The notes below the pieces were generated by a model. The model was not told the origin of the DNA. It worked only from the letters and a program-made list of their open reading frames with translations, and did not search any database. Positions 1 through 60,070 of a stretch of 60,070 bases of DNA are shown piece by piece (positions within the stretch are counted from its first letter, which is position 1; each line of letters opens with the position of its first letter). A program made the position numbers and the translations under genes. This stretch comes from Natronolimnohabitans sp. A-GB9 (GTDB taxonomy: Archaea; Halobacteriota; Halobacteria; Halobacteriales; Natrialbaceae): assembly GCF_030848565.1 (NCBI RefSeq), contig NZ_JAVDDV010000020.1, positions 1-60,070 of the forward strand. The letters run 5' to 3'.

Positions 1-96
1 TCCACCCATCCCGAAGAAGCCGAACAACACCCCGACCATAAAGCCGAAGCTCACGAACAACGCGAGCAGCGGCAGACTGAGTCCGAGTATCTCCAT
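1..96 (-). CDS. TauE/SafE-type sulfur-compound transporter, N-terminal fragment
   Basis: Only the first 32 residues are visible because the frame runs off the left edge. They form one hydrophobic segment ending in GFFGMGG, which resembles the glycine-rich N-terminal signature of TauE/SafE (TSUP) membrane transporters that move sulfite, sulfoacetate or thiosulfate-like compounds. The ATG lies 3 bases after the stop of a small membrane protein, which itself follows a rhodanese-lactamase gene. The three therefore look like one minus-strand operon, and that sulfur context supports the call. The family is read from a short fragment, so the substrate is unknown. Confidence 0.7.
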   Translation of the reverse strand, partial: MEILGLSLPLLALFVSFGFMVGVLFGFFGMGG

Positions 97-99
97 CGA

Positions 100-237
100 T
101 TAGTTCACCTTATCGGAGCGGATCGTCTTGACGATCGACTCGAGCCAGCCGTAGGCGACGTAGAGGACGACCGCCTGTACGAGGATGAAACCGACCACGG
201 CAAACGCGCCGGTAACTCCACCTTCGATTCCGAGCAT
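100..237 (-). CDS. Small single-span membrane protein (45 aa) between lactamase and TauE genes
   Basis: The frame starts MLGIEGGVTGAF and ends with a basic tail. Residues about 8-32 form one hydrophobic helix, so the product should be a one-pass membrane peptide. It sits 27 bases after the rhodanese-lactamase gene and 3 bases before the TauE/SafE gene on the same strand. I recall short proteins of this kind beside haloarchaeal TauE/SafE genes (a DUF7512-like family), but that identification is from memory. A role as an accessory subunit of the transporter is an inference from position only. Confidence 0.7.
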   Translation of the reverse strand: MLGIEGGVTGAFAVVGFILVQAVVLYVAYGWLESIVKTIRSDKVN

Positions 238-264
238 AGTCGTGTAGATAGGCGTGTCCTCGAG

Positions 265-1440
265 TTAGTCGTCAGCGACGGCGCTGTCTTCGGTCGCTGC
301 ACAGCGGTTGGGACCGAGTTCGAGTTCGTTGCGTTCGTCTTCGTCTTCCGGTTCGTAGACGCCGAGGTTCGTCTCGATGACCTTCTCGTAGTTCGGCGGC
401 TTGGACGGGAGGTTGTCGAACATGTGCTCGACGAACTCGTCTTCATCGAGCTGGATGATCTCGTTTTTCGCCCAGATTTCGCCGACGGTCGAGAACATCG
501 GCATGCCGGGTTCGACATCGATGTACTCGCCGCAGTTGGTCAGCGAGAAGTGTCCGGGGAGGATCTTGACGTGGTCGGGCATCGTCCCGATCTTGTAATG
601 GAGCGTCTCGTACTGGACGCGGGCACCGGATTTTGCGTCCTCGCCGGCGAACTGGAGTTCGGTGCGGCCGATCGACTCGACGAACAGCGTGTCGCCGGTC
701 AGCAGGGCCTCGTCCTCGACGAGATAGGAGGTCATGCCGGTCGTGTGACCCGGCGTATGAACCGCCTTGATGGATACGTCGCCAACCTCGACCGTCTCGT
801 TGGGTTCGATCGGATCGAACTCGAACTGCGGGTCACGCGTGTTGGCTGGTTCGCCGAGGTGGTAGGGAACGTTGTACTTCTCGGCGAGATCCCGGCCCGC
901 GGAGATGTGGTCGGCGTGGATGTGGGTGTCGAAGACCCGTTCGATCTCGTAGCCACGTTCGGCGGCGGCTCCCTCGAAGGCGTCGGTCGCACGGGTGACG
1001 TCGACGAGCGCGGCTTTGCCGGTGCGCTTCGAGCCGATCAGGTAGCCCAGACAACCCTTCGCGCGACGCTGCAGTTGGAGGATCTCGAGGTCGTCACGCT
1101 CGGTCGCGATCGGGACGACGTCGTAGACCAGGCTCCAGTCTTCCATGCCACCCTCGACGTGAGCGACGTTCTCGAAGCCCTCGACTTCTTCTAAGTACTC
1201 GGCGAACATCCCGGCAGAGCGGCCGGTCGCACAGGTGACGACGACGTCGTCGTCGGTGTCGTACGCCTCAGGATCGAAATCGCCGACGAGCCTGTCGTCA
1301 GAACCCGAGTACTCGACGTTCTCTGCTTCGGCGATACGCCAGTCCTCGAAGTCCTCCGGTGCTCGCGTGTCGAAGAGGACGTCGAAGTCTTCTGCCTCGA
1401 TACGATCGCGTAGTTCGGCTGCGGAAATAGCCTCGGCCAT
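265..1440 (-). CDS. Rhodanese-metallo-beta-lactamase fusion, persulfide dioxygenase-like
   Basis: The 391-residue protein has an N-terminal rhodanese domain (about residues 5-105) with an active-site loop CATGRSAG, catalytic Cys70. A metallo-beta-lactamase domain follows, with metal ligands in HIHADH (residues 174-179) and a downstream TGDTLF motif. ETHE1/Blh-type enzymes with this fold oxidise glutathione-type persulfides to sulfite, and rhodanese fusions pass sulfane sulfur to or from them. The order is rhodanese first, the reverse of many bacterial fusions. It heads an apparent operon with the small membrane protein and TauE/SafE exporter, which would fit sulfite export. The start is supported by a TATA-like box about 25-30 bases upstream. 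The low-molecular-weight thiol used here is not known from sequence. Confidence 0.85.
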   Translation of the reverse strand: MAEAISAAELRDRIEAEDFDVLFDTRAPEDFEDWRIAEAENVEYSGSDDRLVGDFDPEAYDTDDDVVVTCATGRSAGMFAEYLEEVEGFENVAHVEGGMEDWSLVYDVVPIATERDDLEILQLQRRAKGCLGYLIGSKRTGKAALVDVTRATDAFEGAAAERGYEIERVFDTHIHADHISAGRDLAEKYNVPYHLGEPANTRDPQFEFDPIEPNETVEVGDVSIKAVHTPGHTTGMTSYLVEDEALLTGDTLFVESIGRTELQFAGEDAKSGARVQYETLHYKIGTMPDHVKILPGHFSLTNCGEYIDVEPGMPMFSTVGEIWAKNEIIQLDEDEFVEHMFDNLPSKPPNYEKVIETNLGVYEPEDEDERNELELGPNRCAATEDSAVADD

Positions 1441-1462
1441 GCAGTAGCAGCTTTGTACCGCC

Positions 1463-1473
1463 TAATCTTAAGG
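1463..1473 (-). promoter_or_regulatory. TATA-like box of the rhodanese-lactamase gene
   Basis: On the minus strand the sequence reads CTTAAGATTAGG, about 23-33 bases before the ATG at 1440. This is the spacing expected for a leaderless haloarchaeal transcript and supports the chosen start. Confidence 0.5.
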
Positions 1474-1640
1474 GTTCGAGCAGCCAGAATAATTGTCCCA
1501 TTCGAGACCGGGGTGGCGTTTTCCGGAAAGAATCTACGGAAGTTACAGCCACCGGTCGTCTCGCTCGAGTCGGGGCGAGCGGTCGACTCGTACGATCTGT
1601 CTGAGACCGCAAGACGGGTCCGGGTTACGGTCGTCCCGGT

Positions 1641-1653
1641 GCTGTCGGACAGC
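1641..1653. promoter_or_regulatory. Palindrome GCTGTCGGACAGC, member of a recurring motif
   Basis: A perfect 13-base palindrome around a single central G lies 8 bases past the stop of the thioredoxin-reductase-like gene (minus strand). The core CTGTCSGACAG recurs at 6596-6606, 30614-30624 and 56218-56228, with a one-base variant at 42101-42111. Its loop is too short for a good RNA hairpin, so a dimeric protein site is more likely. Confidence 0.5.
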
Positions 1654-1661
1654 GGTTCGTC

Positions 1662-2735
1662 TCAGTCTGCAGTGTCCGTCTCGGAGCCTTCGTCGACCCC
1701 GCCGGCGTGGCCCTCGTGGTCGAGGGCGGTCGACTCGAGCGAGGACGACAGCGCGGGGACGTCCGCGTCGGTGACGGGGCCTTGCTCGTCGATCGCCTCG
1801 AGCGAGCGGGGGAACGCCCGCAGGTCCATGTGGATCGCGATACCAGCGTTTGCGCCTTCGCCCATCGCGATGGGAACCTGGTTGTGACCCGGCGTGAGGT
1901 CGCCGACGGCGTAGACGCCGTCGACCGATGTTCGGCCGTCGTCGTCGACGGCGACCGTGCCGTCCTCGTTGCGCTCGAGGTCCAGTGACTCGACGATGTC
2001 GTCGTGGTAGTTCGATCCGTACATCGGGAACCCACCGGTGTAGGGTCGGACCGTCCCGTCCGCGAACTCGAAGGACTCGAGCCACCCGTTTTCGGCCTTG
2101 TTCATCCCGGTGATCTCAGCGGTGACGACGTCGACGGGGTGGGCCTCGAGCATGGTGGCCGTCTCGTCGCTCCAGTCGGGGTCGTCCCCACGAGTGAGTA
2201 GATCGACGTCGTCGGTGTAGTTCAGCATGATCATCGCGACGTACGCGGCGGCGTCGTTCGTTCCCATCACGTAGACGGGTTCGTCGACGAACATGTACGC
2301 ATCACAGTGCAGACAGTAGTGGAGTCCTCGACCGGTCGGCGGGAGCGGCGGGTCGGGTCGTTCGTCGGAAAAGCCCGTCGCGAGAACGACCCGACAGACG
2401 CGGTACTCCTCGTCTCCCATCGAGACGATAAATCCGTTCTCGACGGGTTCCGGAGTGTCTTCGATCGGCGTGACGTCCTCGACGAAGCCACGCCGGTAGT
2501 CGGCACCGTAGCCTTCGACCTGTTCGCGTGCGGCCTGGAGCAGTTCCGCACCCGACGTCTCCTCCCCGATCCCGATCACGTTGTGGGTCTCTTTCATCAT
2601 CGCGGCACGACCACCACCCCGATCGACGATCAACGTATCGAGCCCCAGTCGAGTCGTGTAGAGTGCGCTCGTCAATCCGGCGGGGCCGCCGCCGACGACC
2701 GCGACGTCGTAGTCGAATCCGTTGTCCGTGTACAT
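1662..2735 (-). CDS. Thioredoxin-reductase-like FAD/NAD(P) oxidoreductase
   Basis: Starting at MYTDNGFDYDVAVVGGGPAG, the 357-residue protein has an N-terminal FAD-binding GGGPAGLTSA motif. It has a redox-type CLHC pair in the position of the thioredoxin-reductase CxxC, and a C-terminal GVYAVGDLTPG FAD motif. The second nucleotide-binding site is degenerate (VMGTNDAAAY rather than GGGxSAxE), so NADPH may not be the donor. An upstream open frame extends to 3008, but the start at 2735 is preferred. A TATA-like CTTTTTTAG lies about 28 bases before it, and the upstream frame overlaps the divergent gene. It may reduce a disulfide carrier in the neighbouring sulfur/peroxide genes; the partner is unknown. 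Confidence 0.85.
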   Translation of the reverse strand: MYTDNGFDYDVAVVGGGPAGLTSALYTTRLGLDTLIVDRGGGRAAMMKETHNVIGIGEETSGAELLQAAREQVEGYGADYRRGFVEDVTPIEDTPEPVENGFIVSMGDEEYRVCRVVLATGFSDERPDPPLPPTGRGLHYCLHCDAYMFVDEPVYVMGTNDAAAYVAMIMLNYTDDVDLLTRGDDPDWSDETATMLEAHPVDVVTAEITGMNKAENGWLESFEFADGTVRPYTGGFPMYGSNYHDDIVESLDLERNEDGTVAVDDDGRTSVDGVYAVGDLTPGHNQVPIAMGEGANAGIAIHMDLRAFPRSLEAIDEQGPVTDADVPALSSSLESTALDHEGHAGGVDEGSETDTAD

Positions 2736-2757
2736 TCGTACGGAGAGGTGTCGTCCG

Positions 2758-2830
2758 CCGGCTAAAAAAGTGTCTCCGTTGCCGACTACCGCGCCGGCTG
2801 ATTGGAGCGTCTCCGTCGGAGATAAGTAGC
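2758..2830. promoter_or_regulatory. Divergent promoters of the flavoprotein and the 112-aa gene
   Basis: The 115-base gap between two divergent starts (2735 minus and 2851 plus) holds two TATA-like boxes. One is an A-tract CTAAAAAAG near 2763 for the minus-strand gene. The other is GATAAGTAG near 2821 for the plus-strand gene. Each is about 28-30 bases from its ATG, fitting leaderless transcripts. Confidence 0.5.
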
Positions 2831-2850
2831 TCGCATACCGACGCGTACGT

Positions 2851-3189
2851 ATGACGACGTCTTCCGACAGTGGCGAATCCGTCGATCCGGTCGACCGACT
2901 GGACCGACTGGCGGCCAACGGCGACGGCCTTCCCGCCGACGAAAGCGAACGCGAATCGATCAAACAGCTCTCTCTTTCGCTCGCTCGCCGCCACCACGAC
3001 CGCATCAACGAACTGTACTACGAAGACGGGCTCACGGACGTCGAAGCGGAGGCAGTCGCGTTAGACGAGGCCGGACTCGATCCGGACGCGATCGTGCTCG
3101 CGATGTCTGCAGCGGGACGTGAAGAGGTCTCCGAACGGACCGTCTCGGAGTCCCTCGAGCAGTACGGCGAGAACGATCGAAGCGACTGA
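2851..3189 (+). CDS. Conserved-looking haloarchaeal protein of unknown function (112 aa)
   Basis: The acidic 112-residue protein has no motif I can assign. The middle part (SLARRHHDRINELYYEDGL) and the following repeats of short charged helices suggest an all-alpha fold. Codon usage and the acidic composition match the neighbouring real genes, and a TATA-like box sits about 30 bases upstream, so it is probably expressed. It is divergent from the thioredoxin-reductase-like gene and could share regulation with it. No function is proposed. Confidence 0.75.
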   Translation: MTTSSDSGESVDPVDRLDRLAANGDGLPADESERESIKQLSLSLARRHHDRINELYYEDGLTDVEAEAVALDEAGLDPDAIVLAMSAAGREEVSERTVSESLEQYGENDRSD

Positions 3190-3372
3190 TATCGCACGCT
3201 ATTCTCGACGGCGACGCTCGAGTCGTCTCCGCCGTTTCAGACGGTCTCCTGTCGTCACGTCCCGCCGATGGCCAGGGCCGGAGTCGGCGATCGGCAGGAA
3301 CTCGACACAGCAGTTCATACCACTATTGTAGAAGGTCGTCGGCGTGGACGAGCGTCGCAAAACGAGGTAAAC

Positions 3373-3401
3373 GAACGTGACACCGGAGGGGGTGTCCGTT
3401 C
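3373..3401. terminator. Strong stem-loop between the 112-aa gene and peroxiredoxin gene
   Basis: GACACC (3379-3384) pairs with GGTGTC (3391-3396) around a 6-base loop, and the outer GAAC (3373-3376) pairs with GTTC (3398-3401). It sits in a 281-base gap between convergent genes, closer to the peroxiredoxin stop at 3471. A role in transcript ending or 3' stability is inferred; there is no clear T-tract. Confidence 0.4.
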
Positions 3402-3470
3402 AGTGATGATAGGCTGAGTGACCTCGGTTGGGTTCGGTGGCGAAAGTCGAGAGCGTTCGGGAAGGGCCGA

Positions 3471-4142
3471 TCAGACCTCTTTCAGCGTGAACCACCAGTC
3501 GTACGATTCGTACCCTTCGGCCTCGGCTTCGGCCGCGCGGGCTTCTGCTTCCTCGACCGTTCCCGGCGGGGAGAGCAGCGCTTTGTCACCGAAGTTCTCG
3601 TTTTCGGGCCAGTTGGCCGGCAGTGCGACGTCTTCCTCCTCGTGGGTCTGGAGTGCCTCGAGCGAGCGCAGCACTTCGTCGATGTTGCGGCCGATCTCCT
3701 TGGGGTAGTAGAGGACCTGGCGCGTGATCCCGTCGGGGTCGACGATGAAGACCGCACGGACCGTCGACGTGCCCTGACCGGGATGGACCATTCCGAGCGC
3801 GTCGGCGACGTCGCCGCTCTCGTCGGCGATGATCGGGAAACCGATGTCCTCGCCGATCTCCTCGTCGATCCACTCGGTCCACTTGATGTGAGAGTGGACA
3901 CGGTCGATCGAGAGGCCGATCAGTTCGGCGTTGAGCTCTTCGAACTCCTCGCGGCGCTGTTCGAATCCGACGAACTCGGTCGTACAGACAGGCGTGAAGT
4001 CACCAGGGTGGCTGAAGAGGACGAACCACTTGCCCTCGTAGTCGTCGGGAATCGTCTTGGAACCGTGTGTCGTCTCTACCTCGAGTTCAGGGAACTGGTC
4101 GCCGATGAGCGGGAATCCACTCCCGTCACTTTCGTCAGTCAT
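3471..4142 (-). CDS. Peroxiredoxin, Prx6/archaeal long type, apparently 1-Cys
   Basis: The 223-residue protein has the peroxidatic motif [14 protein letters not shown] with Cys53 as its only cysteine. The long C-terminal dimerisation arm places it in the archaeal Prx6-like group that reduces hydrogen peroxide and alkyl hydroperoxides. Related archaeal proteins often end with WWFC and a second cysteine. Here the tail reads WWFT, so no internal resolving cysteine exists and an external thiol must reduce it. The nearby thioredoxin-reductase-like flavoprotein is a possible source of electrons, though this is inference. The TATA-like box near 4168-4178 supports the start. Confidence 0.92.
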
Positions 4143-4167
4143 TGCATTTCAGCTTACGGACTGCCCA

Positions 4168-4178
4168 ACTATAATCCC
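4168..4178 (-). promoter_or_regulatory. TATA-like box of the peroxiredoxin gene
   Basis: On the minus strand GGATTATAGTT lies about 26-36 bases before the ATG at 4142, the expected distance for a leaderless haloarchaeal transcript. The flanking 4143-4260 region is AT-rich for this genome. Confidence 0.5.
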
Positions 4179-4324
4179 TATTCAAAAAGAAATCTTTTCG
4201 GAGACTATAGTCCATGGCGGGAGATACGGGTGATTATTTCGCTACTCGAGAACAGTGACGTGGGTGGTGGTAACAGACACAGAGGAGAGAAACAGTAACG
4301 AAAACGAAACGGTCGGCGCCGGGG

Positions 4325-5170
4325 TTAGTTCGATCGTGACGCGCCCATCCGGCGAAGGAACTCGACGAGAACGCCAAGTCCTTGCCGGACGTCGTCGTCG
4401 CGAAGCGCACCGAGCATTCCCAGCAGACCGATCTTTTTCGGCGGCTCCTCCTCGGTGAACGCACCGAGGCCCGACTCGACGGAGTCGATGAGTTCCTCGT
4501 CACCGAGCTGACACCCCAACACGAGCATGTTCCCGAGATTCTGTCCGAGCTGGTGGGGTTCGAGGTCGGCGTCGGCATAGGCCTGACTGAACCCAGCGAC
4601 CATCATCCGAAGCTCCGTGATCGGCTGGCGGTTCTCCTGGACGACCGCTACAGCCTCGGGAACCAGGTCCTCCGCGAGCTCGTAGGTCACGTCGAGCAAC
4701 TCGAGCAGTTCGATCAGCGTCTCCTCGTTCTCGCCGAGCCGTTCGAGCAGGGTCAGCGTCTCCTCGCGCTCGAGTGCGACCCGGATCCGCGCGATCGTCT
4801 CGCGGTTCTCACGGACGACCGTCTTGAGCTCTGGAATCAGATCGCCGACCAGATCGTCGACGACCTCGAGCGTCTCGAGCAGTTCGACGAGCGTATCGGC
4901 GTTCTCGCCGACCTGCTGGATGAGCACGAGCGTCTCCTCTTTCTCTAAGGCCGTCCGTAACTCGGCGATAGGCTCGCGGGAGTCGTGGGCAGCCTCGCGG
5001 AGTTCGGGCGCGAGGTCAGCCGAGAGATCCTGGACGACGACTAAGGTCTCGAGCAGTTCGGCGAGTTCCTCGTCGTTTTCCTCGAGCGTGCGAGCGAGTT
5101 CGTTTACTTCGGCTGCCTCGAAGGGCGTATCGCCGAAGTCACCGTCTACCGATTGGTCTTTCTGAGCCAT
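4325..5170 (-). CDS. DUF1641 family protein with three internal repeats
   Basis: The 281-residue acidic helical protein has three roughly 58-residue repeats (about residues 25-83, 84-139 and 140-190). Each contains ELLETL- or ELLELL-like and REPIAELR-like segments. The region after about residue 150, with a short C-terminal tail, matches what I know of DUF1641. Such proteins are often encoded next to sulfide:quinone-reductase-like flavoproteins or formate dehydrogenases. It starts 1 base after the stop of the flavoprotein gene, so the two are almost certainly co-transcribed and may form a complex. The biochemical role of DUF1641 is not established. Confidence 0.85.
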   Translation of the reverse strand: MAQKDQSVDGDFGDTPFEAAEVNELARTLEENDEELAELLETLVVVQDLSADLAPELREAAHDSREPIAELRTALEKEETLVLIQQVGENADTLVELLETLEVVDDLVGDLIPELKTVVRENRETIARIRVALEREETLTLLERLGENEETLIELLELLDVTYELAEDLVPEAVAVVQENRQPITELRMMVAGFSQAYADADLEPHQLGQNLGNMLVLGCQLGDEELIDSVESGLGAFTEEEPPKKIGLLGMLGALRDDDVRQGLGVLVEFLRRMGASRSN

Positions 5171-5171
5171 G

Positions 5172-6344
5172 TTACGGGAGTGGATCGTAGCCTTTCATCC
5201 AGGCGTCCCAGTAGACCGACGGGAGGACGTTGACGTCCATGATCCAGTTCATCTTGCTCTCGACAGGTGCGGAGATCGGTCCCTCGTAGTCGAACTCGGC
5301 GATCAACGCCTTCCCCTTCTTCGTGAGCAACGGACAGGCGGCGTAGCCGTCGTACTCTTCGAGCATCGGCTGGTCGTTTACCAGCGACGTCAGGTTCTTC
5401 CCGACGACGTGGGCCTGCTTGCGGGCGGCCGCGGCCGTCTTGGAGTGAGGTGCGTTCTCGCAGTCTCCCAGCGCGAAGACGTTGTCGTAGTCGTCGTGCT
5501 GGCAGGTGTGTTGGTCGATGGTGACGTACTCGCCGGACTCGGAGCCGTCCGCAAGCGGCGATCCTTCGGTGATCGCCTTCTGCCCGAACTGTGGCGTAAC
5601 CGGCGCGTAGAGGTCGTACTCGATTTCCTCGCCGTCGGCACCGTAGACGACGCCCGCATCGGGGTCGACCCGGTCGACGGAGAAGTTCTCCTTGAACTCG
5701 ATGTCACGATCGTTCCAGATCTCGTAGAGTTTGTCGCGGTAGGGCTGGACGCCGAAGTGGTGTTCGGCGTTGCGGGTCATGATGACCTCGACGTCGTCGC
5801 GGATGCCCTGTCGACGGAAGTAGTCCTCCGCGAGCATCGTCAGCTTCAGCGGCGCGCCCGGACACTTGATCGGCGTGTCGGGCTGGGTGACGAGGAACGT
5901 CCCACCGTCGAAGTTCTCGAGGGCCTCGCGCATCTCGAGGGCGGCCTCGTAGTGGTAGAACGGGTAGACGTCGTCGTGTTCTTCCCAGGCTTCGACGAGA
6001 CCCGGCATCGCGCTCGGATCGAGTCGGTGCCCGGTCGCGACGACGAGGTAATCGTACTCGAGGTCGTCTCCGTCCGCGAGTGAGACGGTTTCCTCATCGG
6101 GATCGATCCCGGTGACGGCATCGTGGACGAACTCGACGCCCGGCTTGAGGAGTTCGTCGACGTCCCGCGACTGATCGGGCTCGAGATAGCCGAACGGAAT
6201 GAGGTAAAACGACGGTTGGTAGTAGTGATCGGTGCTCTTATCGACGACCGTGATGTCGGCCGTGCTAGCGTCCAGTTTGCGACGGAGGATATTCGCCGTC
6301 ATCGCTCCACCGGACCCGGACCCAACTACGACTATACGGACCAT
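5172..6344 (-). CDS. Sulfide:quinone oxidoreductase-like FAD protein
   Basis: The 390-residue flavoprotein starts with the FAD motif VVVGSGSGG and ends its FAD site with NVFALGDC. Cys161 in KCPGAP and Cys337 in YAACPLL match the two redox cysteines conserved in sulfide:quinone oxidoreductases, with further Cys281 and Cys295. Such enzymes oxidise sulfide to sulfane sulfur or polysulfide and pass electrons to membrane quinone. The C-terminal NWIMDVNVLPSVYWDAWMKG is amphipathic and could dock to the membrane. It leads a two-gene operon with the DUF1641 gene. An AT-rich box (AAGTTTAGG) about 28 bases upstream supports the start. Oxidation of flavocytochrome-c-type donors is an alternative. Confidence 0.85.
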   Translation of the reverse strand: MVRIVVVGSGSGGAMTANILRRKLDASTADITVVDKSTDHYYQPSFYLIPFGYLEPDQSRDVDELLKPGVEFVHDAVTGIDPDEETVSLADGDDLEYDYLVVATGHRLDPSAMPGLVEAWEEHDDVYPFYHYEAALEMREALENFDGGTFLVTQPDTPIKCPGAPLKLTMLAEDYFRRQGIRDDVEVIMTRNAEHHFGVQPYRDKLYEIWNDRDIEFKENFSVDRVDPDAGVVYGADGEEIEYDLYAPVTPQFGQKAITEGSPLADGSESGEYVTIDQHTCQHDDYDNVFALGDCENAPHSKTAAAARKQAHVVGKNLTSLVNDQPMLEEYDGYAACPLLTKKGKALIAEFDYEGPISAPVESKMNWIMDVNVLPSVYWDAWMKGYDPLP

Positions 6345-6594
6345 ACACCGCCAAATACGGGGCCAATACCACCTAAACTTGTGTTTATGAGTAACAATGT
6401 CGGGGGACGGTCAGTCATCGAAACGTGGATGCAAATATTGCGTCAACCGTCGTTCGTCACGACGCTTTCCAGCAGTCAATGTGACACAGCTACGTCTCAG
6501 GACAGTCAGAAACTGTTATAGCGGTCGTATCGACCGACGACGAAGCCACTCAGTGATCGGTTGCCGAAACGATTTCTGTGAGTCGTGTGGGTAT

Positions 6595-6607
6595 ACTGTC
6601 CGACAGT
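6595..6607. promoter_or_regulatory. Palindrome ACTGTCCGACAGT at the end of the HTH-rhodanese gene
   Basis: This is a second copy of the CTGTCSGACAG palindrome, flanked by GTAT on the left and GTTAC on the right. It lies 1 base past the TAA stop of the minus-strand HTH-rhodanese gene. The position right at a stop codon is shared by most other copies in the window. Confidence 0.5.
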
Positions 6608-6608
6608 G

Positions 6609-7703
6609 TTACTCCTCGCCGGTCTCGACTGGGGCGTCGATGAGGTTCCCCCACTCGATCCAGGAGCCGTCGTAGTTCGAGACGACGTCGTACTCGAGGA
6701 GTTCAGAGAGGACGAACCAGACGATCGACGATCGTTCGCCGACGTGACAGTAGACGATCGTCTCCGTATCGGGCTGGACCTCTCGGTCACGGAAGAGTTG
6801 TGCGAGGGCTGTCTCGTCTTTGAACTGGCCGTGTTCGTCGATCACTTCCGACCACGTGATGTGGGCGGTGCCCGGAATGTGGCCTGCAGTCCGTGCTTCG
6901 GGAAGGTTCTTGTTCGGCGGCTGGGTCTGCTCGCCGCGGTACTCGGCCGGTGAGCGGACGTCGACGATCGTGACGTCGCGTGCAAGCGCGGACTTGATGT
7001 CGCTTCGGTAGGCACGAATCCGTTCGTCGGCGGAGTGGGCGGTGTACTCCTGGGTGGTAACGGTCGGACGGTCGGTCGTCGTCGGTCCACCGAGTTCCGT
7101 CCACCGTCGTTTACCCCCATCGAGCAATCGTACGTCAGTATGACGGTAGTACTTAAACAGCCAGTAGAGATACGCCGCGTACTGGTTTTCGTCGGTGCTG
7201 TAGATCACGACCGTACTCTCCTCGGTGATGCCACGGGAGCCGACGTAGTTCTCGAAGCAGTGTTTGTCAGCGATTCCACACCCGTCGACGTCGACGAGAT
7301 CGGCGAGGACGTCGACCTGGACGGCGCCTGGGATATGTCCGTCTTCGTATTCGGCATCCGCTTCGACGAGCCGAAGTTCCGGATCGTCTTGCTCGAACTC
7401 CGAGAGTCGTTCTTCGACCCACTCCGGGGACACCAGAACCGACGACTCACTCTCGTCTTCGCCACACGCTTCGCCAGCGAGTCGGTAACACGTCTGACGG
7501 CCGTCGTGTAAGGCTGGCGAAGAGTCGATGAGACCGACGTCGTCGAGTTGGTCGAGCCCGTATCGGACGGTCCTGGAGGAAAGCAGCGTCTCCTCGGTCA
7601 GCGCCTTGAGCGTCATCGGACCCTCGTCGTCGAGAGTCTTGTAGATGAATTTCGAACTCGGCGGTAGGTCCTCGAGTGCGGCGTCGGTCTGGTTTTCCGC
7701 CAT
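6609..7703 (-). CDS. Winged-helix domain fused to tandem rhodaneses
   Basis: The first about 75 residues form an HTH of MarR/TrmB-like type (MTLKALTEETLLSSRTVRYG). Two rhodanese domains follow. The first (about 90-205) has no cysteine at its active position (YSTDENQ). The second ends in YCHVGERSS with catalytic Cys319. Such two-domain architecture matches thiosulfate/mercaptopyruvate sulfurtransferases, where only the C-terminal domain is active. The DNA-binding domain is unusual and suggests a sulfur-sensing regulator or a DNA-tethered sulfurtransferase. It lies beside the sulfide oxidoreductase operon, a plausible target. A TATA-like TGTATAGG is about 28 bases upstream. Regulator function is inference. 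Confidence 0.85.
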   Translation of the reverse strand: MAENQTDAALEDLPPSSKFIYKTLDDEGPMTLKALTEETLLSSRTVRYGLDQLDDVGLIDSSPALHDGRQTCYRLAGEACGEDESESSVLVSPEWVEERLSEFEQDDPELRLVEADAEYEDGHIPGAVQVDVLADLVDVDGCGIADKHCFENYVGSRGITEESTVVIYSTDENQYAAYLYWLFKYYRHTDVRLLDGGKRRWTELGGPTTTDRPTVTTQEYTAHSADERIRAYRSDIKSALARDVTIVDVRSPAEYRGEQTQPPNKNLPEARTAGHIPGTAHITWSEVIDEHGQFKDETALAQLFRDREVQPDTETIVYCHVGERSSIVWFVLSELLEYDVVSNYDGSWIEWGNLIDAPVETGEE

Positions 7704-8729
7704 GGCTGATCTAGCTCCAAGTAGGGCCGTTGCCTATACAGTTCTTTCGCCACCGGTCAACTAATGTTGTTCGCACCCGCACGCGTCGCCTCCGGTCGTT
7801 CTGGCAAACAAGGCGAAAATATTGCGCATTAGTTTACATATGTACGGGTGTAATCACCGGAATGATGAAGAAATCATTTCGGCATCTTCACTCGTCGGAA
7901 CCGAAGGAGATATAATTGACGAATGTGTTCGGGAGTCCGCGATAACCCGTGGATTGAGCAATAAAACACTGTCGCCGGTTCTTTCTTTCGAAGGACGTAC
8001 CACGGGTCATACTTGTATCCGGAAGCAAGGTACTGTTGCCGTTCAAGTGTTCACCTCGCGAGAACGGCTATTGAATACCGATTATTGGGGCTCTCGGCCC
8101 CTTCCCTCATTCCGAGGACGAACCGACAACGATACGGATAAACTAGAGCTCTGTTCATCTAGAACGAGTATACAGTAGCCAGACTCGAGTCACGAGTCGA
8201 GCATCTGGTACGTTCGCTCTCTCGGAAAGAAGGCGTCCACATCGTGTGGAGAGTCGTAATCGGATCATCACCGACAGAACTGAACCGAGGGAATCCGGAT
8301 TCGATCAAATATAAACAAGTGAAAGTTTATACTCACATAGCAGATAGCGTCTATTCGGTGGTACTGCCATCTGTGTCACTCGAAATATATAGCTAGATAT
8401 AGGAAACATATACTCGATTTACTGTATATATTGTCTTCTTCGTATGCGAGGAGGCATATAGCTACGAGCGCTGATCCCGGGATCCGGGTCAGTAAGAACG
8501 TTTGTCTTCGATGCGTATACTATCTCTTTCAATACCTATAGGGAGTTCTATACGAGTGAAGAGGAAACTATTTGGGAGTTTATCCACTCGTGATCGAACG
8601 ACAGTCGAGATAGAGACGCCACCCTCCGGAAGCAAAGAACGTGTCGAGAGAAGCCGACGGATATCTACTGTCGCCAATGACCGCCGATCGCCAGAACAGG
8701 GTCGACGATCGGCGGGACAGCGGTCCGTA
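7704..8729. other. AT-rich gap without convincing genes
   Basis: About 1 kb separates the HTH-rhodanese gene from a small zinc-finger gene. Open frames here have non-haloarchaeal composition (few acidic residues, irregular codon use), so I reject them. The stretch 8295-8460 is especially AT-rich, with runs such as ATATATAGCTAGATATA and TACTGTATATATTG, and CTAG occurs. It may be a decayed insertion or a regulatory spacer. No transposase remnant was recognised. Confidence 0.5.
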
Positions 8730-8963
8730 TCAGTGGGTCGTCGTTCGAACGTCGTCGACGCGATACAGGTCCTCTTGAAGCCCGTCACCGTCACAGTCGT
8801 CGTTCGGACACTCGTAGTGCCAGCCGTCCTGAGTCGCGTCGGCCTCTCGGAATCGGTCCCCACATACCTGACAGAAGAGCTGTCCCTTTTTGCACGTGTC
8901 CCGGTGGAGCTCGAGGGCGAGCTCGGTCTGGAAGGACTGGTTGCAGTTACGACAAGTGTGCAT
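8730..8963 (-). CDS. Small double zinc-finger protein (77 aa)
   Basis: The protein begins with a C2HC finger (Cys4, Cys7, His20, Cys24; CRNCNQSF then LELHRDTC). A second metal site follows, made of Cys31, Cys34, Cys52 and Cys57 (CQVCG and CPNDDC). Haloarchaea encode many such small zinc proteins, which probably bind nucleic acids or proteins, but few have known roles. Its start is clear because the first finger begins at residue 4. A 13-base palindrome lies 46-58 bases upstream. Confidence 0.85.
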   Translation of the reverse strand: MHTCRNCNQSFQTELALELHRDTCKKGQLFCQVCGDRFREADATQDGWHYECPNDDCDGDGLQEDLYRVDDVRTTTH

Positions 8964-9285
8964 ATTACGTCAGACGAGAGCCTCCGACAAAACTGCTTGG
9001 GTTCTTTTATTACGTCGTAATCGGCCGTGATTCGGCCCCACTACGTCGATTTAGCGTCGACCTAACGGGAAAAAAGACCGACCGGATCACTGATTTACTC
9101 ACGCTCGAGTTCTCCAGCTTTCGTCACGTTCGGGAATCGAAGTCGTCTGCCACACGACAGTGCGCCACTGTGTAAGAAAGTAGATAGAAGTGCGACGACT
9201 GCCGGTAAGCGTCACCGGTTGCCGTCAGTGTGACCCACCTGCGATCCGGCTGTGGATGTTCCGGAAATCGTTACGGCAATCCGTC
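8964..9285. other. 322-base gap with an upstream palindrome
   Basis: No gene is visible. ATTACGTCGTAAT (9009-9021) is a perfect 13-base palindrome upstream of the zinc-finger gene, and the preceding TTTTATTACG on the other strand is AT-rich enough for a promoter. Near 9158-9172 ACAGTG and CACTGT form another short inverted repeat around CGC. The remainder up to the fumarase stop shows nothing I can assign. Confidence 0.4.
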
Positions 9286-10701
9286 TCAGTCGTCCTGGCC
9301 GAGGATACCCCGTTCGGCCATCTTCGCGGGATCGAGGACCTCGTCTGCCTCCTCCTCGTCTAGGTATCCCTTCTCGAGGACGACCTCGCGAACCGTCTTG
9401 TCTTCTTTGAGTGCGGTCTTGGCGACCTCGCTGGCCTTGTCGTAGCCGATGTGGACGTTCAGCGAGGTGGCCATCGCCATCGACTCCTCGACACGTTCTG
9501 CGCAGTACTCCTCGTTTGCTTCGAGCGGGTCGATAAAGCGCTCGGCGAAGACCTGACTCGAGTTCGCGATCAGTTCGGCGGACTCGAGGAAGTTGTGTGC
9601 GAGTACGGGTTTGTAGAGGTTGAGGTCGATCTGTCCCTCGGCGGCGCCGGCGGAGACGGCGGCGTCGTTGCCGACGACCTGTTTGTGAACCTGGTTGACG
9701 GCCTCGGCGACGACGGGGTTGATTTTGCCGGGCATGATCGACGAGCCGGGCTGGTTCTCGGGCTGTTCGATCTCACCGAGACCGTTTCGCGGCCCGGAGG
9801 CGAGCAGACGCAGGTCGTTGGCGATCTTGTTCAGCGAGCCGGCGACGACGCGAAGTGCGCCGTGGGCCTCACTCATCGCGTCGTGGGCGGCCTGGGCCTC
9901 GAAGTGGTTGTCGGCCTCGCGGAACTGAACGCCGGTCTCCTTGGTGATGTACTCGGCGGCGCGGCCAGGGAACTCCTCGTGGGTGTTCAGGCCCGTGCCG
10001 GTGGCGGTGCCGCCGAGTGCGAGTTCGGCGAGGTGTTCGCGGACTTTGTCGACGCGGGCGAGACCCTTCTCGACTTGCGTGCGGTAGCCGGAGAACTCCT
10101 GGCCGAGCGTGACCGGCGTCGCGTCCTGGAGGTGGGTGCGACCGGTCTTGACGACGTCGTCGAACGCTTCCTCTTTCTCCTCGAGAGACTCCCGAAGCGT
10201 ATCGAGTGCGGGAGTGACGTCCTTCTCGACGGCCTCGAGGGAAGCGACGTGCATCGCGGTCGGGATGACGTCGTTGCTCGACTGGCCGTAGTTGACGTGG
10301 TCGTTGGGGTGGACGACGCGGTCGCCGATTTCGGCGCCCATGATCTCGGCGGCGCGGTTGGCGATGACCTCGTTGGCGTTCATGTTCGACGAGGTGCCGG
10401 AACCGGTCTGGAAGACGTCGACCGGGAACTGGTCGTCGTGTTTGCCGGCGATGACCTCGTCTGCGGCCTCGATGATCGCCTCGGCGACGTCCTCCTCGAT
10501 CAACCCGAGGTCACGGTTGGCCTGTGCGGCGGCCTTCTTGACGACGCCCAGCGCACGGACGAAGCGGCGGCCGAACGTGATCCCGGAGATGGGGAAGTTC
10601 TGTACGGCCCGCTGGGTCTGTGCGCCCCAGTAGGCGTCTTTGGGCACCTGCATCTCGCCGAGACTGTCCTCCTCGATGCGGAACTCGTCATCCTCTGCCA
10701 T
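9286..10701 (-). CDS. fumC: Fumarate hydratase, class II
   Basis: The 471-residue protein is full length for class II fumarases, which interconvert fumarate and malate in the citric acid cycle without an iron-sulfur cluster. The family signature GSSIMPGKINPV lies near residue 320. Upstream blocks such as GSGTSSNMNANEV and HPNDHVNYGQSSND are the other active-site segments of the fumarase/aspartase superfamily. The N-terminal EEDSLGEMQVP is also typical. It appears monocistronic: 79 bases separate it from the PH-domain gene upstream and 322 bases from the zinc-finger gene downstream. Aspartase is the only serious alternative and is less likely here. Confidence 0.97.
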   Translation of the reverse strand: MAEDDEFRIEEDSLGEMQVPKDAYWGAQTQRAVQNFPISGITFGRRFVRALGVVKKAAAQANRDLGLIEEDVAEAIIEAADEVIAGKHDDQFPVDVFQTGSGTSSNMNANEVIANRAAEIMGAEIGDRVVHPNDHVNYGQSSNDVIPTAMHVASLEAVEKDVTPALDTLRESLEEKEEAFDDVVKTGRTHLQDATPVTLGQEFSGYRTQVEKGLARVDKVREHLAELALGGTATGTGLNTHEEFPGRAAEYITKETGVQFREADNHFEAQAAHDAMSEAHGALRVVAGSLNKIANDLRLLASGPRNGLGEIEQPENQPGSSIMPGKINPVVAEAVNQVHKQVVGNDAAVSAGAAEGQIDLNLYKPVLAHNFLESAELIANSSQVFAERFIDPLEANEEYCAERVEESMAMATSLNVHIGYDKASEVAKTALKEDKTVREVVLEKGYLDEEEADEVLDPAKMAERGILGQDD

Positions 10702-10780
10702 AGGCGAGACGTCTCGGTGGGTGAGGTAAAAGCCACCGAAACGAAATTCACGGTTCGCCGTCGGAGCCGACCATATCAGG

Positions 10781-12487
10781 TCACGTGAAATCGACCGACA
10801 GCCCCATCTCGTCGTCGCGAGCGCGCTCGCGAAGCGCCGACTGGAGGCGTTTCCGACCCGTCGTGTGGACGTCGCGGGCGTCCTCGAGGTCGACGTCGTA
10901 GATCGTCGGCGTCGTCCAGAAGAACGTCCGCGAGCTCGCGGTGTCGACGACCAGCGACGCCAGACCGAGGCGGCGCTGGAAGATCGAACGGCGCGTGTTG
11001 ACCGTCTGGATCCGGTAGTAGGGGATCACGGTCGTTCGTCGGCTCCAGAAGCCCCGGCGGATGACCAGGTGATCCTCCCCGACGTAGTAGCCGAGATTGA
11101 CGTACTTCAGGTGAGCTGCAGGCGGCACCGCCAGGAAGACGATCGCCGAAACGTACCACGCCTCGAAGGGCGTGATCCACGAGAGGCCGAAGAAGATGGC
11201 GACGATGACAGTCGCGATGATCGAGTAGCGAGCGAGATACCGCCGCCGAGCCATCGGCGGTGGGCTGGCAAACGACGGCGTCTCGACGCCGGTGAGGTTC
11301 TCGGTGAACCGGTGGACCCGGCCTTGCTTGGCAAGCGGGACCGCCGACTGGCTGCCGCCGTTGCTGTCGGGTCCGTAGCCGGCAGTTTCGACCCACAGGC
11401 CGGCGTAGCCAATCAGCCGCTGGAGAGGGTTTGCGGTCACCGTCACCGACTGGACCTTCTCGACTGGGATCGAGCCGCTGTAGCGCTGAAGCAGGCCGCG
11501 CTCGTAGACGAAGTCCTCGCCGGTTCGGCCGAGCTGGAAGTCGTAGTAAGTCCCGAACGTGTAGGCGACGCTCAACACGTACGTGATGATGATACCGTTG
11601 ATCGCCGAGACGATCGTCAGGATCCCGTAGCTGGCCGTCGTCCCCTCACCGATCCCCTCGGGGCCGCCGAACGGCTGTGCGATGGTAACCAGCAACTCGA
11701 GGATCAGATCAGTCGCGAAGAAGAAAACGACCAGGACGGTCGCGACGGCTGCCGGCCGGAACGAGGTAAACGAGTACAGCAGAAGCTCACGCGCCTCGAG
11801 GTCGAACAGCCGCTGTCGACGCGGCCGGGTCGGTTCCGGCGGTCGTTCCCGACGGTCCTCGGGGGCGACAGGCTCCGATTCGTTGGCCGGCGTCGGTTCA
11901 GGGACGCTCGGTTCCACGGTGTCGGTCTCGTCGCCGGGGACCGGCTCCGCGGCGTCGCGCTCGTCGTCGGGGGTCGGTTCCGATGGTTCCGACGGCTCCA
12001 CCTCGCTGGCCGCCTCGCGTTCGCGGCGGCGACGGCGCTCTTTCATCTCGGCGGTTCGCTGGCGGATCCGATCCTGGAGACGGCGCGCTTCGGACTCGCT
12101 GACGAAGTTCAGCGTCGCTTCGGTCGTCCCGCCGCCGGCGGTCTCGAGCGAGACGATGGCGAGTCCGAGCAGCCGCTGGAGCACCCCCTGTCGAACGTCG
12201 ACGTTTTGAATCCGTTCGTACGGGATCTCCCGCGATCGGCGAGCGACCACGCCCGAGGAGACGTCGAACGTATCCGGCGTGATGCCGTACTCGAACCGGT
12301 AGTAGTAGGCGATACCGTACGCGACGCCGGCGACGAATCCAAGCGGTGCGGCAACGAGGAACCATGTCGAACCGATTGGATCGAAGACCCCGCCGAGGAC
12401 GACGGTAAGCACCATCGCGAGCGAGAGCCAGAGAAAGCCATACTGGAGGGCGTACGTGACCGCACTGAGTGGATGGAGTCGGTTCAT
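10781..12487 (-). CDS. Membrane protein with three bacterial-type PH (bPH2) domains, YdbT-like
   Basis: The 568-residue protein alternates paired membrane segments with three bPH2 (DUF304) domains. These are marked by RSREIPYERIQNVDVRQG, SGSIPVEKVQSVTV and TTVIPYYRIQTVNTRRS. A long acidic, proline-rich linker (about residues 160-240) between the first and second domains is probably disordered. Size and domain count match Bacillus YdbT. The neighbour 4 bases upstream encodes a one-domain YdbS-like partner, so the two form an operon of the known YdbS/YdbT type. These proteins are linked in bacteria to antimicrobial-peptide tolerance and membrane assembly; the archaeal role is unknown. Confidence 0.85.
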   Translation of the reverse strand: MNRLHPLSAVTYALQYGFLWLSLAMVLTVVLGGVFDPIGSTWFLVAAPLGFVAGVAYGIAYYYRFEYGITPDTFDVSSGVVARRSREIPYERIQNVDVRQGVLQRLLGLAIVSLETAGGGTTEATLNFVSESEARRLQDRIRQRTAEMKERRRRREREAASEVEPSEPSEPTPDDERDAAEPVPGDETDTVEPSVPEPTPANESEPVAPEDRRERPPEPTRPRRQRLFDLEARELLLYSFTSFRPAAVATVLVVFFFATDLILELLVTIAQPFGGPEGIGEGTTASYGILTIVSAINGIIITYVLSVAYTFGTYYDFQLGRTGEDFVYERGLLQRYSGSIPVEKVQSVTVTANPLQRLIGYAGLWVETAGYGPDSNGGSQSAVPLAKQGRVHRFTENLTGVETPSFASPPPMARRRYLARYSIIATVIVAIFFGLSWITPFEAWYVSAIVFLAVPPAAHLKYVNLGYYVGEDHLVIRRGFWSRRTTVIPYYRIQTVNTRRSIFQRRLGLASLVVDTASSRTFFWTTPTIYDVDLEDARDVHTTGRKRLQSALRERARDDEMGLSVDFT

Positions 12488-12491
12488 ACGA

Positions 12492-12959
12492 TTAGACGGC
12501 GTCGTCGGCTTCGCTCTCGACTGCTAGTTCACGCAGCGTATCCTGGAGTTCGCGGGCGCGGTCGGGTGTCAGCCCGGGAATCCGGACGTCGGCGTTTCGC
12601 GAGCCCGCGGTGTAGACGACCACACTCGAGAGCCCAAGCGCCCGTTCGATGGGGCCAAACTGCGTGTCGACGTGCTGGACCCGGACGAACGGGACTGCGG
12701 TTTCGACGAAGGTGACCACGCCACGCTCGAGGTAGAGGGCGTCAGGCTGGATCTCGAACCGCCAGACCTGGTAGAGCCGGATGGCGTAGGCGGAGCCGAG
12801 GACGATCCCGACGGCGACGACGCCGGCGATGATCGCCGTCGGGACGTCCACCACCCACTGGTCGACCGCCGCGAGGACGACGCCGAGTACGATCGCCGTG
12901 ATCGCGGCCTGGGCGATCCAGAGCAGCCTGATTCGGGGATGAAGCGCTTCCATACGCAT
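12492..12959 (-). CDS. Small PH (bPH2) domain membrane protein, YdbS-like
   Basis: This 155-residue protein has two N-terminal membrane helices (about 12-55) and one bPH2 domain. The domain includes ERGVVTFVETAVPFVRVQHVDT and a C-terminal IPGLTPDRARELQDTL helix. It is the first gene of a two-gene operon, ending 4 bases before the start of the three-domain partner. The pair mirrors Bacillus ydbS-ydbT, suggesting a membrane complex. The start at MRMEALHPRIRLLW fits the short cytoplasmic N-terminus seen in the family. Confidence 0.83.
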   Translation of the reverse strand: MRMEALHPRIRLLWIAQAAITAIVLGVVLAAVDQWVVDVPTAIIAGVVAVGIVLGSAYAIRLYQVWRFEIQPDALYLERGVVTFVETAVPFVRVQHVDTQFGPIERALGLSSVVVYTAGSRNADVRIPGLTPDRARELQDTLRELAVESEADDAV

Positions 12960-13019
12960 ATCGTATCAGGAACACAGGATAAAGCTGCGGTTCCGGTTTC
13001 AGCCTGGCGGAAGACGGCG

Positions 13020-13274
13020 TTACCCTTCGTGTTCCTCGTACTCCTCGGGCGTGTACGTCGACAGTTCGAGGGCGTGGATGTCAGTCGTCATGTGGTCGCC
13101 GAGTGCGTCGTAGACCTGCTGGTGTTGCTGGACCAGGGCCATCCCTTCGAACACCGGGGAGACGACCGTCGCCGCGAGGTGATCGTCGTCGTGTTTGTCG
13201 CGGGCGTGTGTGACCGTCGCCTCCGCGTCCTCGAGGTTCGATTCGATGACGTCCTCGACGTCTGCTGGCTTCAT
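13020..13274 (-). CDS. BolA family protein
   Basis: The 84-residue protein starting MKPADVEDVIESNLEDAEATV has the BolA fold pattern. A beta-strand region is followed by HLAATVVSPVFEGMALVQQHQQVY, where BolA proteins have a conserved phenylalanine-glycine turn, and then by the conserved THALELST-like ending (DIHALELST). BolA/IbaG proteins act with monothiol glutaredoxins in iron-sulfur cluster handling. An upstream extension of the open frame to 13307 is not needed and would add an atypical N-terminus. It stands alone, so its partner is not indicated by context. Confidence 0.88.
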   Translation of the reverse strand: MKPADVEDVIESNLEDAEATVTHARDKHDDDHLAATVVSPVFEGMALVQQHQQVYDALGDHMTTDIHALELSTYTPEEYEEHEG

Positions 13275-13391
13275 GATAAGAACGTGGGCCGCTCGAGGCA
13301 AAAACACGGCGGTCGACGTCGACCGACTACCAGTGGCCTCGTGGCGGCCGCGACCGTCGCGTTTATCCCGTCACACGCCGCTGTCGCTCCT

Positions 13392-13889
13392 ATGTCACTC
13401 GCAGCCGAGACGCGATGCGCCGTCGAGAACCACCCGTTTCTCGTGACCGCGCTGCGGGCCGGCGTCGTCAACTACACCGCCGCCGCCCGCTTTCTCGAGG
13501 TCGACGGCGAAACCGACGCGATCGCGACGGCACTGCGTCGCTACGCCGAAGAACTGCCGGGTTACGAGACCGAATCTCGAGACGTCCGAGTGCGGATGCA
13601 AAGCGGTGTCGGCCCCGTCGACCCCGACGCGGACGACGCGCTCGTCACCGTCGGTGAAACGGCGTTCGGACCGATCGACGGCGATCGAACGGCGATCGTC
13701 GCGACCGGAGCCGTCGATACGGCTGCCCTGTCGGCGACGCTTCGGCAACTGTCGCTCGAGGAAATCACGCCGACCGCGGCCGCCGTCGGCGGGGAGTCGT
13801 TGCTCGTCGTCGTCGACCGACGCGAGGGAGCAACCGCCTTGCGGACCGTCGAAGACGCGCTCGAGGCGGTTCCGAACGACGAGGAGTGA
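13392..13889 (+). CDS. Conserved haloarchaeal protein of unknown function (165 aa)
   Basis: The protein starts MSLAAETRCAVENHPFLVTALRAGVVNYTAAARFL. Its first about 50 residues look like a helical, HTH-like domain with a conserved NYTAAARFL stretch. The rest resembles an ACT-like alpha/beta regulatory region. I recall this as a widespread haloarchaeal family (DUF7523-like), but without a known function. A longer reading frame begins upstream at 12672 but crosses the BolA gene in antisense, so the start at 13392 is preferred. It lies 96 bases before cysS on the same strand and may be co-transcribed. Confidence 0.8.
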   Translation: MSLAAETRCAVENHPFLVTALRAGVVNYTAAARFLEVDGETDAIATALRRYAEELPGYETESRDVRVRMQSGVGPVDPDADDALVTVGETAFGPIDGDRTAIVATGAVDTAALSATLRQLSLEEITPTAAAVGGESLLVVVDRREGATALRTVEDALEAVPNDEE

Positions 13890-13985
13890 CGAGGTCGGCG
13901 CTCACCGGCTGCCGAACGAACCGGACACGCGGGCGCTCGAGCGTCCATCACACCGTTTAACTTGCGTCCGGGGGAAGTGAGCCTA

Positions 13986-15479
13986 ATGACCCTGCACGTG
14001 ACGAACACGTTGACGGGCGAGAAAGAGCCGTTCGAGCCACAGGATCCCGACGACGTCTTGCTCTACTACTGTGGCCTGACGGTCTCGGATCCGCCCCACC
14101 TGGGACACGCCCGCTCGTGGGTCCACGTCGACGTCATGCACCGCTGGCTCGAGTACCTCGGCTACGACGTACGTCACGTCGAGAACTTCACCGACGTCAA
14201 CGAGAAGATCGTCGCTCGAATCGGCGAGGACGATCTCGGTGAGGACGAGGGTGACGTCGCAGAGACGTACATCGAACGCACGCTCGCGGACATGCGCTCG
14301 CTGAACCTCCGTCGTGCGGAGGTCTACCCCCGCGTCTCCGAACACGTCCCCGAGATCATCGATCTCGTCGAGACGCTGATCGAGAACGGCTACGCCTACG
14401 AGGCAAACGGCTCGGTCTACTTCGACGTGACCAGTTTCGAGGAGTACGGCAAGCTCTCGAACCAGGAACTCGAGGAGATCGAATCGCAAGGCGACCCCGA
14501 CGAGCGCTCCGAGAAGCGTAACCCGGCCGACTTCGCGCTCTGGAAGGCCGGCGGTGTCGACCCCGACGCCGTCCACGAACACAGCCACGAGTGCGTCGAC
14601 CACGGTACGGAGCCGCCCGAAGGGCTGACCTGGGAGTCGCCGTGGGGCGAGGGACGACCCGGCTGGCACATCGAGTGCTCGGCGATGAGCATGACTCACC
14701 TGGGCGAGACGCTCGACCTCCACGTCGGCGGTCGTGACCTCGTCTTCCCCCATCACGAAAACGAGATCGCCCAGTCCGAAGCCGCCACCGGACAGGAGTT
14801 CGCCAGCTACTGGCTCCACTGCGAGCTGTTCCAGATGGACGACGAGAAGATGTCCTCGAGTCTGGGCAACTTCGTCACCGTCGCCGACGCCGTCGACCAG
14901 TGGGGGACCAACGTCTTGCGGACGTTCCTGACCGCCGGCTCCTACAACAGCAAACAGCTGTACTCCGACGAGACGATCGCCGAGGCCGAGGAGCGCTGGG
15001 ACCGCCTCGAGCGCGCCTACGAGACGGCCGTCGAGGCTCTCGATTCGCCCGACGCTCGGACGAAAGTCACCGACGAGTCGCTGCATGCCGACGTCGACGA
15101 CGCTCGCGACTCGTTCGTTACGGCGATGAACGACGACTTCAACACACGGGAGGCTCAGTCGGCGCTGCTGCAGGTCGCGACGGCGATCAACGCCCACCTC
15201 GAGGATCGCGAGGAGTACGACTACCGGGGCCTCCGGCGGGCCGTCGACACACTCGAGGAGCTGGGCGACGTACTCGGGCTCTCCTTTACCGGCGAGACGA
15301 CCGGCACCGCAGACCTCGCGGAGGACGTGATCGACCTCGTCCTCGAGGTCCGCGAGCAGGAACGCGAGGCGGGCAACTACGAGCGCGCCGACGAGCTGCG
15401 CGACGAGCTCCAGGCGCTTGGCATCGAAGTGCAAGACACCGACGACGGCGCGACCTACCGGCTTCCCTCTGGGGAGTGA
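13986..15479 (+). CDS. cysS: Cysteinyl-tRNA synthetase
   Basis: The 497-residue class I synthetase charges tRNA-Cys. It has the HIGH-type motif PHLGHARSW, the KMSKS-type motif DEKMSSSLGNF and the CysRS zinc-site segments. The zinc-site segments include YCGLTVSD, the conserved GWHIECSAMS and the HHENEIAQ helix. The anticodon-binding C-terminal helices follow. The start at MTLHVTNTLTGEKE matches the family; an in-frame ATG at 13962 would add eight residues and has no support. A real CysRS shows this genome does not rely only on the SepRS/SepCysS route. Confidence 0.97.
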   Translation: MTLHVTNTLTGEKEPFEPQDPDDVLLYYCGLTVSDPPHLGHARSWVHVDVMHRWLEYLGYDVRHVENFTDVNEKIVARIGEDDLGEDEGDVAETYIERTLADMRSLNLRRAEVYPRVSEHVPEIIDLVETLIENGYAYEANGSVYFDVTSFEEYGKLSNQELEEIESQGDPDERSEKRNPADFALWKAGGVDPDAVHEHSHECVDHGTEPPEGLTWESPWGEGRPGWHIECSAMSMTHLGETLDLHVGGRDLVFPHHENEIAQSEAATGQEFASYWLHCELFQMDDEKMSSSLGNFVTVADAVDQWGTNVLRTFLTAGSYNSKQLYSDETIAEAEERWDRLERAYETAVEALDSPDARTKVTDESLHADVDDARDSFVTAMNDDFNTREAQSALLQVATAINAHLEDREEYDYRGLRRAVDTLEELGDVLGLSFTGETTGTADLAEDVIDLVLEVREQEREAGNYERADELRDELQALGIEVQDTDDGATYRLPSGE

Positions 15480-15504
15480 GTAGCCACTGACCGTCAGTGC
15501 GCAC

Positions 15505-15600
15505 CCGATCGCACGCGAGGAGCGCAGGTCGAGGCGACCACCGGCGAGCCCCGCGACCTGGCGAGCGGGGACCGGCGTGAGCCGTGCGCCGGGCGATCGG
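15505..15600. repeat. Structured GC-rich intergenic element after cysS
   Basis: CCGATCGC (15505-15512) pairs with GCGATCGG (15593-15600) about 80 bases apart. Inside, CAGGTCG (15525-15531) pairs with CGACCTG (15554-15560), and GAGC/GAGG words recur. The composition resembles the GAGCG-rich intergenic elements common in haloarchaeal genomes. It could also be a structured RNA, because a stem of this length with nested hairpins is stable. No independent promoter is obvious. Confidence 0.4.
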
Positions 15601-15701
15601 TGTGGGAACAGGTTCAGTTGTGACTACAGTCGTCAGGTTCCGTTTTCGGCGCTCGTGACGTCCGTACCGAGAACGGAAGACGACGACTGACGGTCATCGC
15701 G

Positions 15702-15713
15702 GCGTTTATATCT
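15702..15713 (+). promoter_or_regulatory. TATA box of the lipoprotein gene
   Basis: CGTTTATATCTT lies about 25-36 bases before the ATG at 15738. This is a well-placed haloarchaeal TATA box and argues for the start at 15738 instead of the in-frame ATG at 15714. Confidence 0.6.
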
Positions 15714-15737
15714 TTGAACGAGGTCGACCAGAACAGG

Positions 15738-16445
15738 ATGAATAGACGGTTGTTCGTCGCCGCAGCGACGACCGGTATCGTCGGCGCGTCGGCGGGCTGT
15801 CTCGACGGCGTTCTCGAGGACGTTACGACGTTCGAGGCGGCACCGATCCGCGTCAGCGAGGACGTAGCCGACGAGACGGGATACGCGTACCAGGGAACCG
15901 TCGAACGGATCGAGGAACGGGAATTCGCCGGCGAAGACGTCGAGGCCACGAACTACATCACCGAATACACGCGGACGATCGATCTCCCCCTCGGGGGCCT
16001 CGGTATGGAGCCGGAAGCGGGCGTCTTCGCCCTCGTCACGACGCCCCAGGTGGGCGTCGCCGGCCAGGAGTTCAATCCGGTCGGTGACATGAGCGAGGCG
16101 GAACTCGCCGAGTACGTCCAGGAGCAGTACGACGAACTCGAGATCGAGGACAACGTCGATAGCCGAACGATCGACGCCGACGAGATCGGTGGGCTCGAGA
16201 CGTCGGTGTCCTTCGAGACCTACGAGGGGACGGCGACTCTCCACGACGAGGTCGGCGTCGATATCCTCGTCGACGTCGCCCAGCCCGATCACGGCGACGA
16301 CCATCTCGTGGTTATCGCCGTCACACCCGATATGGAAGACGTGCCACTCGACTCCGAGCGGGACGCGATCGATACCATGGTCACCGGTATCGAACACGGC
16401 GACGACGTCGACGTCGAGCTTCGCGAGGCCGAGGGCGACGGTTGA
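15738..16445 (+). CDS. Tat/lipobox lipoprotein, DUF6517-like
   Basis: The N-terminus MNRRLFVAAATTGIVGASAGCLDG has a twin-arginine-like start, a hydrophobic stretch and a lipobox cysteine at about residue 21. The product should therefore be an exported lipid-anchored protein of 235 residues. The mature part is acidic with no catalytic motif I recognise. It resembles haloarchaeal DUF6517 lipoproteins in length and layout, from memory. It is convergent with the PSH protease gene, only 9 bases away. Function unknown. Confidence 0.8.
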   Translation: MNRRLFVAAATTGIVGASAGCLDGVLEDVTTFEAAPIRVSEDVADETGYAYQGTVERIEEREFAGEDVEATNYITEYTRTIDLPLGGLGMEPEAGVFALVTTPQVGVAGQEFNPVGDMSEAELAEYVQEQYDELEIEDNVDSRTIDADEIGGLETSVSFETYEGTATLHDEVGVDILVDVAQPDHGDDHLVVIAVTPDMEDVPLDSERDAIDTMVTGIEHGDDVDVELREAEGDG

Positions 16446-16454
16446 TAGCGACGA

Positions 16455-17507
16455 TCAGAAGCCAAGCGCCGCCGTCAGCGACAGCCCGCTCGCGAGTGCA
16501 CCGATGAGATAGCCGCCGATCGCACCGCCGTTGAGCAAGGGGAGTCCAGCGTGTGGACGTCCCTTCAGGACCATGTACATGAGCACCAGCAGACCGGCGA
16601 TCGTCCCGACGATGGAGCCGAGTGCGGCCAGGTTCAACGCGATGCCCGGCACGTCGATGGTGCCGGCCTCGAGGAAAAACGCCGCGCTCACGACCAGAAT
16701 CGATGGGATGACGGCGTCGCCGAGACCGATGAAAAGCGCGTCACGTTGGGGGTCGATCTCGTCCGATTCGGCGGCCGGCGCCGAGTCGTCCTCGTGTGCG
16801 GCGTCGGGCGCCGTCCGTCGATCCGCAACATCCGTGTGTCGATCTTCGGGTTCCTCACTCGAGCTCTCGCCGTTTTCCTCGAGGCTGTCTGCAGCGCCGT
16901 CGTCCTCGAGATACGAGAACGAGAGCGTCGTCGGAACGACGAGGACGACGGGGATCTTGAGGTCCATCACACCCTCCGCGAGGTCGAGCATGTGCTCGGT
17001 TCCGTAGACGCTGATCGCGTCGTAGACGGCGAGGACGGCGAGCAACAGGATCGCCGGCAGGAGTCCGAAGCTAATCCCGAAAAGCGCGGCCGCGCCGGCT
17101 CCCATCACGACGCCGGTCGCGTCGATGACGTACCACTCCGGATACCAGTACAGCGCCGCGCCGAAGGCGAGTGCGCCGGCGACGGCGATGGCGTTGACCG
17201 ATCCGACGGTGACGACCGGCGGAACGAGTTCGGCGAAGACGAACCACGAGAGCATCACGCTGACGCCGACGATCAAGGCCTTGATGAGCCAGTCGACGTC
17301 GTATCGAAAGACCAGCAACATGAAGCCGGTCGCGACGAGGATAATACCGAAGTAGACGAGGCTGTTCGTCGGATCGTCGGGGTCCTCGACGGCCTGGTGG
17401 CCGGCCTCCTGGAAGGGTTCGACCAGCGCCAGGGCGCCGAGCTGGACGCCGAGAAACAGCGCGACCGTCAGCCCGACGGCGAGGATGACTCGCGTCCGAT
17501 GGTTCAT
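16455..17507 (-). CDS. Presenilin/SPP-type intramembrane aspartyl protease (PSH)
   Basis: The 350-residue multi-pass protein contains the two catalytic aspartates of GxGD proteases. One is Asp163 in VYDAISVYG and the other Asp264 in GLGDAVIPS. GLPLLNGG near residue 322 stands in place of the PAL motif. About nine membrane helices are visible. A long hydrophilic, acidic loop (about 200-252) separates the two catalytic halves, as in presenilin. These enzymes cleave peptides within membranes, for example signal-peptide remnants. Archaeal PSH serves as a structural model for presenilin. It is followed downstream by the convergent lipoprotein gene. Confidence 0.92.
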   Translation of the reverse strand: MNHRTRVILAVGLTVALFLGVQLGALALVEPFQEAGHQAVEDPDDPTNSLVYFGIILVATGFMLLVFRYDVDWLIKALIVGVSVMLSWFVFAELVPPVVTVGSVNAIAVAGALAFGAALYWYPEWYVIDATGVVMGAGAAALFGISFGLLPAILLLAVLAVYDAISVYGTEHMLDLAEGVMDLKIPVVLVVPTTLSFSYLEDDGAADSLEENGESSSEEPEDRHTDVADRRTAPDAAHEDDSAPAAESDEIDPQRDALFIGLGDAVIPSILVVSAAFFLEAGTIDVPGIALNLAALGSIVGTIAGLLVLMYMVLKGRPHAGLPLLNGGAIGGYLIGALASGLSLTAALGF

Positions 17508-17582
17508 GGCCCGCGGTTCGCACCCCGTTCGTATGGGTGTTTTCGTCTCTGTCCGCGATCACACACAGACAGTCAGCCGCTC

Positions 17583-17667
17583 GAGAGCGGAGAGCGGAGA
17601 GCAAAGAGCGAAGTGCGAAGTGCGAAGTGCGAAGTGCGAAGTGCGAAGTGCGAAGTGCGAAGTGCGA
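17583..17667. repeat. Heptamer tandem repeat (GCGAAGT)n
   Basis: Eight exact GCGAAGT units occupy 17608-17663. They are preceded by about four degenerate units (GAGAGCG, GAGAGCG, GAGAGCA, AAGAGCG) in the same 7-base phase. The array lies in the 200-base gap between the PSH gene start and the gar1 stop. It is not a CRISPR array because there are no spacers. A heptamer unit changes reading frame with copy number, but no gene convincingly runs through it. Confidence 0.9.
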
Positions 17668-17707
17668 CGAGACGGCGTCTCGAGCGGTATTGCTCGCGTA
17701 CAGGGTA

Positions 17708-17965
17708 TTATCTCGCGTACAGCGTCGATCCAACGAGCGACGGCAGGTGGACGTCGTCGTCGGGCGTCACGGCGATATAGGGCCGTTCGACCGGTCCGAA
17801 GACGTCGACGACGCGGCCGACCGACTCGAGGGAGTCGTCTACAACCATCGTCCCGATCTCGTCGCGAAACGCGTCCGTGCCGTGTTCGTCTGCTCCGCTG
17901 GCGTCGTCCGCCCGCAATACGGCCAGCCCCTGTGCGGTGCGGACGACCGAGCCGACCCGGCGCAT
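17708..17965 (-). CDS. gar1: H/ACA ribonucleoprotein subunit Gar1
   Basis: The 85-residue protein starting MRRVGSVVRTAQGLAVLRA matches archaeal Gar1. Gar1 is the small beta-barrel subunit of the H/ACA pseudouridylation complex (with Cbf5, Nop10 and L7Ae) that modifies rRNA. The barrel strands include IGTMVVDDSLESVGRVVDVFGPVERPY, where the VGxVxDVFGPVxxPY pattern is the family hallmark. It starts 1 base after the srp19 stop, an arrangement common in haloarchaea, so the two form an operon. The longer frame to 18256 just reads through srp19 in another frame. Confidence 0.93.
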   Translation of the reverse strand: MRRVGSVVRTAQGLAVLRADDASGADEHGTDAFRDEIGTMVVDDSLESVGRVVDVFGPVERPYIAVTPDDDVHLPSLVGSTLYAR

Positions 17966-17966
17966 C

Positions 17967-18248
17967 TCACTCGCGCATCGCGACGACGTACGCCGCGACG
18001 GCTTGCACGAGGTCGTTTTTCGTCGAGTCGTCGGCCCCGCGGACGACGACCCGGCCACGGTCGGCCCAGTGCTCTCGGGAGTAGGACTTGTCCCGTTCGA
18101 TCGTGGCGTCGTAGCCGATCTGCTGGACGGCCTTGGCGATCTCGTCGACCGTCGGCTCTTCGACTGCCAGATCCTCCGAGACGCGTCGTCCTTCCGAGCG
18201 CGTACGGTTCGCATCGATATACGCGGGCCAGATGACGTTTTCGACCAT
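17967..18248 (-). CDS. srp19: Signal recognition particle 19 kDa protein
   Basis: The 93-residue protein begins [23 protein letters not shown], the conserved SRP19 N-terminus (WPxYxDxxxxxxxGRR). It ends with [16 protein letters not shown]19 binds helices 6 and 8 of 7S RNA and helps SRP54 assemble for co-translational membrane targeting. It is the first gene of the srp19-gar1 pair. Upstream in-frame codons to 18287 are not part of the family and are ignored. Confidence 0.95.
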
Positions 18249-18310
18249 ACACTCATCTCGACAGTCCGACGGGTAAACCCTTTTCAAAAACGGTCGTCCG
18301 AGAACGGCGG

Positions 18311-19393
18311 TTATCGTCGGCGAGCGAGGAAGCCGGCGGCGACGAGCGCCGCGGTGATCACGGCGGGCACGCCGAAGCCGGGGATCGTGTCGTCAGCGTC
18401 GCCGTCGTCAGTGTCGTCAGTGTCGTCAGTGTCGACGTCGTCACGGTCTTCCAGCCCTTCGGCTGCCTCCTCGTAGGCGTCGGGGTGGACTTCCTCGACG
18501 ATGTCGACGATCGCGTAGACGACCTGGGGTGCAGGCTGGTTGAACGCGCTCGCGTCGATCTCGAGGACGTTACCCTCCTGATAGGCGGTCGTCGACTCGG
18601 CCACGTCGGGCATCACATCTTCCGGATCGGCGTCGTCGCCGTGGATGATCCACTCGGGGTTCTCGTCGACGATGTCCTCCTCGGAGAGTTCGGCGTACCA
18701 CTGGATGCCTGCGCGCTCGCCGAGGTTCTCGAGGCCTGCGGTCTCGACTCCGTCGTGGAGGAACGTCTCCGTTCCAGGGGTCGTCCCGTCCGCGCCCATC
18801 GCGTAGTACGCGAGTGGTCGGTCCTCACCTTCGACGGCATCTGCGATGATGTCGAGACGGTCGTCCATCCAGTCGACAGTCTCGTCGGCGCCTTCGCACT
18901 CACCGGTGAGTTGACCGGTCTCCTCGACGATGTCGTAGACGTCGTCGATCGAGTTCGCTTCGTCGAAGTGGTAGACGTCGAGTCCCGCATCGCGGAGCGT
19001 CTCGATGTCGTCGTCGAACGTCGCGTTCGCAGCGAGGACGACGTCAGGGTCGAGTTCGACGATCTGCTCGTGGAGAATCTCGTAGTCGTCCGTGACCGCC
19101 GTTCGGTCGCCCAACTCGTACTGATCGACGGCCGGGTTGTCGGGCATTCCGACGAGCGTGTCTTCGGCCCCGATCTCGAAAACCGTCTGCGTGTCGCTCG
19201 GACCGACGGTCACCACGGATTCCGGCGGTTCCTCGAGCGTGATCGTCTCGCCGTGCGCGTCAGTCAGTTCGATCGGATACTCACAGTCGGTGTCGGTCGT
19301 TTGCGAGGCTGTTCCTGTGTCGGCAGCCGCCGCCGGCGCGATCAGCGAGAACGCCATCAGCGCTGCAACGAGTACCACAAGTTTCTGTCTCAT
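18311..19393 (-). CDS. btuF: Corrinoid/iron-chelate ABC transporter binding protein with PGF-CTERM tail
   Basis: The 360-residue protein has a signal peptide (about 1-25). A BtuF/FecB-type periplasmic-binding fold follows ([20 protein letters not shown], then [10 protein letters not shown]). The end is an Asp/Thr-rich linker and a PGF-CTERM tail (IPGFGVPAV, one helix, terminal RRR). That tail marks it for archaeosortase processing and lipid anchoring at the outer face. The linker is encoded by a 9-base tandem repeat (TCGTCAGTG units, about 18405-18433) and may vary in length. It diverges from the permease gene across only 60 bases. Cobalamin is the likely substrate; siderophores cannot be excluded. 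Confidence 0.85.
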
Positions 19394-19417
19394 CGTCCGA
19401 TCAATAGCCGATCTTCA

Positions 19418-19429
19418 ACAAATATTTGT
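19418..19429. promoter_or_regulatory. Perfect palindrome ACAAATATTTGT in the btuF/btuC divergent promoter
   Basis: A 12-base perfect palindrome lies in the middle of the 60-base gap between the divergent btuF (start 19393) and btuC (start 19454) genes. It is about 25 bases from each start, overlapping the expected TATA positions of both promoters. A repressor bound here would control both directions at once. Confidence 0.6.
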
Positions 19430-19453
19430 CTAAGCCAATCGAGATTGCAATAC

Positions 19454-20584
19454 ATGCAGCGACCGGTCCGAACGGCCGCGTGGTCGGCGGGGCTGCTCGC
19501 GCTCCTCGTCGGCGTCGTCGTCGGCAGCGCGACCCTCGGGTCGGTCCGGATCGAGGCGATGACGGTCGCGAAAGCCGCCCTCAACGTCGTCGTCGTTCCC
19601 TCGAGTGTCACTGTCGAGACAGCGACGGTGCCGATCGTCGGCGTCGGCGTCCCCATCCCTGGCCTCGAGTACGCGTCGGTCTTCTCGTTTCAGGTCCAGG
19701 AGACCCACCAGATCATCGTCCAGGACATCCGCCTGCCACGAATCGCACTCGCGGCGACGGTTGGCTTCTCGCTTGCAGCCGCGGGAACGGTGATGCAGGG
19801 GTTCTTCCGGAATCCGCTGGCTGATCCGTCGATCATCGGCGTCTCCTCGGGCGCCGCCGCCGGCGCCGTCGCGGCGATCGCGTTTCCCGCGCTGGTGCCG
19901 TTTGCCAGCCTCCACCTCTCGGCGTTTGTCGGTGCGCTTCTCACGGCGTTTCTCGTCTACGCGATCGCGACCGAAGGCGGGCGGACGCCGGTCGCCACGC
20001 TGTTGCTCGCAGGTGTCGCCGTTCAGGCGTTTCTCGGCGCGATGATCTCGTTCATGCTCGTCCACAGCGGCGACGACCTCCGCGAGGCCGTCATCTGGAC
20101 GATGGGACATCTCGCCAACAGCAACTGGGGTGACATCCGCTTTGCCCTGCCGGTGATCGTCGTCGGTGTCGGCATCCTGTTTGCCTACGCCCGCGACCTG
20201 AACGTGTTGTTGCTGGGCGAGGAGGACGCCCACCATCTCGGCGTCGACGTCGAGCGGACGAAACTCCTCCTGCTCGCAGTGGCCAGTCTCGTCACGGCGG
20301 CGGGGGTCGCCGTCGCCGGCGTCATCGGCTTCGTCGGCCTCGTCGTGCCCCACATGATGCGACTCGTCGTCGGCCCCGATCACCGAATTCTGCTCCCGAC
20401 GAGCGCGCTCGCTGGCGCCTCGTTTCTCGTGGTGACGGACACGATCGCTCGAGCGGGGCGACTGCCGCTCCCGTTTGGTCCCGAACTCGACACGCCGGTC
20501 GTCCCCGTCGGCATCATCACGGCTGCAGTCGGCGCACCGTTTTTCCTCTATCTGTTGTCCAGGCGGGAGGTGCACTCGATATGA
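19454..20584 (+). CDS. btuC: ABC transporter permease, BtuC/FecD family
   Basis: The 376-residue protein has about ten membrane helices. It carries the FecCD signature regions [37 protein letters not shown] and, later, [16 protein letters not shown]. The start [15 protein letters not shown] gives the short cytoplasmic N-terminus expected. Its TGA overlaps the ATG of the ATPase gene by 4 bases (ATGA), indicating translational coupling. With btuF and btuD it makes one importer, probably for cobalamin. A longer upstream frame to 18485 is antisense to btuF and rejected. Confidence 0.93.
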
Positions 20585-22023
20585 TCGGTTCGAACGACGG
20601 TCGTGAGGAGCGAACCCAGGTATCGTCCCCCGAGCCGGCCGCGATCACCGTCGAGGACTGCTCGCTTTCCTTCGGCGAGCTCTCGGTGCTCGAGGACGTC
20701 TCCCTCTCGGTCGAGCCCGGCGAGTTCGTCGGCTTCGTCGGCCCCAACGGCGCCGGGAAGACGACGCTCCTGCGGCTACTCAGCGGCGCCCTCGAGCCAG
20801 ACGCCGGCACCGTCACGGTCGACGGCGTCGACGTCCACGCGGTCGACTCGAAGACCTCGAGTCAGCTGGTGTCGGTCGTTCCCCAGGATACGACGCTGTC
20901 GTTTTCCTTCCCCGTCCGCGACGTCGTCGAGATGGGCCGGCATCCACACCGGTCCCGGTTCTCCGGCCCAACGCCGGCGGATCGGGAGATCGTCGCTGAC
21001 GCCCTCGAGCGAACGCGGACCGCGGAGTTGGCTGAGCGGCCGATCGACGAGGTAAGCGGCGGCCAGCGCCAGCGCGTCGTGCTCGCGCGGGCGATCGCCC
21101 AGGCGACCCCCGCGATGTTACTCGACGAACCGACGGCGAGTCTCGACATCAACCACCAACTCGAGACCCTCGAACTGGTTCGCGAGCTCGTCGACGAGGG
21201 CCGAACGGTCTGTGCGGCGATCCACGACCTCGACCTCGCGGCACGGTACTGCGATCGGCTGGTGATGCTCGCCGACGGCTCGGTGTTCCGGAACGGTCCA
21301 CCGGCCGACGTCCTGACCGGTGGGGCCCTCGAGGACGTCTTCGACGCGTCCGCGACCGTCACCCGGAACCCGGTGACGGGGACGGAGACGGTGACGGCGC
21401 TACCAGGCAGAACGAGAGACGAACTCGACGCCGTCGGCGACGGCACCGCGGGTGTTCACGTCCTCGGGACCGGATCGACCGCCGCGAGCGTCGTCGCCAG
21501 ACTCGAGGCGACAGCGGCGTCGCTTGAACTCTCCGTCGGGCCCGTCACCACGGGCGATACGGCTGCCGAAACCGCCCGTGATCTCGATGTCGACTGTCTC
21601 GAGGTTCCGCCGCTGGAGTCGCTGTCGCCGGCCGAGTTGCAGACCTTCGAGCGCCGGGTTCGGGACGCCGACGTGACGGTTGTCACCGAGGACGTCGTCG
21701 AGTCGACCGGGGCGGGAATCGGACGGCTGCTCGAGACGGTCGACACGCAAGCGAGCGCGGTCGTGGTCGTGACGCGGCCCGACGACGGGTCGTCTCGAGG
21801 GCAGGGAGACGAGGAGCCGTCGACGACGCGAGATCACGGCCAGGGCGGCGGGCTCGAGGCGAGCCCGGAGACGGTTCTCGAGGCTGTCGACGCGGCACTC
21901 GAGTCGGGAGAAGGGGTGGAGACGACAACGTCATACGCTCGTTTCAGAGCGGTAGGGGACGATTCGGCCTCGTCGGAAGACGAGTCACGGACGGGTCTCC
22001 AGGCCGAGTCCTCGAGCGACTGA
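20581..22023 (+). CDS. btuD: ABC transporter ATPase with extra C-terminal domain, BtuD-type
   Basis: The first about 265 residues form a standard ABC ATPase: Walker [15 protein letters not shown], signature VSGGQRQRV, Walker [12 protein letters not shown] and the H-loop AAIHDLDLA. The protein continues about 215 residues further with a second alpha/beta domain ([15 protein letters not shown], then [11 protein letters not shown]). That domain looks Rossmann-like and ends in an acidic disordered tail. BtuD/FecE ATPases are normally about 260 residues, so the extension is noteworthy. It may sense a ligand or regulate transport. It overlaps btuC by 4 bases. Confidence 0.9.
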
Positions 22024-22109
22024 GCCCAGTACCGTTCCACCCGTCGACTGCTGGGTGAAATCGATGGGTGCCGGCTGATTTCATCCAGCAGTGCAGGCGT
22101 GGACCGCCA

Positions 22110-22256
22110 CTAGTAGCCAAGGAGACGCAGGACGATCCCGATCACGATCCCCGAGAGACCGACGAGGATCCCGATTCCGGGGACGATGGGGATAGGGATG
22201 AGCCCGATACCGAGGACGATCGCGAGCACGATCACGATCGTCGAGAGACGAACCAT
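22110..22256 (-). CDS. Very hydrophobic small membrane peptide (48 aa)
   Basis: The frame reads MVRLSTIVIVLAIVLGIGLI and continues with two near-continuous hydrophobic stretches split by a PIPIVPGIG turn. It therefore probably forms a two-helix hairpin in the membrane. The codon pattern (third-base GC) is haloarchaeal and the ATG is followed by a clean stop at 22110. Small proteins of this form are common in haloarchaeal genomes, but I cannot assign a function. It is followed upstream by another small membrane gene on the same strand. Confidence 0.65.
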   Translation of the reverse strand: MVRLSTIVIVLAIVLGIGLIPIPIVPGIGILVGLSGIVIGIVLRLLGY

Positions 22257-22349
22257 ACTTGAGTTGTTTTGGTTACTGTGGGTAGCCGTTGTGCTTGCTT
22301 TTGCATTCGTTGATACGGGGGAAAACGCGTCTCGACAGCTAGTGGGCTC

Positions 22350-22568
22350 CTATCTCTCTCGAGTTCCTTCTACGAAAAGAGAGACAATCCAGAAGGCAGC
22401 AAAACCGGCGATCACGAGGCCGAGGGCACCGAACAACGGACTTCCTCCGGCGATCGCTTCGATCACCCAACCGAGTCCGATCAGACCAGCTATAGCGAGT
22501 AATGCACCGAGTATCGAACGGTGGAGTGAGGAAGCGAGCTTCCCGGTGTCGGAGCTGTTCGCACCCAT
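22350..22568 (-). CDS. Small two-helix membrane protein (72 aa)
   Basis: The protein MGANSSDTGKLASSLHRS then has two glycine/alanine-rich helices (about 18-40 and 44-66) and a charged end TRER. It lies 93 bases upstream of the 48-residue membrane peptide on the same strand, so the two could be co-transcribed. Lower GC than its neighbours. No family recognised. Confidence 0.6.
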   Translation of the reverse strand: MGANSSDTGKLASSLHRSILGALLAIAGLIGLGWVIEAIAGGSPLFGALGLVIAGFAAFWIVSLFVEGTRER

Positions 22569-23170
22569 GTTTCGATTATTCAGACAAGCGACGATAAGTC
22601 TATTCGATACTCGACAATCGGGCTATACGAATGGAGGAGTAACACGTGTTGTGTACTGGGATACGACGCTACTCGAGTGGAGGTGAGTGATCGTCCTCGA
22701 GCGAAGAGTGAGTGATCGTTCACGAAGGTATCGGTCTCAGTATCGATTGTGGTCCGAACGGTACGAGAAGCAAACGACTGAGAAACGACCGACTCACGCT
22801 GGCACCAAGGATTTCCACGTCCTCCCCAGCCGATTCGCTCGCTCACTGCGTTCGCTCACTCATCCCTCGCACGGTGTCGTCACCGCGTCTTCGCGATGCT
22901 CAGACGCGGCGCCAGCGCGCGCCACGCCGCGGAATCGACGGAGTGCCACTCAGCAGAATCGACGGAACACCAGCCGGCCAGCGACGGAACAGTCAGTGAC
23001 GGAATAGCTGGCGACGGACTGGCTGGCGACGGACCGGCTGACGACGGACCGGCTTGCGATGGACCGGCCAGTGCGTGACACCCCTCGAGTGATTCCGAAG
23101 CCGTCGGGCGCGACTGGACGCCGGCCGCAACTGGACGGTTTTTTACCGCTCCGCCTCCGAGTGGCCGCCA
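22569..23170. other. 602-base gap with repeats before gatE
   Basis: No gene is supported. 22831-22874 (starting CGATTCGCTCGCTCACTGCG) resembles a GCTCACTC-rich element I recall as common between haloarchaeal genes. 22981-23070 is a 15-base tandem repeat, described separately. Open frames crossing the repeat encode simple repeats such as ADDGP and have no other support. The gatE promoter is likely the ACGGTTTTTTACC region around 23135-23148, about 25-35 bases before its ATG. Confidence 0.6.
22981..23070. repeat. Six tandem 15-base repeats
   Basis: Six consecutive 15-base units begin at 22981, 22996, 23011, 23026, 23041 and 23056. The consensus is GCGACGGACCGGCTG with one to five changes per unit, and the last units are the most alike. 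Being a multiple of three, it reads as a pentapeptide repeat in any frame, but no start or domain around it makes coding likely. Confidence 0.85.
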
Positions 23171-25039
23171 ATGAGCGAGTACGATTACGACGAGCTCGGA
23201 CTCGTCGCCGGGCTGGAGATCCACCAGCAACTCGATACGGCGACGAAGCTGTTCTGTCAGTGTCCGACCGAGCTTCGCGAGCCCGAGGAGTCGACGCGCC
23301 GGTTTACGCGCTATCTCCACCCGACGCGGAGCGAACTGGGCGAGATCGACCAGGCCGCCTTAGAGGAGAGCAAGGTCGACCGCGAGTTCGAGTACCTCGC
23401 GTACGACACGACCTGTCTGGTCGAAGAAGACGACGAGCCACCCCACGAACTCGACGCGGAGGCCCTCGAGACGGCCTTAGAGATCGCCCAGCTGATGGAC
23501 ATGAAGCCGGTCGATCAGGCCCACGTCATGCGCAAGATCGTCGTCGACGGCTCGAACACGACGGGCTTTCAGCGCTCGACGCTGATCGCGACCGAGGGCG
23601 AAATCGAGACGGGCGACGGTGCGGTCGGGATCGAGGATCTGCTGCTCGAGGAGGAAAGCGCCCAGCGCGTCGCAGAGACCGACGACGGCGTCCGATACAG
23701 CCTCGATCGGCTCGGCATTCCGCTCGTCGAGATCGGGACGAAGCCGGACATCTCGACACCCGAGCAGGCCCTCGAGGCCGCCGAGCGGATCGGGATGCTG
23801 TTGCGCTCGACGGGGAAGGTCAAACGCGGCCTCGGGACGATCCGCCAGGACGTCAACGTCTCCATCGAAGAGGGTGCCCGTGTCGAGATCAAGGGTGTCC
23901 AGAGCCTAGACGACATCGACGACATCGTCCGCAACGAGGTCGCCCGCCAGGCCGAACTCGTCGCGATCGCCGACGAACTGACCGAACGCGAGGCTTCCGT
24001 CGGCGACATCCAGGACGTCACCGAGGTCTTCGAGGGGACCGACAGCGGCGTCATCGCAGGCGCGCTGAACTCCGGCGGGAGCGTGATGGCTGTCCCGCTC
24101 TATGGTTTTGACGGGATCGTCGGCCGCGAAATCGCGCCCGACCGCCGGCTGGGGACGGAGCTCTCCGATCACGCCAAGCGCCACGGTGCCGGCGGGATCT
24201 TCCACACCGACGAACTGCCGGCCTACGGCGTCACCGAGGGCGAAGTCGAAGATCTCCGAGCGGCCGTCGGCGCCGGTCCCGACGACGCGGTGGCGATCGT
24301 CGCTGCCGACACCGACGTCGCCGAGGCGGCGATCGAGGCCGCCGCCGAACGCGCGGCAACGGCTCTCGAGGGCGTCCCCGAGGAGACCCGCGGTGCAAAC
24401 GACGACGGGACGACGCGTTACCTGCGCCCGCTCCCGGGTGCAGCGCGGATGTACCCCGAGACGGACGTCCCGCCGGTCGAGCCGGACCCAAGCGAGGTGC
24501 CCGAACCCGAACTGCTCACCGAGAAGGTCGAACGCTACCAGGACGAGTTCGGACTCGGCGAAGGGCTCGCAGAACAGGTCGCGTACGGCAAGCACATGCC
24601 ACTGTTCGAGGACGTCGTCGCGGACGGGATCGATCCGACGCTCGCGGCGTCGACCCTCGAGTCGACGCTGACCGAACTCCGTCGGGACGACGTCCCCGTC
24701 GAGAATCTCACCCGTGAACACCTCGAGGACGTGTTCGAGATGGTCGACGACGGCGATCTCCCCAACGAGGGCGTGCCGGATCTGCTGACCGCACTGGCCG
24801 AGGAGCCGGACCGAACCGCCGAGGAGGCAGCCGACGCGGCCGGGCTCGGTGGCGCCGACGAAGCGGAAGTCCGCGAGGCCGTCGTCGAAGTCGTCGAACG
24901 CAACGAGCAGCAGGTCGAAGAAGAGGGAATGCAGGCGTTCTCCGGACTGATGGGCGAGTGTATGGGCGCACTGCGTGGCAAGGCCGACGGCGATCTCGTG
25001 AGTCAACTGCTCCGCGAGGAGATCCAGAAGCGAGCCTAG
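23171..25039 (+). CDS. gatE: Glu-tRNA(Gln) amidotransferase subunit E
   Basis: The 622-residue protein starts MSEYDYDELGLVAGLEIHQQL, the GatB/GatE N-terminus. It has the GAD-domain insertion (about 300-400, with GREIAPDRRLGTELSDHAK) that separates archaeal GatE from GatB. A C-terminal YqeY-like tail ends in MGECMGALRGKADG. With GatD it converts Glu-tRNA(Gln) to Gln-tRNA(Gln), the archaeal route to glutaminyl-tRNA. gatD is not in the window. Length matches the family. Confidence 0.95.
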   Translation: MSEYDYDELGLVAGLEIHQQLDTATKLFCQCPTELREPEESTRRFTRYLHPTRSELGEIDQAALEESKVDREFEYLAYDTTCLVEEDDEPPHELDAEALETALEIAQLMDMKPVDQAHVMRKIVVDGSNTTGFQRSTLIATEGEIETGDGAVGIEDLLLEEESAQRVAETDDGVRYSLDRLGIPLVEIGTKPDISTPEQALEAAERIGMLLRSTGKVKRGLGTIRQDVNVSIEEGARVEIKGVQSLDDIDDIVRNEVARQAELVAIADELTEREASVGDIQDVTEVFEGTDSGVIAGALNSGGSVMAVPLYGFDGIVGREIAPDRRLGTELSDHAKRHGAGGIFHTDELPAYGVTEGEVEDLRAAVGAGPDDAVAIVAADTDVAEAAIEAAAERAATALEGVPEETRGANDDGTTRYLRPLPGAARMYPETDVPPVEPDPSEVPEPELLTEKVERYQDEFGLGEGLAEQVAYGKHMPLFEDVVADGIDPTLAASTLESTLTELRRDDVPVENLTREHLEDVFEMVDDGDLPNEGVPDLLTALAEEPDRTAEEAADAAGLGGADEAEVREAVVEVVERNEQQVEEEGMQAFSGLMGECMGALRGKADGDLVSQLLREEIQKRA

Positions 25040-25172
25040 ATCGCTCGAGGCGAGGTCGTTCGGCTCCGTTACGATACAGTTACGAACCCGCTTCGATCTC
25101 TGTCGCTACGATCGCTGCTTCATAGCCGAACGGACGGACAGTCGAACGCACCGAGATCAGCCAGCCCTGAGA

Positions 25173-25655
25173 CTACTCCTCGACCAGTTCCTCGAGCAGC
25201 GTCTCTAACTCGTAGCTCTGGAGTGCGTCCCGTTCTTCGATCGCCGAGATGACGAACGTCGAGTCGGTTCGGTCGACCCCCTCGAGCTGTTCGAACTCGG
25301 CGATCAGCCGTTCGACCATCCCGCTGTCGCTCAACCGTGCGATAACGATGAAGTCAGTCTCGCCCATCGTGAAGTAGACGTTCGTGACGCCCTCGACGGT
25401 CAGCAATCGGTCCGCAAAGGTTTCGTAAGAACCCTGGTAGTCGGCGTGGATCTCGACTAAAACGGTAACACCGAGGCCGAGTTCCTCGAGGTCGATATCG
25501 TAGCGGTCGTTCTCGATGATGCCTTCCTCCCGGAGGTTACTGAGCCGGTAGTGGATCGTCGAGACCGGGATCCCGGTCGCCTCGTGAAGTTGCTCCGGAC
25601 TGCCCGTCTCGAGTTCGGCGATCGCCTTCAGGAGACGCACGTCGCGCTCGTCCAT
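25173..25655 (-). CDS. Lrp/AsnC family transcription regulator
   Basis: The 160-residue protein starts MDERDVRLLKAIAELETG. It has an AsnC-type HTH (about 1-60: EATGIPVSTIHYRLSNLREEGII) and a C-terminal RAM/ACT-like effector domain (about 65-150). It diverges from an EamA transporter gene across 181 bases, a classic layout for a regulator and its target exporter. A perfect 16-base palindrome sits 49-64 bases upstream of its start. The frame upstream to 25775 covers the promoter and is not used. Effector unknown, perhaps an amino acid. Confidence 0.92.
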   Translation of the reverse strand: MDERDVRLLKAIAELETGSPEQLHEATGIPVSTIHYRLSNLREEGIIENDRYDIDLEELGLGVTVLVEIHADYQGSYETFADRLLTVEGVTNVYFTMGETDFIVIARLSDSGMVERLIAEFEQLEGVDRTDSTFVISAIEERDALQSYELETLLEELVEE

Positions 25656-25703
25656 ACGAGACGCGTTCGGCCGCCGTCGGGATGTGTCTTCCGGACGATG
25701 TAA

Positions 25704-25719
25704 TTGGAGATATCTCCAA
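25704..25719. promoter_or_regulatory. Perfect palindrome TTGGAGATATCTCCAA, probable Lrp operator
   Basis: A 16-base perfect palindrome lies in the divergent gap between the Lrp gene and the EamA gene, 49 bases from the Lrp start. Lrp-family dimers commonly bind such dyads and regulate their own gene. Binding by this protein is inference. Confidence 0.65.
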
Positions 25720-25797
25720 CAGTGGCGTTCAGTATGGGTGGTGATTCGGATCAAATCCATATGTGTGGTTCTCAATTCGTCGAAAGCGGTGTCGTTG

Positions 25798-25816
25798 TAG
25801 AAACTTCTAAATACGG
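25798..25816 (+). promoter_or_regulatory. EamA promoter with short inverted repeat
   Basis: TAGAAACTTCTA (25798-25809) is an inverted repeat that runs into a TATA-like TCTAAATACG about 25-30 bases before the EamA ATG at 25837. The overlap of dyad and TATA box fits repression of the transporter gene. Confidence 0.45.
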
Positions 25817-25836
25817 AGGTCAGTTTCGAAGCGAGT

Positions 25837-26787
25837 ATGACTATACTGGGAACGATCCCAAACGAGTACCGCGAAGCGGTGCTCTTTTCGATGCTTGCAC
25901 TCTGCTGGGGGAGTTCGTTCGTGGCGATCGAGATCGGACTCGAGTACGTGCCACCACTGCTGTTTGCTGGCTTCCGCTATGCGATCGCCGGCGTGATCGT
26001 CTTCGGATACGCGGCTATGGTCGCCGACCGGATCTGGCCAACGAGTCGCGGCGAGTGGCTGGCGGTGACTGTCGCCGGCGTTTTCGTCATCGCACTCTAT
26101 CACGGGCTGTTGTACCTCGGTGAGCTGTACGTTCCGGGCGCGGTCGCCGCCACCGTCGCCAGTACGGCGCCGATCCTCACGGCGGCGTTCGCCGGCGTCC
26201 TCCTGCCGGACGAGCGACTCGCACCCGTCGGCGTCGTCGGCTTCGTGCTCGGCCTCCTCGGCGTGATCGCGATCGTCCAGCCCTCCCCGTCGGCGCTCGG
26301 CGGCGACGTGACCGTCGGTGCGGCACTGGTGTTCGCCTCGGCTATCGCCTTCGCCCTCGGCAGCGTCCTCACTCGCCCGATCGACTCGCAGCTGCCCCTC
26401 GAGTCGCTCCAGGCGTGGGCGATGCTCGTCGGCGCCGGCGTGTTGTTCGGTTGGGCTGGTCTGCGTGGAGAGTCGGTTGCGGCGATCGAGGTGACGCCGA
26501 TGGCGCTGCTTACCTTCGCCTACCTGACGCTGATCTCCGGCGTGTTCGCCTTCTTCCTCTACTTCGAACTGCTCGAGCGAAGCGGGGCGACACAGGTCGT
26601 CCTCGTCGGCTACGCCGAGCCCGTGGTCGCGATGGGCGTCAGCTGGGTCGCGCTTGGGTACGTCGTCGATTCCGTGACGGTCCTCGGACTGCTCGTCATC
26701 CTCGTGGGCTTCGTGCTCATCAAACGCAACGCGCTCCGGGCGTTGCTTCGTTCCGTCCTCGGAACGCGGTCGGCGACGACGCCGTGA
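25837..26787 (+). CDS. EamA/DMT family exporter
   Basis: The 316-residue protein has ten predicted membrane helices arranged as two EamA repeats. The first repeat begins LFSMLALCWGSSFVAIEIGL and the second AAALVFASAIAFALGSVLTR-like (VGAALVFASAIAF). DMT-superfamily members export amino acids, nucleotides or drugs. Divergence from an Lrp-family regulator hints at an amino-acid-type substrate, but the sequence does not define it. The start follows a well-placed promoter. Confidence 0.92.
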   Translation: MTILGTIPNEYREAVLFSMLALCWGSSFVAIEIGLEYVPPLLFAGFRYAIAGVIVFGYAAMVADRIWPTSRGEWLAVTVAGVFVIALYHGLLYLGELYVPGAVAATVASTAPILTAAFAGVLLPDERLAPVGVVGFVLGLLGVIAIVQPSPSALGGDVTVGAALVFASAIAFALGSVLTRPIDSQLPLESLQAWAMLVGAGVLFGWAGLRGESVAAIEVTPMALLTFAYLTLISGVFAFFLYFELLERSGATQVVLVGYAEPVVAMGVSWVALGYVVDSVTVLGLLVILVGFVLIKRNALRALLRSVLGTRSATTP

Positions 26788-26903
26788 GACGGGCTGTCGT
26801 ACTGTCGATCGATCAGAACAGTCTCGTCGACTGAGTAGACCCAGATATCTGCACTGTCGAAAACCTTTATCAGGACACACGTTGCGGGGTCGAACAACGA
26901 CCC

Positions 26904-27572
26904 ATGACGCCAGACCCACAGACAACCGAGATCACGGCCGTCTGCCACGTTCGCGCGCCGCTGTTGCTCGAGCCGGTCGATCGGCAGATCGAGACCCTGC
27001 AGGCCTGCGAGTCCGAAGGGAGGATCGACGACCTGTTGCTTCGCAGTTGGCCCAAAGAGATCGCACTGACCGAGAACAGCCCCTATCAGGAGGCCCTCGA
27101 GAGCTTCGAGCGGTTCGAACAGTGGGCCGACCAGCGCGGCGTGAGCGTTCGGCCGCCGTTCAAACAGCGCACGACGACCTCGCAGGTGACCGGCAAGACG
27201 AAAGAGTTGCTCGTGACGCCGCTGCTCTGTCTCGAACTCTACGCGGACGACGAACTGGTCGGCGTCTTCCCACACAGCGACGAAACCACCGACGAGACGT
27301 TCACGACCGACGAGGCGATCGCTGCACTGCGAACCGGCGAGTTGCCGACGCCGCTCGAAGGGACCGCCGAGACGACCACGCAGTCGGCGACGGACGCCGA
27401 CGGCGGTAACGACTGCCCCGAGTGTGGCGAGTCGTTGATCGACGGTCAAGGGGTGTTCGCCTGTACTAACTGCGGCTGGGTCGGCACCGTCACCGAAACG
27501 GGCGCCTACGTCGCCAAGGACGACCTCGCGCGCTCGAAAGAGCGAACCGCTCCGGTCGCCGAGTCCAACTGA
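26904..27572 (+). CDS. Haloarchaeal protein with C-terminal zinc ribbon, function unknown
   Basis: The 222-residue protein has an N-terminal alpha/beta region (about 8-125). It starts ITAVCHVRAPLLLEPVDRQI and includes KTKELLVTPLLCLELYADDELVGVFPHS. A low-complexity linker then leads to a zinc ribbon (CPECGESL and CTNCGW, about 172-192). A TATA-like CCTTTATCAGG is 30-40 bases upstream. The ribbon suggests nucleic-acid or protein binding. I do not recognise the N-terminal family beyond similar haloarchaeal proteins. It converges on trmJ, 12 bases away. Confidence 0.75.
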   Translation: MTPDPQTTEITAVCHVRAPLLLEPVDRQIETLQACESEGRIDDLLLRSWPKEIALTENSPYQEALESFERFEQWADQRGVSVRPPFKQRTTTSQVTGKTKELLVTPLLCLELYADDELVGVFPHSDETTDETFTTDEAIAALRTGELPTPLEGTAETTTQSATDADGGNDCPECGESLIDGQGVFACTNCGWVGTVTETGAYVAKDDLARSKERTAPVAESN

Positions 27573-27584
27573 GAACGTCAGCGA

Positions 27585-28355
27585 TTAGTTTCCGTTTTCC
27601 GCCGGCCGCTCAGTTGCCCGCCTGAGAACGCCAAGCAGCGTGTTCGCCTCGCGTTCGGTCAGATCCGCGCGGCCGAACACCCGTCGGAGCATACGCATCG
27701 TCTTGTCGTGTTTCTCTTCGGGATGGTTGATCTCCGCGAGGAGATCTCCCCACTGGTCGTAGAGTCGATCGACGGTGGGTTCGGACGCTCGAACGCGCTC
27801 GAGGTCGGGGAGTTGGGTGTCCTCATCGGAGAGCGTGAGCCCGCGGAGTTCGTAGAGCGTGATCGTCGCCGCCTGACCGAGGTTGAGAACGGGGTAGTCG
27901 GCGTTGGCGGGGATCGAACAGATCTCGTCGATCCGAGCGAGTTCCTCGTTTGTCAGCCCGACCCGTTCGCGCCCGAAGACGAGCGCAGTCGGTGCCTCGA
28001 CGGTCGGGAGCCGCTCGGCGAGATCGGCCGGCGTCGAGAACGGAAAGCGGACGTGACTGCGGTCGTCCTCGTTTGTCACCGCAGTACAGCCGATCGTGTG
28101 GTAGTCGTCGACGAGTCGGTCGAACTCGAGTTCGGTCGCGTTCGGGAGGATGTCCGCTCGCGCCTGGCCCGCGAAGCCGTAGGCCTCGCCGTCGGGATCG
28201 AGTTCTGGCGGATCGACGAGCAACAGCTCCTCGAATCCGAAGTTCTTCATCGCTCGCGCGATAGTGCCGACGTTACCCGGCGACTGGGCGTCGACGACGG
28301 CGACCGCTGGCGGCGTTCGTTCGGTCGGTCGGTCGTCGGAGGGGTCCGGAGTCAT
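27585..28355 (-). CDS. trmJ: tRNA 2'-O-methyltransferase TrmJ, SPOUT family
   Basis: The 256-residue protein has the SpoU/SPOUT motifs SPGNVGTIARAMKNFGF, VFGRERVGLTNEEL and PVLNLGQAATITLYEL. Together they form the trefoil-knot S-adenosylmethionine site. Archaeal TrmJ methylates position 32 of tRNAs (cytidine in the studied Sulfolobus enzyme). The C-terminal about 90 residues, ending MRMLRRVFGRADLTEREANTLLGVLRR, match the TrmJ dimerisation extension. The start MTPDPSDDRP gives a short disordered leader; no better start is nearby. Confidence 0.9.
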   Translation of the reverse strand: MTPDPSDDRPTERTPPAVAVVDAQSPGNVGTIARAMKNFGFEELLLVDPPELDPDGEAYGFAGQARADILPNATELEFDRLVDDYHTIGCTAVTNEDDRSHVRFPFSTPADLAERLPTVEAPTALVFGRERVGLTNEELARIDEICSIPANADYPVLNLGQAATITLYELRGLTLSDEDTQLPDLERVRASEPTVDRLYDQWGDLLAEINHPEEKHDKTMRMLRRVFGRADLTEREANTLLGVLRRATERPAENGN

Positions 28356-28658
28356 CGTTCAGTACACGATATCCGCTCGAGGAGCGGAGTAGCCGTTTCG
28401 ATTTCGACCGTCCGAATCGAGTCGAACGGAGGAATCGAGGAGAGATGGGGTTCGGAAGACGCTCGAGTGGTATATATCTTCGAAATCGGTTCGAACGACG
28501 TGGCAGGTAGTTGGAGGCCAAACGGCTATACGGACGTGATCGATCGACGACGACAACCGATACTGCAAGGGAGGCTCGCAGTCACCACGCACGATGGTAG
28601 AAGGCCTAACTATAGATGGGTGAAGACCAAGTCCGACCCCTGCGTAATACGATACCGA
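28356..28658. other. 303-base gap between trmJ and the cupin gene
   Basis: Divergent intergenic region. A TATA-like GTGGTATATATCTTC lies near 28460-28475, and AACTATAG near 28608 may serve the cupin gene. No small gene or RNA was recognised. Confidence 0.4.
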
Positions 28659-29009
28659 ATGACTCATATTTCGATCACCGACGTGGTTGACGAGCTAGAA
28701 CCGGAGCAACTCCAGCACCAAGAAACACTCACGGCCGGGCCGCTCACCGTGGAGGTAGGCAAATATCCTGCTGGCAGTGCCGCCCCGAAGAACCCCCACA
28801 ACGAAGCGGAACTGTACTACATTCTTTCGGGGTCGGGGAAACTCCGTGTTGGCGACGACACCCACGATATCGAGGCGGGTGATCTCGTATACGTCGAACC
28901 CAACCTCGAGCACGATTTTTTCGCCATCACTCAGGAGATCACGGCCCTGATTATTCTCGGGCCATCGACCGCCCCCACGTCGTACGGTATTCGTGAAGAT
29001 GACGGCTGA
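28659..29009 (+). CDS. Cupin domain protein
   Basis: The 116-residue protein is a single cupin barrel. The first metal-site motif is PHNEAELYYILSGSGKLRV, with His and Glu ligands. The second is VEPNLEHDFFAI, with a histidine ligand. Small cupins bind a metal and act as isomerases, dioxygenases or binding proteins; the substrate cannot be told. The ATG at 28659 (MTHISITDV) is the natural start, because the longer frame to 27708 is antisense to trmJ. Confidence 0.85.
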   Translation: MTHISITDVVDELEPEQLQHQETLTAGPLTVEVGKYPAGSAAPKNPHNEAELYYILSGSGKLRVGDDTHDIEAGDLVYVEPNLEHDFFAITQEITALIILGPSTAPTSYGIREDDG

Positions 29010-29282
29010 GCGAATACTCTCTCGAGTTGGAAACAGACCGAATACCCGTCTGATGGGCCTCCAGGGTGGGTCGCAACCCGGTGGAATCTGGTAGTAAATC
29101 CGACGAACTTCGACGGTCCGTCGGCTGTATCTGCCAGTGGTGTCGGATCCCCGGTCAGCGAGCCAAGCGAGAGAGCCAGACGATCACGTGTCCGTCTCAC
29201 CCGGTAACCAGAACCACCATGATGCTGTCGGTGTCCGAAGAAAAGCGCTGTACACCTCGAGCCGTTACGCGGCCTCGAGTCG

Positions 29283-30551
29283 TTACACGGACTGTTCGTT
29301 CCACTCGCCCACGTCGACAGCCAGCCCTGCCTGACGAAGCCGGTCGGCGAGTGGCGTTCCGATACCTGATGCCGGTGTGAGAAGTCCACCCGTGAGTGGA
29401 GAGTCTGTCTCATCGCGCACCAGACACATCGCAGCCTCGCTGATCAGCTTCGCAGTCGCACCGTATCCCGGATCCCGATCGGCGCTGATCTCACTCTCTA
29501 CCACGAACGGACCGTCGGTGGCGGTCCCACGACCGAGTACCCGCAGTGTGAAGTATCCGTTTTCGATCTCTTCTCTCGTCGGCCCCTCGCCTGGGTCGGG
29601 AAACACCAGCCGACGCAACCCCTCTCGAGTCGGTCCGAACGACATCACAGCGGTCGCGATACCGAGCCCCGCCGAGACAGCACTCGCACCTGCGAGGCCG
29701 CTGAGGCCGTCACCCGTGGGTATGACCTCTGTACACTCGAATTCACGACCCCACGGATATCCGAGCAGGGCATTGCTGCGTCGAACGACTCGTTCGTTCA
29801 CGACCGCCATCGGCGACGGGGCCGTCCACTCCGACCGTAACGGGTCCGTTTTCGGGACGGACTGTGTCCCCGGGTCGATACCGTCGCGCTCGCCTTTGGG
29901 TGCCAGCGAGTACGGATTCCGAAGCGTCTGCCGGGCTACTGGGTCAGTGTTTGCGGCCTGAAACAACGTCACAAGACTGTCCATCGTTCCGCCACTCACC
30001 CCTCCGCGACCGTCCTCGAGGTATATCCGCACCAGATCACACGACGTCCCGAACTCGTCACGGGCAAACGACTGGACGAGCAACGTAGCGAGATCGGCGG
30101 GGATCGAGTCGAATCCGCAGCTGTGTACGATGCGCGTATCGGCCTCGACCGCCGCGTCGTGGTACCGGTCGATCATCTCCCGTACCCAGTTTATTTCCCC
30201 AGTCAGGTCACAGTAGTCCGTTCCAGCCGCGATACACGCCTCGACGAGTGGCGTACCGTAGGTCGTGTACGGTCCGACTGTCGTACAGACGACCCGGGTG
30301 CTTTCGGCGACTGCGTGAAGGCTTTCCGGATCGGTCGCGTCACCGATAACGATCGGGATATCGTTCCACGCAGAGCGTCGCTCGACGAGCGCCGCTTCCA
30401 GTTCTTCGAGCCGTGTCTCGTTGCGACCGCCGAGTGCAAGCGAGAGGTGGTCGGGCGTGTACTGTTCAGTGAGATGCTCTGCGACGAGACGGCCAGCGAC
30501 GCCGGTTGAACCCCAGACGACGAGGTCGTACTTTCGGTCGGTGTTCGACAC
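29283..30551 (-). CDS. Saccharopine dehydrogenase-like NAD(P) oxidoreductase
   Basis: The 422-residue protein starts with a Rossmann motif VVWGSTGVAGRLVAEHL. It has the family segment VGPYTTYGTPLVEACIAAGTDYCDLTGE, followed by SCGFDSIPADL. This is the trans-acting enoyl reductase / saccharopine dehydrogenase-like group rather than a lysine-pathway enzyme. Mycobacterial relatives act in lipid synthesis; the archaeal substrate is unknown. It stands alone, with the CTGTC palindrome 61 bases upstream of its start. Confidence 0.85.
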   Translation of the reverse strand: MSNTDRKYDLVVWGSTGVAGRLVAEHLTEQYTPDHLSLALGGRNETRLEELEAALVERRSAWNDIPIVIGDATDPESLHAVAESTRVVCTTVGPYTTYGTPLVEACIAAGTDYCDLTGEINWVREMIDRYHDAAVEADTRIVHSCGFDSIPADLATLLVQSFARDEFGTSCDLVRIYLEDGRGGVSGGTMDSLVTLFQAANTDPVARQTLRNPYSLAPKGERDGIDPGTQSVPKTDPLRSEWTAPSPMAVVNERVVRRSNALLGYPWGREFECTEVIPTGDGLSGLAGASAVSAGLGIATAVMSFGPTREGLRRLVFPDPGEGPTREEIENGYFTLRVLGRGTATDGPFVVESEISADRDPGYGATAKLISEAAMCLVRDETDSPLTGGLLTPASGIGTPLADRLRQAGLAVDVGEWNEQSV

Positions 30552-30611
30552 GTGTATCGACTGTACTTGGCCGGCTACGCTCTCAACTGTTTGGTCCTTT
30601 CACATGGTTGA

Positions 30612-30626
30612 TACTGTCGGACAGTA
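30612..30626. promoter_or_regulatory. Palindrome TACTGTCGGACAGTA upstream of the saccharopine-type gene
   Basis: This is the longest perfect copy (15 bases) of the CTGTCSGACAG motif. It is the only copy lying upstream of a start (61 bases before the ATG at 30551, minus strand) rather than after a stop. It also borders the AT-rich flank of the predicted origin. Confidence 0.5.
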
Positions 30627-30892
30627 CGGATCGTTACCATACCGCTTTGCAGGTACACAGTGACTTTTCGAGAGAACAACACTAGTTAGGGAGTGATTCT
30701 AGCTAGATACTTAGAGAGTCTAGAGTGTATAGATAATCTAGGTTATATAAAATATACTAGGATATAGTGGAGGAACGAAGGTTGATATATTGGAACGAGT
30801 CGTACTCGAGAACGAGAGATTGTTTCTGAGGCGGTCTACGCCGGGTTATCGTAAGTGCTGAGGCTTTAGCGGCGATCGACCGAACGGCTCGA

Positions 30893-30924
30893 GGGGACAC
30901 ACACCCCCATCGCGTTTGTAACGG
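30893..30924 (-). repeat. Origin recognition box-like arm, left
   Basis: On the minus strand this 32-base arm reads CCGTTACAAACGCGATGGGG and continues GTGTGTGTCCCC. It matches the right arm except for one substitution and one extra TG dinucleotide. The G-run points away from the centre, toward the AT-rich tract. Confidence 0.85.
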
Positions 30925-31043
30925 CATACACGTGTGGGGGACTATTCGTGGAACACACCTTTGTCGCGGATGTAAAATAAGACTTTCAGCGGCTATTTCG
31001 CGACGAATACCCGGATCCGATCGAACCCACCCCCACCCGTTCA

Positions 31044-31074
31044 CCGTTACAAACGCGACGGGGGTGTGTCCCCC
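31044..31074 (+). repeat. Origin recognition box-like arm, right
   Basis: The 31-base arm reads CCGTTACAAACGCGACGGGG and continues GTGTGTCCCC. It is in inverted orientation to the left arm, with its G-run pointing toward orc1/cdc6. Orc1 proteins in haloarchaea recognise ORBs with this AAACxxxxGGGGGT-like layout. Confidence 0.85.
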
Positions 31075-31393
31075 GAACCGGAACCAGAGAACGGACTTCT
31101 GGTTGTGCTGTCGTCCGATATCGGAGCGAACGCCACCATAGTTTCACACACCTAATATAATTCGGACACGAGCCGATCTTGACTCCTGGCCGAACCGCGA
31201 CGGAGACCGACGCCAGCGTTACATCCGCGAGGGGGGTGTCGGTGATTGGCACGCTCGAGGTGGGAAACGCCACTCGGACCGTCGTCGACTTAGAAACGCG
31301 AGGGTGCTTTCTGAACGGAATCTCCGATACTGTACGAGTTTCCGGCGGAGATACCGCTCGCAGAGCGTATTTACATTCGCGATCGATCTCCAT

Positions 31394-31406
31394 ACCTTTA
31401 TTTCGA
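31394..31406 (+). promoter_or_regulatory. TATA-like box of orc1/cdc6
   Basis: ACCTTTATTTCGA lies about 28-40 bases before the ATG at 31434 and supports that start over the longer reading frame beginning at 31179. Confidence 0.45.
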
Positions 31407-31433
31407 TTCGGTTGGAAGCCACGGGGTACCGAA

Positions 31434-32669
31434 ATGTCCGCCAACGACGATCGTGATCCACTCTTCCGGTACGACGATCCGGTCTTCGCCGACGAGCGGT
31501 TGCTCGAGATCACGCATCTCCCCGGTCCGGACCGGATCGTCGGGCGCGACGAGCAGATGCAACGGGTGGCGGACGCCCTGAATCCCGCCATTTTCGGGAG
31601 CGAGCCCAACCACCTGTTTATCTTCGGGAAGACGGGAACCGGTAAGTCACTGATCTCCCGATCGGTCACCCAGCGCGTAATTTCGGAGGCCCAACGCGAC
31701 GACGTCAGGGTCAAGTACGCCTTCATCGACTGCGGGGAGCAAAACACCGAGGCGTCGATCGTCAAGACGATCGCACAGATCGTCAACGAACCCGATCGGA
31801 GCGGGATCACCGTTCCCGACCGCGGCCTCGGCACCGGCGACTACTACAAACGGCTCTGGCAGGCCGTCGATCACTGCACCGACGTCACTATCGTCATCTT
31901 GGACGAGATCGACATGCTCGAGGACGACGAGGTCCTTCGCAAACTCTCACGGGCCGGCGAGAACCGCCGCATCTCGGACTCGAGTATCGGTATCATCGGG
32001 ATCTCGAACAAGATCGACTTCCCCGACCATCTCTCGGAACGCGTCAAATCGAGCCTGTCACGCGACGAACTCGTTTTCTCGCCGTACGACGCGAACCAGC
32101 TCGTCGAGATCTTAGAGAAACGTCGCGACGCGTTCCACGACGACGTCCTCTCCGACGACGTGATCCCGCTGACCGCCGCTCTCGCGGCCCAGGAACACGG
32201 CGACGCGCGGAAGGCGATCGACATCCTTCGCAACGCCGGTCGCATCGCGAAAAAGCGAAACGACTCCCAGGTCACCGCGGATCACGTCCGCGACGCCAAG
32301 GAGAAGACCGAGGCCGATCGATTCAACGAACTGATCGAGGGCTCTCCCCAACAGGCCAAGGCGATCCTGTATGCGCTGACGCTGCTGACCGAGAACAGTT
32401 CGGAAAAGGAGTTCCCGACGAAGATCATCTACAACCAGTATAAGTCGATCGCCCGCCAACTCGACTTCGACGTTCTCTCTGAGCGCCGCGTACAGGAGAT
32501 CCTCCAGGAACAGAACTTCCTCAACGTGATCCAATCGGAACGCGAAGGCCGTGGACGTGGACGGGGCGCCCACGCCAAACATCGACTGCTCGAGAACCCC
32601 TCGATCGTCAAGAAAGTGCTCCTGCGGGATTCACGACTGGCCGTCCTCAAGGACGACGAAGACGAGTGA
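31434..32669 (+). CDS. orc1: Orc1/Cdc6 replication initiator
   Basis: The 411-residue AAA+ ATPase has Walker A FGKTGTGKSLIS, Walker B VTIVILDEIDML and sensor motif IIGISNKIDF. A C-terminal winged-helix domain (SERRVQEILQEQNFLNVIQ) binds ORB sequences. It lies beside its probable origin, and a plus-strand order orc1-folP-mptE follows. Size is normal for archaeal Orc1/Cdc6. Haloarchaea carry several paralogues, so the number suffix (which orc) cannot be fixed from sequence here. The start MSANDDRDPLFRYDDPVF fits the family; the frame to 31179 is rejected. Confidence 0.95.
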   Translation: MSANDDRDPLFRYDDPVFADERLLEITHLPGPDRIVGRDEQMQRVADALNPAIFGSEPNHLFIFGKTGTGKSLISRSVTQRVISEAQRDDVRVKYAFIDCGEQNTEASIVKTIAQIVNEPDRSGITVPDRGLGTGDYYKRLWQAVDHCTDVTIVILDEIDMLEDDEVLRKLSRAGENRRISDSSIGIIGISNKIDFPDHLSERVKSSLSRDELVFSPYDANQLVEILEKRRDAFHDDVLSDDVIPLTAALAAQEHGDARKAIDILRNAGRIAKKRNDSQVTADHVRDAKEKTEADRFNELIEGSPQQAKAILYALTLLTENSSEKEFPTKIIYNQYKSIARQLDFDVLSERRVQEILQEQNFLNVIQSEREGRGRGRGAHAKHRLLENPSIVKKVLLRDSRLAVLKDDEDE

Positions 32670-32723
32670 CGGCACCTCGTCGCCAACCGCGATACCTTTG
32701 AGGCTCCTGGCCACAGTCTGCGT

Positions 32724-33923
32724 ATGGACAACGTCGACGCGGCAGGGCTGGGGATCGGTGACGACTATCCGCCCCGAATTATGGGCGTGTTAAACGTCAG
32801 CGAGGAGTCCCCCTACGATCCGAGCGTCTACGACGATCCCGGCGAGGCGGCTCGATACGTCGACGCGGAACTCATCGACGAAGGCGCCGATATCGTCGAC
32901 ATCGGCCTCGAGTCGGCGAACAAACGCTTCGACGTGCTCTCGGCTGAAGAGGAACTCGACAGACTCCACGTGGCACTCGAGACGATCGAGAGCGTCTCCG
33001 GCGACGCGGTGTTTTCGATCGAGACGCGGTACGCCGCGGTGGCCGACGAGGCCCTCTCACAGGGGTTCGACATGGTAAACGACATCGCCGGCTTCGCCGA
33101 CCCGGAGATGCCGACCGTCTGTGAGGAACACGACGCCGCCGTCGCGAAGATGGCGAGTCCGCCGGATATCGAGCGTCCCGGTGCGGTCGAGGAGACCGAC
33201 TGGGCCGAACGGAAATCGGCCGACTGGGCCGCCGAGGCCGACTACGTCGATCAGGTCTACGAAGCGCTGAAACAAAACGGACTGACCGACAAGACGATCG
33301 TCGATCCGGCCTTCGGCGGTTGGAGCGAGGCCCAGACCCTCGAGGACGACCGCGAGACGTTCCGTCGCCTGCGGGAGTTTCGCGCACTCGATCGACCCAT
33401 GCTGGTCTCGATCAACCGGAAGAACTTCTTAGGCGAGATCGCGGGCCGGGAGACCGACGAGCGGCTGCCGGTCAGCCTCGCGGCGACGTCGCTGGCCGTC
33501 GAACGCGGCGCACACGTGATCCGCACCCACGACGTCGCCGAGACGCGCGACGCGGCCCTGATCGGGGACGCGTTTACCGACCGATCCCGAGCCGCCGTCG
33601 GCGGGCTCTCGGTCTCGCGGCTCGACGTCGACTCGAACCGCGAGCTCCGGACTCACCTCGCGGAACGCGGGATCGACCCCACAGTCGCCGACGACTGGTC
33701 GACGCTGGCAGTCGAGATCGACGGCCTCGACGGCGACAAACGGGTCCGGTTTACGTCGATCGTCGCCGACGTCAACACCGGCGCTCCTGCGTTCAGTGTT
33801 ACCACAGACCGGCTACTGTTGGTGGGCACAAATTCGGGAATTTCCGACGTTTCCGACCGTCTCCGCAACGAAGACGGTGCGTTGAGTACGGTCGGTGATT
33901 CACTCTCAGAAATGCTTGAGTAA
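32724..33923 (+). CDS. folP: Dihydropteroate synthase with C-terminal extension
   Basis: The first about 270 residues match dihydropteroate synthase. They contain MGVLNVSEESPYDP, the GADIVDIGLES segment, the pterin-site VNDIAGF and KTIVDPAFGGW. This enzyme joins a pterin to p-aminobenzoate in folate or tetrahydropterin synthesis. An about 120-residue extension without a family I recognise follows. Haloarchaea use folate-type cofactors, so the activity is plausible. It starts 55 bases after orc1 and is followed by the structured element and mptE, another pterin gene. The N-terminal MDNVDAAGLGIGDDYPPRI is a typical lead. Confidence 0.88.
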   Translation: MDNVDAAGLGIGDDYPPRIMGVLNVSEESPYDPSVYDDPGEAARYVDAELIDEGADIVDIGLESANKRFDVLSAEEELDRLHVALETIESVSGDAVFSIETRYAAVADEALSQGFDMVNDIAGFADPEMPTVCEEHDAAVAKMASPPDIERPGAVEETDWAERKSADWAAEADYVDQVYEALKQNGLTDKTIVDPAFGGWSEAQTLEDDRETFRRLREFRALDRPMLVSINRKNFLGEIAGRETDERLPVSLAATSLAVERGAHVIRTHDVAETRDAALIGDAFTDRSRAAVGGLSVSRLDVDSNRELRTHLAERGIDPTVADDWSTLAVEIDGLDGDKRVRFTSIVADVNTGAPAFSVTTDRLLLVGTNSGISDVSDRLRNEDGALSTVGDSLSEMLE

Positions 33924-33940
33924 GAGAAAGCTTATGACGG
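33924..33940 (+). promoter_or_regulatory. TATA-like box before the structured element
   Basis: GAAAGCTTATGACGG follows the folP stop and has an A/G-rich BRE-like run before CTTATGA. A start about 25 bases downstream would begin near the structured segment at 33957-34036, so the element may have its own promoter. Confidence 0.35.
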
Positions 33941-33956
33941 AGGCTTCAAAACGAAG

Positions 33957-34036
33957 GAGTGGACGCCGGGCGGCCTCCCGGGTAGGGGTACTTTGGAGGC
34001 GACTCCCGGCCCACAACACGGAATTATTGTGGTGTT
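33957..34036 (+). ncRNA. Candidate small structured RNA between folP and mptE
   Basis: Nested stems are visible. GCCGGG (33965-33970) pairs with CCCGGC (34005-34010). Inside, GCCTCC (33973-33978) pairs with GGAGGC (33995-34000) around a 16-base loop, with small internal bulges. Directly after the outer stem comes CCACAACA, like an ACA box of an H/ACA guide RNA, and a second hairpin follows (ACAACAC with GTGGTGT, 34013-34035). A promoter-like CTTATGA lies about 25 bases before it. It may be a small RNA, or a leader that controls mptE. No kink-turn or guide pocket could be confirmed. Confidence 0.35.
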
Positions 34037-34053
34037 ACGCCGATCAGTGACGA

Positions 34054-34105
34054 CTCGAGTCTGAGCGACACGCTCCTACAACGATCTGCCTCGAGTCTGA
34101 GCGAC
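34054..34105 (+). repeat. Direct repeat CTCGAGTCTGAGCGAC, two copies
   Basis: The 16-base word CTCGAGTCTGAGCGAC occurs at 34054-34069 and again at 34090-34105, 36 bases apart, in the mptE leader. Function unknown; it may mark a recent local duplication. Confidence 0.7.
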
Positions 34106-34230
34106 GTATCCCTGTGACGTCTCCCTCGAGTCGAACGGCGCCTCGAGGGGCTCGTGGTGGTTTCTGGCCGCGACAGCAGGTCGACGGTGTCGACCCGAAC
34201 GCAGATACGACGTCGGTACCCAGTGGCCGT

Positions 34231-34929
34231 ATGGAGTTCGACGAGTGGGAACCGGTCTACGAGGCGATCCTCGAGGATTTCGGCTACGATCGAAGCGGCG
34301 ACGAGCGAGCGCGTGACGTCCTGGCGTCGCTGACCGACGGGTTCGACCTCGGGCGACTCTCGGGACTTCGTGACGCGACAGTCGCGGTCGCCGGCGCCGG
34401 CCCGTCCCTCGAGACCGACGCCGATCTCGAGCGAGCGCGGTCGGCAGACGCCGTCGTCGCGGCTTCGACGGCCGTCGATACGCTCGCCAAGCACGAGATC
34501 ACGGCCGATTGCATGGTGACGGATCTCGACAAGAACCCCGAAACGGTCCGTCGACTGACCGACGACGGCGTTCCGGTCGCGGTCCACGCCCACGGCGACA
34601 ACGTCCCCGCCGTTCGCGACGTCGTTCCGGACTGTACGAACGAGTCCGTCCTGCCGACGACACAGGCTGCGCCGCGTGGACCAGTCCGGAATCTCGGCGG
34701 CTTTACCGACGGCGACCGGGCGGCGTTTCTCGCCGACCATCTCGGCGCCGCCGAACTCGTCTTCGTCGGCTGGGATTTCGACGATCCGACCGTCGGTCCG
34801 GCGAAAGCACAGAAACTCGAGTGGGCCGAACGACTGTTGTACTGGCTCGAGTCGCGTCGAAACGGCCGCTTCGACGTTCTCGAGGGCCGACGCAGCGCGA
34901 TCGATACGAGCGCGCTTCCGCTCGAGTGA
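34231..34929 (+). CDS. mptE: 6-hydroxymethyl-7,8-dihydropterin pyrophosphokinase, MptE-like
   Basis: The 232-residue protein has the DUF115/MptE fold seen in archaea. Motifs include VAVAGAGPSLETDADLERAR, ADCMVTDLDKNPETVRRL, VAVHAHGDNVPAVRD and VFVGWDFDDP. MptE makes the pyrophosphate ester that dihydropteroate synthase needs, replacing bacterial FolK. Its position after folP supports a pterin/folate pair. A long upstream frame to 34114 covers the repeat-rich leader and is rejected; MEFDEWEPVYEAI is the natural start. Confidence 0.9.
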   Translation: MEFDEWEPVYEAILEDFGYDRSGDERARDVLASLTDGFDLGRLSGLRDATVAVAGAGPSLETDADLERARSADAVVAASTAVDTLAKHEITADCMVTDLDKNPETVRRLTDDGVPVAVHAHGDNVPAVRDVVPDCTNESVLPTTQAAPRGPVRNLGGFTDGDRAAFLADHLGAAELVFVGWDFDDPTVGPAKAQKLEWAERLLYWLESRRNGRFDVLEGRRSAIDTSALPLE

Positions 34930-34965
34930 GGGCGCTCGATCCTGTCATGCGGATCGCATCAGCGC

Positions 34966-35160
34966 TCAATCGATGTGGTACCGCGCGATCCCGGTACTCC
35001 CACAGGTCGGACAGACGGTCGCTCCCGACTCCCGTGTCGTTCCACACCGCCGGCACTCCTCGATGACGGTCGAGCTCTCGGTTCGAAACAGCACGGTCTG
35101 TAACGCGTTTCGCAGCCGCGACTGCGCCGCTTCGCTGTCGGATCCTCCCGTGACTCCCAT
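34966..35160 (-). CDS. Small zinc-ribbon protein (64 aa)
   Basis: The protein starts MGVTGGSDSEAAQSRL, a short helix, and continues to a zinc ribbon CRRCG / CPTCGSTGI (two CxxC pairs). It ends ARYHID. The start at 35160 is preferred to the longer frame because upstream residues are non-acidic and cross into the neighbouring gene. It resembles rubredoxin-like/ribosomal-type zinc ribbons seen in many small haloarchaeal proteins. No function assigned. Confidence 0.7.
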   Translation of the reverse strand: MGVTGGSDSEAAQSRLRNALQTVLFRTESSTVIEECRRCGTTRESGATVCPTCGSTGIARYHID

Positions 35161-35177
35161 GGCCGATTGCTCTATCA

Positions 35178-35220
35178 GTTCGTGTTTGGTTATTGTCTTC
35201 TTACCATGAATGACACGAAC
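35178..35220. promoter_or_regulatory. Inverted repeat GTTCGTGT...ACACGAAC around an AT-rich promoter
   Basis: GTTCGTGT (35178-35185) and ACACGAAC (35213-35220) flank a 27-base AT-rich stretch upstream of the zinc-ribbon gene. The dyad could be an operator around its TATA box, or a hairpin in the leader. Confidence 0.4.
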
Positions 35221-35329
35221 AGCTAGACGTATTCGCTCGCCCGCTGTCGACAGTAACGTCCGGTAGGAACCGATTACCGCGGCGATATCGACGTTTGAAC
35301 AGTCGGCAGAGCGCCTCGAGAACGCGTCA

Positions 35330-36313
35330 CTACTCGAGTGAACCGTATCGGTACGGATCGGTGTCGACGCGGTCGACGACGCCATCACGCTCGAGCCGTC
35401 GGCAGTGGGCGGCCGTTTCGCCGGCGCCGAACTTGACGTGAATCCCCTCGAGGTCGTCGAACAGGTCACAGGCGAGTTGCCAGGGTGTCGCGCCCACACG
35501 ATCCCCGTCGTCTTCGTGGGCCTCGAGTGTCCTGAGGACGCGTTCGGTCCGTTCGTGGTGGTGGTCCCGGATCGTCGCGATTCGTTCGTCTGCGATCGCG
35601 GTGCCGTGGCCAGGCAAGAGCCGTTCCGATCGGTCCTCGAGCCGGTCGAGCGTCTCGAGGAACGCGGTGAGGGGATCGGTCTCGAGCGACGGATCGCTGA
35701 CGGTTTCTGCGTTCGTTTCGGGTGCGAGCGTTCGGGTGTCGCTCCCGCCGACGTTGGGTGTGTAGGTCGGCAAGACGGCGTCGCCGATCAGGAGGTCGCC
35801 CTCGTAGGCGAAGGCGGTGTGGCCCAGCGTGTGGCCGGGCGTCGCGATGGCCTCGAGGCCCGCGATCCGGTCGCCGTCCGCGAGCCGTTCGACCGACGTG
35901 GTGTCGGGCATCGTAGAGGCAGTGTCGCCCGCGACGACGGCCTCGGCGAGGTCGGCTGGCACGCCCCAGCGACACATCGTCTCGCGGTCGCGCTCGAGGC
36001 GTCGCTTGCGTTCGGTCGCGTAGTCGGCGACCAGCGGCGCGTCGCCCGTGCCCATCGCGAGTGTCGCCGTCGCGGCGTCGGCCAGCCGGGGAGCAAGTCC
36101 CGCGTGGTCGGCGTGCCAGTGGCTGACGAGTACGGCCTCGAGGTCGGTCGGGGAAACGTCGGCACGCTCGAGGCCGGTCAGGAGGTCGTCCCAGGCATCG
36201 TCGGTCGGCGGACCCGGATCGACGACGACTCGCTCGTCGACGAGATAGGCGCTGTTCTGTCCTTCCGGTGTCCCACCGCCCACGCCGATCCGCTCGATGC
36301 TGTCGTCTGTCAT
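35330..36313 (-). CDS. Metallo-beta-lactamase fold hydrolase
   Basis: The 327-residue protein has metal motifs SHWHADHAG (HxHxDH), ATPGHTLGHTAF and LLIGDAVLP, then GHGTAI. That is the set typical of glyoxalase II, lactonase or LACTB2-type hydrolases. The C-terminal HTH-like stretch (HVKFGAGETAAHCRRLERDGVV) matches the LACTB2-like winged-helix tail common in the lactonase subgroup. Substrate unknown. It is separate from the rhodanese-lactamase at the window start and has no rhodanese domain. Confidence 0.88.
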   Translation of the reverse strand: MTDDSIERIGVGGGTPEGQNSAYLVDERVVVDPGPPTDDAWDDLLTGLERADVSPTDLEAVLVSHWHADHAGLAPRLADAATATLAMGTGDAPLVADYATERKRRLERDRETMCRWGVPADLAEAVVAGDTASTMPDTTSVERLADGDRIAGLEAIATPGHTLGHTAFAYEGDLLIGDAVLPTYTPNVGGSDTRTLAPETNAETVSDPSLETDPLTAFLETLDRLEDRSERLLPGHGTAIADERIATIRDHHHERTERVLRTLEAHEDDGDRVGATPWQLACDLFDDLEGIHVKFGAGETAAHCRRLERDGVVDRVDTDPYRYGSLE

Positions 36314-36444
36314 ACGTGACCGTTCGGCTCGAGTCCCGTTATCCCGATGGTTTCGAACGATGACTGGTCGCGCTAGCGACGGTCGAAAACAGGCGCCAAT
36401 ACGACGGGTCGTCCAAATCGCAGCTCGTCCGCGAACGGTACGTC

Positions 36445-37608
36445 CTAGAATAGCGCGTCGAGTTCGCCGCTCGTGTCGACGAGTGCGGCGGTCTCCTCCT
36501 GTGAGCGAGTTCTGACGTCTTCGGTCGTCTCCTTGGCCTCGACGGCGACCTGCTGGAGCTGGTCGATCCGCGGTACGTCCGAGACGCCCGAGAGGAGGAC
36601 GATCGCACCGACTTCGTCGTCGGTCGTCGGGTAATCGCCGCCGCGGATCTCCATGCTACCCGTCTCGTCCTCGAGCCACTGCCGGCCGCGCTCGAGTCCC
36701 TTTCGGCTCAGATGGTCGGACGAGCCAGTAGCCACCACGAGGCCGCGATCCGCGCTGGCGGCGTCACACGGAAGCGTGAGACGTCCCAGCGTCGCCTTGC
36801 GAACGAGACTCGTCAGACGAGTGGTCGCTTCCCCGTCGTCGATCCCGCCGTCGCCGCCGGTGAGCGACGAGAGGAGGCCGTCGCTGCTCGTATCGACGGT
36901 CTCGCTCGCGTAGCCGATCGTCGAGACGCCGCCACCCGAGAGCGTGTTGATGATCTCCGAGGAGTCGACGACGGTCTCGCCGACCGCGTCGCCGTGGCCG
37001 ACCTCGCCGGCGGCAAACAGCAGTCCGAATCGCTCGACGATCTCGCGGTTGATCCGATCGTAGCCGCCTTCGACGGACTCGCCGGCGCTGCGCCAGGCGT
37101 CGTTGTCGAAGACGAGGAGATTGTCGACCTCGCGGACGAACGTCCGGAACGACCGGGCCGCGTTGAGCGTGTAGATTCCGCCCTCGTCGGTCGCCGGCAA
37201 GACCCCGAGCCCGTAGACCGGCTGGGTGTAGATCCGCTTGAGATGTTTCGCGAGGACGGGCGCACCGCCGGAACCGGTGCCACCACCCATCCCGGCGACG
37301 ACGAGGAACGCGTCGATTTCGTGAGTCGGGATCTCGTCGATCGCACGCTGTATCTCACCGATATCGGACTCTGTGACATCGGCGCCGAGTTCGTTGTCGG
37401 CACCGACGCCATGGCCGTTGACACGCGCCTGTCCGACGAGAACGCGATTCCCGCTCGGGATACGTTCGAGTCCCTGCAGATCGGTCGTCGCGGTGTTGAC
37501 AGCGATCGCAGACGTGACGAACCCGCCGTCGATCGCGTCGTCGTACGCGAGGAACTGGTCGACGATCTTCCCGCCCGCCTGTCCAAAGCCGATGAGTGCG
37601 AGTTTCAT
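36445..37608 (-). CDS. cetZ: CetZ tubulin-superfamily protein
   Basis: The 387-residue protein starts MKLALIGFGQAGGKIVDQFL. It carries the tubulin/FtsZ GTP signature GMGGGTGSGGAP (about 110-121), with the later NTLSGGGVSTIGYA and VDNLLVFDNDAW stretches. CetZ proteins in haloarchaea polymerise with GTP and shape cells, for example in rod development and motility; this group differs from true FtsZ. The frame to 37734 is longer but the added N-terminus lacks acidic character and the family start is at 37608. Which CetZ paralogue is not decidable here. Confidence 0.92.
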   Translation of the reverse strand: MKLALIGFGQAGGKIVDQFLAYDDAIDGGFVTSAIAVNTATTDLQGLERIPSGNRVLVGQARVNGHGVGADNELGADVTESDIGEIQRAIDEIPTHEIDAFLVVAGMGGGTGSGGAPVLAKHLKRIYTQPVYGLGVLPATDEGGIYTLNAARSFRTFVREVDNLLVFDNDAWRSAGESVEGGYDRINREIVERFGLLFAAGEVGHGDAVGETVVDSSEIINTLSGGGVSTIGYASETVDTSSDGLLSSLTGGDGGIDDGEATTRLTSLVRKATLGRLTLPCDAASADRGLVVATGSSDHLSRKGLERGRQWLEDETGSMEIRGGDYPTTDDEVGAIVLLSGVSDVPRIDQLQQVAVEAKETTEDVRTRSQEETAALVDTSGELDALF

Positions 37609-37865
37609 GATGTTCTCCAGTGGCCACTTCCCGGCTGCCGGGATGAGCGCGATCGAACGCTCGCCGATCCGCCGGGAACCGGCGTCACTAACGGACCGTC
37701 GATGACTTGTCGTATCGTTATGACGTTCGTACACTGATGATAATCAGCTTCTACTGACATTCATAGATTACAATATTTCCCAGGCTCCGTCCGTCTCGAG
37801 CCCGCTCCCGGACGTATCGTTTCGGGAGTAAGTCCTATACGCTGTGGTGGCATAGCGACGGTCGT

Positions 37866-39626
37866 ATGGACGACGTCGGTCCCCCGACGACTCGGCGGCA
37901 GCTGCTCGCAGGGGCGAGCGCCGGCGCCGCCAGTGCCCTCGCTGGCTGCTGGGAGCGACTCTGGTCGGAGGCCGAGACGACTGGTCCAGAACAGATCTCG
38001 ATGACGATCAAGACCGTCCCGGCCGACGACGACGAACTCGCCGCGACGATCGCGAGTCAGCTCCGTGAGAACTACGAGGCTGCCGGTATCGACGCGACCC
38101 ACGAACCGATCGCAGAAGCGGAACTGTACCGGGACGTCCTCCTCGAGGGGGACTACGACGTCTTCGTCGCCCGCCATCCCGGCCTCGACGAGGCCGACGC
38201 CCTCTACGGCCTGTTGCACTCGCGGTACGTCAGCGAGCACGGGTGGCAAAACCCCTTTCAGCTCACTGACGTAGTGGTCGACGACGCCCTCGAGACACAG
38301 CGATCAGCCACCGTAGATCGCGACGACGACCTCGAGGAGTTGCTCGAACATCTGCTGACGACGACGCCGTACACCGTCGTCGCGTACACAGACGCACTCT
38401 GTGGGGCGGCCGAGGAACTCGACGTACCGGTGCCACCAAAGCGGCCACAGGACTACGTCCGCCTGCTCGCTCGTTCGAGCAACGACTCTCGGGACCGACC
38501 CCTCGAGGTCGGCACGTACGGTGAGGGGCTGACCGAGCGGCTGAACCCGATCGCCGTCGACCGAAGCAGACTCGAGGGGCTGGTGGACCTGTTGTACGAT
38601 CCACTGGCGCGGCAAATCGACGGTGACTACGTCCCCTGGTTGGCCGACGACGTCACCTGGGAGGAGGGGAGACGGCTTCGCGCCGAGGTCACACTCCGTG
38701 AGGGACTGACGTGGCACGACGACAAGTCGCTCGACGCCGACGACGTCGCGTTCACCTACGAGTTCCTCGGCGACACGTCGATGGGTACGGTCGACGGCGG
38801 CGTCCCCGCACCACGATTCCGGGACCGCCAGTCGCTGGTCGAGTCGGTCGACGTCGGGGACTCCCGGACGGTCACGGTCTCGTTTCCGGAGACGAGTCGA
38901 GAGGTTGCTCGCCGGGCGTTTACCGTTCCGATCCTCCCCGAGCACGTCTGGGCGGACCGCTCCGACGTCGTCGCGAACCGACGGACGGAGGCGCTCGCGA
39001 CCGACAACGACGATCCCGTCGGCTCCGGGCTGTTCCGGGTCGCCGACGTCACGACGGACGTCGAGATCGAACTCGAGCCGTTCGACGACCACGTCCTCCG
39101 GACCACGACCGATCGGCCGGACGTCCTCGAGGGATTCTCGCAGTTCGAGGGGATCAGGTTTCAGATCGCACCAAACCCTGGCGCGATAGTTGACGCGCTC
39201 GTCGACGGTGAGATCGATCTGACGACGGGCGAGCTCCCGCCGACGTACGCCGAATCGATTCGGGAAGCCGATGGGGTCACGCGCGTCTCAGAACCGACGG
39301 ACGCGTTCTATATGATCGGCTACAACAGCCAGCACGCCGAACTCGGTCATCCACACGTTCGTCGGGTTTGCTCGCAACTGCTCGACCGTGAACACGCTGC
39401 TACCGAGTTCTTCGATGGGTTCGCCGAACCGGCAACGACGCCGGCACAACTCGTCGGATTCCGTGACGATGCGTGGGACCGTGACGACGATGTCGACGAC
39501 ACGGAGCCGGAACTACTGGAGTTCCCCGGTTCCGACGGGGCGGCCGATCCCGGTCAATCCCGGGCGCTGTTCCGGGCGATCCACTACAACTACGAGGACG
39601 ACGTCTTACTCGAGTCTTCGGGGTGA
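37866..39626 (+). CDS. ABC transporter binding protein, oligopeptide/nickel family 5
   Basis: The 586-residue protein has a Tat lipoprotein signal (TTRRQLLAGASAGAASALAGC; lipobox cysteine about residue 29). It then has a solute-binding family 5 fold with LTWHDDKSLDADDVAFTYEFL, TVTVSFPETSREV and SRVSEPTDAFYMIGYN-like segments. Such proteins capture peptides, nickel or other solutes for DppBCDF-type permeases. No permease genes are next to it, so partners are elsewhere or it acts alone as a sensor. TATA-like CCTATACG lies before the start. Confidence 0.88.
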   Translation: MDDVGPPTTRRQLLAGASAGAASALAGCWERLWSEAETTGPEQISMTIKTVPADDDELAATIASQLRENYEAAGIDATHEPIAEAELYRDVLLEGDYDVFVARHPGLDEADALYGLLHSRYVSEHGWQNPFQLTDVVVDDALETQRSATVDRDDDLEELLEHLLTTTPYTVVAYTDALCGAAEELDVPVPPKRPQDYVRLLARSSNDSRDRPLEVGTYGEGLTERLNPIAVDRSRLEGLVDLLYDPLARQIDGDYVPWLADDVTWEEGRRLRAEVTLREGLTWHDDKSLDADDVAFTYEFLGDTSMGTVDGGVPAPRFRDRQSLVESVDVGDSRTVTVSFPETSREVARRAFTVPILPEHVWADRSDVVANRRTEALATDNDDPVGSGLFRVADVTTDVEIELEPFDDHVLRTTTDRPDVLEGFSQFEGIRFQIAPNPGAIVDALVDGEIDLTTGELPPTYAESIREADGVTRVSEPTDAFYMIGYNSQHAELGHPHVRRVCSQLLDREHAATEFFDGFAEPATTPAQLVGFRDDAWDRDDDVDDTEPELLEFPGSDGAADPGQSRALFRAIHYNYEDDVLLESSG

Positions 39627-39689
39627 GCCGACGACGACCGCGCTGAAAGAGTTAATGGCGCGCAGGCGCTACCTTCGAAAGAAACTCGA

Positions 39690-40556
39690 ATGGCACTCGC
39701 CGACGTCTTACTCGAACTCGCTTTCGTCGTGGCGGCGATGCTCGTGACCGCGACGCTCGTGATCGTCGGCCCGCGCCGCATCGTCGCCGCGGCCCGCGGG
39801 TTCCGGTGGCGTCTCGAGACGTGTCTGTTGCCGTTTGCCGCGCTCGTGGTCGTGCTCCTGTTGCGGTGGTCGACCCAGGACATCGTACGCCGCCTCGAGC
39901 GACGCGTCCTCCAGAACAACATTACGCCACAGCTATTTGCGTTCGACCAGGCGTTGTTCGAGCCCGTGACTATCTTGCAGTCGTTTCAGACCGAGGCGCT
40001 GACGTCGTTTTTCGTCTTCGTCTATATCTACGGCTACGCGTTCTTGCTGATCTTTCCCTTTATCGCGTACTTCGCACTCGAGGAGATGGACGAACTGTCG
40101 ACGCTCGTCCTCGCGTTTACCGCCAACTACGCGATCGGCCTGATATTTTATACGCTGTTTATCGCCTTCGGGCCGCGAAACGTCGATCCGATGGCTTTCG
40201 AAGGGCTGCTGTACGATGCCTTTCCACAGTCGGGCGCGCTCACCCACGAGGTCAACCAGAACACCAACGTCTTCCCGTCGCTGCATACCTCGCTCTCGAT
40301 GACCGTCTTCTTCCTCGCGTGGGTCACCCGTACGAAGTATCCGGTCTGGGTTCCCGTCTCGGGGGTTCTCGCGGTTAGCGTCGCCCTCTCGACGATGTAT
40401 CTGGGTATCCACTGGTTCTCCGACGTTATCGCTGGCACCCTCCTCGCGATCGTCAGCGTCTACATCGGCGTCAACTACACCGTCGAGGGGATCGTCGCCG
40501 GCGTTCGGGAGGTCGTCGCGTCGCGACTCGGCCCACCGAGTGCCGACGGCGAATAG
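39690..40556 (+). CDS. PAP2 family membrane phosphatase/transferase
   Basis: The 288-residue protein has about six membrane helices. The PAP2 catalytic segments are VFPSLHTSLSMTVF (motif 2, PSLH instead of PSGH) and STMYLGIHWFSDVIAGTLLA (motif 3, HxxxD). PSLH is typical of the inositol-phosphorylceramide synthase-like group, which moves a phospho-head group between lipids. A role in archaeal membrane lipid or glycolipid turnover is inferred. It starts 64 bases after the binding-protein gene and precedes the photolyase. Confidence 0.85.
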   Translation: MALADVLLELAFVVAAMLVTATLVIVGPRRIVAAARGFRWRLETCLLPFAALVVVLLLRWSTQDIVRRLERRVLQNNITPQLFAFDQALFEPVTILQSFQTEALTSFFVFVYIYGYAFLLIFPFIAYFALEEMDELSTLVLAFTANYAIGLIFYTLFIAFGPRNVDPMAFEGLLYDAFPQSGALTHEVNQNTNVFPSLHTSLSMTVFFLAWVTRTKYPVWVPVSGVLAVSVALSTMYLGIHWFSDVIAGTLLAIVSVYIGVNYTVEGIVAGVREVVASRLGPPSADGE

Positions 40557-40673
40557 CCGTCGGTCTCGTCGCGAGCGTGCGCTCGAACCGTCGATCCGAT
40601 GGCCCTCGAGGATACCTCCGGCGGCGGTCGCCGCAATCCAGACGTTTTCGACCCACGAGCCGTCAGTTCGGGC

Positions 40674-42083
40674 ATGCCGATCTACTGGCACCGCCGCGAT
40701 CTTCGTGGCCCCGACAACCGAGGGCTCGCCCGTGCGAGGTCGTTCGACGGGCCGATCGTCCCCATCTTCGTCCTCGATCCGACGATCCTCGAGCACGCCG
40801 CGCCCGTCAGGGTCGCGTGTCTGCTCGAGGCGCTCGCGGACCTCCGTCAGTGGTATCGCAAGCGGGATAGCGATCTGCTCGTCGTCCGTGGCGAAGCAAG
40901 CGCAGTGCTTCCGGAGCTCGCGGCCGAACACGGCGTCGAGACCGTCGTCTGGGTCGACGACTACAGCGGCCTCGCCCGCGGGCGCGACCGGGCGGTGACG
41001 GCGGCCCTCGAGGACGAGGGCGTCGACTGTGAGACCGTCCACGACGCGCTCCACCACGAGCCAGGCTCGATCACGCCCTCGACTGGGGGGAACCACTACT
41101 CGGTGTTCTCGTACTTCTGGAAGAAGTGGCGCGACCGTGAGAAGCGGGCACCCGTCGATCCACCCACCGACGGCGAGCTCGCAGCGGTTCACGGCGAGGC
41201 GCTTCCGTCCCTCGCGGAGCTGGGGTTCGACGAACCCGAACCGACGCCGCCGACGGTCACACGAGCGCGTGCACGCGACCGACTCGAGTCGTTCTGTGCC
41301 GACGACATCTATCGGTACGCCGAAAAGCGCGACTATCCAGCAGCCGAGGCCACGTCCCGCCTTTCGGTCCATCTCAAATGGGGTACCGTCGGCGTCCGGG
41401 AGGTGTATACCGCGACCGAGCGGGCACGGGAATGCGCCGACACGGACACGGCCCGCGAGAGCGTCACTGCGTTTCAGCGCCAACTCGCCTTTCGGGAGTT
41501 TTACGTCCACGTCCTCGCGTTCAACCCAGAGACGGTCACCGAGAACTTCGACGAGTACGAAAACGAGATCCCATGGCGTAACGATCGGGACGAACTCGCG
41601 GCCTGGAAGGCCGGCGAGACGGGGTATCCGATCGTCGACGCGGGAATGCGCCAGCTCCGTCGGGAAGGGTGGATTCACAACCGGGTCCGAATGCTCGTCG
41701 CCGCGTTCCTGACGAAGGATCTGTTGATCGACTGGAGAGAGGGGTACGCCCACTTCCGACGACTGCTCGCCGACCACGATACGGCAAACGACGTCGGCGG
41801 CTGGCAGTGGGCGAGTTCGACGGGGACCGACGCACAGCCGTATTTCCGGGTGTTCAATCCCGTCAAACAGGGCCGAGAGTACGATCCAGACGCCGAGTAT
41901 ATCCGCGAGTACGTCCCGGAACTCGCCGATGCGACGGCCGCGGAAATCCACGGTTGGCACGACCTCGAGCCCGAGGACCGGACGGCGATCGCCCCGTCGT
42001 ATCCGGCGCCGATCGTCGATCACGGGCGACGTCGGGAACGGGCTATCGAAGCGTTCGAACGGGCACGCGGGGAGTCGGAGTGA
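40674..42083 (+). CDS. Cryptochrome/DNA photolyase, class I
   Basis: The 469-residue protein starts MPIYWHRRDLRGPDNRGLA, the N-terminal antenna-binding motif. It has the C-terminal FAD-binding region with GWIHNRVRM, DWREGYAHFRRLLADHD and NDVGGWQWASSTGTDAQPYFRVFNP. These enzymes use blue light to split pyrimidine dimers. The C-terminal Trp-rich chain fits a photolyase more than a pure cryptochrome. The longer frame from 40599 adds 25 residues without family support. A CTGTC palindrome variant follows its stop by 15 bases. Confidence 0.93.
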   Translation: MPIYWHRRDLRGPDNRGLARARSFDGPIVPIFVLDPTILEHAAPVRVACLLEALADLRQWYRKRDSDLLVVRGEASAVLPELAAEHGVETVVWVDDYSGLARGRDRAVTAALEDEGVDCETVHDALHHEPGSITPSTGGNHYSVFSYFWKKWRDREKRAPVDPPTDGELAAVHGEALPSLAELGFDEPEPTPPTVTRARARDRLESFCADDIYRYAEKRDYPAAEATSRLSVHLKWGTVGVREVYTATERARECADTDTARESVTAFQRQLAFREFYVHVLAFNPETVTENFDEYENEIPWRNDRDELAAWKAGETGYPIVDAGMRQLRREGWIHNRVRMLVAAFLTKDLLIDWREGYAHFRRLLADHDTANDVGGWQWASSTGTDAQPYFRVFNPVKQGREYDPDAEYIREYVPELADATAAEIHGWHDLEPEDRTAIAPSYPAPIVDHGRRRERAIEAFERARGESE

Positions 42084-42098
42084 CCGCCGAGCTGCCTA

Positions 42099-42113
42099 TA
42101 CTGTCCAACAGTA
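42099..42113. promoter_or_regulatory. Near-palindrome TACTGTCCAACAGTA after the photolyase gene
   Basis: The CTGTC/GACAG motif with one changed base (CAACAG in place of CGACAG) lies 15 bases after the photolyase stop. Its flanks TA and TA match the perfect 15-base copy at 30612. Confidence 0.45.
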
Positions 42114-42213
42114 TCACTCGAGACGGCTACGAACGCCACAGAGAACGGCTGTAGTGGCGTTTTGTCAGTATGTCCTGTTGGCCACTACGTTTATCCGACG
42201 GTCCGGTGTAGCG

Positions 42214-42528
42214 ATGCGTATGTCCGCTTCGCAAGACACCTCGTCGTCCGATCTTGCCGCCCCAACCGAGGCGATCGTCGAGGCGATCGCCGCCCACGAG
42301 GGCGTCGACGTCACCGACATCGAGCCTCCGGCGTACGATCCGCTGTACACCGTCGTCAATCCCGAGGCACTGGACCGGCTGTTTCAGACGCCGGTCGATT
42401 CGGAGGGGGCTGTCCGTGTCGTCCTCGAGTACGAGGGATACGAGATCACTGTCGACAGCGACGGGGACGTCGAGGTCGTCGATCGGCCGCTGGCCGGTGA
42501 CTCGATCGACCGACCGCTCGAGGACTGA
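42214..42528 (+). CDS. HalOD1 output domain protein (104 aa)
   Basis: The protein MRMSASQDTSSSDLAAPTEAIVEAIAAHEGVDVTDIEPPAYDPLYTVVNPEALDRLF matches the HalOD1 domain (PF18545). HalOD1 is a small domain found alone or at the end of haloarchaeal signalling proteins and thought to act in signal output. A TATA-like CGTTTATCC about 20-28 bases before the ATG supports the start; ATG at 42220 is an alternative with little difference. No kinase or receiver gene is adjacent. Confidence 0.85.
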   Translation: MRMSASQDTSSSDLAAPTEAIVEAIAAHEGVDVTDIEPPAYDPLYTVVNPEALDRLFQTPVDSEGAVRVVLEYEGYEITVDSDGDVEVVDRPLAGDSIDRPLED

Positions 42529-42614
42529 GACGGTCGCTGTCCGTCAGCGCCGACGCAACCGCAGAACAGGTCGCAGCCGCGCCGGAACTGCCCTCCTGTA
42601 GTCCGTCCCCGCCG

Positions 42615-43583
42615 TTACTCGGCCCAGTAGGCCTCGCCGGGCTGCTCTCGGAAGAGGGCCCGCTCGAGGAGTTCGACGGCTTTTTCGAGCCCTTCCCGGG
42701 AGCTGGTGAGGGAGTCTTCGTGTTCGATGCTCAGAGCGCCGTCGTAGCCGACCATTCGGAGCGTCGAGACGACGTCCTTCCAGTGGTCTTCGCCGTGGCC
42801 GTAGCCGACCGACCGGAAGAGCCACGAGCGGTTGGGCTCGTCGTCGTAGGCGGTCGTATCGAGGACGCCTTTCTCGCGGGCCTGTTCCTCGTAGATCTTC
42901 GTATCTTTGGCGTGGACGTGATGAATCGCGTCGCGTTCGCCGAGATAACGGATCGCGTCGGTGATCGAGATCCCCTGCCAGTAGAGGTGAGAAGGGTCGA
43001 AGTTCGCACCGACTCGCTCGTTGGTCTCCTCGCGGAGGCGGGCCATGCCGTGGGGTTCGTAGACCAGCATGTTCGGGTGCATCTCGATGGCGACGTCGAC
43101 GCCGTGGTCGTCGGCGTACTCGGCGAGGTCTTCCCAGTAGTCGACGGCGACGTCCCACTGGTACTCGAGGGCGTCGTCGTGTTCGGGCGGCCAGGGGGCA
43201 GTGATCCAGTTCGGGACGTCGTCGTCGGGACCGCCGGCAGGCAGCCCCGAGAAACAGGTGACCGTCCCTACCTCGAGTTGGGCGGCGAGCTGGATCGCTT
43301 CACGAAGTTCGGTATCGGCCGTCTCTGCGCGTTCTTCGTCGGGATGGAGCGGGTTGTTGTGCGTCGCCAGCGCGCTGATTCGCATCTCGTACTCCTCGAG
43401 AAGGTTGTGAACCTCCTGTTGGGCGGCGTCGTCGTCGATATGCTCCGCCCGGGGGAGGTGGTCCTGGCCGGGATGGCCGCCGACGCCCGGTTCGATCGCG
43501 TCGACACCGATGTCCGAGAGGTACGCGAGTGCCCCCTCGAGCGATTCGTCCGCCAGCGGTGGGGTGTGTACGCCGATCTCCAT
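42615..43583 (-). CDS. Sugar phosphate isomerase/epimerase (AP endonuclease 2 fold)
   Basis: The 322-residue TIM-barrel protein starts MEIGVHTPPLADESLEGALAYL. It has EPGVGGHPG early and metal-site motifs including AIEMHPNML, GANFDPSHLYWQG, HVHAKDT and LSIEHEDS. Xylose isomerase-like TIM-barrel enzymes convert sugars or inositol derivatives. It is the last gene before a Gfo/Idh dehydrogenase and a sugar transport operon on the same strand, so it probably works on the imported sugar. The longer upstream frame to 43733 is not acidic and not used. Confidence 0.88.
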   Translation of the reverse strand: MEIGVHTPPLADESLEGALAYLSDIGVDAIEPGVGGHPGQDHLPRAEHIDDDAAQQEVHNLLEEYEMRISALATHNNPLHPDEERAETADTELREAIQLAAQLEVGTVTCFSGLPAGGPDDDVPNWITAPWPPEHDDALEYQWDVAVDYWEDLAEYADDHGVDVAIEMHPNMLVYEPHGMARLREETNERVGANFDPSHLYWQGISITDAIRYLGERDAIHHVHAKDTKIYEEQAREKGVLDTTAYDDEPNRSWLFRSVGYGHGEDHWKDVVSTLRMVGYDGALSIEHEDSLTSSREGLEKAVELLERALFREQPGEAYWAE

Positions 43584-43671
43584 ACGGGCCGGAACCACGG
43601 CACCGAAAATAAAACGGCGGCCAGCAACGCCCCAGTCGTCCCGCGACACGACGTTGGTATCGTGATATGCA

Positions 43672-43989
43672 CTATACAGACGGCAGGTCGCTCCGCCGCG
43701 CCGGTCGCGACGACGTCGACCGCGGGAGTGCACGGATGAGGGCTACGTCCGGTTCGTAGGTGACGCGCTCGGTCGGCGACTTCGCCGCGACGATCCGCCA
43801 GAAGCCCGGCGAGTGGAACGTGATCTCACACCGTCCACGCTCGTCGGTTCGCCGTCGCTTCGAGCCGGCTTCGACGATCGCTCCTTCGATCGGTCGATTT
43901 CCGCTGTCGCGGACGCGGACGACGATCGGTCGACCGACCAGGACCTCTTTGCGGCTGACCTCGAGGACGAGCGGCCGTTCGACTTGCAT
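43672..43989 (-). CDS. Small beta-sandwich protein, carboxypeptidase-regulatory-like, function unknown
   Basis: The 105-residue frame from MQVERPLVLEVSRKEVLVGRPIVV contains VRDSGNRPIEGAIVEAGSKRRRTDERGRCEITFHSPGFWRIVA. This pattern of strands fits an Ig-like or CarboxypepD_reg-type domain: a substitutable 'added residue' loop then a turn of charged residues. It is basic near its end, unlike its acidic neighbours. A start further upstream at 44059 (MRYRNRAL) is possible. It lies between the isomerase and dehydrogenase genes, so may belong to the sugar locus. Function unknown. Confidence 0.55.
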   Translation of the reverse strand: MQVERPLVLEVSRKEVLVGRPIVVRVRDSGNRPIEGAIVEAGSKRRRTDERGRCEITFHSPGFWRIVAAKSPTERVTYEPDVALIRALPRSTSSRPARRSDLPSV

Positions 43990-44071
43990 GCGGGTATGTA
44001 CCACGGCGGCACCCAAAACGACTGGCCTGCACACGAGCGCGCGGTTTCGGTAGCGCATTCGAGCGCATCGA

Positions 44072-45139
44072 TCACTCGTCGGGAACGATCGTACACCCCT
44101 CATCACTCGAGCGATAGATCGAGTCGATGACTCGCTGAACGGTCAGGGCCTGGGTGACGCTGCAATCGTCGGGGTCGCCTGCCTCGATACGGTCGAAAAA
44201 CGCCTCCTGTTCCGCCGAGTGGGTGTCGTTCTGGTGGGTCTCGACGGTCGTGTCCTCGAGATGGTCGGGACCGGCGGAACTCGCCGAGTGGAAGCTGAGA
44301 TCTCCCTCGAGCAGGTCGAAGCGTGCTGCCGACTCGGTCCCGCGGATGACGAATTCGTGGGTGGCCGGTCGGTTGGTCGCCCACGCGACTTCCAGTGAGA
44401 CCGTCCGATCGTCCGCACAGCGGATGAACGCGCTGGCCGAATCGTCGACGTCGAACCCTGCGGGCCCGGCGTCTTCCCCCCACATCTCGAGGTAGGCGTA
44501 CTCCTCGTCGGAGCCGAACTCGCCGCGAGCGACGCCGTTTACCTCTTCGACCGTGGGATAGTCGAGTAAATAGAGCGCGAGATCGATGGCGTGGACGCCG
44601 AGATCGATGAGGGCGCCGCCGCCGGCGATCTGGCGTCGGGTAAACCACGAGCCACGGCCAGGGATTCCCCGCCGCCGGACGTAGTTCGCTTCGACGTGTG
44701 TGACTTCGCCGAGGCGTCCGCTTTCGATCCGGTTGCGGACGATCCGAACCGTGTTCGAAAACCGGTTGTTGAAGCCGACCATGGCGTGGCCGTCGGAGTC
44801 AGCCGCCGCGTCGGCGATCCGCGTCGCGCTCTCGAGGGAATGAGCCAGCGGTTTCTCCAAGAGGACGTCGAGGTCGCGTTCGAACGCGTCGACCGCGTAC
44901 TCCTCGTGGTACTTGTTCGGTGTGGTGATGATGACTGCATCGACGTCGTCGTAGAGCGCGTGGTGGTCCTCGTAGACGTCGACGTCGTACCGTCGGGCGA
45001 AACGCGATCGTGCCTCCGCCGCGACGTCCATCCCCCCGACTAGTGGCACGCCGTGTTCGACGAGCCGCTCTGCGTGGTACTGGCCGATGTTCCCCAAGCC
45101 GACTATCCCCGTCTCGATGTCGTATCGATCTGTTGTCAT
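44072..45139 (-). CDS. Gfo/Idh/MocA family NAD(P) sugar dehydrogenase
   Basis: The 355-residue protein starts MTTDRYDIETGIVGLGNIGQYHAERLV, an NAD(P) Rossmann motif. It has the family VLLEKPLAHSLESATRIADAA (EKP motif) and a substrate domain with GALIDLGVHAIDLALYLLD. These enzymes oxidise the sugar or inositol ring. Together with the isomerase and the ABC importer it makes a carbohydrate or polyol catabolic unit. The first 15 residues of the open frame (to 45184) are excluded because they overlap the promoter side. Confidence 0.92.
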   Translation of the reverse strand: MTTDRYDIETGIVGLGNIGQYHAERLVEHGVPLVGGMDVAAEARSRFARRYDVDVYEDHHALYDDVDAVIITTPNKYHEEYAVDAFERDLDVLLEKPLAHSLESATRIADAAADSDGHAMVGFNNRFSNTVRIVRNRIESGRLGEVTHVEANYVRRRGIPGRGSWFTRRQIAGGGALIDLGVHAIDLALYLLDYPTVEEVNGVARGEFGSDEEYAYLEMWGEDAGPAGFDVDDSASAFIRCADDRTVSLEVAWATNRPATHEFVIRGTESAARFDLLEGDLSFHSASSAGPDHLEDTTVETHQNDTHSAEQEAFFDRIEAGDPDDCSVTQALTVQRVIDSIYRSSDEGCTIVPDE

Positions 45140-45298
45140 CCGTCTATCGAAGCGATGGTCGCGTCCGTTTTCGTACTGATACACCCGATTCCGCTATACC
45201 GAATTTTGGGACTCGATCATCTTCTCTCCGTCGCCAAACGGGGTCGTTACCGCGTGGCGACGTAGCGAGGGGTGGTCCTGAAACGATCGACGGCCGTC

Positions 45299-46486
45299 TC
45301 AGCTGTCCGCTTCCGTCGCAGTCGTCCCGGGCTCTTGCTCGGAGCGGTCGGTGAGACCGTGGACGAGCGCCTCGCCGCTTGCGGTCTCGAAGAGATGGAT
45401 ATTCGACCGATCGAGGACGACGTCGACGGACCGGTTCTCGGCGATATCGGTGTCTGGCGTGACGCTCATCAGCAGCTGATCCGCCGAGGAGGCCGGGTCC
45501 TCCTCCATCGACCGTTCGGCCCCCTCCGAAAGCAGCAGGTAGACGAAGATCTCGTCGCCCATCGGCTCGAGGACGTCGCTCCGGGCGTCGATCGGCGCCG
45601 TCGTCTCGGCCAGTGCGTCCGCGTCGGTCGAGAGGTGGACGTCCTCCGGCCGGATGCCGAGGGTGAGTTCGTCGCCGACCGACGCGCCGGGTACCAGCCC
45701 GGGATCGAACTCGACGTGGAAGTTCGCCGTCGCCAGGCCGGTCTCGTCGAGGGTTCCCTCAGCGAAGTTCATCGACGGCGACCCGATGAAGCCGGCGACG
45801 AACAGGTTCGCGGGCTGGTTGTAACACTCGAGTGGCGGCGCGATCTGCTGGAGTTTCCCCGCGTTCAGAACGGCGATTCGGTCGGACATCGTCATCGCTT
45901 CGGCCTGATCGTGGGTGACGTAGATGATCGTCGTCCCCAGTTCGCGATGGAGTCGCTGGAGCTCCGTTCGCATATGAACCCGAAGCTTTGCGTCTAAGTT
46001 CGCGAGTGGCTCGTCCATCAGGAAGACGTCCGGGTTCCGGACGATCGCGCGGGCGATCGCGACCCGTTGGCGCTGGCCGCCGGACATCTCGTCGGGCATC
46101 CGATCCAACATCCCCTCGAGTTGGACGATGTCGGCTGCTTGCTCGACGCGGCGCTGGATCTCCTCGTCGTCGTACGTCCGGAGTCTGAGCCCGAAGGAGA
46201 TGTTCTCGAAGACGTCCATGTGGGGGAACAGCGCGATGTTCTGGAAGACCATCGCGACGCCCCGATCCTTCGGGGCGAGGTTCGTGACGTCGTCGTCACC
46301 GATGTACACCCGCCCTTCGGTCGGCCTGGTTAGCCCGGCGACGGTCTCCATCGTCGTCGACTTCCCACAGCCCGAGGGGCCGACGAAGGTGACGAACTCG
46401 CCGTCTTCGATCTCCATGTTCACGTCGTCGACTGCGGTGACGTCTTCGTAGCGTTTCGTAACGTTTTCGAGTTGTACTCGTGCCAT
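45299..46486 (-). CDS. Sugar ABC transporter ATPase, MalK/UgpC-type
   Basis: The 395-residue protein has Walker A GPSGCGKSTTME, signature [15 protein letters not shown] and Walker B VFLMDEPLANLDAKLR. A C-terminal TOBE-containing regulatory domain (about 240-395, with LTLGIRPEDVHL) follows, as in MalK/UgpC. It powers uptake with the two permeases encoded just upstream. It starts 4 bases after the second permease gene ends, so they are co-transcribed. The C-terminal region could mediate catabolite-type regulation. Confidence 0.95.
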   Translation of the reverse strand: MARVQLENVTKRYEDVTAVDDVNMEIEDGEFVTFVGPSGCGKSTTMETVAGLTRPTEGRVYIGDDDVTNLAPKDRGVAMVFQNIALFPHMDVFENISFGLRLRTYDDEEIQRRVEQAADIVQLEGMLDRMPDEMSGGQRQRVAIARAIVRNPDVFLMDEPLANLDAKLRVHMRTELQRLHRELGTTIIYVTHDQAEAMTMSDRIAVLNAGKLQQIAPPLECYNQPANLFVAGFIGSPSMNFAEGTLDETGLATANFHVEFDPGLVPGASVGDELTLGIRPEDVHLSTDADALAETTAPIDARSDVLEPMGDEIFVYLLLSEGAERSMEEDPASSADQLLMSVTPDTDIAENRSVDVVLDRSNIHLFETASGEALVHGLTDRSEQEPGTTATEADS

Positions 46487-46490
46487 TGTC

Positions 46491-47588
46491 TTACTCTTTG
46501 AGTGCTCCTGCTGTCAGTCCGCTGACGATCTTTTCCTGGGCGACGATCACGAGGATCGCCACCGGAATGACCCCGATGATACTCGAGGCCGCCATCAGGT
46601 GATACATCACTTCGTACTGGCCCTGGTAGCCCAGAATGCCCTCGAGGATCGGGGCCCAGTTCTCGGGTTGGCCGTCGGTCATCAGAAACGAGAAGAAGAA
46701 CTCGTTGTAGACGGCAATGAAGGTCAACACGCCTGCGGTCGCGACGCCGGGTGCCGACAGCGGGATGATGACCCGAAACAGCGCGCCCAGCCGCGTGGTT
46801 CCCTCGACACGGGCGGCGTCCTCGAGGCCCTCGGGGATCTGCGAGTAAAACGTCGTCAGAATGAAGATCGCGAGCGGCATGAAGATCGCCGACAGTGGCA
46901 ACACCATCGCACCCGGGGTGTTGTAGAGGGTGCCGTCGCCCGTAATCGGTTCGAGGGCGAAGAAACTGGTGTTGAAGAGGTCGTTCAGCGGGATGAAGAA
47001 GGCCGCCGGCGGGAAAAACGAGATGACGAGCACGAGCATCATCATCGGAACTTTCCCGGGGAACTCGAGGCGGCCGAAGGCGTAGCCGGCCAGACTGGCG
47101 ATGATGAGGACGACGATCGTCGACGCCGTCGCGATGACGAAGCTGTTGAACACGTACCAGTGAAACGGCAACACCTGGAAGACTTCGATAAAGGCGCTGG
47201 GGTTGAACCCGTTGGGCGTGAGGATAATGTCCTGTTGTTGTCCTTCGGGAGTTAGTGCGACCATGAGCAGCCAGTAGAAGGGAAACAGCGTCGTCACGAG
47301 GAAAAAGACGGTCGCCGTGTAGAACATCGCCCGATACGCTCGTTCGGGGTTTTTGATCGCGTTCGCGACCCAGCGCTCGAAGGGGCCGCGATCGAGCTCA
47401 GCGTCGTCGCCGCTTTCACCCAACAGCGTATCGTGTCCTCGATCCTCGGTCCGGCCGCCGTCTGGCATTCGGCGAGCTCGAGTCCAGTGTGCCGGAACGT
47501 CGTCGGCGTCGACCGTCTCGGTTTCGCCGTCGCTCGGTGTCCGTTCGCCCGCGCCGTGTCGATCGTCCGGTGGCGTTTCGTTCGTCAT
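46491..47588 (-). CDS. Sugar ABC transporter permease, MalG-type
   Basis: The 365-residue protein has an about 85-residue hydrophilic, acidic N-terminal leader (MTNETPPDDRHGAGERTPSD...) before the usual six membrane helices. It includes the EAA motif region EDAARVEGTTRLGALFRVIIPLSAPG. The permease segment runs about 90-365. The start ATG overlaps the TGA of the first permease (TGATGA), indicating coupling. Longer frame to 48131 is a shadow of the upstream permease. The long leader is unusual for MalG and may be a haloarchaeal feature. Confidence 0.9.
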   Translation of the reverse strand: MTNETPPDDRHGAGERTPSDGETETVDADDVPAHWTRARRMPDGGRTEDRGHDTLLGESGDDAELDRGPFERWVANAIKNPERAYRAMFYTATVFFLVTTLFPFYWLLMVALTPEGQQQDIILTPNGFNPSAFIEVFQVLPFHWYVFNSFVIATASTIVVLIIASLAGYAFGRLEFPGKVPMMMLVLVISFFPPAAFFIPLNDLFNTSFFALEPITGDGTLYNTPGAMVLPLSAIFMPLAIFILTTFYSQIPEGLEDAARVEGTTRLGALFRVIIPLSAPGVATAGVLTFIAVYNEFFFSFLMTDGQPENWAPILEGILGYQGQYEVMYHLMAASSIIGVIPVAILVIVAQEKIVSGLTAGALKE

Positions 47589-48631
47589 CAGTAGGGACCT
47601 CCCTCGGTGTCGCGGAAGAAGAACACGTACACCGAGATGATCAGGCCGATCACCAGTGCGGTCATGAACGCGACGGCTGCCGCCGTCCCGTAGATGCGCG
47701 TCCCGCCGAACATCGCTTCGACGACGAGGCAGGTCAGCGAGGGGACGGTGGTACAGCCGGCCGTCGACTCGATCAGTCCGTAGACCCGCATCGCGTCCAT
47801 CGTCCGGAACAGCATCGCAACCAGCAGCGCCGGCATCACCAGCGGGAGTGTGATCCGTTTGAACCGCTGCCACGGCGACGCGCCCGCGACGCGGGCGACG
47901 TCGTAGAGACTCCGGTCGACGCTTTGCAGTCCCGCGAGAATCAGCAGGGCCATAAACGCCGCTGACTTCCAGATGTCGGCGACGAGGATGATGACGAACG
48001 AGTCCTGGCTGTCCGCAAGCGGGTTCGGTCCGAAGAGTCCGAGCCACTGCATGACGTCGCTGCCGAAGCCGACCTCGGGCTGGAACAGCAGGAAGAAGAG
48101 CATCCCCTGGATGACGATCGGAACCGCCCACGGGAGGATGATCGCAACTCGGACCCAGCGCCGCCCCCGGAACTCTTGATCGAGGACGTACGCCTGCCCG
48201 AAGCCGATCACCGTCTCGAAGAAGACGCTGATGACGGCGAAGCCAAGCGTCACGAACAGCGCCTGCTGGAGGATCGGCACGCCGAACTCGAGGAAGGGGA
48301 ACGACGTCGACAACGTGACGTCCATGAACTGCCTGGCCAGCCGTGCGTTTCCGGTCAGGATGTCGACGTAGTTGTCGATACCGGTAAACGCACCGAGTGG
48401 CTCCCCGCCTCGCGTCTGATCCTCTCGCAGTGACATAACGAACGTCATCACCAGCGGATAGAACGCGATCAACGCCAGGAGGAGAAACGCGGGAACCAAC
48501 AGCAGGTACGCGTAGGCGGCCTCGCTCAAGTTCTCCATCCAGTTGACGACCGCGTTACCCGTCCGGTCGCGTTCGGTCTCGCCGTCACCACCGATCAGGG
48601 TGTCCCTGTCGCTGTCGGTATCAGTCGCCAT
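47588..48631 (-). CDS. Sugar ABC transporter permease, MalF-type
   Basis: The 347-residue protein has about six membrane helices and the EAA motif region YDVARVAGASPWQRFKRITLPLVMPALL. It is the first permease of the importer and overlaps the binding-protein stop by 11 bases. ATG at 48631 is preferred: a TTG at 48643 would sit only 1 base after a GGAGGT ribosome-binding sequence, while the ATG is 13 bases downstream of it. The N-terminal about 30 residues are hydrophilic and acidic. Confidence 0.92.
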   Translation of the reverse strand: MATDTDSDRDTLIGGDGETERDRTGNAVVNWMENLSEAAYAYLLLVPAFLLLALIAFYPLVMTFVMSLREDQTRGGEPLGAFTGIDNYVDILTGNARLARQFMDVTLSTSFPFLEFGVPILQQALFVTLGFAVISVFFETVIGFGQAYVLDQEFRGRRWVRVAIILPWAVPIVIQGMLFFLLFQPEVGFGSDVMQWLGLFGPNPLADSQDSFVIILVADIWKSAAFMALLILAGLQSVDRSLYDVARVAGASPWQRFKRITLPLVMPALLVAMLFRTMDAMRVYGLIESTAGCTTVPSLTCLVVEAMFGGTRIYGTAAAVAFMTALVIGLIISVYVFFFRDTEGGPY

Positions 48632-50087
48632 GTTGTTGTGCAACCTCCGTCTCGCTTCTCTCGAGGCGATCGGCCAGATCGGTCATCGCCTCCTCCGGCG
48701 ACTTCACGCCTCGATAGGCCGCGTTGACCTCCTGGAAGATGAGCGCCGACTGTTCCGGCCAGACGTCCGTCACCGGCCGAGGAACGGCGTTTTCGCCCGC
48801 CAACTGGAGCTGATCGACGTACCGTGCGATCGGTCCGATCTCGTCGGGATCGGCCTCGTCGAGGAGGTCGACGTTCGGCGGAATAAAGCCCTGTAGCTCG
48901 AAGATGGTGAGCATCACTTCGTCGTGTGTAAACGCCTCGAGAACCTCCAGGGCTTGCTCCGGCCGGTCGGTGTAGGGACTCAACGTGAGGTTCCAGCCGC
49001 CGAGCGCCGCGGACGTTCCGCCCAGCCCCTCGTGTTCGGCGTCGTCTTCGGTGACGGCGTAGGGCTGGGTCATCACGCCGAGATCCTCGCCGAAGACCTC
49101 CTCGTCGCCGGTCTCGGCGATCGAGAACGGCCAGTTGCGGTGCGCGACGGCGTCGCCGCCGGCGAAGGGTCCAAGCGACTCCTCCTCGGTCCACTGGACG
49201 ATCGAGGTCGGGCTGATCTGTGGGTAGCCGTCCAGTGCGTGTTCGTCCTCGTCGCCGTGGACGAACGCTCGCATCATTCGAATCGCGTCGAGGACAGGTT
49301 CCTCGTCGACGGTGACCGGACGGTCGCCCGCCGTAAACAGGTTGTCGACGCCGCCGAAGTAGCCGCCGCCCCACGTCGAGATGACCTCGTTGAACGAACA
49401 GCAGGCCAACCCCTCGTAGGCCGCCGCCTGCGTGGTGTAGCCGAAGTCGAGTCCGTGCTCGTCTCGGGCTTCGGCGACGGCGTCTGCGAACTCCGCCCAC
49501 GAGGGCGGCTCCGAATCCCAGTCGTCGGTATCGTAACCGACGTCTTCGATGAGATCCTGCCGGTACAGCATCGTCCCGAAGTCGACGAACAACGGGACCG
49601 CGTGCAGATCGTCCGTCTCGGGATCCCGAACGGCCTCGAGGGCTTCCTCGAGGTACTCGTCTTCGATCCGATCGACGGTGTCATCGGGGAGTTCCTCGGT
49701 CAGGTTCGCCGTCTGATCGCGGAGAATAAACGGGATCGTCCAGCCGGTGTCCATCATGTGGATGTCCGGTGGCGCGCGACCCGCCTGCAGCGTCGCCTGG
49801 GCTTCTTCCATCCGCTGGACTGAGTCGCTGACGACCGTCTGCAACTCGACCGTAATGTCCTCGTCGAGTCCAGCGTCCCACAGCGCTTGCTGGACCGACG
49901 GCTCACCCTCTTCTGTGTGGAGAATCTCCTCGAAATCCGTGGCACCGGTCATTACGACGGTGTCTGGTCCACGGCCGCGACCGAGACAGCCGGCGACCGC
50001 GGTCGTTCCGGCGACTGCCGATGCCGAGGCCGCACGCACGAACGTCCGACGGGACACCCCAGTGTGACGGTTACTCTCTTGTCCCAT
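48621..50087 (-). CDS. Sugar ABC transporter binding protein, lipoprotein
   Basis: The 488-residue protein starts MGQESNRHTGVSRRTFVRAA and has a Tat/lipobox signal (SRRTFVRAASASAVAGTTAVAGC; cysteine about 38). It should be lipid-anchored outside the cell after Tat export. The rest is a bacterial-type extracellular solute-binding family 1 fold, which binds sugars such as maltose/trehalose or glucose. It heads the importer genes. The upstream frame to 50177 lacks signal features and is excluded. TrmB genes further upstream suggest sugar-responsive control. Confidence 0.92.
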   Translation of the reverse strand: MGQESNRHTGVSRRTFVRAASASAVAGTTAVAGCLGRGRGPDTVVMTGATDFEEILHTEEGEPSVQQALWDAGLDEDITVELQTVVSDSVQRMEEAQATLQAGRAPPDIHMMDTGWTIPFILRDQTANLTEELPDDTVDRIEDEYLEEALEAVRDPETDDLHAVPLFVDFGTMLYRQDLIEDVGYDTDDWDSEPPSWAEFADAVAEARDEHGLDFGYTTQAAAYEGLACCSFNEVISTWGGGYFGGVDNLFTAGDRPVTVDEEPVLDAIRMMRAFVHGDEDEHALDGYPQISPTSIVQWTEEESLGPFAGGDAVAHRNWPFSIAETGDEEVFGEDLGVMTQPYAVTEDDAEHEGLGGTSAALGGWNLTLSPYTDRPEQALEVLEAFTHDEVMLTIFELQGFIPPNVDLLDEADPDEIGPIARYVDQLQLAGENAVPRPVTDVWPEQSALIFQEVNAAYRGVKSPEEAMTDLADRLERSETEVAQQHGD

Positions 50088-50328
50088 CCGACAACAGTAG
50101 ACACCGTTCGCGACCTTAATTGATCGGCTTGCACGAATGTACCTAATGCGAACAGTCGGGATCGCGTGCTGGTACAATCAGTGATTACGACCGGTCAGTC
50201 GTGTCCAAACGTTGGACTATCGGGTCTCCCATCGACGAAGAATCGAACTCGATCGGTGTTCGGAGCAACTCTCGGTGATGCCCTACGAGCGGTCCGATGG
50301 ATGTCCCGCCTCGAGACGGCACCTATCT

Positions 50329-51393
50329 CTACTCCTCGAGGATCGGCGGTTCGTCGCGTCCGATATGAATCTCGTGGGCCTCGACGTCCTCTAAGGCTGC
50401 GACGCGGCCGCCGATAGTCACTTCTTCACCCTCCTCGGTCTCCATCGTGAGGCTGGCGACTTCCTCGCTGACTTCGAACGAGACGTCCAGGATACGACCG
50501 CGGACGACACAGGGGCCGCCGACGTCGACGTCCCGACCCTCGATGGTCGCGTAGAACTCGCCGCCTTCCTCCATGATGTCTTTGACACAGCGTCGGATCG
50601 TCGCGTACTTTCGCGGGTACGTTCGCGCGTCACCGTCCTCGCCGAGAGTTCGTTCTGCGGTCGTCCAGAGGACGGTCCCGAAGAAGCCCGAGACGAGGAA
50701 GCCAAGCGCCGAGCGGTTGAAGATGACTCCATACCGGTCCTGGTCGTCACGCAGGGCGTCCTGGGTCGCGTAGATCGAGTAGTTGCCGTCGGCGACGGCG
50801 ATGACCGGGGTCGTGATCCCGCGTCGGGCCCGTGCCGTCGTCGCGACCGCTGGATAATCGAACTCGTCGGGATCAGGTGCCTCGCTGGCCGGCGTTACGA
50901 TCAGATCGACACTGACGCCGTCGTCGATAGCCGCCTTCAGATCCTCCTCGAAACGGATCAGCAGGTCCGGCGTCAGCGACAGGGACAGTTCGTAGTCGGC
51001 GGCGTCGATGACCTCCTCTAGATACCGCAGGATCGTCGACCGCGATTTCACGAGCGAGACGGCCTCGGTGTCCCGGGCCGGCGCGGTGTAGCGAGCCTCG
51101 AGTTCGTCGATCATCTCCTCGAGGGAGTTCTGGACGTTCTCGAAGGCTTCCTCGGGATCGATCGCGACGACCTTCATCGGGCGGGACTCGCGAAGTTCGA
51201 CGAGCCCGCGGTCGCTGAGACTGCGGACAGTGTCGTAGACGCGGGGCTGTGGGATGTCGGTCCGGTCTGCGATCTCGCTTGCGGTGAGTTGACCTTGCTC
51301 GAGGACGGTTAGATAGGCGTCGATCTCGTACTCGCCGAGATTGAACCGCTCGCCAACTGCTTCGACGGTCGAGCGAAGTTCGTCTGGTGCCAT
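50329..51393 (-). CDS. TrmB family sugar-responsive transcription regulator
   Basis: The 354-residue protein starts [20 protein letters not shown]. It has the TrmB winged helix (about 5-70: [33 protein letters not shown]), a coiled coil (about 75-105) and a C-terminal sugar-binding domain (about 115-354). TrmB proteins repress or activate sugar ABC and metabolism genes in archaea. The location directly upstream of the binding-protein gene makes that operon the likely target. A TATA box (TATAATAAAT on the minus strand) lies about 35 bases upstream. Confidence 0.93.
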
Positions 51394-51421
51394 ACACCGC
51401 TGTACGTTCCCGACGGGTAAA

Positions 51422-51436
51422 TGATTTATTATACTC
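51422..51436 (-). promoter_or_regulatory. TATA box of the TrmB-type regulator gene
   Basis: On the minus strand AGTATAATAAATCA lies about 30-42 bases before the ATG at 51393. It is one of the clearest TATA boxes of the window. Confidence 0.55.
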
Positions 51437-51540
51437 TGAGTAGCACCTGTTTTCGAAATCGGGTTGTCCCACGTCGTGAGACGGGTTCTCAGCAAGCAAC
51501 GGGAGTGTGACAGTCAGAACGCTTAACCACAGCGACCGGG

Positions 51541-52533
51541 ATGTGTGTTTCCATGCGCGGGCCAGCCGGGACTATCGGGACTGTCGAAGACGTCGAGACC
51601 GTCGAAGACGTTCGGCAGTTCCTGCCGTTCGACGCAGTGGAGTTCGTCCTCGCAGTCGTGGTCGTCCTCGCCGGCTGGTATCTCTCGAAGGTCGTCGTCC
51701 GCCTCACCGGCCGGACCGTCGCCCGCCGAATCGAACGGCCAAGCGTTACGCGGACCGTCCTCCGAGGGGTTCGTATCTCCGTCTTGCTGGTGGCCGGCGT
51801 CGTCGCGTTGTTGATTCTCGGTCTCGGCGATACGGAGATTCTCCTGTCGGTGACCGTCATCTCGGCCGTCATCGCCGTCGTTCTCGCACCGCTGGTCGGC
51901 AGCCTGATCAACGGCTTCTTCGTGCTCGCCGACCGGCCATACGAGATCGGCGACATGATCGAGATCACCGACGAGGGCCATACGGGATTCGTCGAAGACA
52001 TCACGATCCGCTACACCAAGATTTTCACGCTTCAGAATACGTTCATCGTGATCCCTAACTCCGAGATCCACGAACGAGACGTGATCAACTACTCCGCCGA
52101 GGACGAACGGACACGTATTTCGGTCGCGTTCGAGATCACCTACGACAGCGATCTCGAGGTCGCTCGCCGACAGGCCGAACGAGCTGCTCGAACGGTCGAG
52201 ACGGTAATCTCCGGAGGTCCCGATATCCGGATCGGCAGTGCCCGGTACGCTGCCGCGCCGCTCTGTAACATCGACGAATATGCCGACGACGGTATCGTTC
52301 TCGAACTGTACTTCTGGGTCAAACATCCGTACAAGCGGGCCGTCGCCCGATCGGAAGTCCAGGCCGCGATCAACGAGCGCTTCGCGGAACTGGACGTCGA
52401 GTTCGCGTACCCCCATCGTCACCACGTCTTCGACGAAACCAGCGGCATCGCCCGGATGGCTGTCGACGAATCCGAGTTCGACCAGCCGTTCGTCGAACCG
52501 CCGGCAGAACCGGGTGACCGGTCCGATCAATGA
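51541..52533 (+). CDS. MscS-type mechanosensitive ion channel
   Basis: The 330-residue protein has three membrane helices (about 28-105). They lead into the conserved pore-lining TM3 and the MscS beta domain: APLVGSLINGFFVLADRPYEIGDMIEI and LQNTFIVIPNSEIHERDVINYS. The C-terminal portal domain ends before an acidic tail. MscS channels release solutes under hypo-osmotic shock, important for a halophile. The ATG at 51553 is an equally possible start, adding no domain. A hairpin follows 11 bases after the stop. Confidence 0.92.
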   Translation: MCVSMRGPAGTIGTVEDVETVEDVRQFLPFDAVEFVLAVVVVLAGWYLSKVVVRLTGRTVARRIERPSVTRTVLRGVRISVLLVAGVVALLILGLGDTEILLSVTVISAVIAVVLAPLVGSLINGFFVLADRPYEIGDMIEITDEGHTGFVEDITIRYTKIFTLQNTFIVIPNSEIHERDVINYSAEDERTRISVAFEITYDSDLEVARRQAERAARTVETVISGGPDIRIGSARYAAAPLCNIDEYADDGIVLELYFWVKHPYKRAVARSEVQAAINERFAELDVEFAYPHRHHVFDETSGIARMAVDESEFDQPFVEPPAEPGDRSDQ

Positions 52534-52544
52534 CACTATCGGAG

Positions 52545-52563
52545 AACAGTCATACGGACTGTT
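52545..52563 (+). terminator. Hairpin AACAGTC-ATACG-GACTGTT after mscS
   Basis: A perfect 7-base stem with a 5-base loop begins 12 bases after the MscS stop. It may end or stabilise the transcript. The nearby GACACTATCGGAGAACAGT is similar to the reverse complement of a segment at 59327-59345, so it may belong to a second intergenic motif. Confidence 0.5.
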
Positions 52564-52668
52564 GTAACGAGTTCCCGTCGATCGCCACGACGGGGCCGGC
52601 GATCGGCGGGCAGTGACGACAGGAGGCCGTATCAGTCCTTCTACTACCGGTCGGAAATAGTGGTGGTC

Positions 52669-52680
52669 TTTTATCAAACT
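52669..52680 (+). promoter_or_regulatory. TATA box of the stress-protein gene
   Basis: GTCTTTTATCAA lies 25-36 bases before the ATG at 52705. The position matches a leaderless promoter. Confidence 0.5.
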
Positions 52681-52704
52681 CCCCCGCGAATCCACCGATA
52701 GTCC

Positions 52705-53142
52705 ATGTACGACGATATCCTCGTGCCCACCGACGGAAGCGAGACGATCCCCGAGACGCTAACCCACGGCCTTTCGATCGCTGCCGACAACGACGCCACA
52801 GTCCATGCACTGTACGTCGTCGACAGTCGAATCATCGCCGCGGCGACCGACGAGACCGGCCCCGAACTCGAGCGATCGCTCGAGGAAGAAGGGCGGGAGG
52901 CGGTCGCCGACGTCGCCGATGCGGCCTCGGAGCGAGGCCTCGAGACCGAACGCGAGATTAGGACGGGGACGCCGTCGAAGACGATCCTCGAGTACGCCGA
53001 CGAGGAGGGGATCGATCTGATCGTCATCGGTACTCGCGGAAAGAGTCCCCGCGAGAAAGTCGCCTCGCTCGGTAGCGTCTCGGAGCGGGTCGTCGACAAT
53101 GCCTCGGTTCCGGTGTTCGTGGTGCGGAACGCGGGCGACTGA
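52705..53142 (+). CDS. Universal stress protein, ATP-binding type
   Basis: The 145-residue protein starts MYDDILVPTDGSE and ends with the UspA ATP-binding motif GTRGKSPREKVASLGSVSERV (GxxGx9GS). This marks the nucleotide-binding UspA subgroup. These proteins act as ATP-dependent stress switches, often dimers. It converges on a second, degenerate USP gene, separated by a hairpin-containing gap of 84 bases. Confidence 0.93.
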   Translation: MYDDILVPTDGSETIPETLTHGLSIAADNDATVHALYVVDSRIIAAATDETGPELERSLEEEGREAVADVADAASERGLETEREIRTGTPSKTILEYADEEGIDLIVIGTRGKSPREKVASLGSVSERVVDNASVPVFVVRNAGD

Positions 53143-53168
53143 TACGGTCCCCTGTGCCGATCTTTCGG

Positions 53169-53190
53169 CGCGACCGCCGGACGGGTCGCG
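53169..53190. terminator. GC-rich hairpin between the two stress-protein genes
   Basis: CGCGACC (53169-53175) pairs with GGTCGCG (53184-53190) around an 8-base loop, between convergent stop codons. It probably ends transcription in both directions. Confidence 0.5.
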
Positions 53191-53226
53191 GTCACGCCGG
53201 AACTGATACTGCCGAAGTCCGTCTGA

Positions 53227-53637
53227 TCAGGCATGTGCGCTTTCGACCGTAATCACTTCGCAGTCGAGGTGATTTCGCAGGTACTCGTCGATGTCGGGAT
53301 TGTCGGTGAACCGCCGAAAGATCCGGCGGAGTCGGCTCGCCTGTTTGTTTCCGATGACGACGACGTCGGCGTCTTCCGCTGCGACCTCGTCGAGGATGCT
53401 CTCCTCGACTAAAAACCCCGTCCGGACGACGTACCGAGTGTTCTCGAGCTGGCCGAAACTCTGCTCGACGGCCGTCTTCAGGTCGATCCGCGTCACTTTT
53501 CGCCCGTTCTGGTAGAGGTCGACGTGTAGTACCGTAAGCGCCGCGTCACGCTCGCGAGCGATCTCGATCGCCCGCTCGAGTGTACGCTTCGAGTGTCTCG
53601 ACAACGGATACCGAACGGGGACCACGACCAGCGACAT
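53227..53637 (-). CDS. Universal stress-like protein lacking the ATP motif
   Basis: The 136-residue protein MSLVVVPVRYPLSRHSKRTLERAIEIARERDAALTVLHVDLY has the UspA-like alpha/beta order. It lacks the GxxGx9GS nucleotide site at the end (VVIGNKQASRLRRIFRR instead). This places it with USP-fold proteins that may bind nothing or a different nucleotide. It is convergent with the ATP-binding USP gene, a separate transcription unit. Confidence 0.82.
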   Translation of the reverse strand: MSLVVVPVRYPLSRHSKRTLERAIEIARERDAALTVLHVDLYQNGRKVTRIDLKTAVEQSFGQLENTRYVVRTGFLVEESILDEVAAEDADVVVIGNKQASRLRRIFRRFTDNPDIDEYLRNHLDCEVITVESAHA

Positions 53638-53784
53638 TACGCAATCGAACGACCCCCTTCCGGGTAAACCTTTCAGTCAGGACAGTCAGGGCCGGTAACG
53701 TTTACCACGGCACGCTATTGCTATCACGAGCAGGGTCGCTGCCGTACAGACAGTCATTTACCGCGAGCACCGTTAGACGATGGT

Positions 53785-54021
53785 ATGCAACCACGGTCCA
53801 CCGAAGACGGGACTGTTTACGTGTCGGAGACCGACGGCGATCGCGGTTCGAAGGGACCGTTTCTCGTCGCCTATGAGTCTCGCGACGCCGAAGTGCGATA
53901 CGGCTGGTTCTGTGCGAACTGCGAGAGCTTCAACAACGCGATGGACGCGATGGGGCGAATCAAGTGCAACGAGTGTGGGAACTTCCGGAAACCGACCGAG
54001 TGGGACGCAGCCCACGAGTAG
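53785..54021 (+). CDS. DUF5816-like zinc protein (78 aa)
   Basis: The protein MQPRSTEDGTVYVSETDGDRGSKGPFLVAYE has two CxxC pairs, FCANC and IKCNECGNFRKPTEWD, forming one zinc site. It ends DAAHE. I recall the ending NFRKPTEWDAAHE as the hallmark of the haloarchaeal DUF5816 family, of unknown function. Zinc binding and DNA/RNA contact are plausible. The start follows a divergent promoter shared with the USP-like gene. Confidence 0.85.
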   Translation: MQPRSTEDGTVYVSETDGDRGSKGPFLVAYESRDAEVRYGWFCANCESFNNAMDAMGRIKCNECGNFRKPTEWDAAHE

Positions 54022-54190
54022 TGGCTCCCGGTCGGTGACGACCGACGTCCGCTTCATCCTCACTCGGGCAACCAGGTTAGACGTAACGGACGATTACCGA
54101 ACACTAATTCGGATGGATAGTTCCGATATGTAACTCGTACGTCCGGGTCGTTCTAACTATTTGGGAAGTCTCGGGGAGTTCTTGTGACGG

Positions 54191-54203
54191 ACCAACATTT
54201 ATG
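54191..54203 (+). promoter_or_regulatory. TATA-like box of the 106-aa gene
   Basis: CCAACATTTATGG lies about 27-39 bases before the ATG at 54230, consistent with that start for the following gene. Confidence 0.45.
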
Positions 54204-54229
54204 GTTGTCGGCGTCATATGGGTATCTGA

Positions 54230-54550
54230 ATGGGTCCTGTTAACATGCGACTCGTCGAGCAGGCCAGGTCGATCTTCGCAGAGCTCGGTTACACCGTCGA
54301 AGGAAACGGCCCGACGTTCCGTGCTGAACGCGAGTGGAAGGTCGTTCACGTCAACGCCGTCCTCGAGACACGAGAACTCCCGAACGAATCGGGACAGTTC
54401 CACTGTTTCGTCGCCGAACCTGAGGACGCAGACGACCTCGAGACGAAACTCCAACGCGCGGATCCGGACTACGAGTGGGCCATCATCGTCGTCGACGGGG
54501 ACGACTATCAGGTCGAACGAGCCCCACCAGGACCACGAGTATCAGCGTAA
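54230..54550 (+). CDS. Small conserved haloarchaeal protein (106 aa), function unknown
   Basis: The protein MGPVNMRLVEQARSIFAELGYTVEGNGPTFRAEREWKVVHVNAV has an alpha-beta order: a helix, then strands with FRAEREWKVVHVNAV and a YEWAIIVVDGDDYQVER ending. This resembles a haloarchaeal family I recall as DUF7116-like, not certain. The in-frame ATG at 54245 would remove four residues. No function assigned. It converges on the aminotransferase gene. Confidence 0.75.
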   Translation: MGPVNMRLVEQARSIFAELGYTVEGNGPTFRAEREWKVVHVNAVLETRELPNESGQFHCFVAEPEDADDLETKLQRADPDYEWAIIVVDGDDYQVERAPPGPRVSA

Positions 54551-54599
54551 CACTGTCCCGACCCGCGAACGAAACCCCGTTTTACCGCTGTTTTCCCAC

Positions 54600-55799
54600 C
54601 TACAGCGCGTCCCGTGTCGCCGAGACGCCGGCACCGGGATCGACGTCTGCCCCCATCGACTCCAGGACGTCACCGAGTGCCGTCACGACGTAGATCACGT
54701 TCTCCGGCCGTGCGGAGTGACCCATACAGCCGATCCGGAAGATTTCCCCGTCTAGGTCGCCCAACCCGCTGGCGACCTCGAGGTCGTATCGCTCGAGTAA
54801 CTCGGTACAGACCGCGCCGTCGTCGATCCCGTCGGGGACACGGACGGCGTTTAGGCTGGGAAGCCAGTACTCGTCGGGAGCGTTCATCTCGAGTCCCATC
54901 CCCTCGACGCCGGCTTTCAGCGCGCCGGCGAGTCGCTCGTGGCGCTCCCAGCGTTGCTCGATTCCTTCCTCGGCGACGAGTCGCAGCGCTTCCCGCAGCG
55001 CGTAGACGTTCGTGACCGGCGCCGTGTGGTGGTACGCGCGTTCGTCCCCCCAGTAGCCCTCGAGCAAGGAGAGGTCGAGATACCACGATCGAGGGTCGTC
55101 CTCTCGGTCGAGCACCTTCTCCATGGCCCCATCGGAGAGCGTCAGCGGGCTCGCACCCGGCGGACAGGAGAGACATTTCTGTGGACCGGAGTAGGCGACG
55201 TCGATGTCCCACTCGTCGACGCGGAGTTCGACGCCCCCGAGCGAGGTGACGGTGTCGGCGATCACCAAGGCGTCGTGATCGTGGGCCGCTGCCGTGAGTT
55301 CGGGCACGTTCGGCTGAAGGACGCCGGTACTCGTCTCGGCATGGACGAAGCCGAAGACGTCGGGGTCGTGTTCGGCGAGCGCATCCGAGACGTCGGCCGG
55401 ATCTAACGGCTCGCCCCACGGTGCGTCGACTTCGACGACGTCGCCACCGGCCCGACGGGCCATCGAGGCCATCCGTCCGCCGAAGTAGCCGTTCGTCGGC
55501 ACGAGCATCGTATCGCCCGGTTCGACGACGTTTCCGATCGCAGCCTCCATGGCTGCCGAGCCGGTTCCCGAAACCGGAATCGTCCACTGGTTGTCCGTTC
55601 GGAAGGTGTAACGCAACAGTTCCTGTACCTCGTCCATGATCTCGACGAACGACGGATCGAGATGGCCGACAAGCGGCGTACTCATCGCCCGCAGGACACG
55701 CGGATGAACGTCGCTCGGGCCTGGCCCCATCAGCGTCCGGTCCGGCGGTGTCAGTTCGTCGATCTCGGACACGTCGATCGTCTCCTCGGCGTCTGGCAT
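54600..55799 (-). CDS. Class V aminotransferase, alanine-glyoxylate/serine-pyruvate type
   Basis: The 399-residue PLP enzyme has [13 protein letters not shown] at the start, the cofactor loop [10 protein letters not shown] and the catalytic lysine in [13 protein letters not shown]. The C-terminal small domain contains [15 protein letters not shown], the family arginine/substrate loop. These enzymes transaminate alanine, serine or aspartate with glyoxylate or pyruvate. The archaeal member is often annotated as serine-glyoxylate or alanine-glyoxylate aminotransferase. Substrate not decidable. It is divergent from the dodecin gene. Confidence 0.92.
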
Positions 55800-55949
55800 G
55801 AGCGATACGTGCTACTGGAATCCTCAAAAACGTTCTCCGATCGAGCGCCGCAACGCCCGGCCGTTTCGAATTCGATCGTTGCAAAAACAATGGCGGTTGC
55901 TATCACTAGCCATACATTGAAGATCGATGGTGGTGTAGCCCTACGAGCG

Positions 55950-56150
55950 ATGGTCTTCAAGAAAATTACCTTGATCGGAACGAGCACGGAGAGTTTCGAC
56001 GACGCTGCCGACGACGCGATCGACCGCGCGGAAAATACCCTCCAGAACATCTACTGGATCGAAGTCGACGAACTCGGCGTCGAGATCGCCGGCGCCGAAA
56101 ACCGCGAGTATCAGGCGGAGGTCACCGTCGCGTTCGAACTCGAGGAGTAA
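55950..56150 (+). CDS. Dodecin, riboflavin-binding
   Basis: The 66-residue protein [58 protein letters not shown] is a dodecin. Trp36 and Gln55, the residues that stack and hold flavins in the Halobacterium salinarum protein, are both conserved. Dodecins form hollow dodecamers that store riboflavin and protect it from light. It has its own promoter region (ACATTGAAG near 55912-55920 is AT-rich). The next gene on the other strand is the A-type iron-sulfur carrier. Confidence 0.95.
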
Positions 56151-56216
56151 TATCGCTGCACCCGATTTTTCGAACCCGCGACCGCCGATGTATACAGCCC
56201 GCTGTCCATGGACTAT

Positions 56217-56229
56217 ACTGTCGGACAGT
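56217..56229. promoter_or_regulatory. Palindrome ACTGTCGGACAGT between dodecin and the iron-sulfur carrier gene
   Basis: Another copy of the CTGTCSGACAG palindrome, with TAT before it, between two convergent stops. It is 67 bases after the dodecin stop and 56 bases after the stop of the minus-strand carrier gene. Confidence 0.5.
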
Positions 56230-56284
56230 CACACCGCTACGGACGCGAATTACACAGAACGGACGGCCGACGGGGGAGACGACG

Positions 56285-56659
56285 TTACGTACGGAACGAT
56301 TCGCCACAGCCACACTCGCTGACGACGTTCGGGTTCTCCACGTGGAACCCTTCGGCTTGCAGACCGCTCTCGTAGTCGAGAATACTCCCCTCGATGTATT
56401 TCAGGCTGGCCGGGTCGACGAACACCCGCAGCTCGTGGTGTTCGTAGATCGTGTCGTCCTCGTCGGGCGCGTCGTCGAACCGCATCCCGTAGGATAGCCC
56501 CGCACAGCCACCCTGCTGGACGAAGAGGCGAAGCCCTGCCTCGTCGGCGTCGAGCCCTTCCCCCTCGAGCAGGGAAATAGCCTGCTCGGCCGCGTCTTCG
56601 GTCACTTCGATCTCGGGACGCGTCTCTGCCTCCCCGCCATCAATGCTGTCCGTGCTCAT
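56285..56659 (-). CDS. A-type iron-sulfur carrier (HesB/IscA/ErpA)
   Basis: The 124-residue protein ends SECGCGESFRT with Cys116 and Cys118, and has Cys52 in GGCAGLSYGMRFDD. Those are the three cysteines of A-type carriers, which receive iron-sulfur clusters and pass them to target enzymes. Residues 1-18 are an extra hydrophilic leader. The start at 56659 (MSTDSIDGGEAETRPEI) is clear. It stands alone. Confidence 0.95.
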   Translation of the reverse strand: MSTDSIDGGEAETRPEIEVTEDAAEQAISLLEGEGLDADEAGLRLFVQQGGCAGLSYGMRFDDAPDEDDTIYEHHELRVFVDPASLKYIEGSILDYESGLQAEGFHVENPNVVSECGCGESFRT

Positions 56660-56792
56660 GTGTATGTAGTACCGTCGCGAGAGTGTTAACTGTGACGCCC
56701 TCGGTACCGGCCCATCACGTGACGATGGAGACACGTGTGGTGGTCGGTTCGCGTCGATTCGGTTTGATCCGACCAGCACTCGAACCGAAACA

Positions 56793-57047
56793 CTACTCGC
56801 CGTAGCTACTCGGGTACTGCTTGAGCGTTCGATAGTACGCCCCGAACTGTCGCTTGTCGTTGCGAGACAGTTCGATGTCGTGCTCCGCCAGCAACTCGAG
56901 CATCCGCTCGGGCTCGCAGTCGTACCACATCGAGAGGAGCCGGACGTTCTTCTGGGCGTAATCGTAGTTGCGCTCGAGTACGCGTCCGTCGGTTGGGTCG
57001 ACCACCGACTCGCGATCACGCTGACGATCGCATTCACGCCGTGGCAT
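56793..57047 (-). CDS. Small conserved haloarchaeal protein (84 aa), function unknown
   Basis: Starting MPRRECDRQRDRESV, the protein is basic near its beginning and then helix-rich: NYDYAQKNVRLLSMWYDCEPERMLELLAEHDIEL and NDKRQFGAYYRTLKQYPSSYGE. I recall similar small haloarchaeal proteins but no function. The frame upstream to 57098 adds non-typical residues and is not used. Confidence 0.65.
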   Translation of the reverse strand: MPRRECDRQRDRESVVDPTDGRVLERNYDYAQKNVRLLSMWYDCEPERMLELLAEHDIELSRNDKRQFGAYYRTLKQYPSSYGE

Positions 57048-57145
57048 CTCGACTCCTAGTCTAGCCCGCAGCACCGTAAAAACTCGGTTGGTATACACGT
57101 ACAGCAGGGAACGTCACTGTACGTGTCGATTACCCTCGTTAGCTC

Positions 57146-58435
57146 CTACTTCTCGTCGGTCTCGAGACGGCGTCGAACGCTTTCGGCGTGGGCCTCGAGC
57201 CCTTCGGCGTCGGCCAGCGTCGTAATCGTCTCGCCGATGTCGGCGAGTCCCTCGGCGGAGAGCCGCTGAACCGTCGTCGATCGCAAGAACGTCTCGACCG
57301 AGAGGCCACCGGTGACCTGCGCCCCGCCGTTGGTCGGCAACACGTGATTCGTTCCGCTCGCGTAGTCGCCCGCGGCAACGGGCGTGTTCGGCCCCAGGAA
57401 GACACTCCCCGCGCTATCGATTCTCTCGAGGATCGACTCCTCGTCGTCGGCGATAATCGAGAGGTGCTCGGGGGCGTACTCCTCGGTAAAGAGGATGGCT
57501 TCGCTCATCGATCGTGCCAGTAAGACGCCACTCGCATCGTTCTCGAGTGCCTCCTGAATTATCTCTTTACGCTCGCGCGCGCTGGCTTGCTCGTCGACGG
57601 CCGACGCGATCGCCTCGGCCGTCTCCTCGTCGTTCGTGACCGCGACGACGGGGGCGTTCGGATCGTGTTCGGCCTGTGCGACCAACTCGGCCGCGACGAG
57701 TTCGGGATCGGCGGTCTCGTCAGCGACAGCGACGATCTCGCTTGGCCCTGCCAGAAAGTCGATCTCGACGTCGCCCCGGACCTCGGCTTTGGCCGCCGTC
57801 ACCCACCTGTTTCCGGGACCGACGATCTTCTGGACCTGCATCATCGACTCGGTCCCGTAGGCGAGCCCTGCGATCGCCTGAGCGCCGCCAACACTGTAGA
57901 CCGCGTCGGCACCCGCGACGTGGATCGCGGCCAGCGTCACGGGATTCATTTCGTCGGCCGGCGGTGTGACGACCGCGACGTGATCGACGCCCGCCACCTT
58001 CGCCGGAACGACGCCCATGATCGCACTCGAGGGATAGGCCGCCGAGCCACCGGGGACGTAGGCACCGACGCGCTCGATCGGCCGGAAGCGTCGACCGAGT
58101 TCGCGACCGTCGGAGAACTCTCGGCGCCAGTCTTCGGGCATCTGTGCCTCGTGGAACTCCCGAACGTTGTCCGCGGCCGTCTCGATGGCCTCGCGAAGGT
58201 CGTCCTCGAGGTCTTCGTACGCGCGCTCGCACGCGTCAGTGATGTCGATGTTTCCCAGTTCGACGTCGTCGAACTCGCTTGTGAACTCGCGGACGGCAAC
58301 GTCACCCTCCTCACGGACGCGATCGACGATCTCCCGCACGTCGCTTCTGACCGCTTCGATACCGGCGTCGCGGTCGAAAAACGCCGCTCGATCGGCCGGT
58401 CCGAGATCGGCGAGTTCCCGCACGTCTACACTCAT
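57146..58435 (-). CDS. hisD: Histidinol dehydrogenase
   Basis: The 429-residue protein matches HisD, which oxidises histidinol to histidine in the last two steps of histidine synthesis. Motifs include RFRPIERVGAYVPGGSAAYPSSAIMGVVPAKVAGV, GTESMMQVQKIVGPGNRWVTAAK, DFLAGPSEIVAVAD, and the zinc/substrate region AEHDPNAPVVAVT then YAPEHLSIIADD. Length is normal for archaeal HisD. Other his genes are not in the window, so it is dispersed here, as in many haloarchaea. No gene follows closely in the same direction. Confidence 0.97.
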   Translation of the reverse strand: MSVDVRELADLGPADRAAFFDRDAGIEAVRSDVREIVDRVREEGDVAVREFTSEFDDVELGNIDITDACERAYEDLEDDLREAIETAADNVREFHEAQMPEDWRREFSDGRELGRRFRPIERVGAYVPGGSAAYPSSAIMGVVPAKVAGVDHVAVVTPPADEMNPVTLAAIHVAGADAVYSVGGAQAIAGLAYGTESMMQVQKIVGPGNRWVTAAKAEVRGDVEIDFLAGPSEIVAVADETADPELVAAELVAQAEHDPNAPVVAVTNDEETAEAIASAVDEQASARERKEIIQEALENDASGVLLARSMSEAILFTEEYAPEHLSIIADDEESILERIDSAGSVFLGPNTPVAAGDYASGTNHVLPTNGGAQVTGGLSVETFLRSTTVQRLSAEGLADIGETITTLADAEGLEAHAESVRRRLETDEK

Positions 58436-58551
58436 ACCTCCGCGTTCGTGTGGTGGGCGAAAAACGGTTTCCTTCCGGTGACGGTTTGCAACCAGTCGTC
58501 GATCTACAGTGACCGGGCGGTCGCGTCGAGACCACCTAGTGATCAGAAGTA

Positions 58552-58764
58552 TCAGGCCTCGACTTCCCAGACACCGGCGGCATCGAGGGTTGCTCTGACA
58601 AACAGGTACACGACGATCAGGAACCCGACGATCGCAAACGGCGCTTGCAGAAGCTCCGCGACGCCCCGCCCGAGCGCCAGCTGGCTGAACCCGCGAACGA
58701 AGAAGCTCAACACGACGAGTCCGATCCCGATTACCGCGAGTTTGACGAACCCCTCTCGATCCAT
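58552..58764 (-). CDS. Small two-helix membrane protein (70 aa)
   Basis: The protein MDREGFVKLAVIGIGLVVLSFFVRGFSQLALGRGVAELLQAPFAIVGFLIVVYLFVRATLDAAG has two membrane helices (about 8-26 and 40-62) and ends WEVEA. It is probably expressed, given its clean haloarchaeal codon use and lone position. Function unknown. Confidence 0.65.
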   Translation of the reverse strand: MDREGFVKLAVIGIGLVVLSFFVRGFSQLALGRGVAELLQAPFAIVGFLIVVYLFVRATLDAAGVWEVEA

Positions 58765-58958
58765 ACGATCACCTACGTCTGACGGCCGATAAATCGTACC
58801 GGTTACGCCACGTTCGATCGGGGTACCCGCCCGAAGCGGCGTTCGGGTCTACTGTGGCGCATCGGGACGCCATGATCCGCCGCTCGGCTTTCGATTGCCG
58901 TTTCGAAACCGTTTGCAAGCGCTGCATAACTATTCATGGCCTGCCGTACGCCCCTCGT

Positions 58959-59585
58959 ATGTGGCCATGGGAGCACGCGATCATGGGATACGTCGTCTAC
59001 TCGCTGTTCTCTCGTCTCGTCTACCAGGATTCCCCGACCGGACTCGAGTCGGTCGCGGTCGTCTTCGCGTCCGTTCTTCCGGATCTCATTGACAAGCCCC
59101 TGGCATGGGAGTTTGGCGTCTTCGATGCCGGCTACGCGATCGGACATTCGATCTTCTTTGCCGTTTTGCTCTCGATCGCCGTCGGCCTCGTCGCTCGATC
59201 GGTAGGCCGACCACGAACGGGTCTCGCGTTCGCTCTCGGCTATATCCTCCACCTGCCGGCTGACGTACTCGACGCCTACGTTCGCGGCGGCGTCTTCCAG
59301 CCCGAACTGATGCTCTGACCGGTCGAAACTGTCTCCGATAGTGGACACGAACACGGGTTCGTCGACCAGTTCCTGCAACTATTCGCCCAGTATCAGACCG
59401 AACTGCTCGCCGGAGAGCTATCGACATACATCTGGATACAACTCGGTTTAACCACCTTTGCCTCCCTCCTGTGGCTCTACGACGGTGCGCCCGTCCTCCG
59501 TGAACTCCTGCGGGGCTCGTGTCGACTCGTTTTCTCGGCTCTCGGTTCCGATCGGTCACTCGAGGACGCTTCCGATCACCGATAG
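58959..59585 (+). pseudogene. Membrane metal-dependent hydrolase (YdjM/DUF457-like) interrupted by in-frame TGA
   Basis: The frame from MWPWEHAIMGYVVYSLF codes a membrane protein with PDLIDKPLAWEFG and HSIFFAVLL, which fits the YdjM/DUF457 membrane hydrolase family. After 119 codons (QPELML) a TGA occurs at 59316-59318. The same frame continues without break as PVETVSDSGHEHGFVDQFLQ... LTTFASLLWLYDGAPVLREL to a TAG at 59583-59585. The continuation keeps an acidic, membrane-associated haloarchaeal pattern. TGG (Trp) would make a single 208-residue protein. It therefore looks like a TGG-to-TGA nonsense change, or less likely readthrough. If real, the intact C-terminal half is recent or selected. 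Confidence 0.75.
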
Positions 59586-60070
59586 TGTCTATCGACGCGG
59601 TCGTACTCCGTTGGTGTGCGGCCCGACGTCTTGTCTACCGCCGTGATGATCTCGTTTACGGGACTGATCAACGCACAGCAGACGGCATTCGAGACGACGG
59701 TCTTATTTATGAACCCGGACGTTCTCACTATTGCAAACGACGTGGCACACGCTGCTACGTCCCCTCCGGCCGCGTTCCGGCACGGAGGCAGGCACTCTAT
59801 CCCGCTTCCCGAGCGAGCCACGCCGACCCGACCCGATCGGGTCGACGTCGGCTTCCGGCCTCTCGATACGATGCCCTTATATAGTCTGGCACCGTACTAC
59901 AGAGTACGCGAAGCCCCCGCCGGATGCGATTTCCGGCGGTGGTCTCGATCCGACGCCCTTAAGTGTATGAGGGGGTTGGGATAGAACGCAAACGCGTGAT
60001 CGACGGGACGTTCAACTCGTTCCGTCATCTCGGATCACTCGAGTTCCGAAGGGGTTAAGTACCCGTCGGG
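59586..60070 (+). promoter_or_regulatory. Tandem promoter region, probably leader of an rRNA operon beyond the right edge
   Basis: No gene is supported. TATA-like words occur in series: TTATTTATGA (59703), CCCTTATATAGT (59874-59885), CCCTTAAGTGTAT (59956-59968) and TTAAGTACCC (60055-60064). Two of them sit in copies of a 25-base module starting TCTCGAT (59861-59885 and 59943-59967; 18 of 25 identical), 82 bases apart. Haloarchaeal rRNA operons are known for such serial TTAAGTACCC-type promoters, so a 16S gene may begin just past 60070. The region also holds GACCCGATCGGGTC (59830-59843) and hairpins at 59894-59907 and 59917-59939. Confidence 0.45.

Follow-up and report, generated by a model that had tools for sequence, protein, structure and literature searches.

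A recent TGG-to-TGA nonsense change probably interrupted a YdjM-family gene flanked by hisD and an rRNA operon in the stretch of haloarchaeal DNA analysed here (the window, a complete contig of 60,070 bases; G000:C13, one of the 72 contigs of a 4.30 Mb genome). When 58959-59585 is translated, 119 codons are followed by the TGA, another 88 codons and a normal TAG, exactly as the original prediction had described from the letters. Read through the TGA, this frame comprises 208 codons and equals in length the closest same-locus orthologues, which carry TGG (Trp) at the position of the stop. The TGA is the sole defect seen in the gene. The features of the locus are listed in Table 1.

Table 1. Coordinates of the interrupted gene and of its neighbours in the window.
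Feature	Position	Strand	Evidence
Neighbour, histidinol dehydrogenase-like gene hisD	57146..58435	-	Synteny by tblastn
Neighbour, small membrane-like protein, 70 aa	58552..58764	-	Conserved synteny
Upstream half, predicted YdjM-family membrane protein, 119 aa	58959..59315	+	PF04307 score, invariant columns, model
In-frame TGA at invariant Trp codon (W120; LWP motif)	59316..59318	+	Translation, codon comparison, alignment
Downstream half, same gene, 88 codons, frame intact	59319..59582	+	Codon alignments, invariant columns, model
TAG, original stop of ydjM gene	59583..59585	+	Read-through length of 208 codons, as in closest orthologues
rRNA operon leader at contig end	59590..60070	+	Matches rRNA leaders of homologous loci

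By sequence comparison, the interrupted gene is a member, at a conserved locus, of the common haloarchaeal YdjM family (PF04307, annotated in Pfam as YdjM inner membrane protein). Against a gathering cut-off of 29, the upstream half scores 46.5 bits, and the full read-through chain reaches 45.5 bits. By itself, the downstream half matched no Pfam family, and an NCBIfam scan returned no family for either half. A YdjM match is present in 125/125 genomes of the taxonomic family searched, the window's own included, and the scan of genome contigs yielded 61 related loci. The window copy resembles the rest of the family in profile score but differs in that TGA replaces the Trp codon of its LWP motif; in three further copies of the same genome (L005, L006 and L008) the frame stays open across this Trp. 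The product had been called a membrane hydrolase, a description to which family membership can now be added. 'Membrane hydrolase' is an annotation-level name only: metal-dependent hydrolase activity, often given in annotations, is putative, and the conserved His/Asp residues are consistent with it. Searches of structures added little: a PDB sequence search found no solved structure of a relative, no Foldseek match reached E 0.001, and the best VIA-align Z of 5.9 is uninformative for a helical bundle.

Of 105 homologous places with E below 1e-15, some of which are one gene fetched from two collections, 103 have TGG as the codon aligned with the stop. The exceptions are the window, with TGA, and L143, a paralogue described below. 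This supports the proposal that a stop stands in place of an expected Trp, which a single G-to-A change from TGG would explain. W120 is likewise invariant in a 37-member alignment, in which the window's own W120 is a read-through assumption. A search with the 86 codons surrounding the site in 124 other genomes of the family matched 216 stretches, and 215 of these were open, the one internal stop being that of L143. Other internal-stop flags in the genome search, where inspected, marked the ordinary termini of shorter proteins, with the stop at query positions 184-204, which leaves L143 as the one genuine further case. Alignment with homologues, which had been suggested as a check, gives a single protein that spans the Trp of the LWP motif; no intact homologue ending at QPELML was found among the 105 places or the 216 stretches.

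Both sequence conservation and a structural model indicate that the downstream half is a real part of the protein, as originally proposed. The read-through protein aligns along all of residues 1-208 with same-locus homologues, the highest identity being 75%, and the orthologues of 208 codons are intact. Across 37 homologues reaching down to 30% identity, the invariant residues fall in both parts of the protein: H6, D42, D45, H63, H98 and D102 before the stop; W120, P121, W172, D175, G176 and P178 from the stop codon onward. The upstream half contains the conserved E5/H6, D42, D45, H63, H98 and D102 together with four long predicted helices, and the downstream half contains the W..DG.P motif (W172, D175, G176, P178) and three predicted helices. 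In the AlphaFold2 model of the read-through protein, built on the 37-homologue alignment (mean pLDDT 91.9, pTM 0.85), the stop lies in a loop that follows helix 4 and a short turn of helix, with helices 134-150, 156-174 and 178-206 beyond it.

A single recent TGG-to-TGA change would be enough to break the ydjM gene. Ribosomes would stop at the TGA and release at most a 119-residue fragment that lacks both the Trp-Pro and the W..DG.P motifs as well as the three final helices. Because these elements are missing, the fragment is probably non-functional. We infer that the base is real and not an assembly error, that the cell makes no full-length product, and that it can bear the loss thanks to the other family copies. 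The gene resembles known single-nonsense pseudogenes in having one in-frame stop, an otherwise intact frame and length, and intact orthologues at the same locus. It differs in bearing no further lesion as yet, which implies that it is very young or an assembly error.

Substitution patterns would place a real nonsense event late. No relaxation of the downstream half is visible in codon alignments: the ratio of downstream to upstream dN averages 1.96 in pairs that include the window, as compared to 2.43 (sd 0.61) among 14 relatives' pairs. Nucleotide difference from the nearest orthologue is about 21% in the upstream half and 31% in the downstream half. Under simulated neutral evolution, the downstream half remains free of new stops with probability 0.62 at 0.05 substitutions per site and 0.41 at 0.1. 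Given this result and the lack of a dN excess, the stop therefore arose late on an otherwise long branch, or is an error. At highly conserved columns the window deviates at 0/10 positions downstream and 4/~43 upstream, and 7 of 75 sequences deviate as often or more; the four upstream deviations are a weak hint at most of relaxation across the whole gene. An unrelaxed downstream half is compatible with a recent event, a base error or a functional full-length product, any of which would explain it. The suggestion of a very recent nonsense mutation fits these data, as does a base error.

The principal competing explanation is a sequencing or assembly error at this base, with TGG as the true codon and an intact gene. 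The contig breaks at an rRNA operon ~750 bases beyond the TGA, and the lack of decay in the downstream half is as expected for an intact gene. However, the contig end is no exact repeat, the only other sizeable match in the genome to its last 481 bases being 73% identical, and no second defect is seen in the ydjM gene. Base errors are also few in short-read assemblies. On balance, an error appears unlikely. A functional short form, in which the 119-residue upstream half works alone, would retain the acidic and His residues that are conserved; in addition, the paralogues L143 and L004 of other genomes are broken at or just past the same point. It would nevertheless lose all six invariant residues from W120 onward; the matched stretches in the other genomes, with a single exception, remain open through the region; and the loss of a conserved His in L143 points to decay. 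We regard a working short form as very unlikely. A two-piece protein, with halves translated separately and then assembled, is the least probable of the alternatives. The stop does fall in the modelled loop that joins helix 4 to the final three helices, but the downstream half has no in-frame ATG, GTG or TTG after the TGA (the nearest GTG, at 59341, is out of frame), and no homologue was found that is split and has a start downstream. The earlier suggestion of two pieces is not sustained.

Programmed or leaky readthrough of the TGA, which would yield a full-length protein, was also among the original proposals and is not supported. The downstream frame is intact and unrelaxed, and the base after the TGA is C; a stop followed by C is a leaky context in other organisms. 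Against this, TGA is a standard stop here. It ends 24 of the 40 likely genes in the window, more than any other stop, and is therefore not reassigned to Trp. Relatives have TGG at the W120 site and show no such stop, hence no conserved recoding site. A genome search for tRNA-Sec gave nothing above the cut-off, and none of the tRNAs read has a UCA anticodon, of the kind a suppressor-type tRNA would carry (44 tRNA matches, of which two intron-bearing ones, L106 and L152, are not assigned with certainty). No tRNA-Trp is among the tRNAs read either; it may be one of the two intron-bearing matches, or may have been missed owing to its intron. RNA beside the stop folds no better than shuffled sequences (z -0.5 and -0.1) and is not unusually stable. 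In archaea, stop-codon readthrough has been demonstrated only for selenocysteine and pyrrolysine, according to a review of archaeal recoding (PMC8211752). The window gene is similar to these systems in having an in-frame stop within a coding sequence (TGA in the case of selenocysteine), but differs in the missing tRNA-Sec match, in relatives that have Trp and not Cys or Sec, and in the lack of a supporting RNA structure. Readthrough in general thus seems highly improbable. More doubtful still is the specific case in which the whole species carries the TGA and an ordinary tRNA reads it often enough to supply functional full-length YdjM; if true, this would represent readthrough of a stop in a haloarchaeon outside selenocysteine and pyrrolysine.

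A nonsense change that interrupts the gene remains the probable reading, and a YdjM copy broken by a stop, whether a nonsense allele or a base error, is ordinary biology. Its significance is mainly for annotation, where the two halves are to be recorded as one interrupted gene. The significance would be larger only if peptides proved readthrough.

The surroundings of the gene are conserved. The closest relatives retain a block of hisD (minus strand), the 70-aa protein (minus), ydjM (plus) and an rRNA leader. The hisD neighbour, which we take to be this gene from its recognised sequence and not from a family-library scan, is syntenic by tblastn in L010, L011, L018, L032, L033, L042, L055 and others. 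The last 481 bases of the window match rRNA leaders of homologous loci, which run on into 16S rRNA; among the scanned loci, L010, L039 and L054 reach it. A second leader-like stretch, the 73% match noted above, lies at G000:C34:307928-308296. The sister genome G001, the sole other of the genus and given as 99% complete, gave no match to the window HisD (429 aa) or to the 70-aa neighbour, perhaps reflecting an assembly gap. Because neither is found there, G001 is unusable as a same-locus control.

Two paralogues elsewhere are also broken. L143 (G122:C1:296800-297755, minus strand) belongs to another genome of the family and is a 43% paralogue. An alignment by eye against L140 (RVILWPV vs RVVP*PV) puts a TAG at its equivalent Trp codon, and the frame is open on either side of it. 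Its conserved His is gone as well (GHSIF to GYSIF), and L143 looks like an independent decayed copy. From these two lesions, the stop in L143 and a frameshift in L004, single copies of the YdjM family appear to be lost by nonsense or frameshift now and then. L004 is a paralogue in the sister genome (G001:C18:42637-46014, about 1500-2100); its frameshift lies ~15 codons past the LWP motif, and the remainder continues in another frame.
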